Below are positions 1 through 64,000 of a DNA stretch of 64,000 nucleotides, in pieces. Made by a program: the position numbers and the translations under genes. Source of the stretch: an uncultured Alphaproteobacteria bacterium (GTDB lineage: Bacteria > Pseudomonadota > Alphaproteobacteria > HIMB59 > GCA-002718135); contig CACHSZ010000003.1 of assembly GCA_902582755.1 (NCBI GenBank), forward strand, positions 1 to 64,000, read 5' to 3'. Within the stretch, counting starts at the first letter, position 1. Every line of letters begins with the position of its first letter. Below the pieces are notes generated by a model. It made no database searches. It was given only the letters and a program-made list of their open reading frames with translations, and was not told the origin of the DNA.

Positions 1-346
1 ATTTTAATTTTAAAAAATTTTCTTTTGTAATTAACGAATTATTTTCTAAAACTAATTTACCCAAACTATCTAGAAAATCTAAAAATGTATCACTTTTTGC
101 AGCAAAATCAGTTTCACTATTAACCTTTATTAAGACAGTAATATCATTATTAAAAAATACTCCTACAGCTCCTTCATTTGCTGCACGATCAGTTTTTTTT
201 GATGCTTTGGCTAAACCTTTTTTTCTTAATGATTCTACAGACTTTTCAATATCATTACTATTTTCTTCTAAAGATTTTTTACAATCTAAAAAACCAGCAC
301 CAGTTTTTTCTCTTAACTCTTTAATTAGTTCGGTAATACTAGTCAT
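1..346 (-). CDS. tsf: Elongation factor Ts, N-terminal part (cut by window edge)
   Basis: Guanine-nucleotide exchange factor for EF-Tu. The visible 115 residues start MTSITELIKELREKTGAGF and contain the UBA-like N-terminal helix region (REKTGAGFLDCKKSL, near residues 12-26) and the family signature SETDFAA (near residues 76-82). The rest of the protein lies outside the window. The start codon shares one base with the rpsB stop (TAATG), so the two are translationally coupled in the usual rpsB-tsf order. Seen in my own translation of the minus strand; the family assignment is firm. Confidence 0.96.
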   Translation of the reverse strand, partial: MTSITELIKELREKTGAGFLDCKKSLEENSNDIEKSVESLRKKGLAKASKKTDRAANEGAVGVFFNNDITVLIKVNSETDFAAKSDTFLDFLDSLGKLVLENNSLITKENFLKLK

Positions 347-1101
347 TATTTTTCATCCTTTTTTGAATTATCTTCATCAATATCAGTTTCTTTTTTATCA
401 GATTGATCTTGAAAATTGGAAGCATCCTGAATAGTTTCAAGAAAATAATTTTTGTAAAGATTAATAGATCTAAGAGCATCATCGTTACCAGGGATTACAT
501 AATCAATATTTTCTGGATCAGCATTTGAATCAACTATAGCTACTACAGGTATATTTAATTTTTTTGCTTCACGGACTGCAATTTTATCTTTAATTACATC
601 AAAAACAATTAATAGATCTGGTTTACCATTTAGAGTTCTAATACCTCCAATATTTAAATCAAGCTTTTGTTTCTCCCTTGAAATATCAAGTAATTCTTTT
701 TTTGACAAATTTTTTGATGTCTCATTATCTTTTAAGAATAACTCAATTTCATCCAATCTTTTAATAGAATTAGAAATTGTTTTCCAGTTAGTAAGAGTTC
801 CACCTAACCATCTTTTATTAACATAGTAATTATTATTAATTGATGCTAGTTCTTTAACAACATCACTACATTGTTTTTTTGTGCCAACAAATAAAATTTT
901 TCCTGATTTAGTAACTGTTTCGTGAATTTTCAAAAGTGCTGCCTGCAGCAACTCTAATGTAATCCTTAAATCAAAGATGTGTATGTTATTCCTAACACCA
1001 TAGATATATTCTTTCATTTTTGGGTTCCATCTTCTGACGTTATGTCCGAAATGAACTCCTGATTCTAGAAGATCTTCTAATTTAACTTCTGGTAAATTCA
1101 T
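346..1101 (-). CDS. rpsB: 30S ribosomal protein S2
   Basis: Small-subunit ribosomal protein. The protein has the S2 hallmarks GVHFGHNVRRWNPKM near its start and later ILFVGTKKQ, RWLGGTLTN and PDLLIVFD. An in-frame GTG lies 24 bases further upstream (1125). I chose the ATG at 1101 because the product then begins MNLPEVKLEDLLESGVHFGH, the length usual for the family, and a GGGAG ribosome site sits five bases before it. The upstream GTG would fall inside the folded leader. The C-terminus is rich in Asp, Glu and Lys. It is followed by tsf with a one-base stop/start overlap. Confidence 0.95.
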   Translation of the reverse strand: MNLPEVKLEDLLESGVHFGHNVRRWNPKMKEYIYGVRNNIHIFDLRITLELLQAALLKIHETVTKSGKILFVGTKKQCSDVVKELASINNNYYVNKRWLGGTLTNWKTISNSIKRLDEIELFLKDNETSKNLSKKELLDISREKQKLDLNIGGIRTLNGKPDLLIVFDVIKDKIAVREAKKLNIPVVAIVDSNADPENIDYVIPGNDDALRSINLYKNYFLETIQDASNFQDQSDKKETDIDEDNSKKDEK

Positions 1102-1200
1102 ATTAACTCCCGGTTTAACCTCCACAGAAACAAAAACACCGGTTTTTTCTGTGTGCTAGATTTTATTTGGAGGGACTATTACTTATAAAGAGTTATTTTT
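1102..1200 (-). promoter_or_regulatory. Structured 5' leader of rpsB (possible S2 autoregulatory leader)
   Basis: The RNA read on the minus strand between dnaE and rpsB can fold. A perfect 8-bp stem CACAGAAA/TTTCTGTG is formed by positions 1123-1130 and 1146-1153 with a 15-base loop. Directly outside it, CCTCC (from 1169-1173) can pair with GGAGG (from 1119-1123), which includes an upstream Shine-Dalgarno-like sequence. S2 leaders that mediate feedback by the S2 protein are known in alphaproteobacteria; whether this is one of those named families is inference. Compensatory changes in related genomes would decide it. Confidence 0.45.
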
Positions 1201-4200
1201 TCAAGATATTTCTAAAGAATAGTCCAAAATTTTTGATTTATTTAAATCGTCAAGTTTCTTGTACGATTTAATAGAATATTTGTTGAAATCGAAATTTACC
1301 ATCTTTTCATCCACTGTAACAAAAAGATCAATATCATAATTATGATTGCTATTTTCCTTTTCTGCAAGAATGCTATCTTTTAATTTTAAGATGTTTTTTA
1401 TATTTGTATAAATATTAAATTTATATTTTTTCTGTAAATAAGTTTTTTCTAGTGATACTATCTCTCTAATTATAAAACGTGTATCAGTATTATTTTTTAC
1501 TACATCTACATTAAATATTAATAAATTACCTTCTTTCAATAATGGGCGATATCTATATAAATTTTCACTAAATATAGTTAATTCAAATTGAAAATTAGTT
1601 TCTGAAACTGTTATAAAAGCATATTTTTTTCCATCCTTATTAGATCTTTCTTTAATATCTAAAATAGCTCCACAGACTTTAATAGAATTTGTAGAATTGT
1701 TCTCTGAGTAGTTTTTAAAAAGACTAATATTCTCTAATTCAAAGAATTTTTTTGGATATAGATTTAATGGATGATCAGAAAAATAAAACCCAATAACCTC
1801 TAATTCATTAGATAAAATTTCTGCATTTTTCCATTTTTCATAATTTTGATTGAAAAGGTTTTTATCTTCGAAAGAAATCTCATTTTCTTCAAAAAGCATG
1901 TCTTGATTGATATGTTTTTCTCCTCCAAATAGCTCGACAAATTTTGGTACATTATTAAATAATTTCGATCTGTTAGCTTCAATACTATCAAATGCTCCAG
2001 CCTGAATAAGTTTTTCGAGCTGTCTTTTATTTATTACTTCCTTAGAAACTCTATTCATAAAATCAATGATACTTTTAAATTTACCATTTTTATTTCTTTC
2101 ATTAACCATGCTAGAAATTGATTTTATACCAACACCTTTAATTGCTGCTAATCCAAATCTTATTGATTTTAAGTTTTCATTTATTTCAATTGAAAATAAA
2201 GGATCAGAAAAATTTATATCCGGCTTTAAAAAATTGATATTTAATCTTTCTATTTCTTGTTTAAGTAAAATAATTTTTTCTGTTCTATCTATAGAATAGT
2301 TTAAAGTTGCTGTAAGAAATTCATGAGGAAAGTTTGCTTTTAAATAAGCAGTTTGATAAGATATTAAAGCATATGCTGCTGCATGACTTTTATTAAAACC
2401 ATACCCAGCAAATTTATCAACTAAATCAAATATTTTTGCAGCTTCTTTTTTATCAATATTATTTTGAACAGCACCCTCTATAAATCTTGATTTTTGCATA
2501 TCCATTTCTTTTTGAATTTTTTTTCCCATTGCTCTTCTCAGTAAGTCTGCTTCGCCTAAAGAATAATTTGATAAAACTTGTGCAATCTGCATTACTTGTT
2601 CTTGATAAACAATAATTCCATAAGTTTCTTTTAAGACATCTTCTAACATAGAATGAAGATATTTGATTTCTTCACGTCCATGTTTTCTATTACAAAAAGA
2701 TGGAATATTATCCATTGGCCCAGGTCTAAACAAAGCAACTACAGCAATTATTTCTTCAAATCTATCAGGTTGCAATTGGCGAAGGACGCTTCCCATACCA
2801 TTACTTTCTAATTGGAATATTCCTACCGTATCACCTTTACTTAACTGATCATAGGTTTTTGAATCATTAAGAGGTATTTTATTTATTAAAAAATTTTTAT
2901 TTTCTTTAACTATTAATTTTATACAATCATCTATAATAGATAATGTAGTTAAACCAAGAAAATCAAATTTAATTAAACCTGCCTCTTCAACATACTTCAT
3001 TGAAAATTGTGTAGCATTTGTATTAGTATTTTGATCTTTGTATAAAGGAACTACTTTAGATAACTTTTCATGACCAATAACAACTCCAGCAGCATGGGTT
3101 GAAGCATGTCTATGAGTTCCTTCAATTTTTAGACTTACATCAATTATATTTGAAATTCTTTCATCGCTACTTATCCTTTCTTGCAAACTTCTTTCAGTTT
3201 TTATAGACTCACTTAAAGTAAGTGGATTTGATGGATTAAAAGGTATTAGTTTAGCAAAAGAATCTACTTCTCCATATGGAACTTCTAAAACCCTACCAAT
3301 ATCTCTTACCGCAGCTCTTGATGCTAAAGTACCAAATGTAATTATATGAGCAACACATTCACTTCCATATTTATTATTTACATATTCAATAACTTCATCC
3401 CTTCTAGTTTGACAAAAATCTATGTCAAAGTCTGGCATTGACACTCTTTCTGGATTTAAGAATCTTTCAAATAATAATTCATACTCTAATGGATCTATAT
3501 CAGTTATACCTAGACACCAAGCTACTAAACTGCCGGCACCAGATCCTCTTCCAGGACCAACAGGAATAAATTGCTCTTTAGCCCAGTTAACAAAATCTGC
3601 TACTATTAAGAAGTATCCTGCAAAACCCATTCTAATTATTATTTCATTTTCATATTTCAACCTATCGCTATAAATTTGTATGTTCTTAATATTCTTTTCT
3701 TTAATTTTTTTTTCAAGTCCCAGTTCTGAGGAATTTAATAAAAAATCTTCTGCTGATAAATTTAAATCATTTTTAAATTCAGGTAATTGTGGTCTTGTTG
3801 ACTCAGGAAAATAATTACAAGAAAGAGAAATATTTAAATTATTTTGTATTATCTCAGGAATATCTTCAAAATTTGAATACATTTCTTCATTTGACTTAAA
3901 ATAAATATTTTCATTTGAAGTATTTCTTTGAGAATTATTAATTGTAGATTTTTGAGCAATACATAGTAATGCATCATGTGCTGGATAATCATCTTTATTA
4001 GCGTACTTAATGTTGTTTGAGCCAATAAGGGGTATATCAAATTCTTTTGATAAATTAATAAATTCTTTTTCAAAAACATCTATATTTTGATCATTTATTC
4101 TTTGAATTTCAAAAAGAAAATTTTGTTTAAAAACTTTTTTAAAATTACTTATTAATTGAATTATATCTTTTTTTCTGTTTTCTTTATTTAATAAAAGTAA

Positions 4201-4605
4201 AGGATTAAACTCACCACCTATATAACAAAATAAACCTTCAGAAAATTTCTCTAATTGTGAAAAGTATACACCAACATTATTTTCTTCATTAAGATGAGAG
4301 AGTGAGCTTAATTCTAATAGATTTCTATACCCAATTTCATTTTTGACTAAAAATGTAACTTGGGAAATTTGATTATTTACAATAATATCTAATAAATTTA
4401 TTGAAGTTCCAATTATAGGTTGAATATTATTTTTTACACATTCTTTGGAAAATTCAAATACTCCAAACATATTATTATTATCTGTAATTGCTATTGCAGG
4501 CATGTCATTTCTTTTAGCTAGATCTACTAAATTTGTAATTTTTAGAGTACTTTCAGATAAAGAATATGAAGATAAAGATCGTAAATGAATAAAAGGATTA
4601 TTCAT
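1201..4605 (-). CDS. dnaE: DNA polymerase III alpha subunit
   Basis: Replicative polymerase catalytic subunit, 1134 residues, normal for DnaE1. It opens with a PHP domain (residues 1 to about 210, FIHLRSLSSYSLSE). GPGRGSGAGSLVAW lies near residue 350 and the catalytic aspartates near 395-400 in PDFDIDFCQTRRDEVI. FRPGPMDNIPS and YQEQVMQIA follow in the fingers region. Helix-hairpin-helix and OB-fold regions make up the C-terminal third. The PHP metal ligands look partly degenerate (SSYSLSES rather than the fuller HSxYSLLDG form), as in many DnaE proteins without nuclease activity. It overlaps lolD by 8 bases. No clear terminator separates it from rpsB. Confidence 0.97.
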   Translation of the reverse strand: MNNPFIHLRSLSSYSLSESTLKITNLVDLAKRNDMPAIAITDNNNMFGVFEFSKECVKNNIQPIIGTSINLLDIIVNNQISQVTFLVKNEIGYRNLLELSSLSHLNEENNVGVYFSQLEKFSEGLFCYIGGEFNPLLLLNKENRKKDIIQLISNFKKVFKQNFLFEIQRINDQNIDVFEKEFINLSKEFDIPLIGSNNIKYANKDDYPAHDALLCIAQKSTINNSQRNTSNENIYFKSNEEMYSNFEDIPEIIQNNLNISLSCNYFPESTRPQLPEFKNDLNLSAEDFLLNSSELGLEKKIKEKNIKNIQIYSDRLKYENEIIIRMGFAGYFLIVADFVNWAKEQFIPVGPGRGSGAGSLVAWCLGITDIDPLEYELLFERFLNPERVSMPDFDIDFCQTRRDEVIEYVNNKYGSECVAHIITFGTLASRAAVRDIGRVLEVPYGEVDSFAKLIPFNPSNPLTLSESIKTERSLQERISSDERISNIIDVSLKIEGTHRHASTHAAGVVIGHEKLSKVVPLYKDQNTNTNATQFSMKYVEEAGLIKFDFLGLTTLSIIDDCIKLIVKENKNFLINKIPLNDSKTYDQLSKGDTVGIFQLESNGMGSVLRQLQPDRFEEIIAVVALFRPGPMDNIPSFCNRKHGREEIKYLHSMLEDVLKETYGIIVYQEQVMQIAQVLSNYSLGEADLLRRAMGKKIQKEMDMQKSRFIEGAVQNNIDKKEAAKIFDLVDKFAGYGFNKSHAAAYALISYQTAYLKANFPHEFLTATLNYSIDRTEKIILLKQEIERLNINFLKPDINFSDPLFSIEINENLKSIRFGLAAIKGVGIKSISSMVNERNKNGKFKSIIDFMNRVSKEVINKRQLEKLIQAGAFDSIEANRSKLFNNVPKFVELFGGEKHINQDMLFEENEISFEDKNLFNQNYEKWKNAEILSNELEVIGFYFSDHPLNLYPKKFFELENISLFKNYSENNSTNSIKVCGAILDIKERSNKDGKKYAFITVSETNFQFELTIFSENLYRYRPLLKEGNLLIFNVDVVKNNTDTRFIIREIVSLEKTYLQKKYKFNIYTNIKNILKLKDSILAEKENSNHNYDIDLFVTVDEKMVNFDFNKYSIKSYKKLDDLNKSKILDYSLEIS

Positions 4606-5287
4606 TCTTTAAATGTATTTTCTTATTTTTAAAATAATAAATTTCATCAGCTAATAAAGAATAAGTTTTGTTATGAGTAACATATACTAAAGTTTTTTTA
4701 TTTTGTTCGATATAATTTATAAAAAATTTAAAAATATTGTTAGCAGTATCTTCATCAAGATTCCCTGTCATCTCATCAGCTAAAATTAAATCTGGATTAT
4801 TTACTAAAGATCTTGCAATAGCAACTCTTTGCTGCTCTCCTCCTGATAATTTTAAAGGTTTATAATTTATCCTTTCATCTAAACCAAATTCAAGAAGTAG
4901 TTTTTTAGAAATTTCATAACTTTTCTTTTCATTTTTATTTATTAATAATGGTAGCATAACATTCTCGATCACAGTGAGTTCAGGAATCAGATGAAAAAAT
5001 TGATGAATAAAACCAATGGATAATCCTCTAATTTTATTCGTTTCATCTTTAGAACACAAAGAAATATCTTTGTTCTTAAAATAAAAGTCTCCATCATATT
5101 CTGAGTCAAGTAAACCAATAATATTGAGAAAAGTTGTTTTGCCTGAACCTGAAGGCCCAACAATTGAAACTTTAGTGTTTTGCTTTAATTTAAAATTTAA
5201 ATTTTTAACTATCTCAATTTTTGAATTATTTTCATTTGTATAATTTTTACAAAGATTGGTTATCTCTAATAAATATTTGTTATTCAC
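4598..5287 (-). CDS. lolD: Lipoprotein-releasing ABC transporter ATP-binding protein LolD
   Basis: ATPase of the LolCDE-type complex that extracts lipoproteins from the inner membrane for transfer to the outer membrane. The 229 residues hold Walker A GPSGSGKTTF (near 43-52), the ABC signature LSGGEQQRVAIARSL (near 143-157), Walker B LILADEMTGNLD (near 162-173) and an H-loop histidine (VTHN). The immediate, 8-base-overlapping partner upstream is a LolC-type permease, which supports LolD over the related FtsE or MacB ATPases. Confidence 0.9.
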   Translation of the reverse strand: MNNKYLLEITNLCKNYTNENNSKIEIVKNLNFKLKQNTKVSIVGPSGSGKTTFLNIIGLLDSEYDGDFYFKNKDISLCSKDETNKIRGLSIGFIHQFFHLIPELTVIENVMLPLLINKNEKKSYEISKKLLLEFGLDERINYKPLKLSGGEQQRVAIARSLVNNPDLILADEMTGNLDEDTANNIFKFFINYIEQNKKTLVYVTHNKTYSLLADEIYYFKNKKIHLKNE

Positions 5288-6530
5288 TTCTTAAACTCTT
5301 AATAGGATCTATTCTGGCTGAACTTAAAGCTGGAAAAATAGTTGAGATAATTGATATGATTATAGCCACACAAAGTACGTAAACAACCTCATTTATACTA
5401 ATCTTTGAAGGTAAAGATGATAAATAATAGACTTCTTCAGAAAAGAGCTTTGTCCCAAGTAAATATTCTAAAAAACTTTGAATTGATTTAATATTTATTG
5501 TGAAAAGTATTCCAATTATTAATCCTATCAATGAGCCAATCAAGCCAATTGAGATTCCAATAGTAAAAAATATTTTTATAATACTTTTATTACTCATTCC
5601 AATAGTTTTTAATATGCCAATATCTTTATTTTTTTCTTTTACAAAAATAATTAAACCTGAAATAATATTTAATGATGCAACTAAGATGATTAAAGAAAGG
5701 ATAATAAACATAACATTCTTTTCTACTTTAAGTGCGTTTATTAAAGTTTTGTTTTGATCCTTCCAAGATATTGAATAAAAATTTAATAAAAGATTAGATG
5801 TTTCTAATTCTACTTTATTTTTAAATAATTCAATTTCATTAGGAGATGATGTAAAGAATTCAATTTTGTTATATATACCTTCATCATATAAGAGTAATTT
5901 TCTAACAAGTTCTGAAGATAAAAAAATTAAATTTGAATCATATTCATATAAACCTAGATCAAATACACCTACTACCTCCAATGTTTTAAACCTTGGAATA
6001 TTTCCTAATATTGTTTTATCAGTCTTTGGAATTGCAATTTTAACCTTATCTCCAACACTTAAATTCATTTCGTTCGCTAAGGAGTCTCCAATTAATATTT
6101 CACTTTTTGGATTTTGAATTAATGCGCCCATATTAATTGAATTAAACAAAAAATGATTTTTATCATATGCATCATAGCCTTTGATCATCACACCTTTTGA
6201 GTTATTTGATCTTATAATTAATCCGTTTGTTTCAATAGATTTGTAGTGTTGGTAAAAAAAAGAATTATCAATATTCAATATAAGTTCATCAGCTTGCTTA
6301 TTTGTTATCTCATTATCAAAACTATAAATATTAAGGTGCGAATTAAGTCCAATTATTCTGTTAGTTAGATCAATTCTAAAACCATTCATAACAGACATTA
6401 CTATAATAATTGCTGCAACTCCTAAACTAATACCAATTATTGAAAACCAAGCGAAAATAGACACATAGCCATCGGATTTCTTAGACAATAAAAACCTAAA
6501 AATCAGTAGTCGTTCTGATTTAGAAATCAT
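5280..6530 (-). CDS. lolC: Lipoprotein-releasing ABC transporter permease (LolC/LolE type)
   Basis: Inner-membrane permease of 416 residues. One membrane segment lies near residues 20-50 (FAWFSIIGISLGVAAIIIVMSVMNGF), a large periplasmic domain follows, and three segments make up the C-terminal FtsX-like domain (about 270-405). The N-terminal motif RFLLSKKSDGYVSIFAWFS is typical of LolC/LolE. Only one such permease is present, so the complex is presumably a homodimer with LolD, as in other alphaproteobacteria. The start directly follows the proS stop. Confidence 0.9.
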   Translation of the reverse strand: MISKSERLLIFRFLLSKKSDGYVSIFAWFSIIGISLGVAAIIIVMSVMNGFRIDLTNRIIGLNSHLNIYSFDNEITNKQADELILNIDNSFFYQHYKSIETNGLIIRSNNSKGVMIKGYDAYDKNHFLFNSINMGALIQNPKSEILIGDSLANEMNLSVGDKVKIAIPKTDKTILGNIPRFKTLEVVGVFDLGLYEYDSNLIFLSSELVRKLLLYDEGIYNKIEFFTSSPNEIELFKNKVELETSNLLLNFYSISWKDQNKTLINALKVEKNVMFIILSLIILVASLNIISGLIIFVKEKNKDIGILKTIGMSNKSIIKIFFTIGISIGLIGSLIGLIIGILFTINIKSIQSFLEYLLGTKLFSEEVYYLSSLPSKISINEVVYVLCVAIIISIISTIFPALSSARIDPIKSLRSE

Positions 6531-7826
6531 CTATTTTTTTAACTTATTATTAATAAAATCAATTACACTACTGGATGAAATTTTTTCACTTTCATTATTT
6601 TGGCGATTTTTTATTTCTACTAAATTATCTTTTAAATCTCTTTTGCCAATAATAATTTGATATGGTGTCCCAATTAATTCATTATCAGATAATTTTTTTC
6701 CTATACTGCAGATTCTATCATCTAAAATGACTTCAATATTATTTTTCATAAAGTATTCATAATATTCTGATGATTTTGTGGCACAATCTTGATCATCTGG
6801 CATTAAATTAATTATGGAAACCTTAAATGGAGCAACCTCTAAAGGCCACCTAATTCCTTTTTCATCATGATAAGCTTCTATAATTGCACCCACAAGTCTT
6901 GAAACACCAATGCCATATGATCCCATATGCACTGGAACATTATTCCCACTTTTATCTTGAACAAATGCGTTTAATTTCTCAGAATATTTTGTTCCAAAAT
7001 AAAATATATGACCCACTTCAATGCCCTTAGAAATTTTTAGATCTTCATTTGAAATTGGGCAATTTTTTTCATCATGTTGATCATCAACTGCAGCATAAAA
7101 TGACTGCAACTCATTTGGGTCTATAGTTTCAGGGTTTAGTGTTTCTAATTTTTTATCATAATAAAGTGTACTTTCACCAGTCTTAGCTAGTATTTGAAAT
7201 TCATGACTTAAGTTACCGCCAATTGGTCCTGTTTCTGCTCTTAAAGAAATTGGTGTTAAACCCATTCTAATAAAAGTTTTTATGTATGCTTTAAACATAT
7301 TGTCATAAGATTTTTTTGCTTCGTTTTCATCAAGATCAAATGAATAATTATCCTTCATTAAGAATTCTCTTCCTCGCATTACTCCAAACCTAGGCCTAAC
7401 TTCATCTCGGAATTTCCATTGAATATGATAAAGATTTTTTGGAAGATCTTTGTAAGAATTTATATGTGATTGAAATATATCTGTAATTAATTCTTCATTT
7501 GTTGGACCGTAAAGCATTTCCCTTCCACTTCTATCTGTAATCCTTAACATTTCTTTTCCATAATCATCGTATCTTCCTGATTTAATCCATAAATCAGAAG
7601 ATTGAATTGTAGGCATAAGCAGTTCTACTGCTCCTGCATTATTTTGTTCCTCTCTAACAATCTGTTCAATTTTTTTTAATACAAGTAGACCTAGAGGTAG
7701 CCACGAATAAATACCGGCACTAGATTGTTTAATCATGCCAGCTCTGATCATTAATTTATGTGAAATTATTTCAGCATCTGATGGTGCATCTTTAATAGTG
7801 GGAAGGAAAAAGTTAGAATATTTCAT
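6531..7826 (-). CDS. proS: Prolyl-tRNA synthetase (short form)
   Basis: Charges tRNA-Pro. At 431 residues this is the short alphaproteobacterial type, which lacks the inserted editing domain of the roughly 570-residue enterobacterial form. Class II motif 2 is visible as FRDEVRPRFGVMRGREFLMKD (about residues 138-158) and motif 3 as GSYGIGVSRLVGA (about 304-316). The C-terminal anticodon-binding domain carries IGKRDLKDN. The start overlaps the stop of the DUF1467 gene by four bases (ATGA type). Confidence 0.95.
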   Translation of the reverse strand: MKYSNFFLPTIKDAPSDAEIISHKLMIRAGMIKQSSAGIYSWLPLGLLVLKKIEQIVREEQNNAGAVELLMPTIQSSDLWIKSGRYDDYGKEMLRITDRSGREMLYGPTNEELITDIFQSHINSYKDLPKNLYHIQWKFRDEVRPRFGVMRGREFLMKDNYSFDLDENEAKKSYDNMFKAYIKTFIRMGLTPISLRAETGPIGGNLSHEFQILAKTGESTLYYDKKLETLNPETIDPNELQSFYAAVDDQHDEKNCPISNEDLKISKGIEVGHIFYFGTKYSEKLNAFVQDKSGNNVPVHMGSYGIGVSRLVGAIIEAYHDEKGIRWPLEVAPFKVSIINLMPDDQDCATKSSEYYEYFMKNNIEVILDDRICSIGKKLSDNELIGTPYQIIIGKRDLKDNLVEIKNRQNNESEKISSSSVIDFINNKLKK

Positions 7827-8056
7827 TTATTAAATATATTTGATAAATCAAATCCAAATAAAATCAAAAAAAATAAAATTAAAGCTGATATTAATGAAGT
7901 TGCTATAAATTTTATTAGAAGATATGGCTTACTTGGAGCACTTTTTGCATGTCCAGATTCTACTTTTTGGGGTACTTTTATCTTAATTGGTAGGAGTATG
8001 AAAAATAAAATCCACCAAACAAGGATAAAAATTAGAACATGAGTAAATAGTGCCAT
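7823..8056 (-). CDS. DUF1467 family small membrane protein
   Basis: A 77-residue protein with two hydrophobic segments (about residues 5-25, LFTHVLIFILVWWILFFILL, and 47-70). Between them is a short loop containing PQKVESGHAKSAPSKPYLL. This pattern and its place between rnj and proS match the DUF1467 family of alphaproteobacteria, whose function is unknown. The start shares one base with the rnj stop and the end overlaps proS, so it is tightly coupled to both. Confidence 0.85.
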   Translation of the reverse strand: MALFTHVLIFILVWWILFFILLPIKIKVPQKVESGHAKSAPSKPYLLIKFIATSLISALILFFLILFGFDLSNIFNK

Positions 8057-9729
8057 TAAGATCGTATTAAATGAACTTCAATTTCTGGTTTTTTTTGAAT
8101 TGAATTTTTTATAATCTTTCTAAAACTACTTTTAACTAAGTCAGATACTATAAGATCTGATGATTTTTGATCTTTATTAAGTTTTGTATAGTTTTCTATA
8201 AAAAGTATTTTAAAATCATTTTTAATATTTTCTTCATCTATTCCCGGCAATCCTTTTAAAGTAAGTAACATATTTTTATTAATTGAATAGTCATCATCAT
8301 TGATAATTAAAGAAATTAAAACTAGCCCCTCAAATGAATATTTCCTTCTCTCTTTAATAAAAGCAGATTCAGAGTCGTAAAGATTTTTACCCTCAACAAT
8401 TAACTTTCCAGTTTCAAATTTTTCTACAATTTTAGGTTCACCTGGTGCAATTTTGAGACATTTTCCATTTTCTAAAATTTTAGTAAATGGTACTTGAGAT
8501 GAGTAAGATAATTGTTTATGTGCCTCTAGATGCATAGGTTCACCATGCACAGGAATAGATAAGTAAGGTTTTGTCCAATTATACATTTGTTTTATTTCAT
8601 CTGCATAACCATGACCTGAAACATGTACTAAATCATCATCAGCAGTTACTATCTCAACTCTTTGTCTAATAAGTAAGTTCTTTAAATTATTTATTGATTT
8701 TTCATTACCAGGAATATCTCTAGAGCTAAAAATGACTACATCTTCAGGCTCTAAATGTAAATTTTGATGAGAATTATAAGCTATTCTAAAAAGGGCAGAT
8801 CTTTTTTCACCCTGACTACCAGTACAAATTATGACTAAATTTTCTCTTGGTATATAAGAAGCTTCATCTTCACTGATAAAAATTTCATCATCTGCAACAT
8901 AACCACATTTTCTTGCTACCTCGATATTTTTTTTCATACTTCTGCCAACAAGAGCGACCTTTCTTTTATTTTTTTTTGCTGCGTGAATAATATTTTTCAT
9001 TCTTGCAATATTTGAAGAAAAACATGTAACAACAATTCTATTAGAAAATCTTGAAAATACACTTGTTAGTTCATCCCTAACGTCATTTTCAGATTCTGAT
9101 TTACCAGGCACATTTGCGTTAGTAGAGTCACCTATTAAGGCAAGTAATCCATCATTTCCTAATTTTTCAAATTTTTCTTTTGAAAATGAGTCTCCTAAAG
9201 TAGGTGAATGATCTATTTTCCAATCAGCAGTATGAAGTAATGATCCATATGTTGTTTTAATTACAATTGCAGTTGGTTCAGGAATTGAGTGTGTAGTTGG
9301 AATAAAACTTATATCAAAATTATTGAGTATTAATTTCTTTTCTAGATTTATCTCTTCTAAAGTAAATCCTTCTACTTTATTGAATTCTTTTAGCCTATTT
9401 TCAATAAGAAATTTTGCAAATTTACTTGCATATACTGGACATTTAATTTTATTTGCTAAGAACGCAACAGCTCCTGCATGATCTTCATGACCATGGCTGA
9501 TTATAATTGCCTCGAGATTATCTTCTAAACTTTCAATATGATCAATTTTTGGTACTAATAAATCTACACCAGGAAACTTTTCATCTGCAAATGAAAGACC
9601 TAAATCTATCATTATCCATTTTCCATCACATCCGTAAAGATAACAATTTGCACCTATTTCTCCAATACCTCCAAGAGATAAAAAGTGTAGTCCTTCATTA
9701 AAATCATTTAGTTGTAAATTATTACTCAT
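8056..9729 (-). CDS. rnj: Ribonuclease J
   Basis: Metallo-beta-lactamase/beta-CASP nuclease of 557 residues with 5'-exonuclease and endonuclease roles in RNA maturation and decay. The metal-binding motif HGHEDH is at residues 79-84. GDSTNAN (about 212) follows, then the beta-CASP histidine in HVSGHGYADEI (about 385) and PVHGEPMHLEAH (about 410). The presence of RNase J rather than only RNase E is typical of alphaproteobacteria. It overlaps coaX by 8 bases. Confidence 0.94.
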   Translation of the reverse strand: MSNNLQLNDFNEGLHFLSLGGIGEIGANCYLYGCDGKWIMIDLGLSFADEKFPGVDLLVPKIDHIESLEDNLEAIIISHGHEDHAGAVAFLANKIKCPVYASKFAKFLIENRLKEFNKVEGFTLEEINLEKKLILNNFDISFIPTTHSIPEPTAIVIKTTYGSLLHTADWKIDHSPTLGDSFSKEKFEKLGNDGLLALIGDSTNANVPGKSESENDVRDELTSVFSRFSNRIVVTCFSSNIARMKNIIHAAKKNKRKVALVGRSMKKNIEVARKCGYVADDEIFISEDEASYIPRENLVIICTGSQGEKRSALFRIAYNSHQNLHLEPEDVVIFSSRDIPGNEKSINNLKNLLIRQRVEIVTADDDLVHVSGHGYADEIKQMYNWTKPYLSIPVHGEPMHLEAHKQLSYSSQVPFTKILENGKCLKIAPGEPKIVEKFETGKLIVEGKNLYDSESAFIKERRKYSFEGLVLISLIINDDDYSINKNMLLTLKGLPGIDEENIKNDFKILFIENYTKLNKDQKSSDLIVSDLVKSSFRKIIKNSIQKKPEIEVHLIRS

Positions 9730-10483
9730 AAAAATGTTTGTTACCGATTTCTTTTATTCCTTCTAATGTCAAATGTTCCATATATATAGGTTTATAAATA
9801 ATTTTATCCCTAAATATTTTACCTAGACCACCCGTAATATAGACTTTGGGCTTAAAGTTATTCTCCTTAATAATTTGCTTTAATATGCCATTAACTGCAT
9901 GCAAATAACCAAAATAGAAACCTGATTGAATAGAAGCTGATGTATTATTATTAACAATTTTATTAGATTTTGAGATTTTTGAAGTTTTTATTAACTCAGC
10001 ATTTTTTAAAAGTGTCTCCATTGAAAGATTTATACCTGGAAAAATTAATCCACCTAAATATTGATTATTTTTAATGACATCGAAAGTAGTAGCTGTACCA
10101 AAGTCGAGAATTATACAGTCTTTGATTTTTTTACTATATACATAGGCATAGTTTGCTATTCGATCACTCCCAATTTGATTTAAATTATAATTGATACTAT
10201 TTCTAAATGATATTTTTTTGGGATTAATTACATAAAATTTGAATTTATTTTTTTGAAAAATATTTTTTAAAATTAAATTTAAAGAAGGTACAACAGAGGA
10301 CAAGATACAAAATCTATCTTTAAGATTATTAATCAATTTTTTGTTAGATTTAAAAAATTTATTTATTTCTTTTTTTGTAATATTGATTTTTTTTTCTGTT
10401 TTTAATCTAATAATTTTAATTAATTTATTTTTTGTATAAAAACCTATAACTATATTCGTATTACCTACATCTATAACAATCAT
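9722..10483 (-). CDS. coaX: Type III pantothenate kinase
   Basis: Phosphorylates pantothenate in the first step of coenzyme A synthesis. The 253 residues begin MIVIDVGNTNIVIGFY, with the phosphate-binding DVGNTN at 5-10. They continue with GSDRIANYAY (about 104), the catalytic region LDFGTATTFDVI (about 123) and YITGGLG near 215. The gene sits between birA and rnj, an arrangement seen in many alphaproteobacteria, and shares a single base with the birA stop. Confidence 0.95.
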   Translation of the reverse strand: MIVIDVGNTNIVIGFYTKNKLIKIIRLKTEKKINITKKEINKFFKSNKKLINNLKDRFCILSSVVPSLNLILKNIFQKNKFKFYVINPKKISFRNSINYNLNQIGSDRIANYAYVYSKKIKDCIILDFGTATTFDVIKNNQYLGGLIFPGINLSMETLLKNAELIKTSKISKSNKIVNNNTSASIQSGFYFGYLHAVNGILKQIIKENNFKPKVYITGGLGKIFRDKIIYKPIYMEHLTLEGIKEIGNKHFYE

Positions 10484-11217
10484 TAAATTATTCTAGCATT
10501 ATATATATTTTCAAAATTAATATTATTTTTTAAAGTGATTGAGCCATCTGGGTTAAGATTATGAAATATTCCTTGTTTTACATTTTGTTCATCAATTTTT
10601 AAATTAATGTTGCTTCCTAAATATAATAATCTACTTTTATATTCAGTCATAATTTTTTCGTGGTTATTTAGCAGTTGTGTAAAATTTTTAAAATACTCTT
10701 CCAAAATTTCATATACAAAATAAAAATTGTTAATTTCTTTATTATATTTATTAATATTAGTTGTTGGATAATTTTCAATTTCTGGAGAAGATACTATATT
10801 AACCCCAAAACCAGTATTGATATATTTATCACTTTTAATACTAAATATTTCAGAAATTATTCCAGAAATTTTTTCTTTATTAATTAAAATATCATTTGGC
10901 CATTTAATTTGAGTTTTAACATTACAAATATTTTCAATCACAGAACAGATCATATTAGTAATAAAAGCATTATTTAAAAAATGATTTTCTATTGGCAATA
11001 TATTTTTAGATAAAATAGAAATATAGACATTATTTTTTGGACTTTCCCAAGTTGTTCCTCGTCTTCCAAATCCTTTTTTTTGTTCATTTGCCATCAAACA
11101 TATATCTCTATTATCAATAAGTTTTTTAACCTCTGACATTGTAGAGTCTACAGATTCAATAAAATGAAAATCAAAATTGTTTTTATCTAATAGATTTTTA
11201 ATTTTATCTAATGACAT
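10483..11217 (-). CDS. birA: Biotin--[acetyl-CoA-carboxylase] ligase (no DNA-binding domain)
   Basis: Attaches biotin to carrier proteins. The 244 residues include the biotin/AMP-binding motif in GFGRRGTTWESP (about 49-60) and the lysine motif IKWPNDILIN (about 103-112), with SGIISE and GFGVNI further on. It is the monofunctional short form: there is no N-terminal helix-turn-helix, so it should not act as a repressor. It lies 3 bases downstream of nuoN, so it is probably read through from the nuo operon. Confidence 0.92.
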   Translation of the reverse strand: MSLDKIKNLLDKNNFDFHFIESVDSTMSEVKKLIDNRDICLMANEQKKGFGRRGTTWESPKNNVYISILSKNILPIENHFLNNAFITNMICSVIENICNVKTQIKWPNDILINKEKISGIISEIFSIKSDKYINTGFGVNIVSSPEIENYPTTNINKYNKEINNFYFVYEILEEYFKNFTQLLNNHEKIMTEYKSRLLYLGSNINLKIDEQNVKQGIFHNLNPDGSITLKNNINFENIYNARII

Positions 11218-11220
11218 TAA

Positions 11221-12657
11221 TCAAATGGTCAAACTTGCTGATATATTAATCAATAAAGACGGGTAAAATATAAAACAAATAATTACAAACAAACTTAAGG
11301 ACAGAATAATTTTTGATTGAAAAGAAATTTGAAAATTAATTATTCCTTCACTTATACTTTCATCAAAATACATTATCTTAATAATTCTTAAATAATAAAA
11401 AGCAGAAATAACACTTGCTAGGACGCCAAGAACTGAAAGCACATATAATTCTTGTTCAATTGCAGCAATGAAAACATAAAACTTTCCAAAAAATCCTATA
11501 AAGGGTGGGATGCCAGCCATAGATAGCATTATTATTGAAATAGAAAGACTAACGATTGGATTACTTTTACTTAACCCTTTTAAATCACTTATATTAATTA
11601 AATATTCATTTTTAACTTTTAACGAAAGTAAAATAGCAAAAATAGCAACATTCATTATCATGTATGAAAACATATAAATTGATGCTGCTTTAATTCCATC
11701 ATCATTTGCGGCAACTAAAGCTATTAAGATATAACCTATATGTCCAATAGAACTATAAGCTAATAATCTTTTGATATTTGACTGTGCTATAGCCGCTATA
11801 GCTCCAAGAAACATTGAGGCTATTGATAAAAATAAAATTATTTGACTCCATTCTAAGTAAAAATTTTCAAATGGAACTAAGCAAAAACGATAAATTAAAG
11901 CTACTGCAGCAATCTTAGGGACAATAGCAAAAAAACCTGTAATTGAGTTTGGAGCTCCTTCATAAACATCAGGAGTCCACATATGGAAAGGTACGGCTGA
12001 AACCTTAAAAGCCAAGCCTACCATCACAAATACAAGCCCAAATATTAGACCTAAATTTAAATTATCATATTTTGATAAATAGAAACTTATCTCATTAAAA
12101 TTCATTGAACCAGTAAATCCATAAATTAAGGAGAAGCCGTATAAAAGTATACCCGAAGATAATGCTCCTAAAATAAAGTATTTTACTCCTGACTCAGCTG
12201 ATGAGATTGAATCTCTTTTTATAGCTGCAGCAACGTATAGAGATAAACTTTGAAGTTCTATTGCTAGATACATAGACATAAGATTATTTGAAGCAATCAT
12301 TAACATCATCCCAAGTGTAGAAAATAAAAATAAAACAGGAATTTCAAAGTTTTTAAGCTTAATGCCTAAGAAATAATCTTTAGAAATGATGATACTAGCT
12401 ATAGATCCTAATAGAGCTAAAATTTTAAAAAAATTTATAAAAGAAGAGTGACTAAATAAACTTTTATAATTTGCAAAATTTGATTCACTATCATAGTAAA
12501 CAAGCAAAATGGTTAATAATAAAACGAAAACTGCTAGATTGGAAGTTTGTCTAAATGCATTCTTTTTTAAAAAAAGCCCAAAAAGTAAGCAAACAAAAGA
12601 AGAGCATGCTAAAAAAATTTCGGGTATAAAAAAAATATTGTAAATATTATTTAGCAT
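11221..12657 (-). CDS. nuoN: NADH-quinone oxidoreductase subunit N
   Basis: Antiporter-like proton-pumping membrane subunit of complex I, 478 residues with about 14 hydrophobic segments. Conserved residues are visible in MYLAIELQSLSLYV (glutamate of the fifth helix), KVSAVPFHMWTPDVYEGAP and NIKRLLAYSSIGHIGY. It is the last nuo gene and overlaps nuoM by 11 bases, so the two are translationally linked. Confidence 0.96.
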   Translation of the reverse strand: MLNNIYNIFFIPEIFLACSSFVCLLFGLFLKKNAFRQTSNLAVFVLLLTILLVYYDSESNFANYKSLFSHSSFINFFKILALLGSIASIIISKDYFLGIKLKNFEIPVLFLFSTLGMMLMIASNNLMSMYLAIELQSLSLYVAAAIKRDSISSAESGVKYFILGALSSGILLYGFSLIYGFTGSMNFNEISFYLSKYDNLNLGLIFGLVFVMVGLAFKVSAVPFHMWTPDVYEGAPNSITGFFAIVPKIAAVALIYRFCLVPFENFYLEWSQIILFLSIASMFLGAIAAIAQSNIKRLLAYSSIGHIGYILIALVAANDDGIKAASIYMFSYMIMNVAIFAILLSLKVKNEYLINISDLKGLSKSNPIVSLSISIIMLSMAGIPPFIGFFGKFYVFIAAIEQELYVLSVLGVLASVISAFYYLRIIKIMYFDESISEGIINFQISFQSKIILSLSLFVIICFIFYPSLLINISASLTI

Positions 12658-14131
12658 TGGCTATTTCATAGTTTGTTATAATCAGTTCAAGTGACAATCT
12701 CATAGGATCTAAAAATAGATTTGGAAATATACCTAGTAATATTACTGAAATTGCTAAAGGAATTAATATGATTTTCTCTCTTGTGTTTATATCTAAAATA
12801 TCTGCAAGTTTATTATTAGTTATGGTGCCAAAAATAATTCTTTTATAAAGGTATAGCATGTAAACAGCGGATAATATTATTCCAAAAGCCGCGCCAATAA
12901 CAACGTAACTTGAAAATTTAAATGCGCCAACAATGACTAAAAATTCTCCAATAAAACCACTAGTTCCAGGCAATCCAACTGATCCCAGCATAAAAATCAT
13001 GAATACTGTTGCATAAAGTGGCATTCTTTGAACTAATCCTCCGTAAAATTCAATTTCTCTAGTATGCATTCGATCATAAATAACACCAACACATAAAAAT
13101 AAAGCTGCTGAAACTAGTCCATGACTAATCATTTGCATCATTGCTCCTTCTAAGCCTTGTTGATTCACTAAGAAAATTCCAATTGTTACAATTCCCATAT
13201 GAGCAACAGATGAATATGCAATTAGTTTTTTAATATCAGTTTGTGCTAGTGCTACTAAGGAAGTGTATACTATGGCAACTATACTTAATGTCATAATTAA
13301 AGGAATAAAAAACTCTGTTGCTTCTGGAAGCATGCCTAAAGAGAAACGGATAAAACCATATCCACCCATTTTTAAAAGTACTCCTGCTAAAATAACAGAT
13401 CCAGCTGTTGGAGCTTCAACATGGGCATCGGGCAACCATGTATGAAACGGCCACATAGGAATTTTAACTGCAAAAGAAGCAAAGAAGGCGAGCCATAGAA
13501 ACAACTGAGTATTATAGGAAAAATAGTTACCTTGTAAGAATTCAATACTCATTGAACTTGTATTTCTGTACATCACAATAATAGCAATCAACATGAGTAC
13601 TGAACCCAAAAGAGTGTAGAGAAAGAATTTAAAAGAAGCATAAATTCTTCTATTACCTCCCCATATACCTATGATTAGATACATTGGTATTAATACAGCT
13701 TCAAAAAAAATATAAAATAAAAGTATGTCTATAGAAGCAAACATTCCAATCATTACAGTCTCTAAAAATAAAAAAGAAAGCATGTATTCCTTGACTCTTT
13801 TTTTTATATTATTCCAACTAGCTAAAATACAGAGTGGGGTCAAAAATGTACTTAGTAAAATCATAAAAAGTGAGATACCGTCAACTCCTACATGGTAGAA
13901 GAAATTAAAATCATCAAACCATCTAAATTTTTCTTCATATTGATAAGACGGATTGGAATAATCAAATTGTAACCAGAGTATTAAACTTAAAATAAATGTT
14001 CCTAATGTTGCTAGTAAAGCAGCCCATTTAATATTAATTGATGTTAATTCATCTTCTTTAATAAAAAGAATAATTAAAGCGCCAATTAAAGGTAAAAAAA
14101 TTATTACTGATACTAATGGCCAGTCAATCAT
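12647..14131 (-). CDS. nuoM: NADH-quinone oxidoreductase subunit M
   Basis: Antiporter-like proton-pumping subunit of complex I, 494 residues and highly hydrophobic. Family motifs include FFEAVLIPMYLIIG (proton-channel glutamate), KIPMWPFHTWLPDAHVEAPT, TDIKKLIAYSSVAHMG and the quiet helix SHGLVSAALFLCVG. It lies one base from nuoL and overlaps nuoN. Confidence 0.97.
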   Translation of the reverse strand: MIDWPLVSVIIFLPLIGALIILFIKEDELTSINIKWAALLATLGTFILSLILWLQFDYSNPSYQYEEKFRWFDDFNFFYHVGVDGISLFMILLSTFLTPLCILASWNNIKKRVKEYMLSFLFLETVMIGMFASIDILLFYIFFEAVLIPMYLIIGIWGGNRRIYASFKFFLYTLLGSVLMLIAIIVMYRNTSSMSIEFLQGNYFSYNTQLFLWLAFFASFAVKIPMWPFHTWLPDAHVEAPTAGSVILAGVLLKMGGYGFIRFSLGMLPEATEFFIPLIMTLSIVAIVYTSLVALAQTDIKKLIAYSSVAHMGIVTIGIFLVNQQGLEGAMMQMISHGLVSAALFLCVGVIYDRMHTREIEFYGGLVQRMPLYATVFMIFMLGSVGLPGTSGFIGEFLVIVGAFKFSSYVVIGAAFGIILSAVYMLYLYKRIIFGTITNNKLADILDINTREKIILIPLAISVILLGIFPNLFLDPMRLSLELIITNYEIANAK

Positions 14132-16039
14132 TTAGTAATATAAAAACCATGTTAAAATTATTACTAAGCCTCCAAGCATAGCAAAAGCATAATGAAACAA
14201 ATACCCTGATTGAAACAAACTTACATAAGATGAAGATTTTGAAATAATCCAGGAGACCCCGTTTGGTCCTAAACCATCAATAGTTTTTTCATCTCCTTTT
14301 TTCCAGAAAAAGTTTGCCAATTTGAAAAAAGTTAAAACAAATACTTTATGATATAGCTCATCCACATACCATTTATTTTTAGAAAGAGAATATAAAGGAT
14401 CTAAGTTATAGGAAAGATTTTTTGCTCTGTTTAAATTATTTGAGTATATCAACACACAGACAAGGATTCCAATTGCAACAGCCGATTTTGATATTAGTGA
14501 TTGCGTAAGAGGAAGATATTTATGAGAACTTTCTGTTAGTAATATTGCATTATCCCAAAATTCTTTTTTGTAATATCCAATAAAATAATCAGCAAAGAAT
14601 ATTCCAGAAAAAATAGAACCAGTTGCAAGAATAAATAATGGAACTGTCATTACTAAAGGTGATTCATGGGCGTGATCATATGTTTTACTATTTGATCTAT
14701 TTTCACCATGAAATGTTAGGAATAATAATCTCCATGAATAAAAAGCAGTAAGTAAAGCAGTTAAAATACCTACTAAATATGCAAAGTATGCTATTCCATT
14801 TGAAGCATAGAAAGCATTTTCTAAAATACTTTCTTTTGAATAGTAACCAGATAGATATGGGAAACCAATAATTGCAAGAGATCCAATCCACATCATTGTA
14901 GCAGTAAAAGGTATTTTTTTATAAAGTCCCCCCATTTTTCTCATATCCTGTTCATGATGCATTGCGTGAATTACAGAACCTGCAGAAAGAAATAGAAGAG
15001 CTTTAAAAAAGGCATGAGTTGTTAAGTGAAATATTGATGCATTATAAGCGCCTACACCTGCTGCAAAAAACATATATCCTAATTGACTGCATGTTGAATA
15101 TGCAATGACTCGTTTAATATCATTTTGCGTTAAGGCTATAGAGGCAGCAAAAATAGCTGTGGCCGCACCAATAAAAGTAATGAATAAATTAGTAAATGTC
15201 GCAAATTCATAAAGAGGACTCATTCTTGCAACTAAAAATACACCAGCAGTTACCATTGTTGCAGCATGTATTAGTGCAGATACAGGAGTAGGCCCCTCCA
15301 TAGCATCTGGCAACCAGGTGTGTAAACCTAATTGGGCAGATTTACCCATTGCACCTATGAATAAAAGAAAACATAAAAAATCTAAAGTTGGAAAACTGAA
15401 AGAAAGGAATTGCATTTGATGCTCACTAAATTGATCTACTTGTGAAAATATACTGTCGAAACTTATCGTGCCAAAAATATAAAAAATTCCAGCAATTCCA
15501 ATTGCGTATCCAAAATCTCCAACTCTGTTTACAACAAATGCTTTTATAGCAGCTTTATTTGCTGAATCTTTATGGTGCCAAAAACCAATTAATAAATATG
15601 AGGCTAGCCCAACACCTTCCCAACCAAAGAACATTTGCAACAAGTTATTACTTGATACAAGAACAAGCATAAAAAAAGTAAATAAGCTTAGATAACCCAT
15701 AAATCTTATTTTTGATGGATCTTCTTCCATATAGCCTATTGAATATAAATGAACACAAGCAGAAACAGTTGTAACCACAATAAACATCACAGCAGTTAAA
15801 GTGTCTAATCTAATTGACCAATCAACAATAAAGTTTCCAGAAGTGATCCAGTTAAGAATAAAAATTATTTCAGTTTCCTTATTATTAATAAACTGAATGA
15901 ATATTATCCAAGAAAATAAAGTACAAAGAAAAAGGATTGAAGTTGTTGATATTTGATAAACCTTATAGTTAAACTGTTTACCGAGTAAAAAACAAAAAAG
16001 AAAACCAAGTAGAGGTAAAAATATAATTGAGGTTGCCAT
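14132..16039 (-). CDS. nuoL: NADH-quinone oxidoreductase subunit L
   Basis: Largest antiporter-like membrane subunit of complex I, 635 residues. It carries FFGWEGVGLASYLLIGFW (key glutamate), GLHTWLPDAMEGPTPVSAL and NDIKRVIAYSTCSQLGYM. The extended C-terminal region is expected to form the long lateral helix and final membrane segment (FHYAFAMLGGLVIILTW). It is separated from nuoK by three bases. Confidence 0.97.
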   Translation of the reverse strand: MATSIIFLPLLGFLFCFLLGKQFNYKVYQISTTSILFLCTLFSWIIFIQFINNKETEIIFILNWITSGNFIVDWSIRLDTLTAVMFIVVTTVSACVHLYSIGYMEEDPSKIRFMGYLSLFTFFMLVLVSSNNLLQMFFGWEGVGLASYLLIGFWHHKDSANKAAIKAFVVNRVGDFGYAIGIAGIFYIFGTISFDSIFSQVDQFSEHQMQFLSFSFPTLDFLCFLLFIGAMGKSAQLGLHTWLPDAMEGPTPVSALIHAATMVTAGVFLVARMSPLYEFATFTNLFITFIGAATAIFAASIALTQNDIKRVIAYSTCSQLGYMFFAAGVGAYNASIFHLTTHAFFKALLFLSAGSVIHAMHHEQDMRKMGGLYKKIPFTATMMWIGSLAIIGFPYLSGYYSKESILENAFYASNGIAYFAYLVGILTALLTAFYSWRLLFLTFHGENRSNSKTYDHAHESPLVMTVPLFILATGSIFSGIFFADYFIGYYKKEFWDNAILLTESSHKYLPLTQSLISKSAVAIGILVCVLIYSNNLNRAKNLSYNLDPLYSLSKNKWYVDELYHKVFVLTFFKLANFFWKKGDEKTIDGLGPNGVSWIISKSSSYVSLFQSGYLFHYAFAMLGGLVIILTWFLYY

Positions 16040-16042
16040 CTA

Positions 16043-16348
16043 CTATCCCTTAAGCTGATTAATTTTATTTACTTCTATTGATCCTAAATTTCTAAAAAAT
16101 ACTACAAGTATGGCGAGTCCAATTGCTGCTTCCGCGGCTGCAACAGTAAGTGTAAGCATTGCGAAGATTTGCCCTGAAATATCATTAATATACGCTGAGA
16201 AAGCAATAAAATTAATATTTACCGACAACAAGATGAGTTCTATAGACATTAGAATTATAATTAAATTTTTCTTATTTAAAAATATTCCTAAAACACCTAA
16301 AGTAAAAATAATTGCGCCGAGAAAAAGATAGTGTTCAAGAGTAATCAT
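16043..16348 (-). CDS. nuoK: NADH-quinone oxidoreductase subunit K
   Basis: Small three-helix membrane subunit, 101 residues, the standard length. The conserved helix-2 glutamate occurs in [17 protein letters not shown] (about 34-50), and the helix-3 glutamate in [16 protein letters not shown]. It takes part in proton translocation next to NuoJ. It lies 3 bases from each neighbour in the usual J-K-L order. Confidence 0.97.
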
Positions 16349-16351
16349 TAA

Positions 16352-16963
16352 TTAAATTCCTTCGCCTATTTTTACTTTTTTCTTTTCTATAGCTGTTGAT
16401 GCATCAACTGTATTTTGAGAATCTATATTTTGCCTTTTAACACCACCTTTATCTCTTAATGTAAGTGTAATAGAGCCAATCATAGCGACTAATAAAATTA
16501 TCCCACATATTTGAAATAAATAAAAATATTCAGTGTAGAGTATTTGCCCAATCATTTTTGTATTTTCCACTTCATTAACTATAGGTTGTAGTGGTGTTTG
16601 ATTGTTATAAATATTAGACGATCTATCTGTTAAAAAAAGTATTCCAAGTTCAATTACTAGAACTATACCTAATAATGCTCCAAAAGGTAAATATTGCAAA
16701 AAACCCTCTCTCAACTTTACAAAATTTATATCAAGCATCATTACAACAAATAGAAAGAGGACGGCAACAGCTCCAACGTACACAACGACAAGAATCATTG
16801 CCAAAAATTCAGCACCTAATAAAACAAAGAGTCCTGATGCGTTAACAAAGCTTAAAATTAAAAACAAAACTGAATGAACTGGATTTTTAGCACTTATTAC
16901 CATTAGAGCAGAAAGAACTGCAACAGATGAAAAAAGATAAAATGTTAATGAATAAATAATCAT
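16352..16963 (-). CDS. nuoJ: NADH-quinone oxidoreductase subunit J
   Basis: Five-helix membrane subunit of complex I, 203 residues. ISAKNPVHSVLFLILSF is near residue 23. The helix with the characteristic pi-bulge follows (EFLAMILVVVYVGAVAVLFLFVVMML, about 52-77). After the last helix (ICGIILLVAMIGSITLTLRDK) comes a polar C-terminal tail. The gene spacing is 2-3 bases. Confidence 0.96.
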   Translation of the reverse strand: MIIYSLTFYLFSSVAVLSALMVISAKNPVHSVLFLILSFVNASGLFVLLGAEFLAMILVVVYVGAVAVLFLFVVMMLDINFVKLREGFLQYLPFGALLGIVLVIELGILFLTDRSSNIYNNQTPLQPIVNEVENTKMIGQILYTEYFYLFQICGIILLVAMIGSITLTLRDKGGVKRQNIDSQNTVDASTAIEKKKVKIGEGI

Positions 16964-16965
16964 TC

Positions 16966-17445
16966 TTATCTATATTTTCTATCGAGATGAATATTTTGAG
17001 CAATTTCTTGCTCCCATCTATCGCCATTTTCTAAAAGTTTATCTTTATTATAAATTAATTCTTCTCTTGTTTCAGTGGCAAATTCAAAATTTGGTCCTTC
17101 TACTATCGCATCAACTGGGCAAGATTCTTGACATAAACCACAGTAAATACATTTAGTCATATCTATATCATATCTTGTTGTTCTTCTGCTTCCATCCTCT
17201 CTTGGCTCTGCTTCAATTGTAATTGCCTGAGCAGGACATACTGCTTCACAAAGTTTACATGCGATACATCTCTCTTCTCCACTTGGATATCTTCTCAAAG
17301 CATGCTCGCCTCTAAAACGTGGGCTTAATGGACCTTTTTCGTGAGGATAATTTATTGTAACTTTAGATTTAAATATGTATTTGAAAGTTAAAAATAGCCC
17401 TTGAAATAATTCAAATAAAGTAAAAGATTTAATTAATTTATACAT
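16966..17445 (-). CDS. nuoI: NADH-quinone oxidoreductase subunit I
   Basis: Carries the N6a and N6b [4Fe-4S] clusters of the peripheral arm. Two ferredoxin motifs are visible: [12 protein letters not shown] and [12 protein letters not shown]. The reading frame is open up to 17466. I placed the start at the ATG at 17445, one base after the nuoH stop, because the seven extra residues (MTCCQIN) would overlap nuoH. The resulting 159-residue protein starts [16 protein letters not shown], which fits the family. Confidence 0.95.
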
Positions 17446-17446
17446 A

Positions 17447-18448
17447 TTAATTTGGCAGCATGTCAAAATATACTAAAAAACCAGAAGTTGCCACAACCCA
17501 AAACAAAGAAAACGGTAGAAAAACTTTCCATCCAAGTCTCATTAACTGATCATATCTATATCTTGGGAAAGTTCCTCTAACCCAAATAAATAAGAATAAT
17601 ATAAATATTACTTTCACAGTAAACCAGATTACTCCAGGAACAACATTTAATGGGTATACATCAAATGGAGGAAGCCATCCGCCTAAAAAAAGAATGACAG
17701 TCATAGAAGACATTAAAATCATACTCGCGTATTCACCTAAAAAAAATAATACAAATGAAGCAGATGAATATTCAGTAAAAAATCCTGCAACAAGTGTTGA
17801 TTCATCTTCAGGAAGATCAAAAGGTAATCTATTTGTTTCAGCTAACGCAGAAATAAAAAAAATAATGAACATAGGTAATAATGGAATTGCAAACCATACA
17901 GTCTGCTGAGCTAAAACTATCTTTGATAAATTTAAAGAACCTACACATAATAATACTGTAATTATTACAAATCCAATAGATACTTCATATGAAACCATTT
18001 GAGCAGCTGATCTTAAGGCTCCTAGAAAAGGATATTGAGAGTTACTAGCCCATCCAGCCATTATTATTCCGTATACTCCAAGAGATGATACTGCAAACAG
18101 ATACATGATACCTACGTTAATATCAGAGACTACCCATCCTGGAGCAAAAGGTATTACTGCCCAACCTGCTAAGCTAAGTACCATTGTTATTATAGGTGCT
18201 AAAATAAAAACAATTTTATTTGATCCAGAAGGTATAATATTTTCTTTAGTAATAAGTTTTAATGCATCAGCAAAGCTTTGTAATATACCAAAAGGTCCTA
18301 CTATATTTGGACCTCTTCTTAATTGAATCAATGCTAAAACTTTTCTTTCAGCATAAACTAAAAAAGCTACAGATATTAAAACTGGCACAACAACAGCAAG
18401 TATTTGGGCAATGATTATTAACCCTGTAATTAATATATCATAAGTCAT
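17447..18448 (-). CDS. nuoH: NADH-quinone oxidoreductase subunit H
   Basis: Membrane subunit lining the quinone chamber, 333 residues with eight predicted helices. Conserved stretches are [17 protein letters not shown] (about 33-49), [24 protein letters not shown], and [20 protein letters not shown], which contains the acidic loop facing the quinone. C-terminal [13 protein letters not shown] is also present. Confidence 0.97.
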
Positions 18449-18455
18449 CTAATTA

Positions 18456-20495
18456 TTATGCTGCCTTATTTAAAATATCTTTAGTACATTTTGCCATTGT
18501 TTCAGAAGATCTAGAAATAGAATCATTCATATAAAAATTTTCAATGTTATATTTAATTTTAATATTCTCAATTTTATTATTTTTAGCAAAAGTTATTTCG
18601 CCAATAGAATTAACTTCATTTAAGAGAGCAAATTGACCATAGGTACTTGTAAGCTCATTTCGAAGCTCCCCAAGATTATTAAAATTTAAATTTTTTTCAA
18701 ATAAGTCACTTAAAACTCTAAAAATTTTCCACTCCTCTTTTGCTTCACCTATTGGATTATGACACTTAGTTGTTTGAATAACTCTACCTTCTATATTCAT
18801 ATAAGTAGAACTTTTCTCAGTATATGCAGGGGTTGGTAAAATTATATCAGCTATAGATGCTGAAACATCTCCATGATGACCAAGATAAACAACAAAAGCA
18901 TTTTCAAATGTTGAAATATTTATCTCATCTAACCCCATTAAGAAAACTACAGGCTTTGTTTTATCAATATGTTTTTTTAATTGTTTATTGTAATCATTAT
19001 CAAATTTTTTATTATAAAATTTCAAATCTAATGCTCCTACTCTAGAAATATCTTGGTTAAGAATATTTAATGGATTTGTATTTTTATTTTTTTGAATTTT
19101 TTTCGCAATTAATCCTGCAGTTTCTAATATTTTTTTTCCATGATCATTATTTATTGCTGAAGTACCTAATATTATAAGTGGGTTTTTTGCAGATTTTAAA
19201 ACTTTATTGAATTCAGATTTATTATTAGATAATTTATTAAGGTAATCTAAAGAATCAGATAAATGATGATAATCGTAAGTCAGATCTAATTTAGGACCTA
19301 TAAGACCAATTTTGCAATTATTTTCAATATATGCCTTTCTAATTCTAGCGTTTAGTACCGCTGCTTCCCATCTAGGGTTTGATCCGATTAAAAGAATAGC
19401 ATCAGCCTTTTCAATTTCTTGAATTGTTGAATTAAATTTATAACTAGAAGATGAATTATCGATAATTTGTGTATTATCAAATCTGCAATCATAGTTTTTT
19501 GATTTTAGTGAATTGCTAAATTTTTGTGCGGAATATAAAGTTTCAATATCGGTAAACTTACCAGATAGGAATACAGTATTTTCTTTACCTCTTTTTGTAA
19601 TTTCTTTTTTTATTAATTCAAATGCATTATCCCATGAAGATTTTTGGAGTTTTTTATTTGATTTAGTATATACATTATCCAATCTCTGACTTGAGAGTCC
19701 ATCAACTGCAAATCTAGATTTATCACTTATCCATTCTTCATTGGTTTCTTCATTTATTCTAGGAAGAGCTCTTAAAACTTTTTTTCCTCTTGTATCAATC
19801 CTTATACTTGAGCCTATACCATCGAACACATCAAATGTTTCTGTCTTTGTTAGCTCCCATGGTCTAGATTTAAATGCATATGGTTTACTTGTTAAAGCAC
19901 CTACGGGGCATAAATCAATTACATTTCCAGATAATTCTGACTCAATAGTTTTTTCTAAGTACGTCGTGATCTCAGCATTTTCACCTCTGCCAAGTAATCC
20001 TATATCATCAACACCCGCAACTTCTGTTGAAAACCTTACGCATCTTGTACAATGTATACATCTTGTCATAATTGTTTTGACAAGTGGTCCCATATTTTTA
20101 TTTTGAACTGCTCTTTTATTTTCTTCATATCTAGTTTTATCAAAACCATAATACATCGCTTGATCTTGAAGATCACATTCTCCTCCTTGATCACAAATAG
20201 GGCAATCCAATGGATGATTAATGAGAAGAAACTCCATTACACCTTTTCGAGCTTTTTTAACTGTTTCTGTTTTTGTTTTTATAACCATTCCATCTGCAGC
20301 TGGCATGGCACATGATGCAATAGGTTTTGGAGCTTTTTCCATTTCTACTAAACACATTCTACAGTTTCCTGCTATTGAGAGTTTTTCATGATAACAAAAT
20401 CTTGGAATTTCAGTTCCTGCTTGTTCACAAGCTTGCATTACGGTCATGCCGTTTTCAAATTCGTATTCCTTATTATCAATTGTTATCTTTGGCAC
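18456..20495 (-). CDS. nuoG: NADH-quinone oxidoreductase subunit G
   Basis: Large peripheral-arm subunit, 679 residues. The N-terminal 2Fe-2S domain shows CYHEKLSIAGNCRMC (about 33-47). Then come the His/Cys cluster region HPLDCPICDQGGECDLQ (about 94-110) and CIHCTRCVRF for the 4Fe-4S clusters. A molybdopterin-oxidoreductase-like C-terminal half without cofactor-binding function completes it. Its start codon shares a base with the nuoF stop. Confidence 0.95.
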   Translation of the reverse strand: MPKITIDNKEYEFENGMTVMQACEQAGTEIPRFCYHEKLSIAGNCRMCLVEMEKAPKPIASCAMPAADGMVIKTKTETVKKARKGVMEFLLINHPLDCPICDQGGECDLQDQAMYYGFDKTRYEENKRAVQNKNMGPLVKTIMTRCIHCTRCVRFSTEVAGVDDIGLLGRGENAEITTYLEKTIESELSGNVIDLCPVGALTSKPYAFKSRPWELTKTETFDVFDGIGSSIRIDTRGKKVLRALPRINEETNEEWISDKSRFAVDGLSSQRLDNVYTKSNKKLQKSSWDNAFELIKKEITKRGKENTVFLSGKFTDIETLYSAQKFSNSLKSKNYDCRFDNTQIIDNSSSSYKFNSTIQEIEKADAILLIGSNPRWEAAVLNARIRKAYIENNCKIGLIGPKLDLTYDYHHLSDSLDYLNKLSNNKSEFNKVLKSAKNPLIILGTSAINNDHGKKILETAGLIAKKIQKNKNTNPLNILNQDISRVGALDLKFYNKKFDNDYNKQLKKHIDKTKPVVFLMGLDEINISTFENAFVVYLGHHGDVSASIADIILPTPAYTEKSSTYMNIEGRVIQTTKCHNPIGEAKEEWKIFRVLSDLFEKNLNFNNLGELRNELTSTYGQFALLNEVNSIGEITFAKNNKIENIKIKYNIENFYMNDSISRSSETMAKCTKDILNKAA

Positions 20496-21769
20496 TAGGC
20501 TACCCTTCTGTTTCTTTCTTGAATTCTTTTTTCAATTTCAGGTCTAAAGTGTCTAAACAAACCTTGAATAGGCCAAGCAGCAGCATCACCTAAGGCACAA
20601 ATAGTATGACCTTCAATTTGCTTAGTCACATCTAAAATTTTATCAATATCTTGATTTTCAACATTTCCATGAATCATTTTTTCCATCATTCTGTACATCC
20701 ATCCAGTACCTTCTCTGCAAGGTGTACATTGACCGCAGCTTTCATGTTTATAAAAATGTGATAATCTAGCTATTGCTTCAACAATATCTGTCGATTGATT
20801 CATTACAATAACAGCAGCAGTTCCTAATCCACTTTGAACTTCTTTTAAACTATCAAAATCCATTTTAACGGTATCACAAATAGACTTAGGTAATAAAGGC
20901 ACACTTGCACCTCCAGGAATTACAGCTAATAAATTTTCCCAACCACCGATTACCCCACCTGCATGTTTTTCAATGAGATCTTTTAGTGGTATTCCCATTT
21001 CTTCTTCTACATTACATGGGTTATTTACGTGTCCTGAAATACTAAAAATTTTTGTACCTGTATTATTTGCACTACCTAAATTAGCAAACCATTTTGAACC
21101 ACGTCTTAAAATAGTTGGTGAAACGGCAACTGTTTCAACATTTGTAACTGTTGTTGGACATCCATATAAACCTGCGCCAGCAGGAAACGGAGGCTTTAAT
21201 CGGGGCTGACCTTTTTTACCCTCTAAACTTTCAAGTAAAGCAGTTTCTTCACCACAAATATATGCTCCTGCTCCTCTGTGAAGATAAATATCAAAATCCC
21301 ACCCTGTACCACATGCATTTTTACCAATTAAATTATTTGCGTAAGCTTCATCTATTGCTTTTTGTAAATTAGAAGATTCAGAATAATATTCACCCCTTAT
21401 ATAAATATAACAAGTATGTGCATGCATAGCAAAAGCAGCAACTAAACAACCTTCTAAAAGAAGATGTGGGTCGTTTCTCATAATCTCTCGATCTTTACAT
21501 GTCCCTGGCTCTGACTCATCTGCATTAACAACTAGGTAATGATCTTTTCCAGAGTCTTTTGGCATAAATGACCACTTAAGTCCCGCAGGGAAACCTGCTC
21601 CTCCCCTTCCTCTTAATTGACTATTTTTAATTTCCTCAACAATTTTTTCACTACCCATTTTAATAAGTTCTTTAGTATTTGACCAAATACCTCTTTTTTT
21701 GGCACCTTCTAATTTCCAGTCTTCAAAACCGTATAAATTTTTAAAAATTTTATCTTTTTCCTTAAGCAT
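20495..21769 (-). CDS. nuoF: NADH-quinone oxidoreductase subunit F
   Basis: NADH- and FMN-binding subunit with the N3 cluster. Motifs are [17 protein letters not shown] (FMN/NADH site), [32 protein letters not shown] and the cluster ligands [12 protein letters not shown] with a late cysteine in [13 protein letters not shown]. The frame extends to 21805. I prefer the ATG at 21769 because it gives [18 protein letters not shown], the usual family start, and a short 8-base overlap with nuoE (ATGCTTAA), against a 44-base overlap for the longer form. Confidence 0.95.
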
Positions 21770-22361
21770 CAAATTTTCTTTCAGGTTGTGATGATTTTCT
21801 ACCAATTTGTGAACCTACTTTTATTGATTTATTATCTTTTAAATCTTGAAGTAATTTTTTAAAACTCTCTTCATCTAAATCTTCATAATAATCATCATTG
21901 ATCTGGACCATAGGAGCATTGCAACATGCACCTAAGCATTCAACTTCAACAACTGTAAATATTTTATTATCACTTGTTTCCCCAATATTAGTTTCACAAA
22001 CTTCTTGTGCAACTTTAGAAAGTTTATCACTCCCTCTTAACCAACAAGGTGTCGTTCTACAAATTTGGACAAAATTTTTACCAATAGGTTCTAAATTAAA
22101 CATCGAATAAAAAGTGGCAACTTCCAATACTCTTATATAAGACATACTTAAAGTTTCAGCTACTTTTTCCATTGAGTTTTTACTTAGCCATCCATTATTT
22201 TGTCTTTGTGCTAAATCAAGTAAAGGAATAACTGCACTTTGAATACGGTTTGATGGATATTTTTTTATTATTTCAGAAATTTTTTTAAAATTTTCTGATG
22301 ACCATTCAAAATTATCATTAATTTTTTTATATACTTTATTATTTGTGCCTGGATGATGCAT
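21762..22361 (-). CDS. nuoE: NADH-quinone oxidoreductase subunit E
   Basis: Thioredoxin-fold subunit with the N1a [2Fe-2S] cluster, 199 residues. The ligands are seen as [10 protein letters not shown] and [17 protein letters not shown]. The N-terminal part ([21 protein letters not shown]) is the conserved helical bundle. The gene shares one base with the nuoD stop and overlaps nuoF by 8 bases. Confidence 0.95.
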
Positions 22362-23539
22362 TATCTATCTATCTCTCCAAAAACAATATCTAAGCTACCT
22401 AGTATAGCGGCTATGTCAGCCATTAAGTGGCCTTTAGATAAACGATCCAATGTTTGAAGGTGTGCAAAACCTGGTGCTCTTATTTTACATCTATATGGTT
22501 TACTAGATCCATCAGAAACAAGGTAAACACCGAATTCACCTTTTGGAGCTTCAACTGCACTATAAACTTGACCAGCTGGAACACGATAACCTTCAGTGAA
22601 AAGTTTAAAATGATGAATTAATGCTTCCATTGATTTTTTCATTTGATTTCTTTTAGGCGGTGTAATTTTATTATCCTCAATTGATATTGGCCCTGGTTTT
22701 ATTTTATTCAAACATTGGTTAATAATACTAATACTTTGTCTCATTTCTTCTATTCGAACCAAATATCTATCAAAACAGTCGCCTTTTTTCCCAACAGGAA
22801 CTTCAAAATCTACTTTATCATAGGCATCATAAGGTTGTGATCTTCTTAAATCCCATGCAACACCAGCACTTCTTAAAACAGGGCCTGAGCATCCCCATTC
22901 AATTGCTTCCGACTTTGAAATTATTCCTATATCAACTGATCTCTGTCTTAATATTCTGTTATTAGTCAGCAAGCTTTCAAGATCATCAATAAATTTTGGA
23001 AGAGTTTTAAAATGCTCAAATAATTTTTCTTCCATTCCTTCTGGCATATCCTGATGAACGCCACCAGGTCTAAAATAGGCTGCATGAAATCTTGCCCCAG
23101 ATACGGCTTCATGAAATTCTAAGAGCTTTTCCCTTTCTTCAAAACACCATAAGAATGGTGTCACTGCACCAATGTCAGCAGCATAGGCAGGTATATTTAA
23201 TAAATGATTAAGTATTCTAGTAATTTCAGCAAAAATAACACGAATATATTTAGCTCTTTCAGGAACATTAATACCTAGGAGATTTTCAGTTGCTAATGCA
23301 AAAGCATGTTCTTGACACATTGGCGAAACATAATCAAGTCTATCAAAATAAGGAACTGCCTGAAGATAAGTTTTATATTCAATTAATTTTTCTGTTCCCC
23401 TATGTAACAATCCAATGTGTGGTTCTGCTCTTTGAACTACTTCACCTTCCAGCTCAACTACTAAACGTAAAACACCATGCGCAGCTGGATGTTGGGGGCC
23501 AAAGTTAATTGTAGTTGTGTTAAGTTCTACTTCTTTCAT
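22361..23539 (-). CDS. nuoD: NADH-quinone oxidoreductase subunit D
   Basis: The 49-kDa quinone-site subunit, 392 residues. [16 protein letters not shown] (about 12-27) carries the quinone-contact histidine. [14 protein letters not shown] and [17 protein letters not shown] follow, and the C-terminal [14 protein letters not shown] is the strongly conserved family end. It is the separate NuoD form, not a NuoCD fusion. Confidence 0.97.
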
Positions 23540-24121
23540 CTAATTTTCACCAGTAGATTTCTCATCACCAAAAAGTTTGTTTTCCATTCCTTCCCAAGGA
23601 GATTCACTATCGAAATTTCTAAATTCTTGAGTTAACTTAACAGGCTCATATATTACTTTTTTTTCAAGGTCATCATATCGTACTTCTGTGTGTCCTGTTA
23701 AAGGAAAATCTTTGCGCAATGGATAACCTTCAAAATTGTAATCTGTCATTATCCTTCTTAAATCAGGATGGTTAATAAATTCAATTCCAAATAAATCATA
23801 ACATTCTCTTTCATACCAATCAGCAGATTTGTGTATATTGGTTATTGATTCTATGTTTTCATTTTCTTTAATAAAAGTTTTTAGAATAATTTTTTTATTT
23901 TTCGTTAAACTTTGCAAAATATAAACCAAATCAAATCTAAATTCTCTTGAAGGATAGTCAACAGCTGTAATATCTAATAATTGATTAAAATTAAGCTCAG
24001 TATTGTCTTTTAGTTCGTTAAAAATTTTAATAATATTATTTTTTTCAAATTCTATTTCTAACAAATTATTATTATTTACAACATTATTTATGCCATCTAT
24101 CTTAGTAAGAATTTTAATCAT
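23540..24121 (-). CDS. nuoC: NADH-quinone oxidoreductase subunit C
   Basis: The 30-kDa peripheral subunit, 193 residues. The signature ADWYERECYDLFGIEFINHPDLRRI (positions about 101-125) and GYPLRKDFPLTGHTEVRYD are intact. It sits between nuoB and nuoD, abutting nuoD directly. The N-terminal third is divergent and Asn/Ile-rich, in keeping with the AT-rich genome. Confidence 0.96.
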   Translation of the reverse strand: MIKILTKIDGINNVVNNNNLLEIEFEKNNIIKIFNELKDNTELNFNQLLDITAVDYPSREFRFDLVYILQSLTKNKKIILKTFIKENENIESITNIHKSADWYERECYDLFGIEFINHPDLRRIMTDYNFEGYPLRKDFPLTGHTEVRYDDLEKKVIYEPVKLTQEFRNFDSESPWEGMENKLFGDEKSTGEN

Positions 24122-24127
24122 ATAAAA

Positions 24128-24640
24128 TTATCTTTTAAATTTATTTTCTCTTCTGATTTTTTTTTGTAACTGAAGAATACCATAAACTAAAGCTTCAGCT
24201 GTTGGTGGACATCCTGGTACATAAATATCTACAGGGACTATTCTATCGCAGCCTCTAACTACTGAATATGAATAGTGATAATAACCTCCTCCATTTGCAC
24301 AAGAACCCATTGATATAACCCATCTTGGTTCAGGCATTTGATCATAAACTTTCCTTAAAGCTGGTGCCATTTTATTCGTTAGGGTGCCAGCAACTATCAT
24401 TACATCAGATTGTCTTGGACTACCTCTTGGTATTACTCCATATCGATCAAGATCATATCTTGCCATATAAGAATGTATCATTTCTACTCCACAGCATGCC
24501 AATCCAAAAGTCATTGGCCATAAAGAACCTGTTCTAGCCCAAGTAAGTATTTTGTCATAACTTGCAACTAAGAAACCTTTAGAAGAAAGTTCTGTGTTTA
24601 AAGCATCATCAACATACTTTTTAGCTTCATCTACTCCCAT
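24128..24640 (-). CDS. nuoB: NADH-quinone oxidoreductase subunit B
   Basis: Carries the terminal N2 cluster next to the quinone site. The ligands appear in [38 protein letters not shown] and [19 protein letters not shown]. The frame is open to 24661. The ATG at 24640 is preferred because AAGGAG lies seven bases before it and the overlap with nuoA shrinks to 10 bases. The product then starts [14 protein letters not shown]. Confidence 0.94.
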
Positions 24641-24996
24641 TCTAAAGCTCCTTTTTTCCATTCATAAATAAAACCAATTGTTAAAACTGTTAAAAATATC
24701 ATCATTGACCAAAAGCCAAATAATCCTATTTTGCCTAATGTTATTGCCCACGGAAATAAAAAAGCAACTTCTAAATCAAAAATTATAAATAGTATTGCTA
24801 CTAAATAAAACCTTACATCAAACCTACCACGAGCATCGTCAAAAGCTTCAAATCCACACTCATAAGCTGATAATTTTTCTTGGTCTGGTTGAGAATCTCC
24901 TACCACAAAGGATAATAATGTCATTCCGACAGCTAATGCCATAGCAATGAATATAAAAATTAATATAGGTAAATATTCAAATAGAAACTCTGACAC
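24631..24996 (-). CDS. nuoA: NADH-quinone oxidoreductase subunit A
   Basis: First gene of the complex I operon, 121 residues with three helices. Conserved [40 protein letters not shown] is present, including the cysteine of the flexible loop near the quinone site. The nuo promoter should lie in the roughly 100 bases between this start and tRNA-Asp, although read-through from the tRNAs is possible. Confidence 0.96.
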
Positions 24997-25096
24997 TATA
25001 ATCTCACAAATAAATTAGTAATGTATTTAACGATTTATTCAACAATAACAACGTGTCTCGTTGCGACTTTAGTACACAAAAAAACACAGAAAAGAT

Positions 25097-25173
25097 TGGC
25101 GCGAGAGACGGGATTCGAACCCGCGGCCTCTGCCGTGACAGGGCAGCGTTCTAACCAGCTGAACTACTCCCGC
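25097..25173 (-). tRNA. tRNA-Asp (GUC)
   Basis: 77 bases with encoded CCA. The acceptor stem GCGGGAG/CTCTCGC has one G-T pair. The anticodon stem CTGCC/GGCAG carries the loop CTGTCAC, giving anticodon GTC. The T-loop TTCGAAT is intact. It lies three bases downstream of tRNA-Val on the same strand. Confidence 0.96.
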
Positions 25174-25176
25174 GCA

Positions 25177-25252
25177 TGGTGGGTGTTGAGAGACTTGAAC
25201 TCCCGACCCTCTCGGTGTAAACGAGATGCTCTACCAACTGAGCTAAACACCC
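25177..25252 (-). tRNA. tRNA-Val (UAC)
   Basis: 76 bases with encoded CCA. The acceptor GGGTGTT/AACACCC is perfect and the anticodon loop TTTACAC gives TAC. It begins immediately after the hairpin that should terminate hupB, so it needs its own promoter overlapping that terminator, or else hupB read-through with processing. Confidence 0.96.
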
Positions 25253-25287
25253 AAATAAAAACGGCTGTTAAATTTATTTAACAGCCG
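25253..25287 (-). terminator. Rho-independent terminator of hupB
   Basis: On the minus strand a perfect stem GGCTGTTAAA/TTTAACAGCC (25263-25272 with 25277-25286, extended by one C-G pair) has a four-base loop. It is followed by GTTTTTATTT. It ends one base before tRNA-Val starts. Confidence 0.85.
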
Positions 25288-25306
25288 GTGCAAGAAAAAA
25301 AGATAA

Positions 25307-25582
25307 TTAATTATTTACTGAGTCTTTTAAGGCTTTTCCTACAGTAAATTTTGGTCTTTTAGATGCTGGTATTTGTATTGATTCACCTGTTCTAGGGTTT
25401 CTACCAGTAGTTGCTTTTCTATGGCTAACGCTAAAATTACCAAAACCTACAATGCTAACCTTTTCATCTCTTTTTAAAGAATTAGTTATTGCATCTAGAA
25501 AACTTTCAATTGCTCTAGTTGCGTCAGATTTTGATAATCCAGCTGAAGATGCTACAGATGCTATAAGATCATTTTTGTTCAC
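25307..25582 (-). CDS. hupB: DNA-binding protein HU
   Basis: Nucleoid protein of 91 residues that bends DNA as a dimer. Family motifs are NKNDLIASVA at the N-terminus, VGFGNFSVSHRKATTGRNPRTGESI in the DNA-contacting arm, and IPASKRPKFTVGKALKD. The start is a GTG with AAGGAG about eight bases upstream. As a single HU-type gene behind lon, it matches the alphaproteobacterial lon-hupB order. Confidence 0.95.
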   Translation of the reverse strand: MNKNDLIASVASSAGLSKSDATRAIESFLDAITNSLKRDEKVSIVGFGNFSVSHRKATTGRNPRTGESIQIPASKRPKFTVGKALKDSVNN

Positions 25583-25719
25583 TTTTAGTCTCCTTCTAAT
25601 AAATTTTGTTGATAATTGTCTGTTTTCTCAACAAGTCAACATTAATATATAAATTTTCCCAGAAATGCTGGAGTTTAACGAAAAAACGCCTCAAAAACTT
25701 GATTTTTTAAGATAAAATT

Positions 25720-28086
25720 TTAATGAGTACTAGTTGTATTTTGATTATTTTTTAATTGAGATTCGGTTAAATTTAGTGGAATTATTGGTTTTGTCAGTGT
25801 GTGTTCTAAAATAGAAAAAGCATCTGCAACAGGAATAATTTTTATACCCTTAATTACTAGTTTATCAAATTCAGATACTTCTCTATAGTTTTCTTGAGGT
25901 ATCAGGACCTTTTTAATTCCTGCTCTACTAGCTGCATAAATCTTTTCTTTTAAACCACCAATAGGTAGGACACGTCCCCTTAGAGTAATTTCTCCAGTCA
26001 TTGCAACGTCCCTCCTAATTTTATTATTAGTTAAAGAAGATACTAGTGAATTAAAGATTGCTATACCTGCACTTGGACCATCTTTTGGAGTAGCTCCTTC
26101 AGGAACATGTATATGGATATCATAATTTTCAAAATCTTTAGGATTAATTCCTAAACTTACTGATTTTGACTTTACGTATGAAGTTGCAGCTTGAATTGAT
26201 TCTCTCATAACTTCACCTAATTTACCTGTTATGGTAAGTTTTCCTTTACCTAAAGATAAAATAACCTCAACTGATAAGATCTCTCCACCTACTTCTGTCC
26301 ACGCTAAACCATTGGTAACGCCAACTAAATTCTTTTTTTCAATTTCACTAGATCTAAATTTTGCAATTCCTAGAAAATCTTGTAAAGATTTCTCATTTAA
26401 TTTAATTTTCTTTAATCTCGTTGTTTCTAATTTTTTAACTGTCTTTCTACAAACTTTAGAGATTTCTTTTTCAAGATTTCTTACACCAGCTTCTTTAGTA
26501 TAATTTCTAATTATTGAATTTAAAACCCTAGCATTAAATGTAATCTCAGATTTTTTTATTCCGTGATTTTTTACTTGTTTAGGTACTAAATATCTCTTTG
26601 CAATTTGATTTTTTTCTTTTTCTGTATATCCAGGGATTCTTATCACTTCCATTCTATCTAGAAGTGCTGGAGGTATGTTAAGTGTATTTGCTGTACATAC
26701 AAACATTACATCGGAAAGATCGTAATCAAGTTCTAGATAATGGTCATTGAACTTACTATTTTGTTCAGGATCAAGAACTTCTAAAAGTGCAGAAGATGGA
26801 TCTCCTCTCCAATCAGCGCCTAATTTATCAATTTCATCCAACAATATTAGTGGATTGGATGATTTTGATTTTTTCATTGCTTGTATGAACCTACCAGGCA
26901 TCGATCCTATATATGTTTTCCTATGGCCTCTAATTTCAGCTTCATCTCTAACACCTCCAAGCGACATTCTCACGAACGTTCTCCCTGTTGCATTTGCAAT
27001 AGACTTACCAAGTGAAGTCTTACCAACGCCTGGTGGACCAACTAAACACAAAATAGGTCCTTTGAGTTTGTTTGTTCTTTTTTGGACAGCTAAATATTCA
27101 AGAATTCTTTCTTTGACCTTATCTAAACCATAGTGATCATCTTCTAAAATTGTTGATGCTTTATTGATATTTTGAGAAATTTGATCAGGATTATTCCAAG
27201 GTATAGACATTACCCAGTCTAGATAATTTCTAATTACAGTTGCCTCAGCAGACATTGGACTCATATTTTTTAATTTTTTAATTTCTGAAGTACATTTATC
27301 TCTAGCTTCCTTTGATAAATTAAATTGATTTAATTTCTTTTCCAGCTCAGTAATTTCGTCTAAATCTTCATTTTCTCCTAATTCTTTTTGTATAGCTTTC
27401 ATTTGTTCATTTAAGTAATATTCTTTCTGGGTTTTCTCCATTTGTCTTTTTACACGACCCTTTATTTTTTTCTCGACTTGAAAAGAGTCAATTTCAGATA
27501 CTAAATATCCATAGATTTTATTGAGTCTATCTTCTGTGTTAATCATTTCTAAAATTTCCTGTTTTTGAGAGATAGAAATTGAAATATTAGATACAATTAT
27601 ATCAACAATTTTATCTGGATCATTTAAAGCTTTGACATTGTTAATGACATCTTGAGAAACTTTCTTATTAATTTTTTGGAACTCAACAAACTGTTCAATA
27701 ATAAGTTTTTGCAAAGCTTTTATGTTTGAATTTTTTTTGGTTTTTTGTTTAATTTCGGTAACCGATGCAGTAATAAATTCTTTGGTGAAATTTATTTTAT
27801 TAACTTTTGCTCTTTCGATACCTTCAACTAAAACCTTAAGAGTACCATCTGGAAGTTTTAGTAGTTGTATTATTTTAGCAACAGTACCGAAAGAATAAAG
27901 ATTTTCTTTATTAGGATTATCAACTTTTGAATTTTTTTGAGAAAGTAAAAAAATTTTTTTATCACCTGTCATTACATGGTTAAGAGCATTCACTGATTGC
28001 TCCCTTCCAACAAATAATGGAGCTACCATATTAGGAAATACTACTATGTCTCTGAGTGGAAGAACTGGAATATTATTTTTTACCAT
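25720..28086 (-). CDS. lon: ATP-dependent protease La (Lon)
   Basis: Cytosolic AAA+ serine protease, 788 residues. The N-terminal substrate domain begins IPVLPLRDIVVFPNMVAPLFV. Walker A is GPPGVGKTS (about 352-360), Walker B is LILLDEIDK, and the protease catalytic pair is Ser672 (PKDGPSAGI) and Lys715 (GGLKEK). It follows clpX by 30 bases in the trigger factor-Clp-Lon cluster. The length is normal for the family. Confidence 0.97.
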   Translation of the reverse strand: MVKNNIPVLPLRDIVVFPNMVAPLFVGREQSVNALNHVMTGDKKIFLLSQKNSKVDNPNKENLYSFGTVAKIIQLLKLPDGTLKVLVEGIERAKVNKINFTKEFITASVTEIKQKTKKNSNIKALQKLIIEQFVEFQKINKKVSQDVINNVKALNDPDKIVDIIVSNISISISQKQEILEMINTEDRLNKIYGYLVSEIDSFQVEKKIKGRVKRQMEKTQKEYYLNEQMKAIQKELGENEDLDEITELEKKLNQFNLSKEARDKCTSEIKKLKNMSPMSAEATVIRNYLDWVMSIPWNNPDQISQNINKASTILEDDHYGLDKVKERILEYLAVQKRTNKLKGPILCLVGPPGVGKTSLGKSIANATGRTFVRMSLGGVRDEAEIRGHRKTYIGSMPGRFIQAMKKSKSSNPLILLDEIDKLGADWRGDPSSALLEVLDPEQNSKFNDHYLELDYDLSDVMFVCTANTLNIPPALLDRMEVIRIPGYTEKEKNQIAKRYLVPKQVKNHGIKKSEITFNARVLNSIIRNYTKEAGVRNLEKEISKVCRKTVKKLETTRLKKIKLNEKSLQDFLGIAKFRSSEIEKKNLVGVTNGLAWTEVGGEILSVEVILSLGKGKLTITGKLGEVMRESIQAATSYVKSKSVSLGINPKDFENYDIHIHVPEGATPKDGPSAGIAIFNSLVSSLTNNKIRRDVAMTGEITLRGRVLPIGGLKEKIYAASRAGIKKVLIPQENYREVSEFDKLVIKGIKIIPVADAFSILEHTLTKPIIPLNLTESQLKNNQNTTSTH

Positions 28087-28116
28087 ATTGTATAAATGTC
28101 TATATAATAATTAAAT

Positions 28117-29382
28117 TCAAGAGTTGTTAGACATTAATTTTTGACTATTTTCTTTATTTGAATAAATTAAAATTGGATCAGATTTTTTTGCAATTACATC
28201 TTTATTTATAACAACTTTATACAAATCTTTTTGGTCAGGCACATCATACATAAGATCCATTAGTGAATCTTCTATAATTGATCTCAAACCTCTTGCTCCG
28301 GTATTCTGAGAAACTGCCAGCTTTGCAATTTCCTTCAATGCATCATCTTTAATTTCTAATTTAACTCCATCCATTTTCATGAGAGACGCAAATTGTTTTA
28401 CAATAGCATTTTTTGGCTGAGTCATTATACGAATTAGCATATCTTCATCTAATTCACTTAAAGTTGTAATTACTGGCAGTCTTCCAATAAATTCTGGTAT
28501 CATTCCAAATTTTAATAAATCTTGATTCTCTAGTTTTTTTAGTGATGCACCAATAGTCTTTTTAGGTTCTAAATCTAACTTAGAATTAAAGCCTATAGCA
28601 GTTCCTTTTAAACGATAATTTATGATTTCTTCTAAGCCTGAAAAAGCCCCTCCACATATGAACAGTATGTTAGAGGTATCTACTTGTAAAAATTCTTGTT
28701 GAGGATGTTTTCTTCCTCCCTGCGGAGGCACACTTGCTATAGTTCCTTCCATGATTTTGAGGAGAGCTTGTTGTACACCTTCACCAGAAACATCTCTGGT
28801 AATAGACGGATTATCACTTTTTCTACCAATTTTATCTATTTCATCAATATAGACTATTCCTTTTTGTGCCCTTTCAACATTGTAATCAGAAGCTTGTAAT
28901 AATTTTAGAATTATATTTTCTACATCTTCCCCAACATATCCAGCTTCAGTTAGACTCGTTGCATCAGCAACTGTAAAGGGGACATCTAATATTTTTGCTA
29001 ATGTTTGAGCTAACAAAGTTTTGCCTGTGCCGGTAGGGCCAACTAGCAAAATATTTGATTTTGAAATTTCAATATTATCATTTTCTAAATTAGAAGATAA
29101 TCTTTTATAGTGATTGTAGACAGCTACAGATAGTATTTTTTTTGAGTCTTTCTGGCCTATTACATAATCGTTTAAAAATTTATTAATCTCTGAAGGCTTA
29201 GGTATATCTTTTTTAATCTTGAATTTATTATTTTTATTATCCTCTTTAATAATGTCCATGCATAGCTCAACACATTCATCGCAGACAAAGACAGTGGGGC
29301 CTGCTATTAATTTTTTAACTTCTTTCTGATTTTTGCCACAAAAAGAACAAAACAATGAATCTTTATCATTTTTTTTATTCAT
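28117..29382 (-). CDS. clpX: ATP-dependent Clp protease ATP-binding subunit ClpX
   Basis: Unfoldase that feeds ClpP, 421 residues. The N-terminal zinc-binding domain has [11 protein letters not shown] and CDECVELC (cysteines near 12, 15, 34, 37). Walker A is [15 protein letters not shown] (about 115-129), Walker B is [10 protein letters not shown], and the IGF-type ClpP-docking loop reads IGFNSK. The start overlaps the clpP stop by one base, so the pair is translationally coupled. Confidence 0.97.
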
Positions 29383-29993
29383 TATTTCCTATCCTTTACA
29401 ACTTTATCTATTAAACCAAATTTAATAGCTTCATCAGCAGAGAAATACTTATCTCTTTCCATAATACTAGAAATTTCTGATAATTTCTTTCCTGTATGTT
29501 TTGAGTAAATTTCATTTAACTTTATCTTTGCTCTCTTTATTTCATTAGTTTGAATTTCAATATCAGTCACTTGACCTTGATAACCTCCACTTGGTTGATG
29601 AACCATAATTCTAGAATTGGGTAATGAAAATCTCATACCTTTTTCTCCAGCTGTCAAAAGGAGAGAGCCAGCGGAAGCAGCCTGACCAATACATATAGTC
29701 ATAATCTTTGAAGAAACATATTGCATAGTATCATAAATAGCTAGTCCAGACCAAACTATGCCACCAGGTGAATTAATATAGAAAGAAATTTCTTTTTTTG
29801 GATTTTCAGACTCTAGAAATAATATTTGAGCACATATTAGGCTTGCAACATTATCATCAATTGGTCCAGTAAGGAAAATTATTCTTTCTTTTAATAACCT
29901 TGAATAGATGTCATATGATCTTTCACCTCTTGATGATTGCTCAACAACCATTGGGATAAGATTATTTGTAATGTTGTCTATTGGATCTTTCAT
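29382..29993 (-). CDS. clpP: ATP-dependent Clp protease proteolytic subunit
   Basis: Serine peptidase of 203 residues that forms the double-heptamer barrel. The catalytic triad is visible as Ser107 (GQAASAG), His132 (MVHQPSGG) and Asp181 (MERDKYF). LTGPIDD and INSPGG are conserved structural motifs. It overlaps tig by four bases and clpX by one. Confidence 0.97.
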
Positions 29994-31342
29994 TTTTTCT
30001 TATCTTTAATATCAAATGTTTTAACTTCAAGTTTTTTATATTCATCTTCATTTAATTTTATAACATTTGTCTTCGATTTGGAAATAATTGAATCTATTAC
30101 TTTTTGCTCGATGAGAGGTGCGCGAATTGTATCAAGTGATGATGGATTTTTTTCAAAATATTCCATAATCTGCTTTTCTTGACCAGGATATTGCCTAGTA
30201 TATTCTAGAATCCCTTTGTTAATTTCTTCTTCAGATACAACAATTTTTTCTTCTAAAGCGATATGTTGCATTAATAAACCAAGCTTAACTCTTCTTTCTG
30301 AAATTTTTTTATATCTTTTTTTAAGATCATCATCTTTTAACAACTTATCATCCTCATCTAAACTACCTTCTTTTTTAGCTTGTTCTAAACGATTCCATAT
30401 TTGATTAAAATCATCTTCTAGTACTCCATCAGGTAATTCAAATTTATAACTATTATCTAAAAGATCCATCAATTCTTTTTTTTCTATTTGTTTTATTCCT
30501 TCCTCATATTGAGTTTTCATATTGCTCACTAGGAACTCTTTAAGATCTTTTTCTGTCTTGAAACCATTCTTATCTAAAAACTCTTTTGTAAGTTCAAATT
30601 TAATTTTTTCTTCAATTGATATTATTTCAAAATGAAAAGTTGTTTTTTTAAATTTATCATCTTTTAAAATTTTAGATAAGTTGATTTTTAATTCAATTTT
30701 ATCTCCAGCTTTTACTTTTCTGTCTATCAATTCTTTATTTAAACCTGGAAGTATTCCATCATCAAAACCCAGATCAATGGGAAAATTTTTTTGAGATTTT
30801 AAATATTCTGGAAGGTCTTCTTGAGAGGATTCAAAATTAATAATAACCTTGTCAGAATTTTTAACTTGTCTTGAACTTTCAATTTTTTTAAAATTTTTCT
30901 GTGAATCTATAAAACTCTTAAATTGATTTTCTTCTGCTTTTTTGCCTAATTCAATTTCATACTTATTGGTTTTTAGATCTTTAAAATCTTTGAGTTTGAT
31001 TTCAGGTTTTAAATCAAATTTTAAATTTATAGTTATTGGCTTATTTTTTTCATATTTACTAAGCTCAACTTTAGGAGCTCTAAAAAGAGAAAACTTTTTT
31101 TCATCAATTAATTTTTTTGTATTTGTATCTATTACTTTTTGAATAACTTCATTTAAAACATTATCTTCATATTTTTTTTTAACAATATTGAGTGGGGCCT
31201 TACCTTTTCTAAAACCAGGAATATTAACAGTAGGTAGTATTTGATTTATTTTATTGTCTACTTCAATATCAATTTCCTCATAAGGGATTTCTAATGAGTA
31301 TTCCTTATAAAGTTTTTTTGACTTTAATTCTTTTGTATTCAT
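29990..31342 (-). CDS. tig: Trigger factor
   Basis: Ribosome-associated chaperone of 450 residues. The ribosome-binding signature is seen as [19 protein letters not shown] (about 40-58). The peptidyl-prolyl isomerase region is around residues 155-245. The C-terminal arms are helical and very Lys/Glu-rich. It heads the tig-clpP-clpX-lon cluster and lies just downstream of tRNA-Leu. Confidence 0.95.
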
Positions 31343-31358
31343 ATTTTATCAAACCTAA

Positions 31359-31443
31359 TGGTAGGCCGGAAAGGACTTGAACCTTCACACCTCGCGGCAC
31401 TAGAACCTAAATCTAGCGTGTCTACCAATTCCACCACCGGCCC
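31359..31443 (-). tRNA. tRNA-Leu (UAG)
   Basis: 85 bases with a long variable arm and encoded CCA. The anticodon stem CTAGA/TCTAG holds the loop TTTAGGT, giving anticodon TAG. The acceptor GGGCCGG/CCGGCCT has one G-T pair at the end. The D-arm sequence TGGTGGAATTGGTAGACACGC is typical of leucine tRNAs. Confidence 0.95.
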
Positions 31444-31510
31444 TATTATTATTAGCCTTTTATGGACAATAAATTAAAAAACAATAGAGAAAATTAACTA
31501 AATATAAATT

Positions 31511-31587
31511 GGGGCGAACGATGGGATTCGAACCCACGGCATCAGGCACCACAAGCCTGCGCTCTAACCAACTGAGCTACGTTCGCC
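31511..31587 (-). tRNA. tRNA-His (GUG)
   Basis: 77 bases including the extra encoded G at position -1 that marks histidine tRNAs, and CCA. The anticodon stem CAGGC/GCCTG has loop TTGTGGT, giving GTG. The acceptor GCGAACG/CGTTCGC is perfect. It is divergent from the aminotransferase gene. Confidence 0.96.
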
Positions 31588-31639
31588 ATATAACTTAATT
31601 AAAAGTTTAATTTTTTTATTAAATCGCTATATCAAAATT

Positions 31640-32797
31640 ATGGAAGTTTCAAAAAGAATATTTAATTTAGAAACAGAAACAGCATTCTCTATTCTTGCTA
31701 AAGCTAATAATCTTGCTGCTAAAGGTAAAAATATTATTAATTTAGGAATAGGACAACCCGATTTTCCTACACCAATAAATATTCAGGAAGCTGCCATTAA
31801 AGCAATTAAAGATGGTCATCATGGCTATACTCCATCAAATGGGATCCCCGAATTACGAGAATCAATTTCAGAGCTAGTATTTAAAAAATATAAATCAAAT
31901 ATTAATCCAGAAAATGTTTTAATAACTCCAGGTGGTAAGCCAGTAATTTTTATTTCAGCATTATTATTAGGAAGTGAAGACAGAGAAATTATTTTTCCCG
32001 ATCCAGGTTTTCCAATTTATAGATCTATGATTAAATATAGCGGTGCAAAAGCTGTACCATTAAAGCTTTCAGAAAAAGATAATTTCGAAATTAATACTGA
32101 ACAATTAAAAGAATTAATTTCTGAGAAAACAAGTTTGATAATAATAAATAATCCAAACAATCCAACAGGATCATATATGAATAAGAAAAAAATTACTGAT
32201 CTTGTTAATTTACTAGAGCAGTACCCAAACGTATCCATTTTAAGTGATGAAATTTATAGTAATATTATTTTTAATAATGAACAAATGCCATCATTATTAG
32301 AATACGAAAGCATAAAAGATAGATTAATAGTTCTTGAAGGATGGAGCAAAACATATTGTATGACTGGATGGAGATTAGGCTGGAGTATATGGCCAGAAAA
32401 TTTAATTGAACATGCTAATAAAATATGTGTCAATTACAATTCCTGCCCTACCTCAATTTCGCAATATGCAGGGTTAGAAGCAATAAAAGGTTCTCAGAAA
32501 GAAATAACAAAAATTGTTAGTGAATTTCAAAAAAGAAAAGAGTACGTATTTAATGAATTGAATAAATTAGAAAAAATTTCTTGTTTTGAACCAGGTGGTG
32601 CTTTTTATGCATTTCCAAATATTTCAAAAACTGGATTGAGCGGAAAAAAATTTTCAGAAATCGCACTTGAAGAAAAAGGTGTTGCATTAGTTCCTGGCTC
32701 TAGCTTTGGAGATAATGCTGGAGAATTTGTAAGAATAAGTTTTGCTAATTCTCTAGAAAATATTAAAGAAGCAATTAATAGGTTATCTACGATATGA
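31640..32797 (+). CDS. PLP-dependent aminotransferase, class I/II (aspartate/alanine type)
   Basis: Fold-type I aminotransferase of 385 residues. GIGQPDFPTP is near residue 36, GYTPSNGIPELR near 66 and the motif NNPNNPTG (about 172-179) follows. The PLP lysine lies in EGWSKTYCMTGWRLG (about residue 238), and the C-terminal arginine motif is FVRISFA. Members use aspartate, alanine, glutamate or related amino acids; the exact substrate cannot be read from sequence. Its stop overlaps the PII gene start (ATGA), linking it to nitrogen metabolism. Confidence 0.88.
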   Translation: MEVSKRIFNLETETAFSILAKANNLAAKGKNIINLGIGQPDFPTPINIQEAAIKAIKDGHHGYTPSNGIPELRESISELVFKKYKSNINPENVLITPGGKPVIFISALLLGSEDREIIFPDPGFPIYRSMIKYSGAKAVPLKLSEKDNFEINTEQLKELISEKTSLIIINNPNNPTGSYMNKKKITDLVNLLEQYPNVSILSDEIYSNIIFNNEQMPSLLEYESIKDRLIVLEGWSKTYCMTGWRLGWSIWPENLIEHANKICVNYNSCPTSISQYAGLEAIKGSQKEITKIVSEFQKRKEYVFNELNKLEKISCFEPGGAFYAFPNISKTGLSGKKFSEIALEEKGVALVPGSSFGDNAGEFVRISFANSLENIKEAINRLSTI

Positions 32798-33135
32798 AAA
32801 AAATAGAAGCAATCATTAAACCATTTAAACTTTCTCAAGTTAAAGAAGCTTTACATGAACTTGGAATATCCGGAATGACATTAGTGGATGTAAAAGGTTT
32901 CGGTAGACAAAGAGGATCAACTGGTGGAATTGATCCTAATGATGGGTATGATGATGAATTTTTAGCAAAAATGAAACTTGAAGTGATCGTCGAAGACAAT
33001 CAAGTAAATGATGTTATTGAATCAATAAAAACTAGCGCTTATTCAGGAAAAATCGGCGATGGTAAGATTTTTGTATCAAATATTGAGCAGGTAATTAGAA
33101 TAAGGACTGGTGAAAAAGACAGTGATGCTGTCTAA
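32794..33135 (+). CDS. glnK: Nitrogen regulatory protein PII with divergent T-loop
   Basis: Trimeric 2-oxoglutarate/ATP sensor of 113 residues. The start (MKKIEAIIKPFKL), the B-loop SGKIGDGKIF (84-93) and the C-terminal IRIRTGE are canonical. The T-loop (about residues 37-56) is not: the usual RGAEY uridylylation sequence is replaced by a Gly/Asp-rich segment reading GGIDPNDGYDDEF, one residue longer, with a tyrosine at 52 near the normal modification position. It is translationally coupled to the upstream aminotransferase and stands before the riboswitches and glnA. Whether it is GlnB or GlnK in function is undecided. Confidence 0.92.
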   Translation: MKKIEAIIKPFKLSQVKEALHELGISGMTLVDVKGFGRQRGSTGGIDPNDGYDDEFLAKMKLEVIVEDNQVNDVIESIKTSAYSGKIGDGKIFVSNIEQVIRIRTGEKDSDAV

Positions 33136-33176
33136 TTTTTCTTTACTTTTATATAAAACCTAGTAATTAAACTACA

Positions 33177-33230
33177 ATCGTTCAACTCTTTTAGAGTCGG
33201 AAGTAGGCATTGTGCCGAAGGAACGCATGC
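33177..33230 (+). promoter_or_regulatory. Glutamine riboswitch (glnA RNA motif), copy 1
   Basis: Matches the glnA-type glutamine aptamer. P1 is CGTTC (33179-33183) with GAACG (33221-33225). P2 is ACTCT (33185-33189) with AGAGT (33193-33197). The conserved core TCGGAAGTA follows, then P3 GGCA (33206-33209) with TGCC (33213-33216), and GAAGGAACGC closes P1. This family is known mainly from cyanobacteria and marine metagenomes, where it controls nitrogen genes in response to L-glutamine. It lies 42 bases after the PII stop and is followed by a second copy. Confidence 0.88.
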
Positions 33231-33240
33231 AAAAGTTATA

Positions 33241-33296
33241 AATCGTTCAACCTATTATTAGTAGGTCGGAAGTAAGCTAAAGCTGAAGGAACGCGC
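33241..33296 (+). promoter_or_regulatory. Glutamine riboswitch (glnA RNA motif), copy 2
   Basis: Second aptamer with the same architecture but different stem sequences. P1 is CGTTC (33244-33248) with GAACG (33289-33293). P2 is CCTA (33251-33254) with TAGG (33262-33265). The identical core TCGGAAGTA is followed by P3 AGCT (33275-33278) with AGCT (33281-33284) and then GAAGGAACGC. Because the stems differ from copy 1 while pairing and core are kept, the two copies show compensatory changes. This is direct evidence that the fold is under selection. Confidence 0.88.
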
Positions 33297-33334
33297 ATCA
33301 AAAGCAGATTTCATAACTAGAGCATGATTTAACC

Positions 33335-33361
33335 GGGTAACGCTGGATAGCATACCCTTTT
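33335..33361 (+). terminator. Terminator-like hairpin between the riboswitches and glnA
   Basis: GGGTA (33335-33339) pairs with TACCC (33353-33357). Inside it GCT (33342-33344) pairs with AGC (33349-33351), and TTTTG follows directly. It sits 20 bases before the glnA ribosome site (AAGGAG, 33369-33374). It could be the expression platform of the tandem aptamers. The T-tract is short, so it may be a weak or conditional terminator. Confidence 0.45.
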
Positions 33362-33381
33362 GTTGAAGTAAGGAGATAGAT

Positions 33382-34812
33382 ATGAAATTAAAAAGCTCGA
33401 CTCCAAAAGATTTAATGTCTGAAATTAAAGATATGGACATTAAAATGGTTGATATGCGCTTTACTGACATACCAGGTACAACTCAACATTTTACAATACC
33501 AATTAAATTTTTAGACGAAGATATATTTTCTGATGGACTTGGTTTTGATGGATCTTCAGTTAGAGGTTTCCAAGAAATTCAAGACAGTGATATGATTGTT
33601 TTGCCAGATGCAACGACTGCATACATTGATCCATTTTTTTCAGAAAAAACTCTAGCATTACATTGTAATATTAAGGATCCTGTAACTTTGGTTGATTATA
33701 GTCGTGATCCAAGAAATATTGCCAAAAAAGCTGAGGCATATTTGAAATCATCTGGTATTGGCGATACAGCATTTTTCGGACCAGAAGCAGAATTTTTTGT
33801 ATTTAACAATGTTCAGTTTGATTCTGGATCAAACTTTGCGTTTCATGAAGTTGATTCTGTCGAAGGTACTTGGAATAGTGGCGCTGATGAAAACCCAAAC
33901 TTAGGACATAAACCTAGACATAAAGAAGGTTATTTTCCTTTACCACCAGTTGATACACTTCAAGATGTAAGAACTGAAATGGTAATGACTATGCAAGACA
34001 TTGGTCTTACTGTTGAAGCACATCACCATGAAGTTGCAACAGGTGGACAGTGTGAAATTGATTTAGAATTTTCACCACTGTTAAAAATGGCCGATGATAT
34101 GATGAAATATAAGTACGTTGTAAAAAATGTTGCCAGACAACATGGAATGACTGCTACATTTATGCCTAAACCTTTATTTGAAGATAATGGTTCAGGAATG
34201 CACGTGCATCAAAGTGTTTGGAAAGACGGTGACACATTAATGTATAAAGAAGGTAACTATGCTAACCTGAGTGATTTAGCTCTAAACTATATTGGAGGTA
34301 TTCTTAAACACGCACCTGCTCTATTAGCTTTTTGTGCTCCAACTACTAATTCTTATAAAAGATTGGTACCAGGCTTTGAGGCTCCGGTAAACATTGTTTA
34401 CTCTCAAAGAAATAGAACTGCATCTGTGAGAATTCCTGCTTATTCTCAAAGCCCTAAAGCAAAAAGAATGGAATTTAGATGTCCAGATCCAAGTGCAAAT
34501 CCATACTTAGCATTCTCAGCAATGTTAATGGCAGGATTAGATGGAATTAAAAATAAAATTAATCCTGGTGATCCAACAGATATAAATCTCTATGCTGCTA
34601 GCGATGAAGTTTTGTCTAAAATTCAATCTACGCCTGGATCTTTAGCTGAATCTCTTGAAGCTCTTGAAAAAGATCATGCATTTTTATTAGAGGGTGATGT
34701 ATTCACCAAAGATGTAATTGAAACTTATATTAGCTATAAAAAAGAGAGTGAGGTTGACCCTATTAATATTAGACCTCACCCTCACGAGTTTAAACTATAC
34801 TACGACGTGTAG
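33382..34812 (+). CDS. glnA: Glutamine synthetase, type I
   Basis: ATP-dependent ligation of ammonia to glutamate, 476 residues, dodecameric GSI family. Motifs are [10 protein letters not shown] (54-63), [58 protein letters not shown] and [10 protein letters not shown]. The adenylylation-site region keeps the tyrosine (Tyr404, NLYAASDEV) but lacks the DLPPEE that normally follows it. AAGGAG lies seven bases before the ATG. It is preceded by two glutamine aptamers and followed by a strong terminator, so it is probably a single-gene unit. Confidence 0.97.
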
Positions 34813-34834
34813 AATTATACTTTTCTCTATAAAG

Positions 34835-34861
34835 AAAACCGCCTTAGGGCGGTTTTTTTTA
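34835..34861 (+). terminator. Rho-independent terminator of glnA
   Basis: CCGCC (34839-34843) pairs with GGCGG (34848-34852) around a TTAG loop. It is flanked by AAAA on the 5' side and an eight-base T-tract on the 3' side. This is one of the clearest terminators in the window. Confidence 0.92.
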
Positions 34862-34896
34862 TGTTTTTAGAACAACACTTTTGATAAGAAATATTT

Positions 34897-36831
34897 GTGG
34901 CTAAAAAATCTACTTATAATGCCAAAGATATTGAAGTACTTGAGGGTCTTGAGCCAGTTCGTAAAAGACCGGGTATGTATATTGGAAGCACAAATCAAGA
35001 TGGTCTTCATCATTTAGTTAACGAAGTACTAGATAATAGTATAGATGAAGTTTTAGCTGGTCACGCGACCGATATAAGTTTTCAATATAAAAAAGATGGT
35101 TCGATAAAAATAAAAGATAATGGAAGAGGTATTCCTATTGATTTTCATCCAAAATATAAAAATAAAAGAGCACTTGAAGTAGTTTTAACTACACTTCACG
35201 CAGGTGGTAAATTTAACAGTAATGCTTACAAAACTTCTGGTGGATTACACGGGGTTGGGATTTCTGTTGTAAATGCATTAAGTTCTTTATTACAAGTTCA
35301 GGTATTCAAAGATGGAAAAGCGTATAGACAAGATTACTCAAAAGGAAAGGTTAAGACAAAAATAAAAATTGAAAAATGTAGCAAAAAATTAAAAGGTACA
35401 GAAATTTCTTTTATTCCAGATGAAAGTATATTTGAAGAAACACAATTTGTTCCAAAAAAATTATATAATTTTATAAATATGAAATCAGTATTAGTTGGAG
35501 GCACAACTATCAACTTTGAAATTGATAAAGAATTAATAAAAGATAAAACCCCTAACAAAAAAAGTTTTTTTTATAAAAAAGGAATTGAAGATTATTTTCA
35601 ATTAGAATACGCAAACAACTCTAAATTATTTGAAAAAAATTTTTTATTAAAATCAAAAATTAAAGATAATGAAAATTTTGAAACTTTAATTTCATTTAAT
35701 ACAAATGAAAATTCAAGTTTAATGTCATATTGTAACACTATTGAAACACCAGATGGCGGCTCTCATGAAAATGGTATTCGTAATGGAATTCTAAAAGCTA
35801 TAAAACTTTATGGCCAAAAAAATCAATTCTCAAAAATCAGTAATATCAATCACAGTGATATTTTTGATTACTCTAACGTTATTATTTCAATCTTTATAAA
35901 TGATCCAAGTTTTGAAGGCCAAACTAAAAAGAGAATAATAATGCCAAATTTACAAAAAGAAATTGAAACAAAAACACAACAAGAATTTTTATTATGGTTA
36001 AATGCTAATAAGAAAAATTCAAAAATACTTTTAGATAATTTAATTGAAAGAGCTCTTCAAAGAACTGATTTATCAAAAATTAAAGAGTTAGATAGAAAAA
36101 GTATTAAAGAAAGAAATCGTCTTCCAGGTAAACTAGTAGATTGTTCGAGTAAATCAATAAAAGATTCTGAAATATTTATTGTTGAAGGTGACAGTGCTGG
36201 AGGTTCTGCTAAGCAAGCAAGAAATAGAGAATTTCAAGCAATACTTCCTTTAAGGGGGAAAATATTAAATGTTTATAATGTTGGTTTATCTAAAATTGCT
36301 GATAACAATGAAATACAAAATCTTATTCAATCTTTGGGTTGTGGTATTGGAAAAAACTTTGAAATTTCAAAACTTCGATATGAGAAAATAATTTTAATGA
36401 CTGATGCGGACGTAGATGGTTCACATATTGCAACTCTACTTATTACTTTTTTTTATAAATATATGAAAAGTTTAATTGATGAAAATAAACTATATCTAGC
36501 AATGCCTCCTTTATTTAAAATTTATAACAAAAATAAATCTTTTTACGCATATGATGAAAAAGAGAAAGATAAATTAATTGAAAAAGAATTTAAGTCTGAC
36601 AATTATAACATTACAAGATTTAAAGGTTTGGGTGAAATGCCAGCTGATCAATTGAAAGAGACTACAATGGATCAAAACAAAAGAAATCTAATATTGATTA
36701 ACTCTGAAAAAGCTAAGAAAGATATGAAGAATACCGAAAGTTTATTCGAAACCTTAATGGGAAAACAAGCAGAGTTACGTTTTAAATTTATTCAAAATAA
36801 TGCTAACTTCATTAAAAATTTAGACGTCTAA
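34897..36831 (+). CDS. parE: DNA topoisomerase IV subunit B
   Basis: ATPase subunit of the type IIA topoisomerase that decatenates chromosomes, 644 residues. The GHKL ATPase motifs are NEVLDNSIDEVLAGHA, DNGRGIPIDFH and GGLHGVGISVVNALS. The TOPRIM domain shows EGDSAGGSAKQARNREFQAILPLRGKILN and DADVDGSHI. The short form without the extra GyrB insert and the KKSTYNAKDIEVLEGLEPVRKRPGMYIG-type start (the first half read here) point to ParE rather than GyrB. The start is a GTG with only a weak ribosome site. Confidence 0.93.
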   Translation: MAKKSTYNAKDIEVLEGLEPVRKRPGMYIGSTNQDGLHHLVNEVLDNSIDEVLAGHATDISFQYKKDGSIKIKDNGRGIPIDFHPKYKNKRALEVVLTTLHAGGKFNSNAYKTSGGLHGVGISVVNALSSLLQVQVFKDGKAYRQDYSKGKVKTKIKIEKCSKKLKGTEISFIPDESIFEETQFVPKKLYNFINMKSVLVGGTTINFEIDKELIKDKTPNKKSFFYKKGIEDYFQLEYANNSKLFEKNFLLKSKIKDNENFETLISFNTNENSSLMSYCNTIETPDGGSHENGIRNGILKAIKLYGQKNQFSKISNINHSDIFDYSNVIISIFINDPSFEGQTKKRIIMPNLQKEIETKTQQEFLLWLNANKKNSKILLDNLIERALQRTDLSKIKELDRKSIKERNRLPGKLVDCSSKSIKDSEIFIVEGDSAGGSAKQARNREFQAILPLRGKILNVYNVGLSKIADNNEIQNLIQSLGCGIGKNFEISKLRYEKIILMTDADVDGSHIATLLITFFYKYMKSLIDENKLYLAMPPLFKIYNKNKSFYAYDEKEKDKLIEKEFKSDNYNITRFKGLGEMPADQLKETTMDQNKRNLILINSEKAKKDMKNTESLFETLMGKQAELRFKFIQNNANFIKNLDV

Positions 36832-36834
36832 TTT

Positions 36835-38316
36835 ATGAAAAAATATTTTTTGGTAATAGATCAAGGAACAACAAGTTCAAGAATTGTACTGTATAATAAA
36901 AAATTTGAAATATTCGATATTGTCCAAAAAGAATTTAAACAATATTTTCCCAATGAAGGATGGGTAGAACATAATGCAACAGAAATTTGGGATGATGTTA
37001 GAAATTTAATTTCAAAAATATTAAGAAAAAATAAGTTAAATTCAAAAAATATAATTTCAATTGGAATTACCAATCAAAGAGAAACAACAGTTTTGTGGAA
37101 TAAGAAAACTGGGAAACCAGTTTACAGAGCAATAGTCTGGCAAGATAGAAGAACAGCTAATCTTTGTGAAAATTTAAAAAGAAAAGGGATTGATAAAAAA
37201 ATTCAAAAAATAACTGGTCTAGAGCTTGATCCATATTTTTCAGCTACTAAAATTAAATGGATTATTGATAATGTTAAGGAAGTAAATAAGAATTTAAAAA
37301 ATAATAATTTACTTTTTGGAACAATAGACACCTGGCTATTATGGAAATTAACCAAGGGAAAATCTCACCTAACAGATATATCAAATGCCTCAAGAACCAT
37401 GATTTTTGATTCTCAAAAAGAGCAGTGGTCTGACACAATTTTAAAAATATTTAATATTCCAAAAAATATCTTACCAACTGTAGTTGAAAATGCATATGAT
37501 TTTGGCTCTACTAAATTATTTGGTGATTCAATACCAATTGGAGGCATGGCTGGAGACCAACAGTCAGCAACAATTGGTCAAGCTTGTTTTAAAAAAGGGC
37601 AATCAAAAAGTACATATGGTACAGGCTGTTTTCTTCTTATGAATATTGGAGAAAAATTTAAATTATCTAAAAATAGATTACTAACAACTGTTGCTTTTAA
37701 AATAAATGGTAAAAAAATGTTTTGCTATGAAGGAAGTATTTTTGTAGCAGGCTCTGCCATACAATGGCTTCGCGATAATTTAAAATTTATAAAAGATTCT
37801 AGTGAAACTGATAAATTGTATAAAAAAGCTAATAAAGATGAAAGTTTATTTTTTGTTCCAGCCTTAACTGGACTTGGCGCCCCATATTGGAACCCTAATG
37901 CAAGAGGCACATTTTTTGGCATCACTAGAAATACGTCTAAAGAAGATATCATCAAAGCAACTTTGGACAGCCTATCTTTTCAAACTTATGAATTAATTGA
38001 GTGTATGGAAAAAGATTCTAAGACTAAGATTAGTGAAATAAGAGTTGATGGAGGTATGGTTAAAAATAATAGTTTTCTACAAAGTTTAGCAAATATTTCT
38101 CAAATTAAAATTATTAGACCAAGTAATGTTGAGACTACTTCACTTGGCGTAGCATATCTTGCAGCAATTCAATCTGGATATTTAAAAAATACAAGCCAAA
38201 TAAGTAAACTTTGGAAAAAAGATAAAACAGTAAAAGCAAATATTAACAAATCCATTTCAACTTCTAGTATTAGTAAGTGGAAATCAATTATAAATGTAGT
38301 CAATAATTTTTATTAA
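36835..38316 (+). CDS. glpK: Glycerol kinase
   Basis: FGGY-family kinase of 493 residues that phosphorylates glycerol to glycerol 3-phosphate. It begins MKKYFLVIDQGTTSSRIVLY and contains ITNQRETTVLWNKKTG, AIVWQDRRT, GGMAGDQQSATIGQ, TYGTGCFLLMN, PALTGLGAPYWNPNARG and the FGGY-type signature region TSLGVAYLAAIQSG. The start is three bases after the parE stop, an unusual partnership. No glycerol facilitator or glycerol-3-phosphate dehydrogenase is adjacent, so glycerol may enter by diffusion or come from lipids. Confidence 0.95.
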   Translation: MKKYFLVIDQGTTSSRIVLYNKKFEIFDIVQKEFKQYFPNEGWVEHNATEIWDDVRNLISKILRKNKLNSKNIISIGITNQRETTVLWNKKTGKPVYRAIVWQDRRTANLCENLKRKGIDKKIQKITGLELDPYFSATKIKWIIDNVKEVNKNLKNNNLLFGTIDTWLLWKLTKGKSHLTDISNASRTMIFDSQKEQWSDTILKIFNIPKNILPTVVENAYDFGSTKLFGDSIPIGGMAGDQQSATIGQACFKKGQSKSTYGTGCFLLMNIGEKFKLSKNRLLTTVAFKINGKKMFCYEGSIFVAGSAIQWLRDNLKFIKDSSETDKLYKKANKDESLFFVPALTGLGAPYWNPNARGTFFGITRNTSKEDIIKATLDSLSFQTYELIECMEKDSKTKISEIRVDGGMVKNNSFLQSLANISQIKIIRPSNVETTSLGVAYLAAIQSGYLKNTSQISKLWKKDKTVKANINKSISTSSISKWKSIINVVNNFY

Positions 38317-39121
38317 GATTTAACCAATTTGAAAGTTCTAAAGAATGGATTTCCTCATCAACTACATCATCATATATATGTAATTCTTTTTTCTTAAGAT
38401 TATCAGGGTTTTGTAAAATCATTTTTTCATTTTCAAATTCTGATAAATTTTCATATACTTTTTGTTCCAACAAAATATCTTTTCTCATTTCCATAAGTCC
38501 AGCCATCCATTTTGAATTAAATTCTGGATGGTATTGCACTGCCCAAACACTTGATTGATTTACTTCAAAGCTTATAGATTGGAATTGACTGATCTTATTT
38601 GAGGCTAGTACCTTAGTTTCTTTTGGAAGCTTTTCTGCTTCATCATAATGCCAACACAGTGCATTAAATGATTTTTTTTTGTTTTTATACATGGGATGAA
38701 TTTCACCATCTTGATTTAATGTAATATTTTTAGCTAAAACTGCTTCAAGGCCATTTGGATTTTTTCTTACTTTACCTCCTGCGGCAGTTACTAAAACCTG
38801 AAGCCCCCAACAACTACCAAATATTTTATTCTTTTTTTTAAATAATTCTTTAGCTAAATCTATTTGATTAGTTATGGATTTTGTCATGTTATATATATTA
38901 AGTAAGCTTCCTGTCCAAGCAACCGCTTCGAAATCGTCAAGACCTATGCCTAAAGGAAGATAATTATTATGAACAGCAGGATGAATTGTTGTAATATTGA
39001 TAATCGAACTAGAATATTTTTTTAAAATTTTTTCATATACTTGAAATTGAGTATCCATACCCAATTTTGTATATCGATCAGAAGCTTCTTTTTCATTTCC
39101 ATCGACTAATAATATGTTCAT
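38300..39121 (-). CDS. Class I glutamine amidotransferase-like protein
   Basis: 273 residues with a class I amidotransferase fold. The nucleophile is Cys104 in FGSCWGLQVL, and His198 and Glu200 in VQYHPEFNS complete the triad. It resembles stand-alone GMP-synthase-like amidotransferases (for example gamma-glutamyl-polyamine or peptide hydrolases) rather than GuaA, because no synthetase domain is attached. The substrate is unknown. Its 3' end overlaps the convergent glpK end by 17 bases, and it is divergent from iolE with only 43 bases between. Confidence 0.8.
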   Translation of the reverse strand: MNILLVDGNEKEASDRYTKLGMDTQFQVYEKILKKYSSSIINITTIHPAVHNNYLPLGIGLDDFEAVAWTGSLLNIYNMTKSITNQIDLAKELFKKKNKIFGSCWGLQVLVTAAGGKVRKNPNGLEAVLAKNITLNQDGEIHPMYKNKKKSFNALCWHYDEAEKLPKETKVLASNKISQFQSISFEVNQSSVWAVQYHPEFNSKWMAGLMEMRKDILLEQKVYENLSEFENEKMILQNPDNLKKKELHIYDDVVDEEIHSLELSNWLNLNKNY

Positions 39122-39164
39122 ATTTATCTTTATTTTTCATCTATCATGAAATATGTAAAACTTC

Positions 39165-40058
39165 ATGAAAATTAAACTTGGTATCGCGCCTATTGCCTGG
39201 AGCAATGATGATATGCCAGAACTAGGAGGTGACACTCCTATTGAAAAATGTTTAGAGGATGCAAGCACATCTGGATTTTCAGGTATTGAATTAGGTGGAA
39301 AATTTCCGAGAAATCCTGGAATAACAAAATATCTTTTAGAAAAATTTAATTTAAAAATGCCAGGTGGTTGGTATGGCGCAATGCTTAGAGAAAGAAGTGT
39401 AAAAGAAGAATGGATAGCACTTCAAGATCATTTAAATTTATTAAAGTTAATTAATGCGGATGTTTTTGTTTTTGCTGATGTATCTGGTTCAATTCAAGGC
39501 GATCAATCAAAAGCTCTTAGTAAAAGACCAATACTTGAAAAAGATGAATGGGATAGTTATTGCAAAAAAATCAGTGAATTATCTGATATGCTGATGGATG
39601 AAGGAATGCCAATGTCGTATCATGAGCATATGGGAACTATTATACAGTCCGAGGAAGATGTAGATCGATTTATGGATATGACAAATCAAAATACATTTTT
39701 GCTTTACGATACTGGACACTTAATGTTTGCCGAAGCAAATTACGAAAGAGTATTAAAAAATTATATTTCTCGAATTAACCATGTTCATTGTAAAGATATT
39801 AGAAAAGATGTTTTTTTAAAATCTATTAAAGATGACTTAAGTTTTAGAGAGTCTTTTTTAGATGGTGTTTTCACTGTTCCAGGAGATGGTTGCATTGATT
39901 ACGATCCATTAATTAAGATACTATATGAGGCAAAATATCAGGAATGGTTAATTATTGAAGCTGAGCAGGATCCTAAAAAAGCAAACCCTCTTGAATATGC
40001 AAAATTAGGACATAATTACTTGCATAATATAATAACAAAAAATGGGTATATTCTTTAA
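39165..40058 (+). CDS. iolE: Inosose dehydratase-like TIM-barrel protein
   Basis: Sugar phosphate isomerase/epimerase-fold protein of 297 residues. The segments GIAPIAWSNDDMPELGG, GIELGGKFPRN, SYHEHMGTIIQ, LLYDTGHLMFAE, HVHCKDIRKDVF, FTVPGDGCIDY and IIEAEQDPKKANPLEYAKLG follow IolE (2-keto-myo-inositol dehydratase) closely. Metal ligands (His, Asp, His, Glu) are present. The other iol genes are not in this window, so it acts either with genes elsewhere or on a related cyclitol or sugar. Confidence 0.8.
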   Translation: MKIKLGIAPIAWSNDDMPELGGDTPIEKCLEDASTSGFSGIELGGKFPRNPGITKYLLEKFNLKMPGGWYGAMLRERSVKEEWIALQDHLNLLKLINADVFVFADVSGSIQGDQSKALSKRPILEKDEWDSYCKKISELSDMLMDEGMPMSYHEHMGTIIQSEEDVDRFMDMTNQNTFLLYDTGHLMFAEANYERVLKNYISRINHVHCKDIRKDVFLKSIKDDLSFRESFLDGVFTVPGDGCIDYDPLIKILYEAKYQEWLIIEAEQDPKKANPLEYAKLGHNYLHNIITKNGYIL

Positions 40059-40491
40059 AATAACAATAAGTACCTTAATTTCATTCATTCCTTTATATGT
40101 TCTAGCTCACAAAGTAAATTTAGAGGACAAATCGTTAGAAAAGATTGTTAACGAAAGAATGGCATTAATGCAAAAAATTAAAAGCACATCATCGAAACTT
40201 TACAGATTAATAAATTCAGATCAATATGAGGAAATGTTAGAGCTTAATGAAACTCTTCTTCACTCAGCATCTGAATTTAAAGATTTTTATCCTGAAAATA
40301 GTCAAGCAGAAGGAGCTAGTGATAATATTTGGAGTGATCGTGAGACATTTAATGAATATAACCAAAACTTTGTAGATGATATCGAAATGATATCTTTAAG
40401 TATAGAATTAGAAGATAAAGAGATGATAAGTGATGCTATTAAAGCAATGGCTGCAAATTGCAGCACTTGTCATAAAAAATTTAGAAATTAA
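40042..40491 (+). CDS. Cytochrome c'-family periplasmic protein
   Basis: 149 residues with an N-terminal signal segment (about 1-22, FFKITISTLISFIPLYVLA). A helical region is followed by the C-terminal haem attachment site CSTCHKKF (Cys140, Cys143, His144), the layout of cytochrome c'/c-556 four-helix bundles. It lacks the usual full helix spacing check by structure, so the exact subfamily is open. It overlaps iolE by 17 bases, and its stop overlaps that of the convergent permease gene by four bases. Confidence 0.8.
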   Translation: MGIFFKITISTLISFIPLYVLAHKVNLEDKSLEKIVNERMALMQKIKSTSSKLYRLINSDQYEEMLELNETLLHSASEFKDFYPENSQAEGASDNIWSDRETFNEYNQNFVDDIEMISLSIELEDKEMISDAIKAMAANCSTCHKKFRN

Positions 40492-41198
40492 TTATTTAAT
40501 CTTAAGTGTGGATTATATTTCCATTCTAAATATTTAACAAATTGAACCATTAGAAAATTTAAAAAAAGATAAAGAATTCCTGCAGCAATAAATGCTTCAA
40601 CAGGTGCAAATGTTTTAGCCATTATCTTTCTAGCAATACCTGTCATTTCCATATAGGTTGTCAAACTAACTAAAGAGGTTGCTTTAACCATTAGTATTAA
40701 TTCATTACCGTAAGACGGTAGAACTTTTCGTATAGCTATAGGTAGAATAATTTTTCTTAAAAGTAAAAATTTTCCAAACCCAAGAGATAGGCCTGATTCA
40801 ACCTGACTTTTCTCAATTGATTGAATACCACCTCGAAAAATTTCTGCTCCATATGCAACAGTATTAATTGTAAGTGCTATTACTCCGCACCAAAAAGGTT
40901 CTTTCAATGCGTACCATAAAAAACTTTCTCGAATAAATTTTACTGAACCTAAACCAAAATAAATTAAATATATTTGAACTAGTAAAGGAGTTCCTCTAAT
41001 GACAAAAATATAACTAGCAATTGTTCTTGATAATAATGCAATTTTAGAAACTCTTCCTAGAGCAAATAATAATGCTAAAACAAAACCAACTGGTAATGAA
41101 ATTAATAATAATAAAATTGTATTATCTAAGCCAGATAGGACCAAAAAGAAATTTTCATAAATTAGAGAATTTTCAATACTATTTAAAAATTCAATCAT
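40488..41198 (-). CDS. Polar amino acid ABC transporter permease (HisM type)
   Basis: Inner-membrane permease of 236 residues with about five helices. The family motif is visible as TINTVAYGAEIFRGGIQSIEKSQVESGLSLG (the EAA loop, about residues 126-156). It ends with LPSYGNELILMVKATSLVSL. It overlaps a second permease by four bases, giving the heterodimer expected of the His/Arg/opine family. No ATPase or binding-protein gene is adjacent. Confidence 0.88.
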   Translation of the reverse strand: MIEFLNSIENSLIYENFFLVLSGLDNTILLLLISLPVGFVLALLFALGRVSKIALLSRTIASYIFVIRGTPLLVQIYLIYFGLGSVKFIRESFLWYALKEPFWCGVIALTINTVAYGAEIFRGGIQSIEKSQVESGLSLGFGKFLLLRKIILPIAIRKVLPSYGNELILMVKATSLVSLTTYMEMTGIARKIMAKTFAPVEAFIAAGILYLFLNFLMVQFVKYLEWKYNPHLRLNN

Positions 41199-41902
41199 GT
41201 CGAAAATCCTTTTGAATAATTTACTTCTAATGTTTTAAAAACCCTGCCAGAGATTGTTGTTAAACATAAATATAATATTGCGGCTGTTATTAAGAAAGTT
41301 AAAGGTGAATGCTCAACGTTAGAAGATATTCTAGATTGACGCATAATTTCAACAAGACCAGTTACGGAAATGAGCGAAGTATCTTTAAGAGTTATTTGCC
41401 ATACATTCCCTATTCCCGGTAAGGCATGTCTAATAACTTGAGGTGAAATAACTTTAAAAAAAATACTAAATTTATTCATACCCAGTGCTCTTGCAGCTTC
41501 TATTTGACCCTTAGATATAGCCAAATAAGAAGCTCTTAAAACTTCACTCGAATATGTAGCTGATATTACTGCAATGGCAATTGTCGCAATTGTAAGTGCG
41601 TTTAGTTCTATATATTTATTATATCCAAATACTTTAGCTATACTCATAACAACAGCATTGCCGCCAAAGAAAATTAGATAAATAACTAATAATTCAGGAA
41701 CACCTCTTATTACTGTCGTATAAAAATTTGCAATAAATCTTGTTATTCTGTTTTGTATTATCTTTGCCCAAACTGTAATAATTGCTAAAAAAAGACCCAG
41801 TCCCATTGATAAAATGCTTACTAGTAGAGTCATGAGTGTTGCAATAAGAAATTCATCGCCCCATCCTGCATCTCCAAATACAAGCTTATCAAATTTAAAC
41901 AT
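41195..41902 (-). CDS. Polar amino acid ABC transporter permease (HisQ type)
   Basis: Partner permease of 235 residues. It contains VIRGVPELLVIYLIFFGG and the EAA loop ATYSSEVLRASYLAISKGQIEAARALG (about 125-151), then GIGNVWQITLKDTSLISVTGLVEIMRQ. The order HisQ then HisM with a four-base overlap is normal for the family. The substrate cannot be deduced; basic amino acids or opines are the common choice. Confidence 0.88.
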   Translation of the reverse strand: MFKFDKLVFGDAGWGDEFLIATLMTLLVSILSMGLGLFLAIITVWAKIIQNRITRFIANFYTTVIRGVPELLVIYLIFFGGNAVVMSIAKVFGYNKYIELNALTIATIAIAVISATYSSEVLRASYLAISKGQIEAARALGMNKFSIFFKVISPQVIRHALPGIGNVWQITLKDTSLISVTGLVEIMRQSRISSNVEHSPLTFLITAAILYLCLTTISGRVFKTLEVNYSKGFST

Positions 41903-41961
41903 ATAAAGCTAAACAAGTAATGATGAAAAATATACTTGTCTACCTTCTAATGTATGAAATT

Positions 41962-42936
41962 TTAAATCAGAACTTTTTCTATTTCTTCAATCACTCTAGA
42001 GACAGGTATTTTATTGATATTTTTTGAGTTAAAATCACTTGAAGATATAGAAAATAGATTTGGATTTTCAGGAGTAAATTTTGTAGAATCTTTTGGACCA
42101 AAAAGTTTAATTAATGGGCAATATCCAGTGGACAACATATGACTAACACCACTATCGTTCGATATGGCTAATTGTAAATATTTTGTGGTAGCCATAACAA
42201 TTTCTATATTTTGAAATCCAGTAATATGATCCTCGATAAATATTGAGTGAGGAAAGATATTTTTTAATTTTTCTTTTAAATAAAGTTCATCAGGTCCAAT
42301 AAAAAAAACTATAGTCTTATTATTTACTTGAAGATAGTTACATAACTCGATGTATTTTTCTAAAGACCAAATCTTATTTTTTTCACCTGCACCGGGTGCA
42401 ATTCCTACATAGCTTTTATGTTTTAATAAAATATTACTTATTATTCCTTCGAGATTTTCACTTATTGGAATTTTAAAATCACTTCTATTTTTTTTAGAAA
42501 CTATTAAATCTAATAAATCTAAAATGTAGTTTAAGTAATACTTTCTTTTCTTGTTGCTTTTAATTTTTTTAGAAGAAAAAAAACCATTAGCTGATCCAGA
42601 AATAAAATTTTTATGCTTGATTCGTTTTAATGCTATAGTTCTTATTACTGATTTTTGTGTATCTAAAATATAATCAAAAAAATCATTCTCTAAATTATAT
42701 TTTTTTGATATTTTATTCCAAAAAAATGGACTAAGATCTGCTTGATCAAGAATCTCATCAATATAATTACTTGCAATGAATTTAAGAGTGCTTGAATAAA
42801 CAGTCTTACCCTTATTAGTAAGCCAATATAATTTATAGTCTGGAAGTCTTGATTTAATTTCGTAAAGAAGTTGTAATTTAATTATTCCATCTCCAATTTT
42901 TTCACCATTTGAAAAAACTAAAATTTTTTTAGTCAT
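41962..42936 (-). CDS. Family 9 glycosyltransferase (heptosyltransferase-like)
   Basis: About 324 residues with the two-domain GT-B layout of ADP-heptose:LPS heptosyltransferases. GEKIGDGIIKLQLLYEIKSRLP is at the N-terminus (typical GDxL motif region). The nucleotide-binding half has VGIAPGAGEKNKIWSLEKYIELC, AISNDSGVSHMLSTGYCPLIKLFGPKDSTKFTPE and a final helix. The donor and acceptor are unknown; a role in surface glycan synthesis is likely. The frame is open to a GTG at 42954; I prefer the ATG at 42936, giving MTKKILVFSNGEKIGDG. Confidence 0.75.
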   Translation of the reverse strand: MTKKILVFSNGEKIGDGIIKLQLLYEIKSRLPDYKLYWLTNKGKTVYSSTLKFIASNYIDEILDQADLSPFFWNKISKKYNLENDFFDYILDTQKSVIRTIALKRIKHKNFISGSANGFFSSKKIKSNKKRKYYLNYILDLLDLIVSKKNRSDFKIPISENLEGIISNILLKHKSYVGIAPGAGEKNKIWSLEKYIELCNYLQVNNKTIVFFIGPDELYLKEKLKNIFPHSIFIEDHITGFQNIEIVMATTKYLQLAISNDSGVSHMLSTGYCPLIKLFGPKDSTKFTPENPNLFSISSSDFNSKNINKIPVSRVIEEIEKVLI

Positions 42937-43160
42937 ATTAGAACACTTTAACACAAATTTTTTAAGAGTCTAATTTTGAAGAATTGTAAGATTAAATAGC
43001 GTAAATAAAACACAACATTTCGAGGGTGATAAAAGGTGACATTTACGACCTAATTAATTAACCAAAAATTATCAAAACTTAGACTTTTCTCTAATAAAAT
43101 CTGTGTAGTTTATCTTTGCAAAAGCAAGGGAGTTACCTTCAAAAAAAAAGTAAAAAAAAG

Positions 43161-43236
<76 letters not shown>

Positions 43237-43288
43237 ACAAGACATCAGATAAAGTATTTATAATTAAATTCAATTAAAAATAGAAAAA

Positions 43289-43468
43289 TTAATCAGATTT
43301 TATTTGCAGCCCATGTTCATCAGTTAACCATTTCATCAAATCAAGACTAGCACATTTTTTTGAACAAAAAGGTATAAATGGTTCCTTAGAAACCTTTTTA
43401 CATGTTGGGCATTTAGATTTTTTTTTTAATGAAATAATATTATTTTTTTTGGATTTTTTTACTTCCAT
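43289..43468 (-). CDS. yacG: DNA gyrase inhibitor YacG-like zinc protein
   Basis: A 59-residue protein that I found by translating past the infA stop. It has the four-cysteine zinc motif Cys20-x2-Cys23 and Cys35-x3-Cys39 (KCPTCKK and PFCSKKCA), followed by [14 protein letters not shown], the pattern of YacG. YacG is known to bind and inhibit DNA gyrase in Escherichia coli. The ATG lies inside the last codons of infA (10-base overlap), so the two are translationally coupled. A basic N-terminal extension of about 18 residues precedes the zinc motif. Confidence 0.85.
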
Positions 43469-43677
43469 CTAAAAGTAATTCTACCTTTTGTTAAATCATA
43501 AGGTGTCATTTCTACTGTCACTTTATCACCAGCTAATACTCTTATTCTATTTTTTCTCATTTTTCCTGATGAGTGAGCTAGAATTTCATGATCATTTTCT
43601 AATTTTACTTTAAACATTGCATTTGGAAGAAGTTCTAAGACAACTCCTTGAAATTCAATCGATCCTTCTTTTGGCAT
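43459..43677 (-). CDS. infA: Translation initiation factor IF-1
   Basis: Essential single OB-fold protein, 72 residues, the standard length. It reads [20 protein letters not shown] and later [20 protein letters not shown] and [12 protein letters not shown], as in the family. It lies 23 bases downstream of hisD and overlaps yacG. Confidence 0.97.
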
Positions 43678-43700
43678 ATTTTATAAGCTTATAGTAAAAA

Positions 43701-44981
43701 TTATTTCTTTTGTCTAATTTTAACTGACAATTTATGTCCATCTAGACCTTCAAGTCCTGACATTTTTTCAGTATCTTCCGAAAGAGCATTAAAAGATTTT
43801 TTATTCATATCAACAACAGAGGTTCTTTTCATAAAATCTAAAACACCTAGACCTGATGAAAATTTTGCTGCTCCTGATGTTGGCAATACATGGTTAGTTC
43901 CTACAATATAATCACCAAAAGCTTCGACAGAGTATTCACCTAAAAATATACCGCCAGCATTATTTATATTCGATAATAATTTTTTATTATTAGAAATGTG
44001 AATATGTAAATGTTCTGGTGCAACAAAATTTATGATTTCTGAAGCAAGTTCTATATTATCGACCAAAGCAATAATTCCATTATTATTTAAACTTTTTTCA
44101 ATTATTTTCTTTTTTGATAAATCTTTTTTAATTTTTTTAATTGAACTTAAGACTTTAGTTGCAAAATCTTTACTATCCGTAATTAAAATTGATTGTGCAT
44201 TTTCATCATGTTCTGCTTGAGCTATTAGATCTGATGCTACCCAATCTGGATTGTTATTGTTATTTGCAACAACTATTATTTCAGATGGTCCTGCTAGTAA
44301 ATCTATACCTACTTTTCCATACAATTGTTTTTTTGCCTCTGCTACATAAGCATTACCAGGTCCAAATATTTTATTGACTGGCTTAATAGTTTGAGTGCCA
44401 AACGTTAGTGCACTAATAGCTTGGGCTCCTCCTACAAAATACGTTTCTTTAATACCTAATTCGCTTATTAATTTTATAAAATATGGATTAATTGATTTAG
44501 TTGGTGGTGTGATACAAACAATTCTTTTTACTCCAGCTATGATTGCAGGTACTGCGTTCATAATTAAAGATGAGGGATAAAAAGCCCTTCCTCCAGGTAC
44601 GTACAAGCCAACTGAGTCAATAGGTTTCCATACAGATTTCAATGTTGCACCATTATTAGTATAGATGATATTTTTAGGTAATTGTTTTTTGTGAAATAAT
44701 GAAATATTTTTTATAGCTTTTTTAAAACTATTAAATATTTGTGACTCAACTTTAGATTGTATTTTTATTTTAGATAAATCTAAACTAAGATCTTGTTTGC
44801 TAATTTTAACTTTATCAAATTTTGCTGCATACTTAATTAGAGATTTATCGCCATTTTTTTTAACATCATAAATAATTTTTTTTACATCTTCTTGAATTGA
44901 TTTACTTGATAATGAATTTCTTTTTTCAATCTTTGTCTTAAATTGATTATAAAAATTTTTATTAAATTTTATTATTTTCAT
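43701..44981 (-). CDS. hisD: Histidinol dehydrogenase
   Basis: Catalyses the last two steps of histidine synthesis (histidinol to histidine), 426 residues. Motifs are SVGLYVPGGRAFYPSSLIMN, GGAQAISALTFGTQTI, FGPGNAYVAEAKKQLYG, DLLAGPSEI, DLIAQAEHDENAQ (zinc ligand region), FVAPEHLHIH and GDYIVGTNHVLPTSGAA. Its start overlaps the hisG stop by four bases. Confidence 0.97.
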   Translation of the reverse strand: MKIIKFNKNFYNQFKTKIEKRNSLSSKSIQEDVKKIIYDVKKNGDKSLIKYAAKFDKVKISKQDLSLDLSKIKIQSKVESQIFNSFKKAIKNISLFHKKQLPKNIIYTNNGATLKSVWKPIDSVGLYVPGGRAFYPSSLIMNAVPAIIAGVKRIVCITPPTKSINPYFIKLISELGIKETYFVGGAQAISALTFGTQTIKPVNKIFGPGNAYVAEAKKQLYGKVGIDLLAGPSEIIVVANNNNNPDWVASDLIAQAEHDENAQSILITDSKDFATKVLSSIKKIKKDLSKKKIIEKSLNNNGIIALVDNIELASEIINFVAPEHLHIHISNNKKLLSNINNAGGIFLGEYSVEAFGDYIVGTNHVLPTSGAAKFSSGLGVLDFMKRTSVVDMNKKSFNALSEDTEKMSGLEGLDGHKLSVKIRQKK

Positions 44982-45625
44982 TTAACAAAAGTACCTATTT
45001 CAGAAATAATTTTTGAAACCTCATTCATATTTGTCTTATAAGCTGATCTATTGACAATTAATTTAGATTGAATTTTCATTATTTCTTCAATTTCAGTCAA
45101 ACCATTTTCTTTCAATGTTTTTCCTGTAGAAACTAAATCTACAATTCTTCTACACATATTTAAAGAGGGAGCTAATTCCATTGATCCACTTAGTTTTATA
45201 ATTTCTACTTGTATCCCCTTATTATAAAAAAATTTTTTAGTAATATTTGGGTATTTAGTAGCAATTCTTATATTGCTCCAAGTTTCTGGATCCTCTTTTT
45301 TTAATAAAGATTTCAAAGCAGCTACAGAAATTCGACAGTGACCAATATTTAAATCAAGCGGAGCGTATATTTCTGAGTAATCAAATTCATTAATTACATC
45401 TTCACCAGCTATTCCTATTTGCGCAGCTCCAAATGCAACAAATGTACATGCATCAAATGCTCTTACTTTAATATACTCAATGTTTCTTTTTTTAGATTTA
45501 AAAGTTAACTTTCTTGTATCTTTATCAAATAGTAGAGGATCAGGGGCAAAACTTGTTTTAAGTAACAAGTTTTTACATTCTTTTGTTATTCTGCCTCTTG
45601 GTACTGCAATAACTATTTTGCTCAT
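44978..45625 (-). CDS. hisG: ATP phosphoribosyltransferase, short form
   Basis: First enzyme of histidine synthesis, 215 residues. This is the short HisG form, which lacks the C-terminal regulatory domain and normally works with HisZ. Sequence features are IAVPRGRITKEC at the start, AAQIGIAGEDVINEF, and the phosphate-binding region DLVSTGKTLKENGL. No hisZ is in the window, so it must lie elsewhere or be absent. It is coupled to hisD. Confidence 0.93.
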   Translation of the reverse strand: MSKIVIAVPRGRITKECKNLLLKTSFAPDPLLFDKDTRKLTFKSKKRNIEYIKVRAFDACTFVAFGAAQIGIAGEDVINEFDYSEIYAPLDLNIGHCRISVAALKSLLKKEDPETWSNIRIATKYPNITKKFFYNKGIQVEIIKLSGSMELAPSLNMCRRIVDLVSTGKTLKENGLTEIEEIMKIQSKLIVNRSAYKTNMNEVSKIISEIGTFVK

Positions 45626-45671
45626 AAATTGCAGGCTTTTATATTGTGATCAAAGAAAAAACTAGAAAAAG

Positions 45672-46928
45672 TTAGCTTTTCTTTCTTTTTATTTTTACTC
45701 CCAAACTACCTAATGTTTTTTCAATATTTTCATAGCCTCTATCAAGATGATAGACACGATTTAGTATTGTTTGACCATTTGCATTCATAGCAGCTAAAAC
45801 TAAACTTATACTAGCTCGTAAATCACTAGCCATTACCTGCGCTCCTTTAAATGTTTGATTACCTATAATTGTAGCAGTATCTTTTTCTACTGTAATATTT
45901 GCACCTAATCGATTCAGTTCAGGAACATGCATAAATCTATTTTCAAAAATTGTTTCTTTAATTTTTGACTTCCCATCAGAGATACACATAAGAGACATTA
46001 ACTGAGCCTGTAAATCGGTGGGGAAACCTGGATATGGACTAGTTGAAAGACTACTAGATTTTAGTTTTGATCCTTTAAAAACTATTATTGAATTTTTACT
46101 CACTTTTAATTTTGCACCCATTTTTTTTAAAATATCAATTAAGGATTTTAAATAAATAGTATTAAAGTTATTTATTTCTAAAGCTGAATTTAACATCAAA
46201 GCTGCAATTATATATGTGCCGGCTACAATTCTATCAGAAATTATCTCATGCTCTGCTTTTTTTAATTTTGTAACACCTTGAACAAGAATAGTTTTTGTAC
46301 CATGACCTTCTATTTTTGCACCCATTTTTATAAGACAGTTTGACAAATCTTCTATTTCTGGTTCTCTTGCAGCATTAGAAATTTTAGTTTCACCTTTTGC
46401 CAATACCGAAGCCATCAGTATATTTTCAGTTGCTCCTACACTTGGAAAAGGTAATTTTATTTTATTTCCAATCAATTGTGATTTAACACTGCCAACTACA
46501 AAGCCATTTTGAATTTCAAAATTAGCTCCCAATTTTGATAAACCTGCAAGATGTATATCTATTGGTCTAGTTCCAATGGCACATCCACCTGGTAAAGATA
46601 TTCTAGCCTCACCAAATCGAGAAAGTAATGGGCCTAGAATCAATATAGAAGCTCTCATTTTTCGCACAACATCATAATCTGCTGATAGATTCTTAATTTT
46701 TGAGGGACTTATTTTTAATTTATTTTTTTTGTGTTCAATTTTTACACCATAATTTTTCAATAATTTTATTAAATTTAGAACATCAACCACATTAGGTACA
46801 TTTGAGAGTTTTAAAGTTTTTTCAGATAAAAGAGAAGATACTATAATCGGTAGTGCAGAATTTTTTGAACCATGAACATTAACTGAGCCAGAAATTTTAG
46901 AACCTCCTTTTATTATTAATTTATCCAT
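45672..46928 (-). CDS. murA: UDP-N-acetylglucosamine 1-carboxyvinyltransferase
   Basis: First committed step of peptidoglycan synthesis, 418 residues, EPT/RTPC fold. It has GSVNVHGSKNSALPI (substrate loop), SLPGGCAIGTRPIDIHL with the fosfomycin-target cysteine in GGCAIG, STSPYPGFPTDLQAQ, and ENRFMHVPEL. The start lies inside the stop region of the 49-residue gene upstream. Confidence 0.97.
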   Translation of the reverse strand: MDKLIIKGGSKISGSVNVHGSKNSALPIIVSSLLSEKTLKLSNVPNVVDVLNLIKLLKNYGVKIEHKKNKLKISPSKIKNLSADYDVVRKMRASILILGPLLSRFGEARISLPGGCAIGTRPIDIHLAGLSKLGANFEIQNGFVVGSVKSQLIGNKIKLPFPSVGATENILMASVLAKGETKISNAAREPEIEDLSNCLIKMGAKIEGHGTKTILVQGVTKLKKAEHEIISDRIVAGTYIIAALMLNSALEINNFNTIYLKSLIDILKKMGAKLKVSKNSIIVFKGSKLKSSSLSTSPYPGFPTDLQAQLMSLMCISDGKSKIKETIFENRFMHVPELNRLGANITVEKDTATIIGNQTFKGAQVMASDLRASISLVLAAMNANGQTILNRVYHLDRGYENIEKTLGSLGVKIKRKKS

Positions 46929-47070
46929 TTTTACTAATAGCTTTTTTTCTTTTTAAAATATTTGATTTGAGTTTTTTTTCTAACCTTTTTAATCTCGTTA
47001 ATCGTATTTCTTTTTTAGAATCATTTTTTGCAAGATGTATATCTTTTTCTTTATTTAATTTATCTGTCAC
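46921..47070 (-). CDS. Small highly basic protein upstream of murA (hypothetical)
   Basis: 49 residues from a GTG at 47070 to a TAA at 46921-46923, starting VTDKLNKEKDIHLAKNDSKK and continuing with a Lys/Arg-rich helix (EIRLTRLKRLEKKLKS). Its stop overlaps the murA ATG (ATGGATAA), so it would be translationally coupled to murA. It fills nearly the whole space between the DUF2256 gene and murA. I recognise no family. The size and AT-rich composition mean chance cannot be excluded. Confidence 0.45.
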   Translation of the reverse strand: MTDKLNKEKDIHLAKNDSKKEIRLTRLKRLEKKLKSNILKRKKAISKNG

Positions 47071-47079
47071 AAATAAGAT

Positions 47080-47241
47080 TTAATTATTGTTATTATTTTT
47101 TTTTAATCCATTTTTAGAGCATTTCTTAGAACAATATAAAACATTTTTCCAATCTCTTTCCCATTTTTTTCTCCAAGAGAATGGCCTATTGCAAACAATA
47201 CAAATTTTAGATGGTAAGTTTTTCTTCAAGATTTTACTCAA
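47080..47241 (-). CDS. DUF2256 family zinc-ribbon-like protein
   Basis: About 53 residues with the DUF2256 pattern: [20 protein letters not shown], then [10 protein letters not shown]. Four cysteines are positioned for one zinc (C-x2-C and C-x3-C). The function is unknown. The frame is open to 47268. I placed the start at the TTG at 47241, which overlaps the transporter stop (TTGAGTAA), but a second TTG at 47229 is equally possible. The C-terminus is an Asn-rich tail. Confidence 0.75.
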
Positions 47242-48385
47242 ATAGGTAAAAATATCCGTAGGCAACAACTAATGCAGGAATTGCACTATATAGTGTAGCT
47301 AAAATCGCAGCTTTTGGGGCAAGAGCAATTGCTGGGAATAAAGCATCACCATCATTTGAAATAGCATTACCAAGCTCGGCAGAAAGAGGAATATAACCAT
47401 TTAGATAAAACGTTGCTACAACAACTTGCGGTCCACAACCAGGTAAAAACCCAAATAGAATTGCTACTAATGGAACAAACGGTAGCCATAAATCAAAAAA
47501 TATTTTTAAATCTAAACTTGTAAAATACATAAATATTTCAAAGACAAGGAAACCACTAATGACCCAAGTGGTTACAAAATTAGTTGTATCTACTACTCTT
47601 GATAATAATCCTCTGCTTTTGTCAGTTGAGCATTGAAAATCACTTAATGGATTTAATGACCACATAAATATTGAAAGTATTGCTCCAGCAGAAGCTACGA
47701 AAACTAAAAGTGAGTTATAAGCTGGCGAAACAAATTCTATCTGGAATGCAACTAGAATACCTAAAATAAAACCAGGAATAAATAAAAACAGCCAAAAGAA
47801 ATTAAAATTTGATACAAAAGTTTTATTTATTTTCTCAAATTCAACTTTTATTTTTGTCTCTGATTGCATAAAATTTATACCATGTATAAAATCAATTATA
47901 TAACCTGAAATTGATCCAACAATTATTCCAACACCAAAGATTAAAAGTCCTGTTGTGGGCTCAATAGCAAGTATTAAAAAAGCAGCATCACCCATTGTTG
48001 CAGTTAACACAGCGACTAAGGATCCAAAAGAAATACGACCCTGAATATATTGCGTCACAACTATTATAGCTCCACCACATCCAGGTATTGCACCTAAAAA
48101 AGCAGCTATACCGACATGGAACTTTTGTGTTTTAGATAAAAAATTCTTAACATCAAATTTTGTTAAACTATCCAAGCCAATAAAAACAAATAGAGTAAAT
48201 CCAACAAAAACAGATACCTGTATATAAGCATCTATCATTGATGATCTTATGACTTCTCCAAACTCTCCTCCTTGAAAAACAAGAGAAAGAAGCAAAAGAC
48301 CAAAAAAAGATTTCTTTAATAACCTTCCATCATTCTCAAGAATGATTTTGGTTTTTTCATTAATAGCATTAATTAGTGCATTCAT
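47234..48385 (-). CDS. Putative manganese/heavy-metal transporter, ten-helix family
   Basis: Integral membrane protein of 383 residues with about ten hydrophobic segments. Two related halves carry the motifs [18 protein letters not shown] (about 104-121) and [18 protein letters not shown] (about 315-332), followed by GDAAFLIL and [10 protein letters not shown]. This paired PGCG pattern is that of the ArsP-like ten-helix exporter family. The divergent mntR and the MntR box between them imply Mn control. The direction of transport (efflux or uptake) is not known from sequence. Confidence 0.8.
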
Positions 48386-48405
48386 TAAATGTATATATAG
48401 CTAAT

Positions 48406-48427
48406 AAATGTAGCTATGGCTATATTT
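48406..48427. promoter_or_regulatory. MntR operator
   Basis: A 22-base imperfect palindrome of the form AAATGTAGC-N4-GCTATATTT, lying between the divergent transporter and mntR genes. The known enterobacterial MntR box is AAACATAGC-N4-GCTATGTTT. The two agree at 17 of 22 positions including the central TAGC and GCTA. Position and family both fit Mn(II)-dependent control of the transporter, and possibly of mntR itself. Confidence 0.8.
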
Positions 48428-48450
48428 ACTATTAATTTTTTTCAAATTTT

Positions 48451-48855
48451 ATGATAAAAATAGGTATGTCATTCAGCAAAGTCCGAAATGCTCATAAAAC
48501 AGAAAACACAGAAGATTATTTAGAACTAATTGCAGAACTTTTAAATTCCAAAGGAGAGGCTCGTATCGTTGATATTGCTGAAAGCTTGGGTATTGCGCAG
48601 GCTACAGCCAATAAAACAATCCAAAGATTACAAACACAGGGTTATATTAAAAGAGAACCCTATCGATCGATATTCTTAACTTTTAAAGGTCAGAAAATAG
48701 CAAGTGAATCAAAAAAAAGGCATAATATAGTTTACAATTTTTTACTAAATCTTGGTTTAGACAAAAATACGGCCTCTGAAGATGCTGAAGGAATTGAACA
48801 TCATGTTAGTGAAAAGACACTTCGAAAAATGGATAATTTTAACTCGAAAAAATAA
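48451..48855 (+). CDS. mntR: Manganese transport regulator MntR (DtxR family)
   Basis: 134-residue Mn(II)-responsive DNA-binding protein. The winged helix lies about residues 20-80 (EDYLELIAELL, DIAESLGIAQATANKTIQRL), and the dimerisation part contains SKKRHNIVYNFL and DAEGIEHHVSEKTL. The expected metal ligands are seen at His91, Glu113, Glu116 and His117. It has no C-terminal SH3 domain. An internal ATG at 48466 could be the true start. It is divergent from the transporter it probably controls. Confidence 0.92.
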   Translation: MIKIGMSFSKVRNAHKTENTEDYLELIAELLNSKGEARIVDIAESLGIAQATANKTIQRLQTQGYIKREPYRSIFLTFKGQKIASESKKRHNIVYNFLLNLGLDKNTASEDAEGIEHHVSEKTLRKMDNFNSKK

Positions 48856-48896
48856 ATTTAAACTATTGCCAAATCAATTTTATCTAGTGTATAAAA

Positions 48897-48929
48897 AAAG
48901 AAGGGACACGGCGAATATCCCTTCTTTTA
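48897..48929 (+). terminator. Terminator after mntR
   Basis: A stem of AAGAAGGGA with TCCCTTCTT (48898-48906 with 48918-48926) around an 11-base loop. It is flanked by A-rich sequence upstream and TTTTAT downstream. It may also work in the opposite direction for the convergent methyltransferase operon end. Confidence 0.75.
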
Positions 48930-49018
48930 TAGTTGGTTTATGGATAGAAAATAAACCTAATAAATAAATATCCGATTCTCGGTTTTGGCTCAAATTTTTT
49001 AATTAAAAAACCTAAATT

Positions 49019-49642
49019 TTAATATTTTTGTAACAAAATAATTTTTATTTTTATTTTATTTTTGAAATCCTTGTTCAAAGGTAAATAATTTACAGGTCTA
49101 GAAATTTTATTGATTTTTAATGACATTTGATATTTTTTTAAAATACTTAAAAAATTTTGTTTCTCCCATAAATCTATTCTATGGGTAAATAGTACAAAGC
49201 CTTTTTCTTTAATATTTTTATTAATATTAGCAAAAAATTTGTCAAAGTTTTTACAATACGTCATAGAACCAATCAAAGAAATGAGATCAAATTTTATTTT
49301 ATAATGATGTAATTGTTCAAAGTTTTTTATTTGTAGTTTTTTATAAATTTTTTTTCCTGATGAAATTTTTAAGCTTTTTTTTGAAATATCTGATCCATAA
49401 ATATGACTTTTTGGATAAACTTTTTTTAATTCTGCACCAAACAAGCCAGTTCCACATGCTAGATCTAAGATATTTTTTGGTTTAAAATTATTTGTTTCTT
49501 TTAAAAATTTAATACTTTTTTTGGGTGCTTGATAATTCCATAACTTAAGTGTTGAATCATAATTTTCTGACCAATCATCATAATATTTTGTTATTTTACT
49601 CAAATTGCCAACACCTGAAACTAATGATTTAAAATTACTCAT
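49019..49642 (-). CDS. Class I SAM-dependent methyltransferase
   Basis: 207 residues with the Rossmann-fold methyltransferase motif I ILDLACGTGLFGAELKKVYP (about 58-77). Motif II-like YGSDISKKSL follows, then FDLISLIGSMTYCKNFDKFFANI. The N-terminal YYDDWSENYDSTLKLWNYQAP resembles trans-aconitate/TPR-associated methyltransferases. The substrate is unknown. It is the last gene of the long minus-strand operon and overlaps the amidase by 8 bases. Confidence 0.82.
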   Translation of the reverse strand: MSNFKSLVSGVGNLSKITKYYDDWSENYDSTLKLWNYQAPKKSIKFLKETNNFKPKNILDLACGTGLFGAELKKVYPKSHIYGSDISKKSLKISSGKKIYKKLQIKNFEQLHHYKIKFDLISLIGSMTYCKNFDKFFANINKNIKEKGFVLFTHRIDLWEKQNFLSILKKYQMSLKINKISRPVNYLPLNKDFKNKIKIKIILLQKY

Positions 49643-50441
49643 ATTTTAAAGAAGGAATTTTTTTTCTTATTTTTTTTACATCAGAAATATTAATAGTTGA
49701 GTTAAGAATTGTAGGTTTATTTTTGGTACTATTTACAATATTTCCCCATGGATCTGCTAAGAGAGAATATCCATAGGTTTTTCTTTTCATATGATGATTT
49801 CCACACATACCTGTTGCTACAATAAATATATTATTCTCTATAGCTCGTGATCTATTCAAAACCACCCAATGATCTTTTCCGGTTGGTCTAGTAAAAGCAG
49901 CAGGAACTAAAATAATTGAACAATCTTTTTTAGCAAGCTGCCTATACAAATTAGGAAATCGTAAATCATAACAAATTGTCATTCCCAATTTAATATTATT
50001 AATTTTTGTAAAAATTATTTTATTGCCAGCTTTAAACAAAGATGATTCCTGATGTCTTTCTTTGTTATTAATTTTAACGTCAAACATATGGATCTTATCA
50101 TAAGTTTTTTCTATAAAACCATTATTGTTTATAAAATAAGATCTATTCACAAGTTTTCTTTGATTTTTAACTTTTAAAAGTAAAGAACCAAGATTGATGC
50201 TAACTTTATTTTTTTTTGCAAAATCTTTTGCCATTTTCAAAACTGGACAGGTGTTTTGATACGGAGCATTTGATATTAAATAATTGTTATCATTAGTAAT
50301 AATATTTGAACATTCTGGTGTACAAATTAAGTGAGGTTTAAATTTTAATGTATTATAAAAACTTTTCTCAAGAATCTCTGCATTTAAAGTTGTTATATGA
50401 CTTGCTTGAAATTGAACTTGAGATATTTTTAATTTATTCAT
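49635..50441 (-). CDS. Carbon-nitrogen hydrolase, Nit1-like amidase
   Basis: Nitrilase-superfamily enzyme of 268 residues. The triad is visible as Glu43 (CTPECSN), Lys116 (YDKIHMFDV) and Cys157 (GMTICYDLRFPN). YDKIHMFDV and the later RQESS-like segment resemble the Nit1/deaminated glutathione amidase branch, which hydrolyses the side product of transaminated glutathione. Other omega-amidase substrates are possible. It shares one base with the MFS gene stop. Confidence 0.82.
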   Translation of the reverse strand: MNKLKISQVQFQASHITTLNAEILEKSFYNTLKFKPHLICTPECSNIITNDNNYLISNAPYQNTCPVLKMAKDFAKKNKVSINLGSLLLKVKNQRKLVNRSYFINNNGFIEKTYDKIHMFDVKINNKERHQESSLFKAGNKIIFTKINNIKLGMTICYDLRFPNLYRQLAKKDCSIILVPAAFTRPTGKDHWVVLNRSRAIENNIFIVATGMCGNHHMKRKTYGYSLLADPWGNIVNSTKNKPTILNSTINISDVKKIRKKIPSLKYE

Positions 50442-51592
50442 TAATTTGATTTAAACTTAAGTAAAAAAACAAATCCAGAAGTAAAGACAATAATAGATAG
50501 TAAATACATATTTAAAGTAAGAGAAAATTTTTCTGCAAGAAAACCAATCGCTGCTGGCATAATCATTGTAGAAGATAATCCAATAGTTATCAGATTAGTT
50601 ACAGTCATAGGAATACTCTCATTAGACTGCATGACAGCCTGGCGAATAACTATAGGTACCAAGTTTGCTATAGCAAATCCATAAATACATAAGACTCCTA
50701 ATATAATATAAAAATTGTTTGTTAATAAAGACAAAAGCATTATTGATGCTCCAATCATTACAAAATGACATCCTACAACTTTTTCAGTAAATAAATCAAT
50801 TAAGGAGTTAGAAAATAAATTAGCTAAAATTCCCCCAATACTGAAAAATATTAATCCCATACTTGCAAGATAAAGAGGGGTATTTAAATCTTTTGATAGC
50901 CATAATGTAGACCAATCCATTATTATACCACCAGACCCAAAAACAAAAAATAATAAGAACCCAAATATAAGAACATTTGATTCTGGGATTTTAAATTTTT
51001 CACCTTTACCTTTGAAATCTAAATTACTTGGTAATCCCAAATGAAGAACTAATAGTGCAACTAAAATTGAAAAAAAAGATAAAACAAGAAAAAACATAAA
51101 AGGCTCAAAGCTATACCGCATAATTATACCGGCTAAACCTCCACCAACAAGAATACCAATGTTGAAACCCATCGCATAATAAGGAGTAATAATTTTCTTA
51201 AAATGCTTTTCAATTAGTTGGCAATGTATCCCTCCAATTGGTCCAGAAGCACCCCATCCAATCCCTGCTGGAATAAAAGTTAATAAAAAATACAAATATG
51301 ATGGAGATATAATTGATAGTAAAGTAGAAAAAGTAATAAGCGGAAAAGCTAAAGACATTACTAGCTTTGTTCCGTATTTTGGTACAAGTATTCTTCCAGC
51401 AATTTGGTTTGATAATACAAAAAAAATCCCAAAAATTAATATTGAAAAACTCAAATCAGATTCATCAATTGATAACCTATTCATATTCCATGGTGTAATG
51501 CCAAAATAACATCCAACAACAATCATAGGGTAACTTGATGTTATTATTGAAGCTAAAGTTGCTCTTCTAAATATCTTATTTTCTTCTAACAA
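50441..51592 (-). CDS. MFS transporter
   Basis: 383 residues with 11-12 hydrophobic segments and the two-bundle layout of major facilitator permeases. A Lys/Arg-poor loop GRILVPKYGTKLVMS lies between helices 2 and 3, and GGGLAGIIMRYSF lies between helices 5 and 6. It is reminiscent of fucose-permease-like sugar MFS members, but no substrate can be named. Position between an aldo/keto reductase and an amidase suggests export or import of an operon intermediate. Confidence 0.78.
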   Translation of the reverse strand: MLEENKIFRRATLASIITSSYPMIVVGCYFGITPWNMNRLSIDESDLSFSILIFGIFFVLSNQIAGRILVPKYGTKLVMSLAFPLITFSTLLSIISPSYLYFLLTFIPAGIGWGASGPIGGIHCQLIEKHFKKIITPYYAMGFNIGILVGGGLAGIIMRYSFEPFMFFLVLSFFSILVALLVLHLGLPSNLDFKGKGEKFKIPESNVLIFGFLLFFVFGSGGIIMDWSTLWLSKDLNTPLYLASMGLIFFSIGGILANLFSNSLIDLFTEKVVGCHFVMIGASIMLLSLLTNNFYIILGVLCIYGFAIANLVPIVIRQAVMQSNESIPMTVTNLITIGLSSTMIMPAAIGFLAEKFSLTLNMYLLSIIVFTSGFVFLLKFKSN

Positions 51593-51598
51593 AATTTA

Positions 51599-52582
51599 TT
51601 ACCAACGATGATGTACATCCTCATAGAAATATTTTGTATAGATATGACTTATTTCATCCATCAAAGAAGAAATTTCTTTAATTTCACTGGAGGCAGTATT
51701 TAGATCAACATGATCTTTGTTTTTTGCACCTGGAATTACAACACTCACAGCCTCATGCATTAAAATCCATTTAAGAGATAATTGAGAAAGAGTTACTTCA
51801 TTTGGAATAATATTTTTAAGTTCTTCAACTGCTTCCAGAGCTTTTGAATAATTGACCCCAGAGAATGTTTCACCAACATCAAATGCATCGCCGTTAATAT
51901 TATAATTTCGATGATCGTCAGAGGCAAATGAAGAATTTTTATCAAATTTTCCTGATAACAAACCACTAGCAAGAGGAACTCTAATTATAATTGCTACTTT
52001 TTTTTCTTTTGCTATTTTAAATAATTCTTCTGCAGGTTTTTGTCTAAAAATGTTAAATATAACTTGAATAGACTTTGTTTGAGGTTTTTGTATACATTCT
52101 AATGCTTGATCAACTGTTTCAACACTAAAACCATAATTTTGTATTTTTCCTTTACCTACTAAATAATCTAACATTTCAAAAGTATGATCTGATGAATAAA
52201 CTTCTGTTGGAGGACAATGCATTTGTAAAAGATCGATTGTTTCAATATTAAGATTTGATAAAGATCGGTCTACAAATGACTCCATTAAATTTTTATCATA
52301 ATAACCATTTGCAACGTGTGGGTTAATACGTCTACCAGCTTTTGTTGCTACATAAATTCTCTCAGAAATAGAATTTATAAAATTTCCCACAAATTTTTCA
52401 CTTCTACCATCACCATAAACATCAGCTGTATCAAAAAAGTTTACTCCATTTTCAAATGATGATTGTAATACCTCATTTGCCTTCTCTTCACTAACATTTC
52501 CCCAATCAGCACCAATTTGCCAACAGCCTAAACCTATTTCAGATATATTCCAATCAAGAGAGCCAAATTTTCTATATTTCAT
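51599..52582 (-). CDS. Aldo/keto reductase
   Basis: NADPH-dependent oxidoreductase of 327 residues, TIM barrel. The catalytic tetrad is Asp51 (NFFDTADVYG), Tyr56, Lys81 (VATKAGRR) and His122 (LLQMHCPP). The N-terminal GSLDWNISEIGLGCWQIG and the C-terminal VVIPGAKNKDHV are the family cofactor elements. Located in a sugar-uptake operon, it probably oxidises or reduces a sugar or sugar acid. Confidence 0.88.
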   Translation of the reverse strand: MKYRKFGSLDWNISEIGLGCWQIGADWGNVSEEKANEVLQSSFENGVNFFDTADVYGDGRSEKFVGNFINSISERIYVATKAGRRINPHVANGYYDKNLMESFVDRSLSNLNIETIDLLQMHCPPTEVYSSDHTFEMLDYLVGKGKIQNYGFSVETVDQALECIQKPQTKSIQVIFNIFRQKPAEELFKIAKEKKVAIIIRVPLASGLLSGKFDKNSSFASDDHRNYNINGDAFDVGETFSGVNYSKALEAVEELKNIIPNEVTLSQLSLKWILMHEAVSVVIPGAKNKDHVDLNTASSEIKEISSLMDEISHIYTKYFYEDVHHRW

Positions 52583-52585
52583 ATT

Positions 52586-54748
52586 TTAATTTAAGATTAT
52601 CTGTTCTGTTACTAAAGTTCCATTATCAACAACTAAACCTGCTCCACCTCTAAGAAAAGGAGAGTTATCATCCTCAACTTCAATAATAACTTTATCATTA
52701 ATATGTCCAATAATTTTATTTTTCATTACTGTCATTTTTAAATTATATTCTTTAAAAAATTCTACTTCAAATTCTTCTTCTTTTAATATTTTATAATCAT
52801 TATTCATCTTTCCAATACGTAACTTATTCCCTTTACAAATTTCAAAGGTGTAGTATTTATTTACACCTTGGACTCTTGATACTATTCCTCCAGAGTTACT
52901 AGACTGCAACATAATACTTGATGCAATTGAATAATTTCTCCATAAATCTGTTCCAGTAAATAAAATTCCCCTACCATTATTTTGGCAAATTCTAAAATTT
53001 TTACCTCTCTTTTCCCATTTGTCTAATGATTGAACCCATGCATTTCTCCAAATTTCACCATAGTAGCCCTCTTTTTTTTCTTTACCTCTTTGATAATTTT
53101 CTACGTGATCAGGTCTTTTAAATGTTTGTTTTGGCTCTCCTTCAAAATTAACATAGTTAAGAATAATTTCTCCTTCTTTTTTTTCATTCGATGAAATATT
53201 AAAACCAATTTGACCTATAGGGTTTGAGTCAGTGTCAGGCACATCCCATGATATTTGTTTTTTTTCATTGCCACTTATTTTAAAAATATTTGAAGAAATT
53301 TTTTGAAGTTTATCATTTTCACCCCAATATTTTGAGAATAATGTGATTGAAATTTCATGAGAAAAAATATTTTCTATTTCCAAAGTTACTTTCTGACCTG
53401 GAAAAATAGTTGGGCAAGAAATATAATCGTAATGAAAAAAATCATCTCTTTTTTTTCCTTTTAAATCTAAAATTACCTCAGGAAAAAATGTTTCTACATA
53501 CACTTCCGATGTTAAATCTTCTGAAAGATTTTTATATGTAATTTTTAAACCTCTTTCACCTAATTTAGAATTGTATTCGACATTACTAATTATTGTTTCA
53601 CAAAACTTATTTCCAACTTTAGTTCGCCAACCTTGTGTTGAATCTTTAATATCAAAATGAAATCTAGCTCCATTTTTAGGTAAATTTTCTTCTAAACCAT
53701 TAATTTTTCTAGTTGTATTAATTATTTTGTAAGTTTCTGTCAGTGCATCAGTAAGTGTTTCACCTCCTGATGCAGAGGGACAATATAAAATATCATTTAT
53801 AGGAGATAAATAATCAGGACCTGATTTAAGTCCTTCTATTCCATTTTTAATTCCTAAAATACAACCAACATTTCCTGAATTACAATCAGTATCCCAACCT
53901 GCTGTATTCACAATCATCATAGTTTTTTGAAAATCATCATCTCCAAATAATAAAGCCATAATAATTAAAGCATGATTGGGTACCATATGACAGTTACCTA
54001 AATATTTATCGTATCCGTAATTTTCAGCAATTTTTTCTCTTGCTTGTTCCCAACCTAAATTTCCAGATCGCCATTCTTGTATATCAGATATTAATCTAAA
54101 TATTACTGAATTATCTGGAATATATTTTTTAGCTTGCTCAACTAACTTTGTTAAATCACTTTCAACAAAGGCCATTGACTCTAGAGCAGCTACAACTTGT
54201 GCACCATAAATTGCCTCTCCATCATGACTAACACTTGCAGCAAGTTTAGCATAATGAACTGCTCTTTCTGGATCACCAGGTGCTACCATGGCCCAACCAT
54301 CAATAAAAATTTGAGCTCCTATTTGTTCAGCAATTACCTTACCATTAGTTTTAATTGAACCACTATCAGGCGCATCAATACCCTGTTTTAAATTTTGAAA
54401 AGCTGTGTCTTCTGCTGAATGTCCTTTTCCTCCCCACCATAGAATTGTTTTATCTTCAATAATATTATTTAACCACGTTTTACCTATATCTTTAGCAGTA
54501 ATATTTTTGTTAAAATTGCACTCTCTAAAAGCACGAAGAAAGGTAAATGTGCCAGTAATGTCATCATCAGAGACAGGTAACGGGAAATCTAATTTTTCAT
54601 TTACATAATAATTAATAGGTCCCAATTCCTTCATTATTCTTTCATAAGACCAACCTTCAAATGGACGTCCAAGAAATACGCCAATTATTTTACCTAATAC
54701 ACCTGCGTAAACCTTTTCCTCAAAATTTTTATCTAACTTAAAAGTCAT
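52586..54748 (-). CDS. ADP-ribosylglycohydrolase-family protein with C-terminal beta-sandwich regions
   Basis: 720 residues in two parts. Residues 1 to about 350 are an ADP-ribosylglycohydrolase-fold domain. The metal-site motifs are SDDDITGT (60-67), HDG (175-177) and GWDTDCNSGNVG (284-295), so the di-magnesium site looks intact. Residues about 360-720 appear to be two beta-rich domains. The last (about 590-720, GRGILFTGTDLWRNYSIASS and on) resembles LamG/DUF1080-type glycan-binding sandwiches. The context of a sugar ABC transporter suggests that it cleaves an imported N- or O-glycoside rather than ADP-ribosylated protein. No signal peptide is visible, so it acts in the cytoplasm. Confidence 0.82.
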   Translation of the reverse strand: MTFKLDKNFEEKVYAGVLGKIIGVFLGRPFEGWSYERIMKELGPINYYVNEKLDFPLPVSDDDITGTFTFLRAFRECNFNKNITAKDIGKTWLNNIIEDKTILWWGGKGHSAEDTAFQNLKQGIDAPDSGSIKTNGKVIAEQIGAQIFIDGWAMVAPGDPERAVHYAKLAASVSHDGEAIYGAQVVAALESMAFVESDLTKLVEQAKKYIPDNSVIFRLISDIQEWRSGNLGWEQAREKIAENYGYDKYLGNCHMVPNHALIIMALLFGDDDFQKTMMIVNTAGWDTDCNSGNVGCILGIKNGIEGLKSGPDYLSPINDILYCPSASGGETLTDALTETYKIINTTRKINGLEENLPKNGARFHFDIKDSTQGWRTKVGNKFCETIISNVEYNSKLGERGLKITYKNLSEDLTSEVYVETFFPEVILDLKGKKRDDFFHYDYISCPTIFPGQKVTLEIENIFSHEISITLFSKYWGENDKLQKISSNIFKISGNEKKQISWDVPDTDSNPIGQIGFNISSNEKKEGEIILNYVNFEGEPKQTFKRPDHVENYQRGKEKKEGYYGEIWRNAWVQSLDKWEKRGKNFRICQNNGRGILFTGTDLWRNYSIASSIMLQSSNSGGIVSRVQGVNKYYTFEICKGNKLRIGKMNNDYKILKEEEFEVEFFKEYNLKMTVMKNKIIGHINDKVIIEVEDDNSPFLRGGAGLVVDNGTLVTEQIILN

Positions 54749-55584
54749 TATTCTTTTAATCCTCCACTTGTTAATCCTGAAATAAATCTTCTTTGGAACA
54801 ACATGAATAAAACAGCAATTGGAGCTACCATCATTATAGCAGCTGCACTTTGTAAAGCATAATTATTTTCAAATCTAGCTTGAAATGAAAATAGAATTGT
54901 AGCCATTGGTTTAAAATTTGGATCAGTGATAAAGGTAAGAGCAAATAAAAATTCATTCCAAACTGCTAATCCAATTATTAATCCAGCTGTTAATATAACA
55001 GGCCATGATAATGGTAAGGCTATTCTAAAAAAAATTTGAAATGTATTCGCTCCATCAAGTTTTGCGGCATCAAATAATTCATCTGGAAGTCTAATCATAT
55101 AAGATCTAATTAAAAATGTTGCAAAAGGAGCATTTAATGCAGAATATATAATTATCAGCCCAACATGCGTATTTAATAGACTTAACTCTTTCCAAAGCAG
55201 AAACAAAGGAAGTATATAAAGCTGAGCAGGTATACTAATACCAACTAATAAATATATTGCTATTACAGTTGATCCTTTTGGGTTTAATTTTGCTAAACTA
55301 AAACCAGCTAACAAAGAAACAGCTAGACATAATAAGACTGATCCAAAAACAAGTTTTGCAGAATTAAAAAAAATTTTTGTATATTCTCCAGCAATCCAAG
55401 CATCTGGAAAATTTTGTAACCTAATTTCAGATGGAGGACCTAAAGGATTTAAGCCAAACTCACTAAAAGGCTTAATAGAATTGAAAAATAAAACTAAAAT
55501 TGGTAGTACAGCTAAAAGTGCAAATAAAATTAGTATAAAATGATTTGGAATTGCTTCTTTTCTTCTAAAATTTGAAACTAACAT
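54748..55584 (-). CDS. Carbohydrate ABC transporter permease (MalG family)
   Basis: 278 residues with six membrane segments. The EAA loop reads LPDELFDAAKLDGANTFQIFFRIALPLSWP (about 170-199). It is the second permease of a CUT1-type sugar importer. The start lies one base after the MalF-type permease stop, and its stop shares one base with the start of the hydrolase gene downstream. Confidence 0.92.
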   Translation of the reverse strand: MLVSNFRRKEAIPNHFILILFALLAVLPILVLFFNSIKPFSEFGLNPLGPPSEIRLQNFPDAWIAGEYTKIFFNSAKLVFGSVLLCLAVSLLAGFSLAKLNPKGSTVIAIYLLVGISIPAQLYILPLFLLWKELSLLNTHVGLIIIYSALNAPFATFLIRSYMIRLPDELFDAAKLDGANTFQIFFRIALPLSWPVILTAGLIIGLAVWNEFLFALTFITDPNFKPMATILFSFQARFENNYALQSAAAIMMVAPIAVLFMLFQRRFISGLTSGGLKE

Positions 55585-56460
55585 TTATATTTCCCAACCT
55601 AATTTTCTTAAAAGACCAAATATTCCAACGATAAATATCACATAAATAAACATTAAAGTTCCAACTGCAGATGCATAGCCAACATTAAATCTAACAAAAG
55701 CATGAGTATAAAGATAATTTGCAACAACTTCTGAACTGTATGCGGGCCCACCTCCAGTTAAAATATAAACATAATCAAATACGGGTACTGACCAAATAAT
55801 TATAATCATAAGACTAAAAATAAAAATTGGTCTAATCATGGGTAAAGTTATGTACCTAAATTTTTGAAACTTGCTGGCACCTTCTATATCGGCTGCTTCA
55901 TATAAATGATTATCAACTTGATACATTCCAGTTAAATATATTACGACTAAAAATCCCCAAAAATGCCAACCATCCACAAATGCAGCAGCATAAAGTGAAG
56001 TTTCTTTGGTGGTAAAGGGAGAAGAGGCTAAAGCTTCAATTCCTATAGACTCAAAAAAACCACCTAATCCATGAATAGGATGGAAAAGATATTTCCAAAT
56101 TTGGCAATTAACTACACTTGCAAGCATATAAGGAAAAAAGAAGGCTAAACGATAAAACATTTGACCACGTTTAATTCCAGTAAGTAAATAAGCACACATA
56201 AGTGCTATACAAACTGGAACAGTTAAAAAAATAATTGTCCATAAAATATTATGAAAAATAGCTTTCTTAAAATATCTATCATCGAAGAGTTCTATAAAGT
56301 TTTCAAAACCAACGTAATTTATTTTACCTAATCCGCTCCAATCGGTAAGACATAATGCAAGGCTTAAAATAGATGGAATACCTATTACAAATAAATGAAT
56401 AAATACTACTGGTATTACAAAATACCAAGCAATGTAACTTTTCTTAGATAAAAAATTCAT
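55585..56460 (-). CDS. Carbohydrate ABC transporter permease (MalF family)
   Basis: 291 residues with six membrane segments. The EAA loop is ADIEGASKFQKFRYITLPMIRPIF (about 192-215). It belongs to the same CUT1 sugar importer as its neighbour. A strong hairpin separates it from the binding-protein gene, so its expression is probably lower than that of the binding protein. Confidence 0.92.
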   Translation of the reverse strand: MNFLSKKSYIAWYFVIPVVFIHLFVIGIPSILSLALCLTDWSGLGKINYVGFENFIELFDDRYFKKAIFHNILWTIIFLTVPVCIALMCAYLLTGIKRGQMFYRLAFFFPYMLASVVNCQIWKYLFHPIHGLGGFFESIGIEALASSPFTTKETSLYAAAFVDGWHFWGFLVVIYLTGMYQVDNHLYEAADIEGASKFQKFRYITLPMIRPIFIFSLMIIIIWSVPVFDYVYILTGGGPAYSSEVVANYLYTHAFVRFNVGYASAVGTLMFIYVIFIVGIFGLLRKLGWEI

Positions 56461-56487
56461 TAAATTATATTTAAAAGAAAATTATAA

Positions 56488-56516
56488 AAAAACGAAGCTC
56501 TTTGAGCTTCGTTTTT
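56488..56516 (-). terminator. Intercistronic hairpin between binding protein and permeases
   Basis: A perfect 13-bp inverted repeat, AAAAACGAAGCTC with GAGCTTCGTTTTT (56488-56500 and 56504-56516), around TTT, with T-runs on both strands. In the minus direction it follows the binding-protein stop by about ten bases. Such a partial terminator or mRNA-stabilising stem is the usual way of making more binding protein than permease. Confidence 0.8.
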
Positions 56517-56526
56517 AAAATATATA

Positions 56527-57855
56527 TTAGTCTCTTAATGGAACAGGCAACGTTTCATTTTTCTTTCTTGCCTTATCCCACATTTTTTGATGATCATACA
56601 TGAAGTCTTCTACAGATATATCACCTGCCCATACAACCTCCATATCTTTCCAGATATGAACTCCTGGCTCAGCTGGCCAGAAAGTCCATGTACAATATCC
56701 ATAATTACCTTCTCCTGTAATTCTAGCATACTCATTTAAGTAACTAGTTACTTGAGGAGATATTGTGCTAGGAATATCGCTATCATCAAGCAATAGTGGT
56801 ACTACGAACTCTCCAAATTGGAAGTCACTAGCAATATCAATTACAACATCTTTATTAGACATAATCCAATTTAAAACATCAATTGCACCATCTTTATTTT
56901 TTGCAGCAGCATTTACTGACATTGTAGTACCAATTGCAATCATAAAGTTTGGTCCACCTGAGTTGGATGATAGAGATGGTAAAGGAGCCCAACCCCATTC
57001 ATCACCAGATTGACCAATACCTAAACTTGTTGCTTGGAATGTCCAAGTTCCAATAGTCATCATCGCTGCTCCACGAGTAGCAAATTGTGCATGGAAATCA
57101 TCCCATCCAATAGCATAGTAGTTTTCTAAACTTCCAGACCACCAGCCTTCATCAACCATGTGTTTTTTAAGAAGTTCTAAAGCTTCAACAAATACTGGAT
57201 CAGTCCATTCTCTTTCACCAGTGATTGCTTCATAAACAGCTTGAGGACCAGCATAATTGTTTAAATAAATTCCAACCAAATGTTCATGGGTTGGTTGCCA
57301 ACCAGAGGAACCATATGTGTAAACATCCATTCCTTTAGCTTTAATTTTTCCAGCTACATCTTCTAATTCTTCTAATGTAGTTGGTACTTTCCATCCATTT
57401 TCTTCAAAAAGAGTTTTATTATAAAGCATTACCATTGACTCATGAGTTTTAGGAATAGCATATAAACTTCCATCAAAAACTCCTGAACTATATGCCCATG
57501 GAATTAATTTATCTTTCCATCCAAATTCGGCAGCATAAGAATCAAGATTTTCCAACATGCCTGCTTCTTGATATTCTTTTACATAAGATGGACCAGGTGT
57601 TTCAACAATATCAGGACCCATACCAGCTAGCATTGATGTACGTAAAGATTCTATACGTGTTTCATTTGGCTCAAATTGAATTTCTAATTCATACTTATCT
57701 TGAGCACTATTATAAGCATTTTGTAACTTTTCTAAAAATATAGGATCTCTATCAGCATTAGATTCCATAGACCAAGTAACTTTGGTTTTTGAAAAAGCGG
57801 AAAAAGATACAGATAAAATTATTGCGGAAACAAAACTTATTATTGTTTTTATCAT
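56527..57855 (-). CDS. Sugar-binding protein of ABC transporter (family 1)
   Basis: 442 residues with a signal peptide (MIKTIISFVSAIILSVSFSA, cleavage near residue 22). The periplasmic lobes contain GPDIVETPGPSYVKEY, LYAIPKTHESMVMLYNKTLF and GAAMMTIGTWTFQ, typical of family 1 extracellular solute-binding proteins. The start has a strong ribosome site (GGAGGAATT before ATG). It is the first gene of the operon. No ATPase gene is in the operon, so a shared MsmK/UgpC-type ATPase must be supplied from elsewhere. Confidence 0.9.
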   Translation of the reverse strand: MIKTIISFVSAIILSVSFSAFSKTKVTWSMESNADRDPIFLEKLQNAYNSAQDKYELEIQFEPNETRIESLRTSMLAGMGPDIVETPGPSYVKEYQEAGMLENLDSYAAEFGWKDKLIPWAYSSGVFDGSLYAIPKTHESMVMLYNKTLFEENGWKVPTTLEELEDVAGKIKAKGMDVYTYGSSGWQPTHEHLVGIYLNNYAGPQAVYEAITGEREWTDPVFVEALELLKKHMVDEGWWSGSLENYYAIGWDDFHAQFATRGAAMMTIGTWTFQATSLGIGQSGDEWGWAPLPSLSSNSGGPNFMIAIGTTMSVNAAAKNKDGAIDVLNWIMSNKDVVIDIASDFQFGEFVVPLLLDDSDIPSTISPQVTSYLNEYARITGEGNYGYCTWTFWPAEPGVHIWKDMEVVWAGDISVEDFMYDHQKMWDKARKKNETLPVPLRD

Positions 57856-57985
57856 AATTCCTCCATTTAATACTTATATCTTAAAGAATTTTAGAGCCAC
57901 TTCAAGTTAATATATTTCAATCAACAATATCTGGGTATGCATTAAATAAATTAGAACTTATTTTTAATAGTAATTTAACGTAAAT

Positions 57986-58002
57986 AATATTAAGGTAATA
58001 TT
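57986..58002. repeat. Short inverted repeat before the aldolase start
   Basis: AATATTA and its exact complement TAATATT separated by AGG, ending three bases before the ATG. It could be an operator half-pair or a hairpin covering the ribosome site. The low complexity and AT-rich composition make chance possible. Confidence 0.3.
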
Positions 58003-58005
58003 TCC

Positions 58006-58794
58006 ATGAAAAACAAATTATTTCAAATATGGAATAAAGGTGAAGCATCAGTCAATGCATGGTTATCTATACCTAATTCTTTTACAGCTGAAGCGTTTGG
58101 AAAAATGGGATGGGATTCTGTTACAATTGATATGCAACATGGTCAAAATGACTATTCAACAGCTATTGCGATGGTTCAGGGTTTAACAAATAGTGATACT
58201 GTACCTATGACAAGAGTTCCATGGAACGAGCCAGGTATAATTATGAAAATGTTAGATTTAGGTATTCAAGGAATTATTGCACCAATGATTAATACAAAAG
58301 AGGACTGCGAAAAGTTTGTTTCATATTGCTATTATCCACCAATAGGTCAAAGGAGTTTTGGCCCTATGAGAGCTCAAGTAGTTTATGGTTCAGATTACTA
58401 TCAACACGCAAATGATAATATTGTAAGTTTAGCAATGATCGAAACGAAACAAGCAGTGGAGAATCTTGATGCCATTCTCTCGGTTCCAAACTTAACTGGC
58501 ATTTATATTGGGCCTGCGGATATGAGTTCTTCTTATGGTTTGCCACCTAAATTTGATGTTCGTGAAGATCCGGTATTTTCAAACATTAAAATGATTGCAA
58601 AAAAAGCAAAAGAAAAAGGAAAGATTGCTGGTATTCATAATGGATCAGTTAAGTATATGAAAGAAATGATGGAATACGGTTTTCAATTCACCACGTTACT
58701 TTCTGATTTTAGAATGATGACATCTCATGCTGAAAGTTTATTAAAAGAATTGAAAGATGTAGATACTAAATCTGATAATACTAGCGCGTATTAA
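58006..58794 (+). CDS. HpcH/HpaI-family class II aldolase
   Basis: 262 residues, TIM barrel of the 2,4-dihydroxyhept-2-enedioate / 2-keto-3-deoxy-sugar acid aldolase family. Motifs are DSVTIDMQHGQND (catalytic His near 45), VPWNEPGIIMKMLDLGIQGIIAPMI, ALAMIETKQAVENLD-type region (LAMIETKQAVENLD) and GIYIGPADMSSSYG. Metal ligands are Glu in MIET and Asp in GPADM. It is divergent from the sugar operon with a 150-base shared upstream region, so it may cleave a sugar-acid product of that pathway. The start is preceded by a 7-bp inverted repeat. Confidence 0.88.
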   Translation: MKNKLFQIWNKGEASVNAWLSIPNSFTAEAFGKMGWDSVTIDMQHGQNDYSTAIAMVQGLTNSDTVPMTRVPWNEPGIIMKMLDLGIQGIIAPMINTKEDCEKFVSYCYYPPIGQRSFGPMRAQVVYGSDYYQHANDNIVSLAMIETKQAVENLDAILSVPNLTGIYIGPADMSSSYGLPPKFDVREDPVFSNIKMIAKKAKEKGKIAGIHNGSVKYMKEMMEYGFQFTTLLSDFRMMTSHAESLLKELKDVDTKSDNTSAY

Positions 58795-58801
58795 TAGTCA
58801 C

Positions 58802-60616
58802 TCAATTACTCACTAAATCTTCCTCCATTTTAATTAATTCATACCATCTATTCTCTTTTATATTGAGATCACTATTAAGAAGTTCCATTTTAGAAGTTAT
58901 TTCTTGGTAGCGTTCATAATTTTCCAAGTATAAATTTGTATCCTTCAATTCATTTTTAATATCTTCTAATTCTTGTTGAATATTTTTTATTTGATTTGGT
59001 AATTGCTCTAATTCATATTGAAACTTATATGATAGTTTAGCTTTAGAATTCTTTACTTTGTTATTTACTGAATGTGATTTTTTTGTTTCTTTATTTTTAA
59101 CAACTTGTTGATTTTCAGATTTTAGAAAATCACTGTATCCACCAAAGAACAATGATACATTTCCATCCTCTTTGAAATGAAGAATTTTATTTACAGTTTG
59201 ATCTAAAAAATCTCGATCATGCGATACTATTAATAAAGTTCCATTATAATTGGATAACATTTCAGTTAATAGATCTAATGTTTCTAAATCTAGGTCATTT
59301 GTTGGCTCATCTAAAATAAGTCCAGTCTTTGGGTTAGCTAATACTTTTGCCAAAAGTAATCTATTTTGCTCTCCTCCTGATAATGTTTGTATCGTATGAT
59401 TAACATTTTTAGGATCAAACTGAAAATCTTTCACATAACTACAAACATGCCTATCTTTTCCTTGAACTTTTAAATAGTCACCTCCAGAGGGTACTAAGAT
59501 ATCTTTAATAGATTTTCTACCATTAAGATCATTACGCATTTGATCAAAATAAGAAAATTCTAAATTTTTTTTGAGCTTGATTTTACCTTTAAAAATTTTT
59601 ATTTCATTCAGAATTGTTCGAAGAAAAGTTGATTTGCCACTTCCATTATTACCTAACAGACCGATACGATCATTTTTTGAAATTTTAATGGATAAATTTT
59701 TAAAAACAAATTCACTTTGTTTTGGATATTTCACAAACACTTCTTGAAGTTCAGCAATAAATTTAGATTGATCAGTAGACTTTTTAGAAACTTGAGGTCT
59801 TAAAGATTTAATTGCACTTCTGTAAGATGCTTCATCTTTTTCTAATTGTGCTTTTAATTCTTTAGCTCTTTTTAATCTTTTTTCATTTCGCTTAACTCGC
59901 GCCTTTACTCCTTTATTTGCCCAGTCGAGTTCAATATTAACAAATTGCTTTCTATTTCTTAATTCTCTATATTCTTGATCAAGTAACTCCTCTGACCATT
60001 TATCAAAATCTTTAAATCCTCTTGGGCTTACCCGTAATTTTCCTCTATCTATCCAAAAAACTTTATTAGTAAAATTACTTAGAAAAGTTCTATCATGACT
60101 GACACATATAATTGTCTTATTTAAATTTCGTAAATAACTTTCTAACCATTCAATACATTGCAAATCTAGATGATTGGTTGGCTCATCTAACAGCAAAACA
60201 TCTGAGTCTTTTAATAAAGATCGAATTAAATAAACTTTTCTTTTTTGACCCCCTGAAAGATCTTCAACATTAGCATATTTGTCTAAATTTAGTTTATTGC
60301 AAAATATATCAACAAAATGTTTATTTTGTTCATTAAGTAAGTCTGAAAAATTCTCTTCAATGGTTTTGTTATCTAGCTTTTCAAATTTTTGATTAAAATA
60401 TCCAACTTTAAGACCAGGGTAATTCCATAATTCTCCTGCATCTAAATCTTGATCGCCATAAATAGTTTTCATTAAGGTAGTTTTTCCAACACCATTCTTA
60501 CCAACGAGCGCAATCATATCACCCTTATGTAAATTTAGATTTAAATCTTGAAAAATTACTTTTTTTCCAAATTTAATTTCTACTTCTCTGAGTGAAAATA
60601 ATAAATCACTTATCAC
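58802..60616 (-). CDS. ABC-F family ATPase (Uup-like)
   Basis: Soluble ATPase of 604 residues with two ABC domains: Walker A GKNGVGKTTLMK (about 38) and GNNGSGKSTFLR (about 318), signatures LSGGQKRKVYLIRSL and LSGGEQNRLLLAKVL, and Walker B LLLDEPTNHLD and LILDEPTNDLD. The inter-domain linker (about 220-300) is charged and helical, and a C-terminal coiled coil (about 535-604) follows. This layout is that of Uup, a ribosome-associated translation factor. No membrane segments are present, so it is not a transporter. Confidence 0.93.
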   Translation of the reverse strand: MISDLLFSLREVEIKFGKKVIFQDLNLNLHKGDMIALVGKNGVGKTTLMKTIYGDQDLDAGELWNYPGLKVGYFNQKFEKLDNKTIEENFSDLLNEQNKHFVDIFCNKLNLDKYANVEDLSGGQKRKVYLIRSLLKDSDVLLLDEPTNHLDLQCIEWLESYLRNLNKTIICVSHDRTFLSNFTNKVFWIDRGKLRVSPRGFKDFDKWSEELLDQEYRELRNRKQFVNIELDWANKGVKARVKRNEKRLKRAKELKAQLEKDEASYRSAIKSLRPQVSKKSTDQSKFIAELQEVFVKYPKQSEFVFKNLSIKISKNDRIGLLGNNGSGKSTFLRTILNEIKIFKGKIKLKKNLEFSYFDQMRNDLNGRKSIKDILVPSGGDYLKVQGKDRHVCSYVKDFQFDPKNVNHTIQTLSGGEQNRLLLAKVLANPKTGLILDEPTNDLDLETLDLLTEMLSNYNGTLLIVSHDRDFLDQTVNKILHFKEDGNVSLFFGGYSDFLKSENQQVVKNKETKKSHSVNNKVKNSKAKLSYKFQYELEQLPNQIKNIQQELEDIKNELKDTNLYLENYERYQEITSKMELLNSDLNIKENRWYELIKMEEDLVSN

Positions 60617-60627
60617 GAATTAAAGTC

Positions 60628-60744
60628 TTATATAATTTTATAATAAACAACTATAAAATCTAATATCATAAATATTATAAACAAAATTGCTACTCTAAGA
60701 AGAGACCATTGACCTTTAGGAAAAATATATTCAAAAAATTTCAT
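60628..60744 (-). CDS. Small single-pass membrane protein (hypothetical)
   Basis: 38 residues, starting MKFFEYIFPKGQWSLLRVAI and then a hydrophobic segment (about 18-36, [18 protein letters not shown]). It lies alone in the 193-base gap behind the ABC-F gene start. I recognise no family. The charged, tryptophan-containing head followed by one membrane helix looks like a real small membrane protein, but it is too short to be sure. Confidence 0.4.
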   Translation of the reverse strand: MKFFEYIFPKGQWSLLRVAILFIIFMILDFIVVYYKII

Positions 60745-60778
60745 AATTAACTCTATAATTGATTTTTTGATTGAAGAA

Positions 60779-60806
60779 AAATTAAATTAGCGGGCAAATG
60801 CCCGCA
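60779..60806 (-). terminator. Terminator of the four-helix membrane protein gene
   Basis: GCGGGC (60790-60795) with GCCCGC (60800-60805) around AAAT. On the minus strand a run reading TAATTTAATTTTT follows. It lies directly after the stop of the gene at 60810. Confidence 0.8.
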
Positions 60807-60809
60807 TAA

Positions 60810-61178
60810 TTATGATCTACTATAAATGTAGAAAGCTAGCGTAAATAAAGCAGTTAAAACAACATTTACATACGGTGTAGCACCCGCAATGACTCCCGTA
60901 ACAATATGAAATAAGATAATCCCAGTAAATAAAAGACTACCAAAAGCAAATAACATTCCAATTGATTTAAGATTTTCTGCAGCAATATCTGGAAATCTCC
61001 AGCTCCAAATACCAACTACAAAAAGCACAACACCTGTAAACTGACCAAATGTAATTAAGTCTGGCGTAGCCTCCCAACCAGTGCCAAGTGCAATCCAAAT
61101 TGATCCTAAAAATAATGAGCCCAATCCATTAACTATTAATACAACACCTTGAATTTTAAAAAGTAAACTAAGATTCAT
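60810..61178 (-). CDS. Four-helix membrane protein of unknown function
   Basis: 122 residues, almost entirely hydrophobic, with four predicted membrane segments (about 5-25, 40-60, 70-92 and 98-120). Gly-rich turns are seen (GLGSLFLGSIWIALGTGWEATPD). I do not recognise a family. A good ribosome site (AAGGAGG) precedes the ATG. It is followed by its own strong terminator, so it is probably transcribed alone. Confidence 0.65.
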   Translation of the reverse strand: MNLSLLFKIQGVVLIVNGLGSLFLGSIWIALGTGWEATPDLITFGQFTGVVLFVVGIWSWRFPDIAAENLKSIGMLFAFGSLLFTGIILFHIVTGVIAGATPYVNVVLTALFTLAFYIYSRS

Positions 61179-61266
61179 TTATCCTCCTTCAAATATAAAA
61201 AACTAAATATTAAAGATACAGATTCTGTAAAAACTTTTTGTATTAATTTATAATACTTAATAATTA

Positions 61267-61872
61267 CTATTTTTCATTTAATCGTAACCATTTAATACAA
61301 TCTTCAAGCCTATCATCCCCCCAAAATACTTCCTTTCCATCGTATATAAATGTAGGACTTCCAAAAACTCCTTTTTTATAAGCATATTCAGTATTGCTTA
61401 AGTATTTATCTTTTATTTCCTGTGCATTAGCTTTCTTTATAGTATCATCGGTATCCAAGTTTAGTTCTTGAAAGATTTCATTTAAATTTGGTTGTGTAGC
61501 TGGTTCTTTCCCTTGCTGAAACCACCTTTGATATGTTTTGTAAACATAATCGACTCCCCATCCTTCATTCATTCCAAGAATTGCTATTTGATTTGCCAAA
61601 TCGAACTCTTTTAATGGGTATGGTGCAGGAACCTTTGCTTCAAAACCATAAAATTTTGCGCGTCTTTCAATATCTCTCCACATGTAATCTGATTTTATCT
61701 TTTTTGCTGGTGGAGTGAATGGAATGTTATCCATATCCATCATAATTTTTCGTACACTAAAAGGATTCCAATTAAATTTCAGGTTTTCTTTTTTTGCAAC
61801 CTCATGCAATCTATTTACAGTTAGGTAAGTATATGTACTTCCTATTGAGAACCAAAAATTAATTTCTTTCAT
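61267..61872 (-). CDS. DsbA-family 2-hydroxychromene-2-carboxylate isomerase-like protein
   Basis: 201 residues, thioredoxin-fold GST-kappa/HCCA isomerase family. The N-terminal FWFSIGSTYTYLTVNRL carries the serine that replaces the redox cysteine. The C-terminal GVFGSPTFIYDGKEVFWGDDRLED is the family signature. HCCA isomerase acts in naphthalene breakdown, but most homologues have other, unknown substrates, so a named function is not justified. Confidence 0.8.
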   Translation of the reverse strand: MKEINFWFSIGSTYTYLTVNRLHEVAKKENLKFNWNPFSVRKIMMDMDNIPFTPPAKKIKSDYMWRDIERRAKFYGFEAKVPAPYPLKEFDLANQIAILGMNEGWGVDYVYKTYQRWFQQGKEPATQPNLNEIFQELNLDTDDTIKKANAQEIKDKYLSNTEYAYKKGVFGSPTFIYDGKEVFWGDDRLEDCIKWLRLNEK

Positions 61873-62102
61873 AAATTTATATTATAAATTATTAATTTTT
61901 TTTCAATAATTATTACAAACTAATAATAATTTATAATCATTCTAATTTTGTTTGGTTAAAATAAATAAAAGAACCAGAAGTTTTTTCAATATACTGGTTA
62001 ATTAAAAACTATAATTATTATTAAAATTAAATACTTTTAATATTTCATTAACAATTTCATAATATTATCCAAATTGATTACAATTAAAAAAAAGGAGGTA
62101 AC

Positions 62103-62717
62103 ATGATTGTAGGAAGTTGGACATACAGCATATCAAACTCAAATGCTATAAAAGCATTTAATACTGCTGCTACTTATTTTAAAAAATATGGTGCGATTGG
62201 AGCATCAATTGGAAATCATCTTGGTAGGGATAACGGACTATACAGTGTGAATATAGGATATGAAAATTATGCTCATTTTGGTGAAGTTGATGATCAAATC
62301 TCTAATGATGAAAATTGGGCAAAAGATATGGAGCCATATTTTTCAGACACAAAGTGGGAAACAAATAACTTTTATGAACCTATGATTCATACTATGCCAT
62401 CAGATGCTGGGATTAAACCAGTTTTTGCTAATTGGATGTTTTTTCATAAAGATATCAATTTAATAAAAGAAAAAGGTGATATTTTTATAAAGGCATGGAT
62501 GGATAATGGTGCAACAGGTGGCAGTGTAGGAACATTAAATGGAAAAGATAATGGGTCCTATGGATTTAGTGTACGATTTAATAACATGAAAGAGTATGGA
62601 GCTGCTCAAGACAAATTAAATGGAGATGATTATTGGTCTAATCATAAAGAATTTTTGGATGAGGTAGAACCACAAGGAATGAGTCTAGTACGAATACTAG
62701 AAACCACCTGGGAGTAA
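62103..62717 (+). CDS. Two-repeat alpha/beta protein of unknown function
   Basis: 204 residues with two related halves. Residues about 28-70 (GAIGASIGNHLGRDNGLYSV and on) align with about 135-177 (GATGGSVGTLNGKDNGSYGF and on), sharing GA-x-G-x-S-x-G and [RK]DNG-x-Y. Both end near a Trp (ENW and DYW). The pattern suggests two tandem ferredoxin-like domains, as in ABM/NIPSNAP-type dimeric barrels. No family is recognised. It has the strongest ribosome site in the window (AAGGAGG four bases before ATG), so it is probably highly expressed. Confidence 0.75.
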   Translation: MIVGSWTYSISNSNAIKAFNTAATYFKKYGAIGASIGNHLGRDNGLYSVNIGYENYAHFGEVDDQISNDENWAKDMEPYFSDTKWETNNFYEPMIHTMPSDAGIKPVFANWMFFHKDINLIKEKGDIFIKAWMDNGATGGSVGTLNGKDNGSYGFSVRFNNMKEYGAAQDKLNGDDYWSNHKEFLDEVEPQGMSLVRILETTWE

Positions 62718-62734
62718 TTTATTAAAAAGTAAAA

Positions 62735-62766
62735 TTAGCGGATATTGATCCGCTAATTACATTTCT
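62735..62766 (+). terminator. Terminator after the two-repeat protein gene
   Basis: TTAGCGGAT (62735-62743) and ATCCGCTAA (62748-62756) around ATTG, then TTACATTTCT. The T-tract is interrupted, so termination may be partial. Confidence 0.6.
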
Positions 62767-62802
62767 TTTCTTAAATAAATTTTGTGATATTACTCATTTT
62801 AA

Positions 62803-62877
62803 GCTGATATAGTATAATGGTTATTACAGGCCGTTGGTAACGGTCAGATCCAAGTTCGATTCTCGGTATCAGCACCA
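62803..62877 (+). tRNA. tRNA-Thr (GGU)
   Basis: 75 bases with encoded CCA. The acceptor GCTGATA/TATCAGC is perfect. The anticodon stem GGCCG/CGGTC has loop TTGGTAA, giving GGT. The T-stem CCAAG/CTCGG contains an A-C mismatch in the middle. It ends seven bases before the next gene, so the two may share a transcript. Confidence 0.92.
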
Positions 62878-62883
62878 TTTTTA

Positions 62884-63270
62884 ATGAAATATATTTTTAT
62901 AATATTAATTTTATTCTTAAGTATAGAGATTATGGCTAAACAAATTTCAGAACTCAATTGGAAAAAAAGATTACTACTTGTATCTTATCAAAATGAAAAT
63001 GATCTGATATTTGATCAAAGTACAAAATTTATTTCCAATTACAAATGTGAAATTAATGAAAGAAATTTAAAAATTATTTTTTTTAAAAATTTTAAAAATA
63101 AAGAATACGCAACTCCCATTTTTATTGAAGATAAATATGGTATCTGGCTAATTGGTTATGATGGCAATATAAAAGATTATACGGAAGATGATAAAATATT
63201 TTTAGGATTGTTTGATCTTATAGATTCGATGCCAATGAGAAAAAATGAAATGATTGATGATAAATGCTAG
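62884..63270 (+). CDS. DUF4174 family protein
   Basis: 128 residues with an N-terminal signal peptide (about 1-18, KYIFIILILFLSIEIMA). LNWKKRLLLVSYQNEND comes next and the protein ends with WLIGYDGNIKDYTEDDKIFLGLFDLIDSMPMRKNEM. This start-and-end pattern, with LIDSMPMR, is that of DUF4174, found widely in alphaproteobacteria and of unknown function. It is probably periplasmic or membrane-anchored. It ends four bases before a convergent gene. Confidence 0.8.
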   Translation: MKYIFIILILFLSIEIMAKQISELNWKKRLLLVSYQNENDLIFDQSTKFISNYKCEINERNLKIIFFKNFKNKEYATPIFIEDKYGIWLIGYDGNIKDYTEDDKIFLGLFDLIDSMPMRKNEMIDDKC

Positions 63271-63274
63271 AGAT

Positions 63275-64000
63275 CTATTTTTGAATATTTTCGTAAATAC
63301 TTTTCTCAATCTCAGAATAGGCTCTTAAAGATACTTCGTTCATATATGGTAACATTTGCATAAATATTGCACATCCTATTTTGTTTTCAAAATCAATCCA
63401 AAAAAAACTATTAAAGATTCCTGTCCAAAAAATACTTCCTATTGGCCTACCTTCAAGAGTTTTATTTTTATTTATCATAAAACCATATCCAAATTTTTTT
63501 TCAATATTATCATCGTAATCTAAGGAAGCGGATAACTCTTGATCAACTGAAGGCATCCTTTTTACTTCAAGATCTCCTATTTGATTAGTTTTCATCAAAT
63601 TGATAGATTCTTGAGATAATATGTTATTTTTTTCACTCAAAAATATACGCATAAATTTTGCATAATCTTGTGCGTTTGAAAATAAACCGCCTCCTCCTGC
63701 ATGAAATAACCTATTAATTTTTTCTTCTTGATAAAAAGTAATGTCTTTATTAAGCGTTAATTTATTGTCTAAATAATCATAAACAAAAGCCAAATTTTCA
63801 AATTTATTTTCATCCAAATGAAAGGTAGTATTATTCATTCCAATTTTATCAAATAAGTTTTCTTTCATATAATCATTTAATTTTTGATTAGATAATTTTT
63901 CTATTACATGTCCAAGTAGATCAATTCCAATTCCATAATTCCATCTTGTACCTGGTTCAAATAAAATAGGTGCATCAAGAAAATCCCCTCCATCATCTTT
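63275..64000 (-). CDS. Beta-lactamase-fold serine hydrolase, C-terminal part (cut by window edge)
   Basis: The 242 visible codons run to the window edge in frame. The tyrosine motif of class C beta-lactamase/esterase family proteins is seen as PGTRWNYGIG. LGHVIEKLSN, MNNTTFHLDENK, HAGGGGLFSNAQDYAKFMRI and a late FYGFMINKN-like stretch follow. The SxxK serine lies beyond the edge. An internal Met (63868) is only a shadow start. Members hydrolyse esters or peptides; the substrate is unknown. Confidence 0.85.
   Translation of the reverse strand, partial: KDDGGDFLDAPILFEPGTRWNYGIGIDLLGHVIEKLSNQKLNDYMKENLFDKIGMNNTTFHLDENKFENLAFVYDYLDNKLTLNKDITFYQEEKINRLFHAGGGGLFSNAQDYAKFMRIFLSEKNNILSQESINLMKTNQIGDLEVKRMPSVDQELSASLDYDDNIEKKFGYGFMINKNKTLEGRPIGSIFWTGIFNSFFWIDFENKIGCAIFMQMLPYMNEVSLRAYSEIEKSIYENIQK

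Follow-up and report, generated by a model that had tools for sequence, protein, structure and literature searches.

Tandem glutamine riboswitches and a conserved linker-complementary strand before glnA in a marine alphaproteobacterial family

Tandem riboswitches, the glycine riboswitch among others, place two aptamers of the same class in series before one expression platform. The glutamine sensor of Escherichia coli and most proteobacteria is the PII-modifying protein GlnD. The type 1 glutamine riboswitch (Rfam family RF01739) was published in 2010 from marine metagenomes (PMC2864571), already with its tandem arrangement and its link to glnA and amt genes, so the element described here is not new in kind. 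That paper gives the motif distribution as 'Cyanobacteria, marine' and cites tandem riboswitches for the tandem glnA RNAs. Glutamine riboswitches are described in PMC6316151 as restricted to cyanobacteria, with links to glutamine synthetase, PII and amt genes limited to environmental sequences; glutamine activates cyanobacterial genes of the gifB type, and a related motif, glutamine-II (Downstream-peptide, RF01704), has the same ligand. Glutamine riboswitches are also reported in marine phages (PMC9004378).

Here we analyse a 64,000-nucleotide stretch of DNA, termed the window in what follows. An initial annotation, made from the sequence, had proposed two tandem segments with a shared pairing plan as glnA-type glutamine aptamers in front of glnA in an alphaproteobacterium. 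The analysis supports this identification, for a marine organism with a small genome. The covariance search that the annotation had suggested for the glnA region, run over the window with Rfam cmscan, gave two plus-strand RF01739 matches, both over the full model (positions 1–53 of 53) and above the gathering score of 35 bits: aptamer 1 at 33177–33229 (64.3 bits, E = 6.1e-12) and aptamer 2 at 33242–33297 (67.7 bits, E = 7.2e-13). All the quoted stems are present. P1 is CGTTC/GAACG in both copies (33179–33183 with 33221–33225, and 33244–33248 with 33289–33293), P2 is ACTCT/AGAGT in aptamer 1 and ACCTA/TAGGT in aptamer 2, and P3 is GGCA/TGCC and AGCT/AGCT, respectively; the P2 quoted for the second copy, CCTA/TAGG, is correct for the inner four pairs and one pair short of the full stem. 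The two-segment core pattern occurs twice in the 64 kb and in none of 100 dinucleotide-preserving shuffles. Aptamer 2 scores 16.5 bits with RF01704, against a gathering score of 33, and is not a glutamine-II member. No Rfam family other than RF01739 exceeds its threshold within 33130–33420, and a third riboswitch in the block or the hairpin described below was rejected on this ground.

The gene glnA (33382–34812, plus strand), encoding a type I glutamine synthetase (TIGR00653, 665 bits), starts 85 nt beyond aptamer 2 on the same strand, so that the aptamers form part of the 5′ leader of a gene for nitrogen assimilation; judged from the sequence, the tandem riboswitch almost certainly acts on glnA. 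Upstream lies glnB (32794–33135, plus strand), encoding a P-II protein (PF00543) with an altered T-loop apex, and the 246-base gap between glnB and glnA contains both aptamers. A terminator scan of 32700–33450 found two candidates, the second on the minus strand, against a mean of 0.1 in shuffles. Since a terminator-like hairpin, a pattern match only, lies over the glnB end (33117–33133, plus strand, with the tail AATTTTTCTT), glnB and glnA are probably separate transcripts, and the hairpin suggests that the riboswitch leader has its own promoter.

Beyond what the initial annotation described, we found a conserved linker between the aptamers, a conserved block downstream of them and three further aptamer pairs in the genome. 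The linker (CATGCAAAAGTTATAAAT, 33226–33243, plus strand) abuts P1 of aptamer 1 with zero spacer. Its segments CATGC (33226–33230) and AGTTAT (33234–33239) are complementary to GCATG (33322–33326) and ATAACT (33313–33318) in the block (AGATTTCATAACTAGAGCATGA, 33306–33327, plus strand), which lies 3′ of aptamer 2. A segment of the block, GATTTCATA (33307–33315), is also complementary to the start codon region of glnA (33381–33389). Between the block and the glnA Shine-Dalgarno sequence (AAGGAG, 33370–33375, plus strand, read from the sequence) stands a hairpin, GGGTA...TACCC (33335–33357, plus strand), whose sequence varies among leaders.

Compared with type 1 riboswitches as published, the locus shares the full-model match and the association with nitrogen-assimilation genes, and differs in being assigned to the genomes of a marine alphaproteobacterial family, in its four pairs and in its putative linker/block platform. 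In cyanobacterial leaders about six bases directly after P1 exactly complement a site before the start codon (30 of 39). The window resembles the gifB-type leader of cyanobacteria, a single aptamer acting as an ON switch, in that a strand abutting the 3′ side of P1 complements a downstream element; the gifB-type partner is the Shine-Dalgarno sequence itself, whereas the window has the block in this role, itself complementary to the start site. No complement to the tail of aptamer 2 (CGCATC) is seen ahead of the glnA start, and the gifB-type platform is thus absent there. Two aptamers in series, an arrangement that may sharpen the response as the initial annotation proposed, recall the tandem glycine riboswitch; unlike in that system, the linker of the present tandem is itself a long conserved pairing strand.

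Tandem leaders were gathered from all fetched loci by a loose core pattern, giving 138 distinct leaders in which the identity of core and P1, but not that of linker and block, is partly imposed by the search. Of these, 122 have a block with the end GCATG(A/G/T) beyond aptamer 2 (68 before glnA, 28 before an ATP-grasp gene, 24 before amtB and 2 without assignment). In every one of the 122 the linker joins P1 of aptamer 1 without a gap and begins C(A/G)TGC, and its length is 17 or 18 nt in 120. The C(A/G)TGC linker is found in none of the 16 tandem leaders without a block, 13 of which are titled SAR86 or other gammaproteobacteria and the rest by phylum only or as betaproteobacteria.

All 122 block-bearing leaders allow the linker:block duplex in a single register, CATGC with GCATG and AGTTAT with ATAACT (glnA) or ATAGCT (most others). 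Shuffling the block 1000 times in each of ten leader types gave 0 to 10 versions that paired as well as the real one, and 0 to 53 of about 1150 to 7900 segments from other parts of the locus did so too. In folding, amtB leaders form the helix unprompted. Pairing is kept with different letters in leaders labelled SAR116 (L054, L145), TMED109 (L074) and SP299 (L165). Changes are mostly one-sided (U–A to U–G, A–U to G–U, C[A]TGC to C[G]TGC), with one pair missing in some leaders (L128). Two-sided changes are rare and both strands nearly invariant, so that covariation contributes less to the case for the helix than complementarity and co-occurrence do; on these the helix is very likely real. A MAFFT alignment (A1), in which rows L205 and L208 start inside aptamer 1, put the linker out of register between glnA and other leaders; formal pair counting on it was dropped for this reason and the register was read from the duplexes instead. 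In the TMED109 and SP299 (Pelagibacterales) leaders, which share the linker start and the block, the linker is longer by about 45 bases that contain a hairpin.

The second partner of the block depends on the downstream gene. In glnA leaders its 5′ half (TTTCATA) complements the start region (TATGAAA), and 28 of 31 distinct pairs cover positions −1 to +5. For amtB it is the Shine-Dalgarno region that has a complement, TTTCCATA, with positions −9 to −7 covered in all 15 pairs. Block:start pairing averaged −8.6 for the leaders' own pairs in glnA against −7.1 and −5.6 for swapped ones, −8.6 against −7.3 and −6.0 in amtB, and −5.9 against −6.1 and −7.9 in ATP-grasp leaders, whose blocks pair more strongly with amtB sites than with their own start sites. 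Against shuffled start sites, 13 of 31 glnA pairs, 1 of 15 amtB pairs and none of 17 ATP-grasp pairs fell below 5%. The block was therefore rejected as an anti-start strand in ATP-grasp leaders, where pairing is no better than chance. On these sequence comparisons block:start pairing is plausible for glnA, weaker for amtB and unsupported for ATP-grasp, and we lean slightly towards a block that covers the start site in glnA leaders.

We propose that the tandem riboswitch would control glnA with the block as its switching strand. While the block is paired with the linker, the helix would enclose aptamer 2 and abut P1 of aptamer 1, and the glnA start would be open; once released, the block would pair with the start codon region and glnA translation would stop. 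Glutamine bound to aptamer 1 would exclude a helix that abuts P1, as the glutamine-ON leaders of the gifB type in cyanobacteria suggest. Since the abutting strand in the window is the linker, high glutamine would release the block and close glnA. By this analogy an OFF response of glnA to high glutamine is likely, and it fits physiology, with both glutamine synthetase and ammonium uptake shut down at high glutamine. The model as a whole, in which linker and start site compete for the block and glutamine closes glnA translation, seems reasonably likely. Such a platform predicts definitely, and testably, why the aptamers come paired.

Folding energies bear on the sign of the response. With both aptamers formed, the window's linker:block state is computed at −45.2 kcal/mol and its block:start state at −43.9 kcal/mol, so that the open form is better by 1.3 kcal/mol when both P1 stems are present. 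Start-site openness was computed for 116 leaders (6 of the 122 were skipped): the start is more open with linker:block in 63 of 64 glnA leaders (mean unpaired probability 0.63 against 0.39), 10 of 18 amtB1, 5 of 6 amtB2 and 21 of 28 ATP-grasp leaders. Read alone, the window energies would make glutamine an activator. Under this opposite sign glutamine would stabilise both P1 stems and leave the linker free to hold the block, so that the start opens, as for gifB. In the ligand-free fold the P1 strands may swap (GAACG of copy 1 with CGTTC of copy 2), with the linker in a loop and the start covered; this state is the more stable one in 63 of 64 glnA leaders and in the window (−46.1 against −45.2 kcal/mol), and the known glutamine riboswitches activate (PMC6316151). 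We nevertheless consider an ON switch unlikely here. It would raise glutamine synthetase and ammonium uptake at already high glutamine, the known activation concerns genes like gifB, which encode inhibitors of glutamine synthetase, and the energy differences, which leave out ligand binding, are within model error. The modelled leader states are close in energy, as a switch requires, and nearest-neighbour energies do not give the state that glutamine favours.

Control might instead act on transcription, with the hairpin at 33335–33357 as a terminator whose formation is decided by the tandem aptamers. Some relatives (L127, L021, L090) do have a T run after a hairpin at the same place. The hairpin of the window is followed by TTTT only and is absent from the terminator scan output, the amtB and ATP-grasp leaders of the same genome have no T run directly after the hairpin, and no antiterminator partner was seen for its 5′ arm, which together make attenuation rather improbable. 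A further reading, in which a protein or small RNA binds the block and linker complementarity is secondary, is very doubtful. The block is indeed more conserved than its pairing would demand, GCATG[A/G] being the same in leaders of three gene families, but every block-bearing leader has a complementary linker and no blockless tandem leader has one.

The proposed device, in which linker and start site would compete for the block, would precede other genes as well. The assembly that contains the window (1.43 Mb, 84.6% complete) has eight RF01739 matches, all over the cut-off, and they form four tandem pairs with no single copy: one before glnA, two before two neighbouring amtB genes and one before an ATP-grasp operon. 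Both amtB proteins match PF00909 and are over the cut-off of TIGR03644, the 'marine subtype'. The operon encodes, in order, a circularly permuted ATP-grasp protein (PF14403), an alpha-E protein (PF04168) and a transglutaminase-like protein (PF01841). Glutamine aptamers precede the circularly permuted ATP-grasp gene in several lineages (the window's family, a second family termed f10, a contig labelled Rhizobiales TMED25 and SAR86; loci L009 at 7482–10921, L041, L043, L044, L104, L108, L116 and L155), which suggests a nitrogen-related role for this uncharacterised operon. A short ORF stands between riboswitch and ATP-grasp gene in L002 and in other ATP-grasp leaders; in L002 it ends in TGATG over the ATP-grasp start codon, so that translational coupling of the two is possible.

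RF01739 was found in 106 of the 162 genomes of the order. All 106 belong to the window's family (106 of 110), leaving none among the 52 genomes of the sister family. An even draw of 385 genomes from the class had it in six, two from the window's family and four from f10. The search of relatives for paired copies, also suggested in the initial annotation, bore out the pairing: all 60 glnB–glnA regions from the window's family contain exactly two matches. These regions were fetched by glnB position, independently of the riboswitch. By table count 81 of the 110 family genomes have a P-II match, and the regions come from 60 of the 80 besides the window's own genome.

A pattern scan of named genomes gave at least 118 loci with the core pattern; among the matches listed were cyanobacteria, many uncultured alphaproteobacterial single-cell genomes, SAR86, other gammaproteobacteria and a few others. 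This provides named genomes for the glnA- and amt-linked glutamine riboswitches formerly known from environmental DNA. A mobile or phage origin of the leader was rejected, since the linker pattern turned up in no viral contig and blastn found no leader-like phage record. Two loci labelled SAR116 (L054, L145) carry amtB genes 73–74% identical, with a leader of the type of the window's family, and reflect either gene transfer or mislabelled contigs.

One sister-family genome (G110) is presumably HIMB59 itself. AEGEAN-169 comprises two subclades, one of which includes HIMB59 (PMC10308909); the earlier guess of a SAR11/AEGEAN-169 affiliation fits this placement but is unproven. The words riboswitch, glnA and PII are absent from the main text of that paper. 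Our literature search, largely confined to papers outside subscription, found no glutamine riboswitches placed in the window's lineage and no report of the family's riboswitch set, of its missing GlnD or of the linker/block platform.

The two families also differ in the proteins of nitrogen sensing. GlnD (TIGR01693) was found in 42 of the 162 order genomes, all in the sister family (42 of 52, 40 of them over the curated cut-off), and the profile matched none of the 110 genomes of the window's family. GlnE (PF03710) was likewise confined to the sister family, with matches in 41 order genomes (40 over the cut-off) and none among the 110. For GlnD, a contrast of 0 of 110 against 42 of 52 cannot stem from genome incompleteness. 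The initial annotation had taken the NtrBC cascade as the usual expectation for the lineage. In that wording this was not supported: in a search for NtrC alone (TIGR01818) none of the 162 order genomes reached the cut-off, and the window's family has weaker full-length matches to an NtrC-like regulator. The contrast that stands is that the sister family has GlnD and GlnE and the window's family has neither.

P-II itself is found in 131 of the 162 genomes, with one copy per genome in the window's family and one or two in the sister family. The T-loop apex reads TGGIDPNDGY in the window's glnB and TELYRGAEY in the sister family; the TELYRGAE apex is present in 20 of 20 sister-family PII proteins read, one of them carrying M in place of L, and in 0 of 61 from the window's family, where the T-loop is mostly one residue longer. 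Loss of the uridylylation site Tyr51 was considered and rejected, as the alignment shows Tyr at this position in 58 of the 61 proteins and Phe in the other 3; the changed part is the apex (44–50) only.

Strict mutual exclusion of riboswitch and GlnD is not a general rule. In f10, by table counts, RF01739 is found in 23 of 32 genomes, GlnD also in 23, and both in 18, so the swap is lineage-specific. Most f10 riboswitches stand alone (one match in 21 genomes, two in one genome and four in another), and the three f10 leaders read (L041, L043 and L044) precede an ATP-grasp gene. What is peculiar to the window's family is the paired aptamers, the control of glnA and amtB and the accompanying loss of GlnD and GlnE. 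One genome of this family (G109, 93% complete) has no match for RF01739, GlnD, GlnE or PII, and GlnD loss may therefore be earlier than, or separate from, the riboswitch set.

In the window's family RNA would take the place of GlnD in sensing glutamine, a replacement that we regard as fairly probable. The sister families, one with GlnD and GlnE and the other with riboswitches, offer a natural setting in which to compare how protein and RNA sense the same metabolite. Our more tentative proposal, for which we would not claim quite even chances, is the full combination: that this family of abundant marine bacteria dropped GlnD and GlnE and relies instead on genome-wide tandem RNA sensors (at glnA, both amtB genes and the ATP-grasp operon), acting through a new, tandem-specific platform in which the start site has the linker, rather than the aptamer tail, as its rival for a shared conserved strand, and an ON aptamer so becomes an OFF switch.

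Other arrangements of the aptamer were seen outside the family. Three glutamine aptamers stand in a row in L080 and L098, on contigs labelled Pseudomonadota AH-736-J14 and SAR86 AG-894-D08. In nine SAR86 leaders (L136, L137, L151, L057, L072, L143, L154, L160 and L164) the tail CATCT complements AGATG before the start of an ORF; by analogy with gifB, several of these ORFs, which are small, might be glutamine-ON genes.
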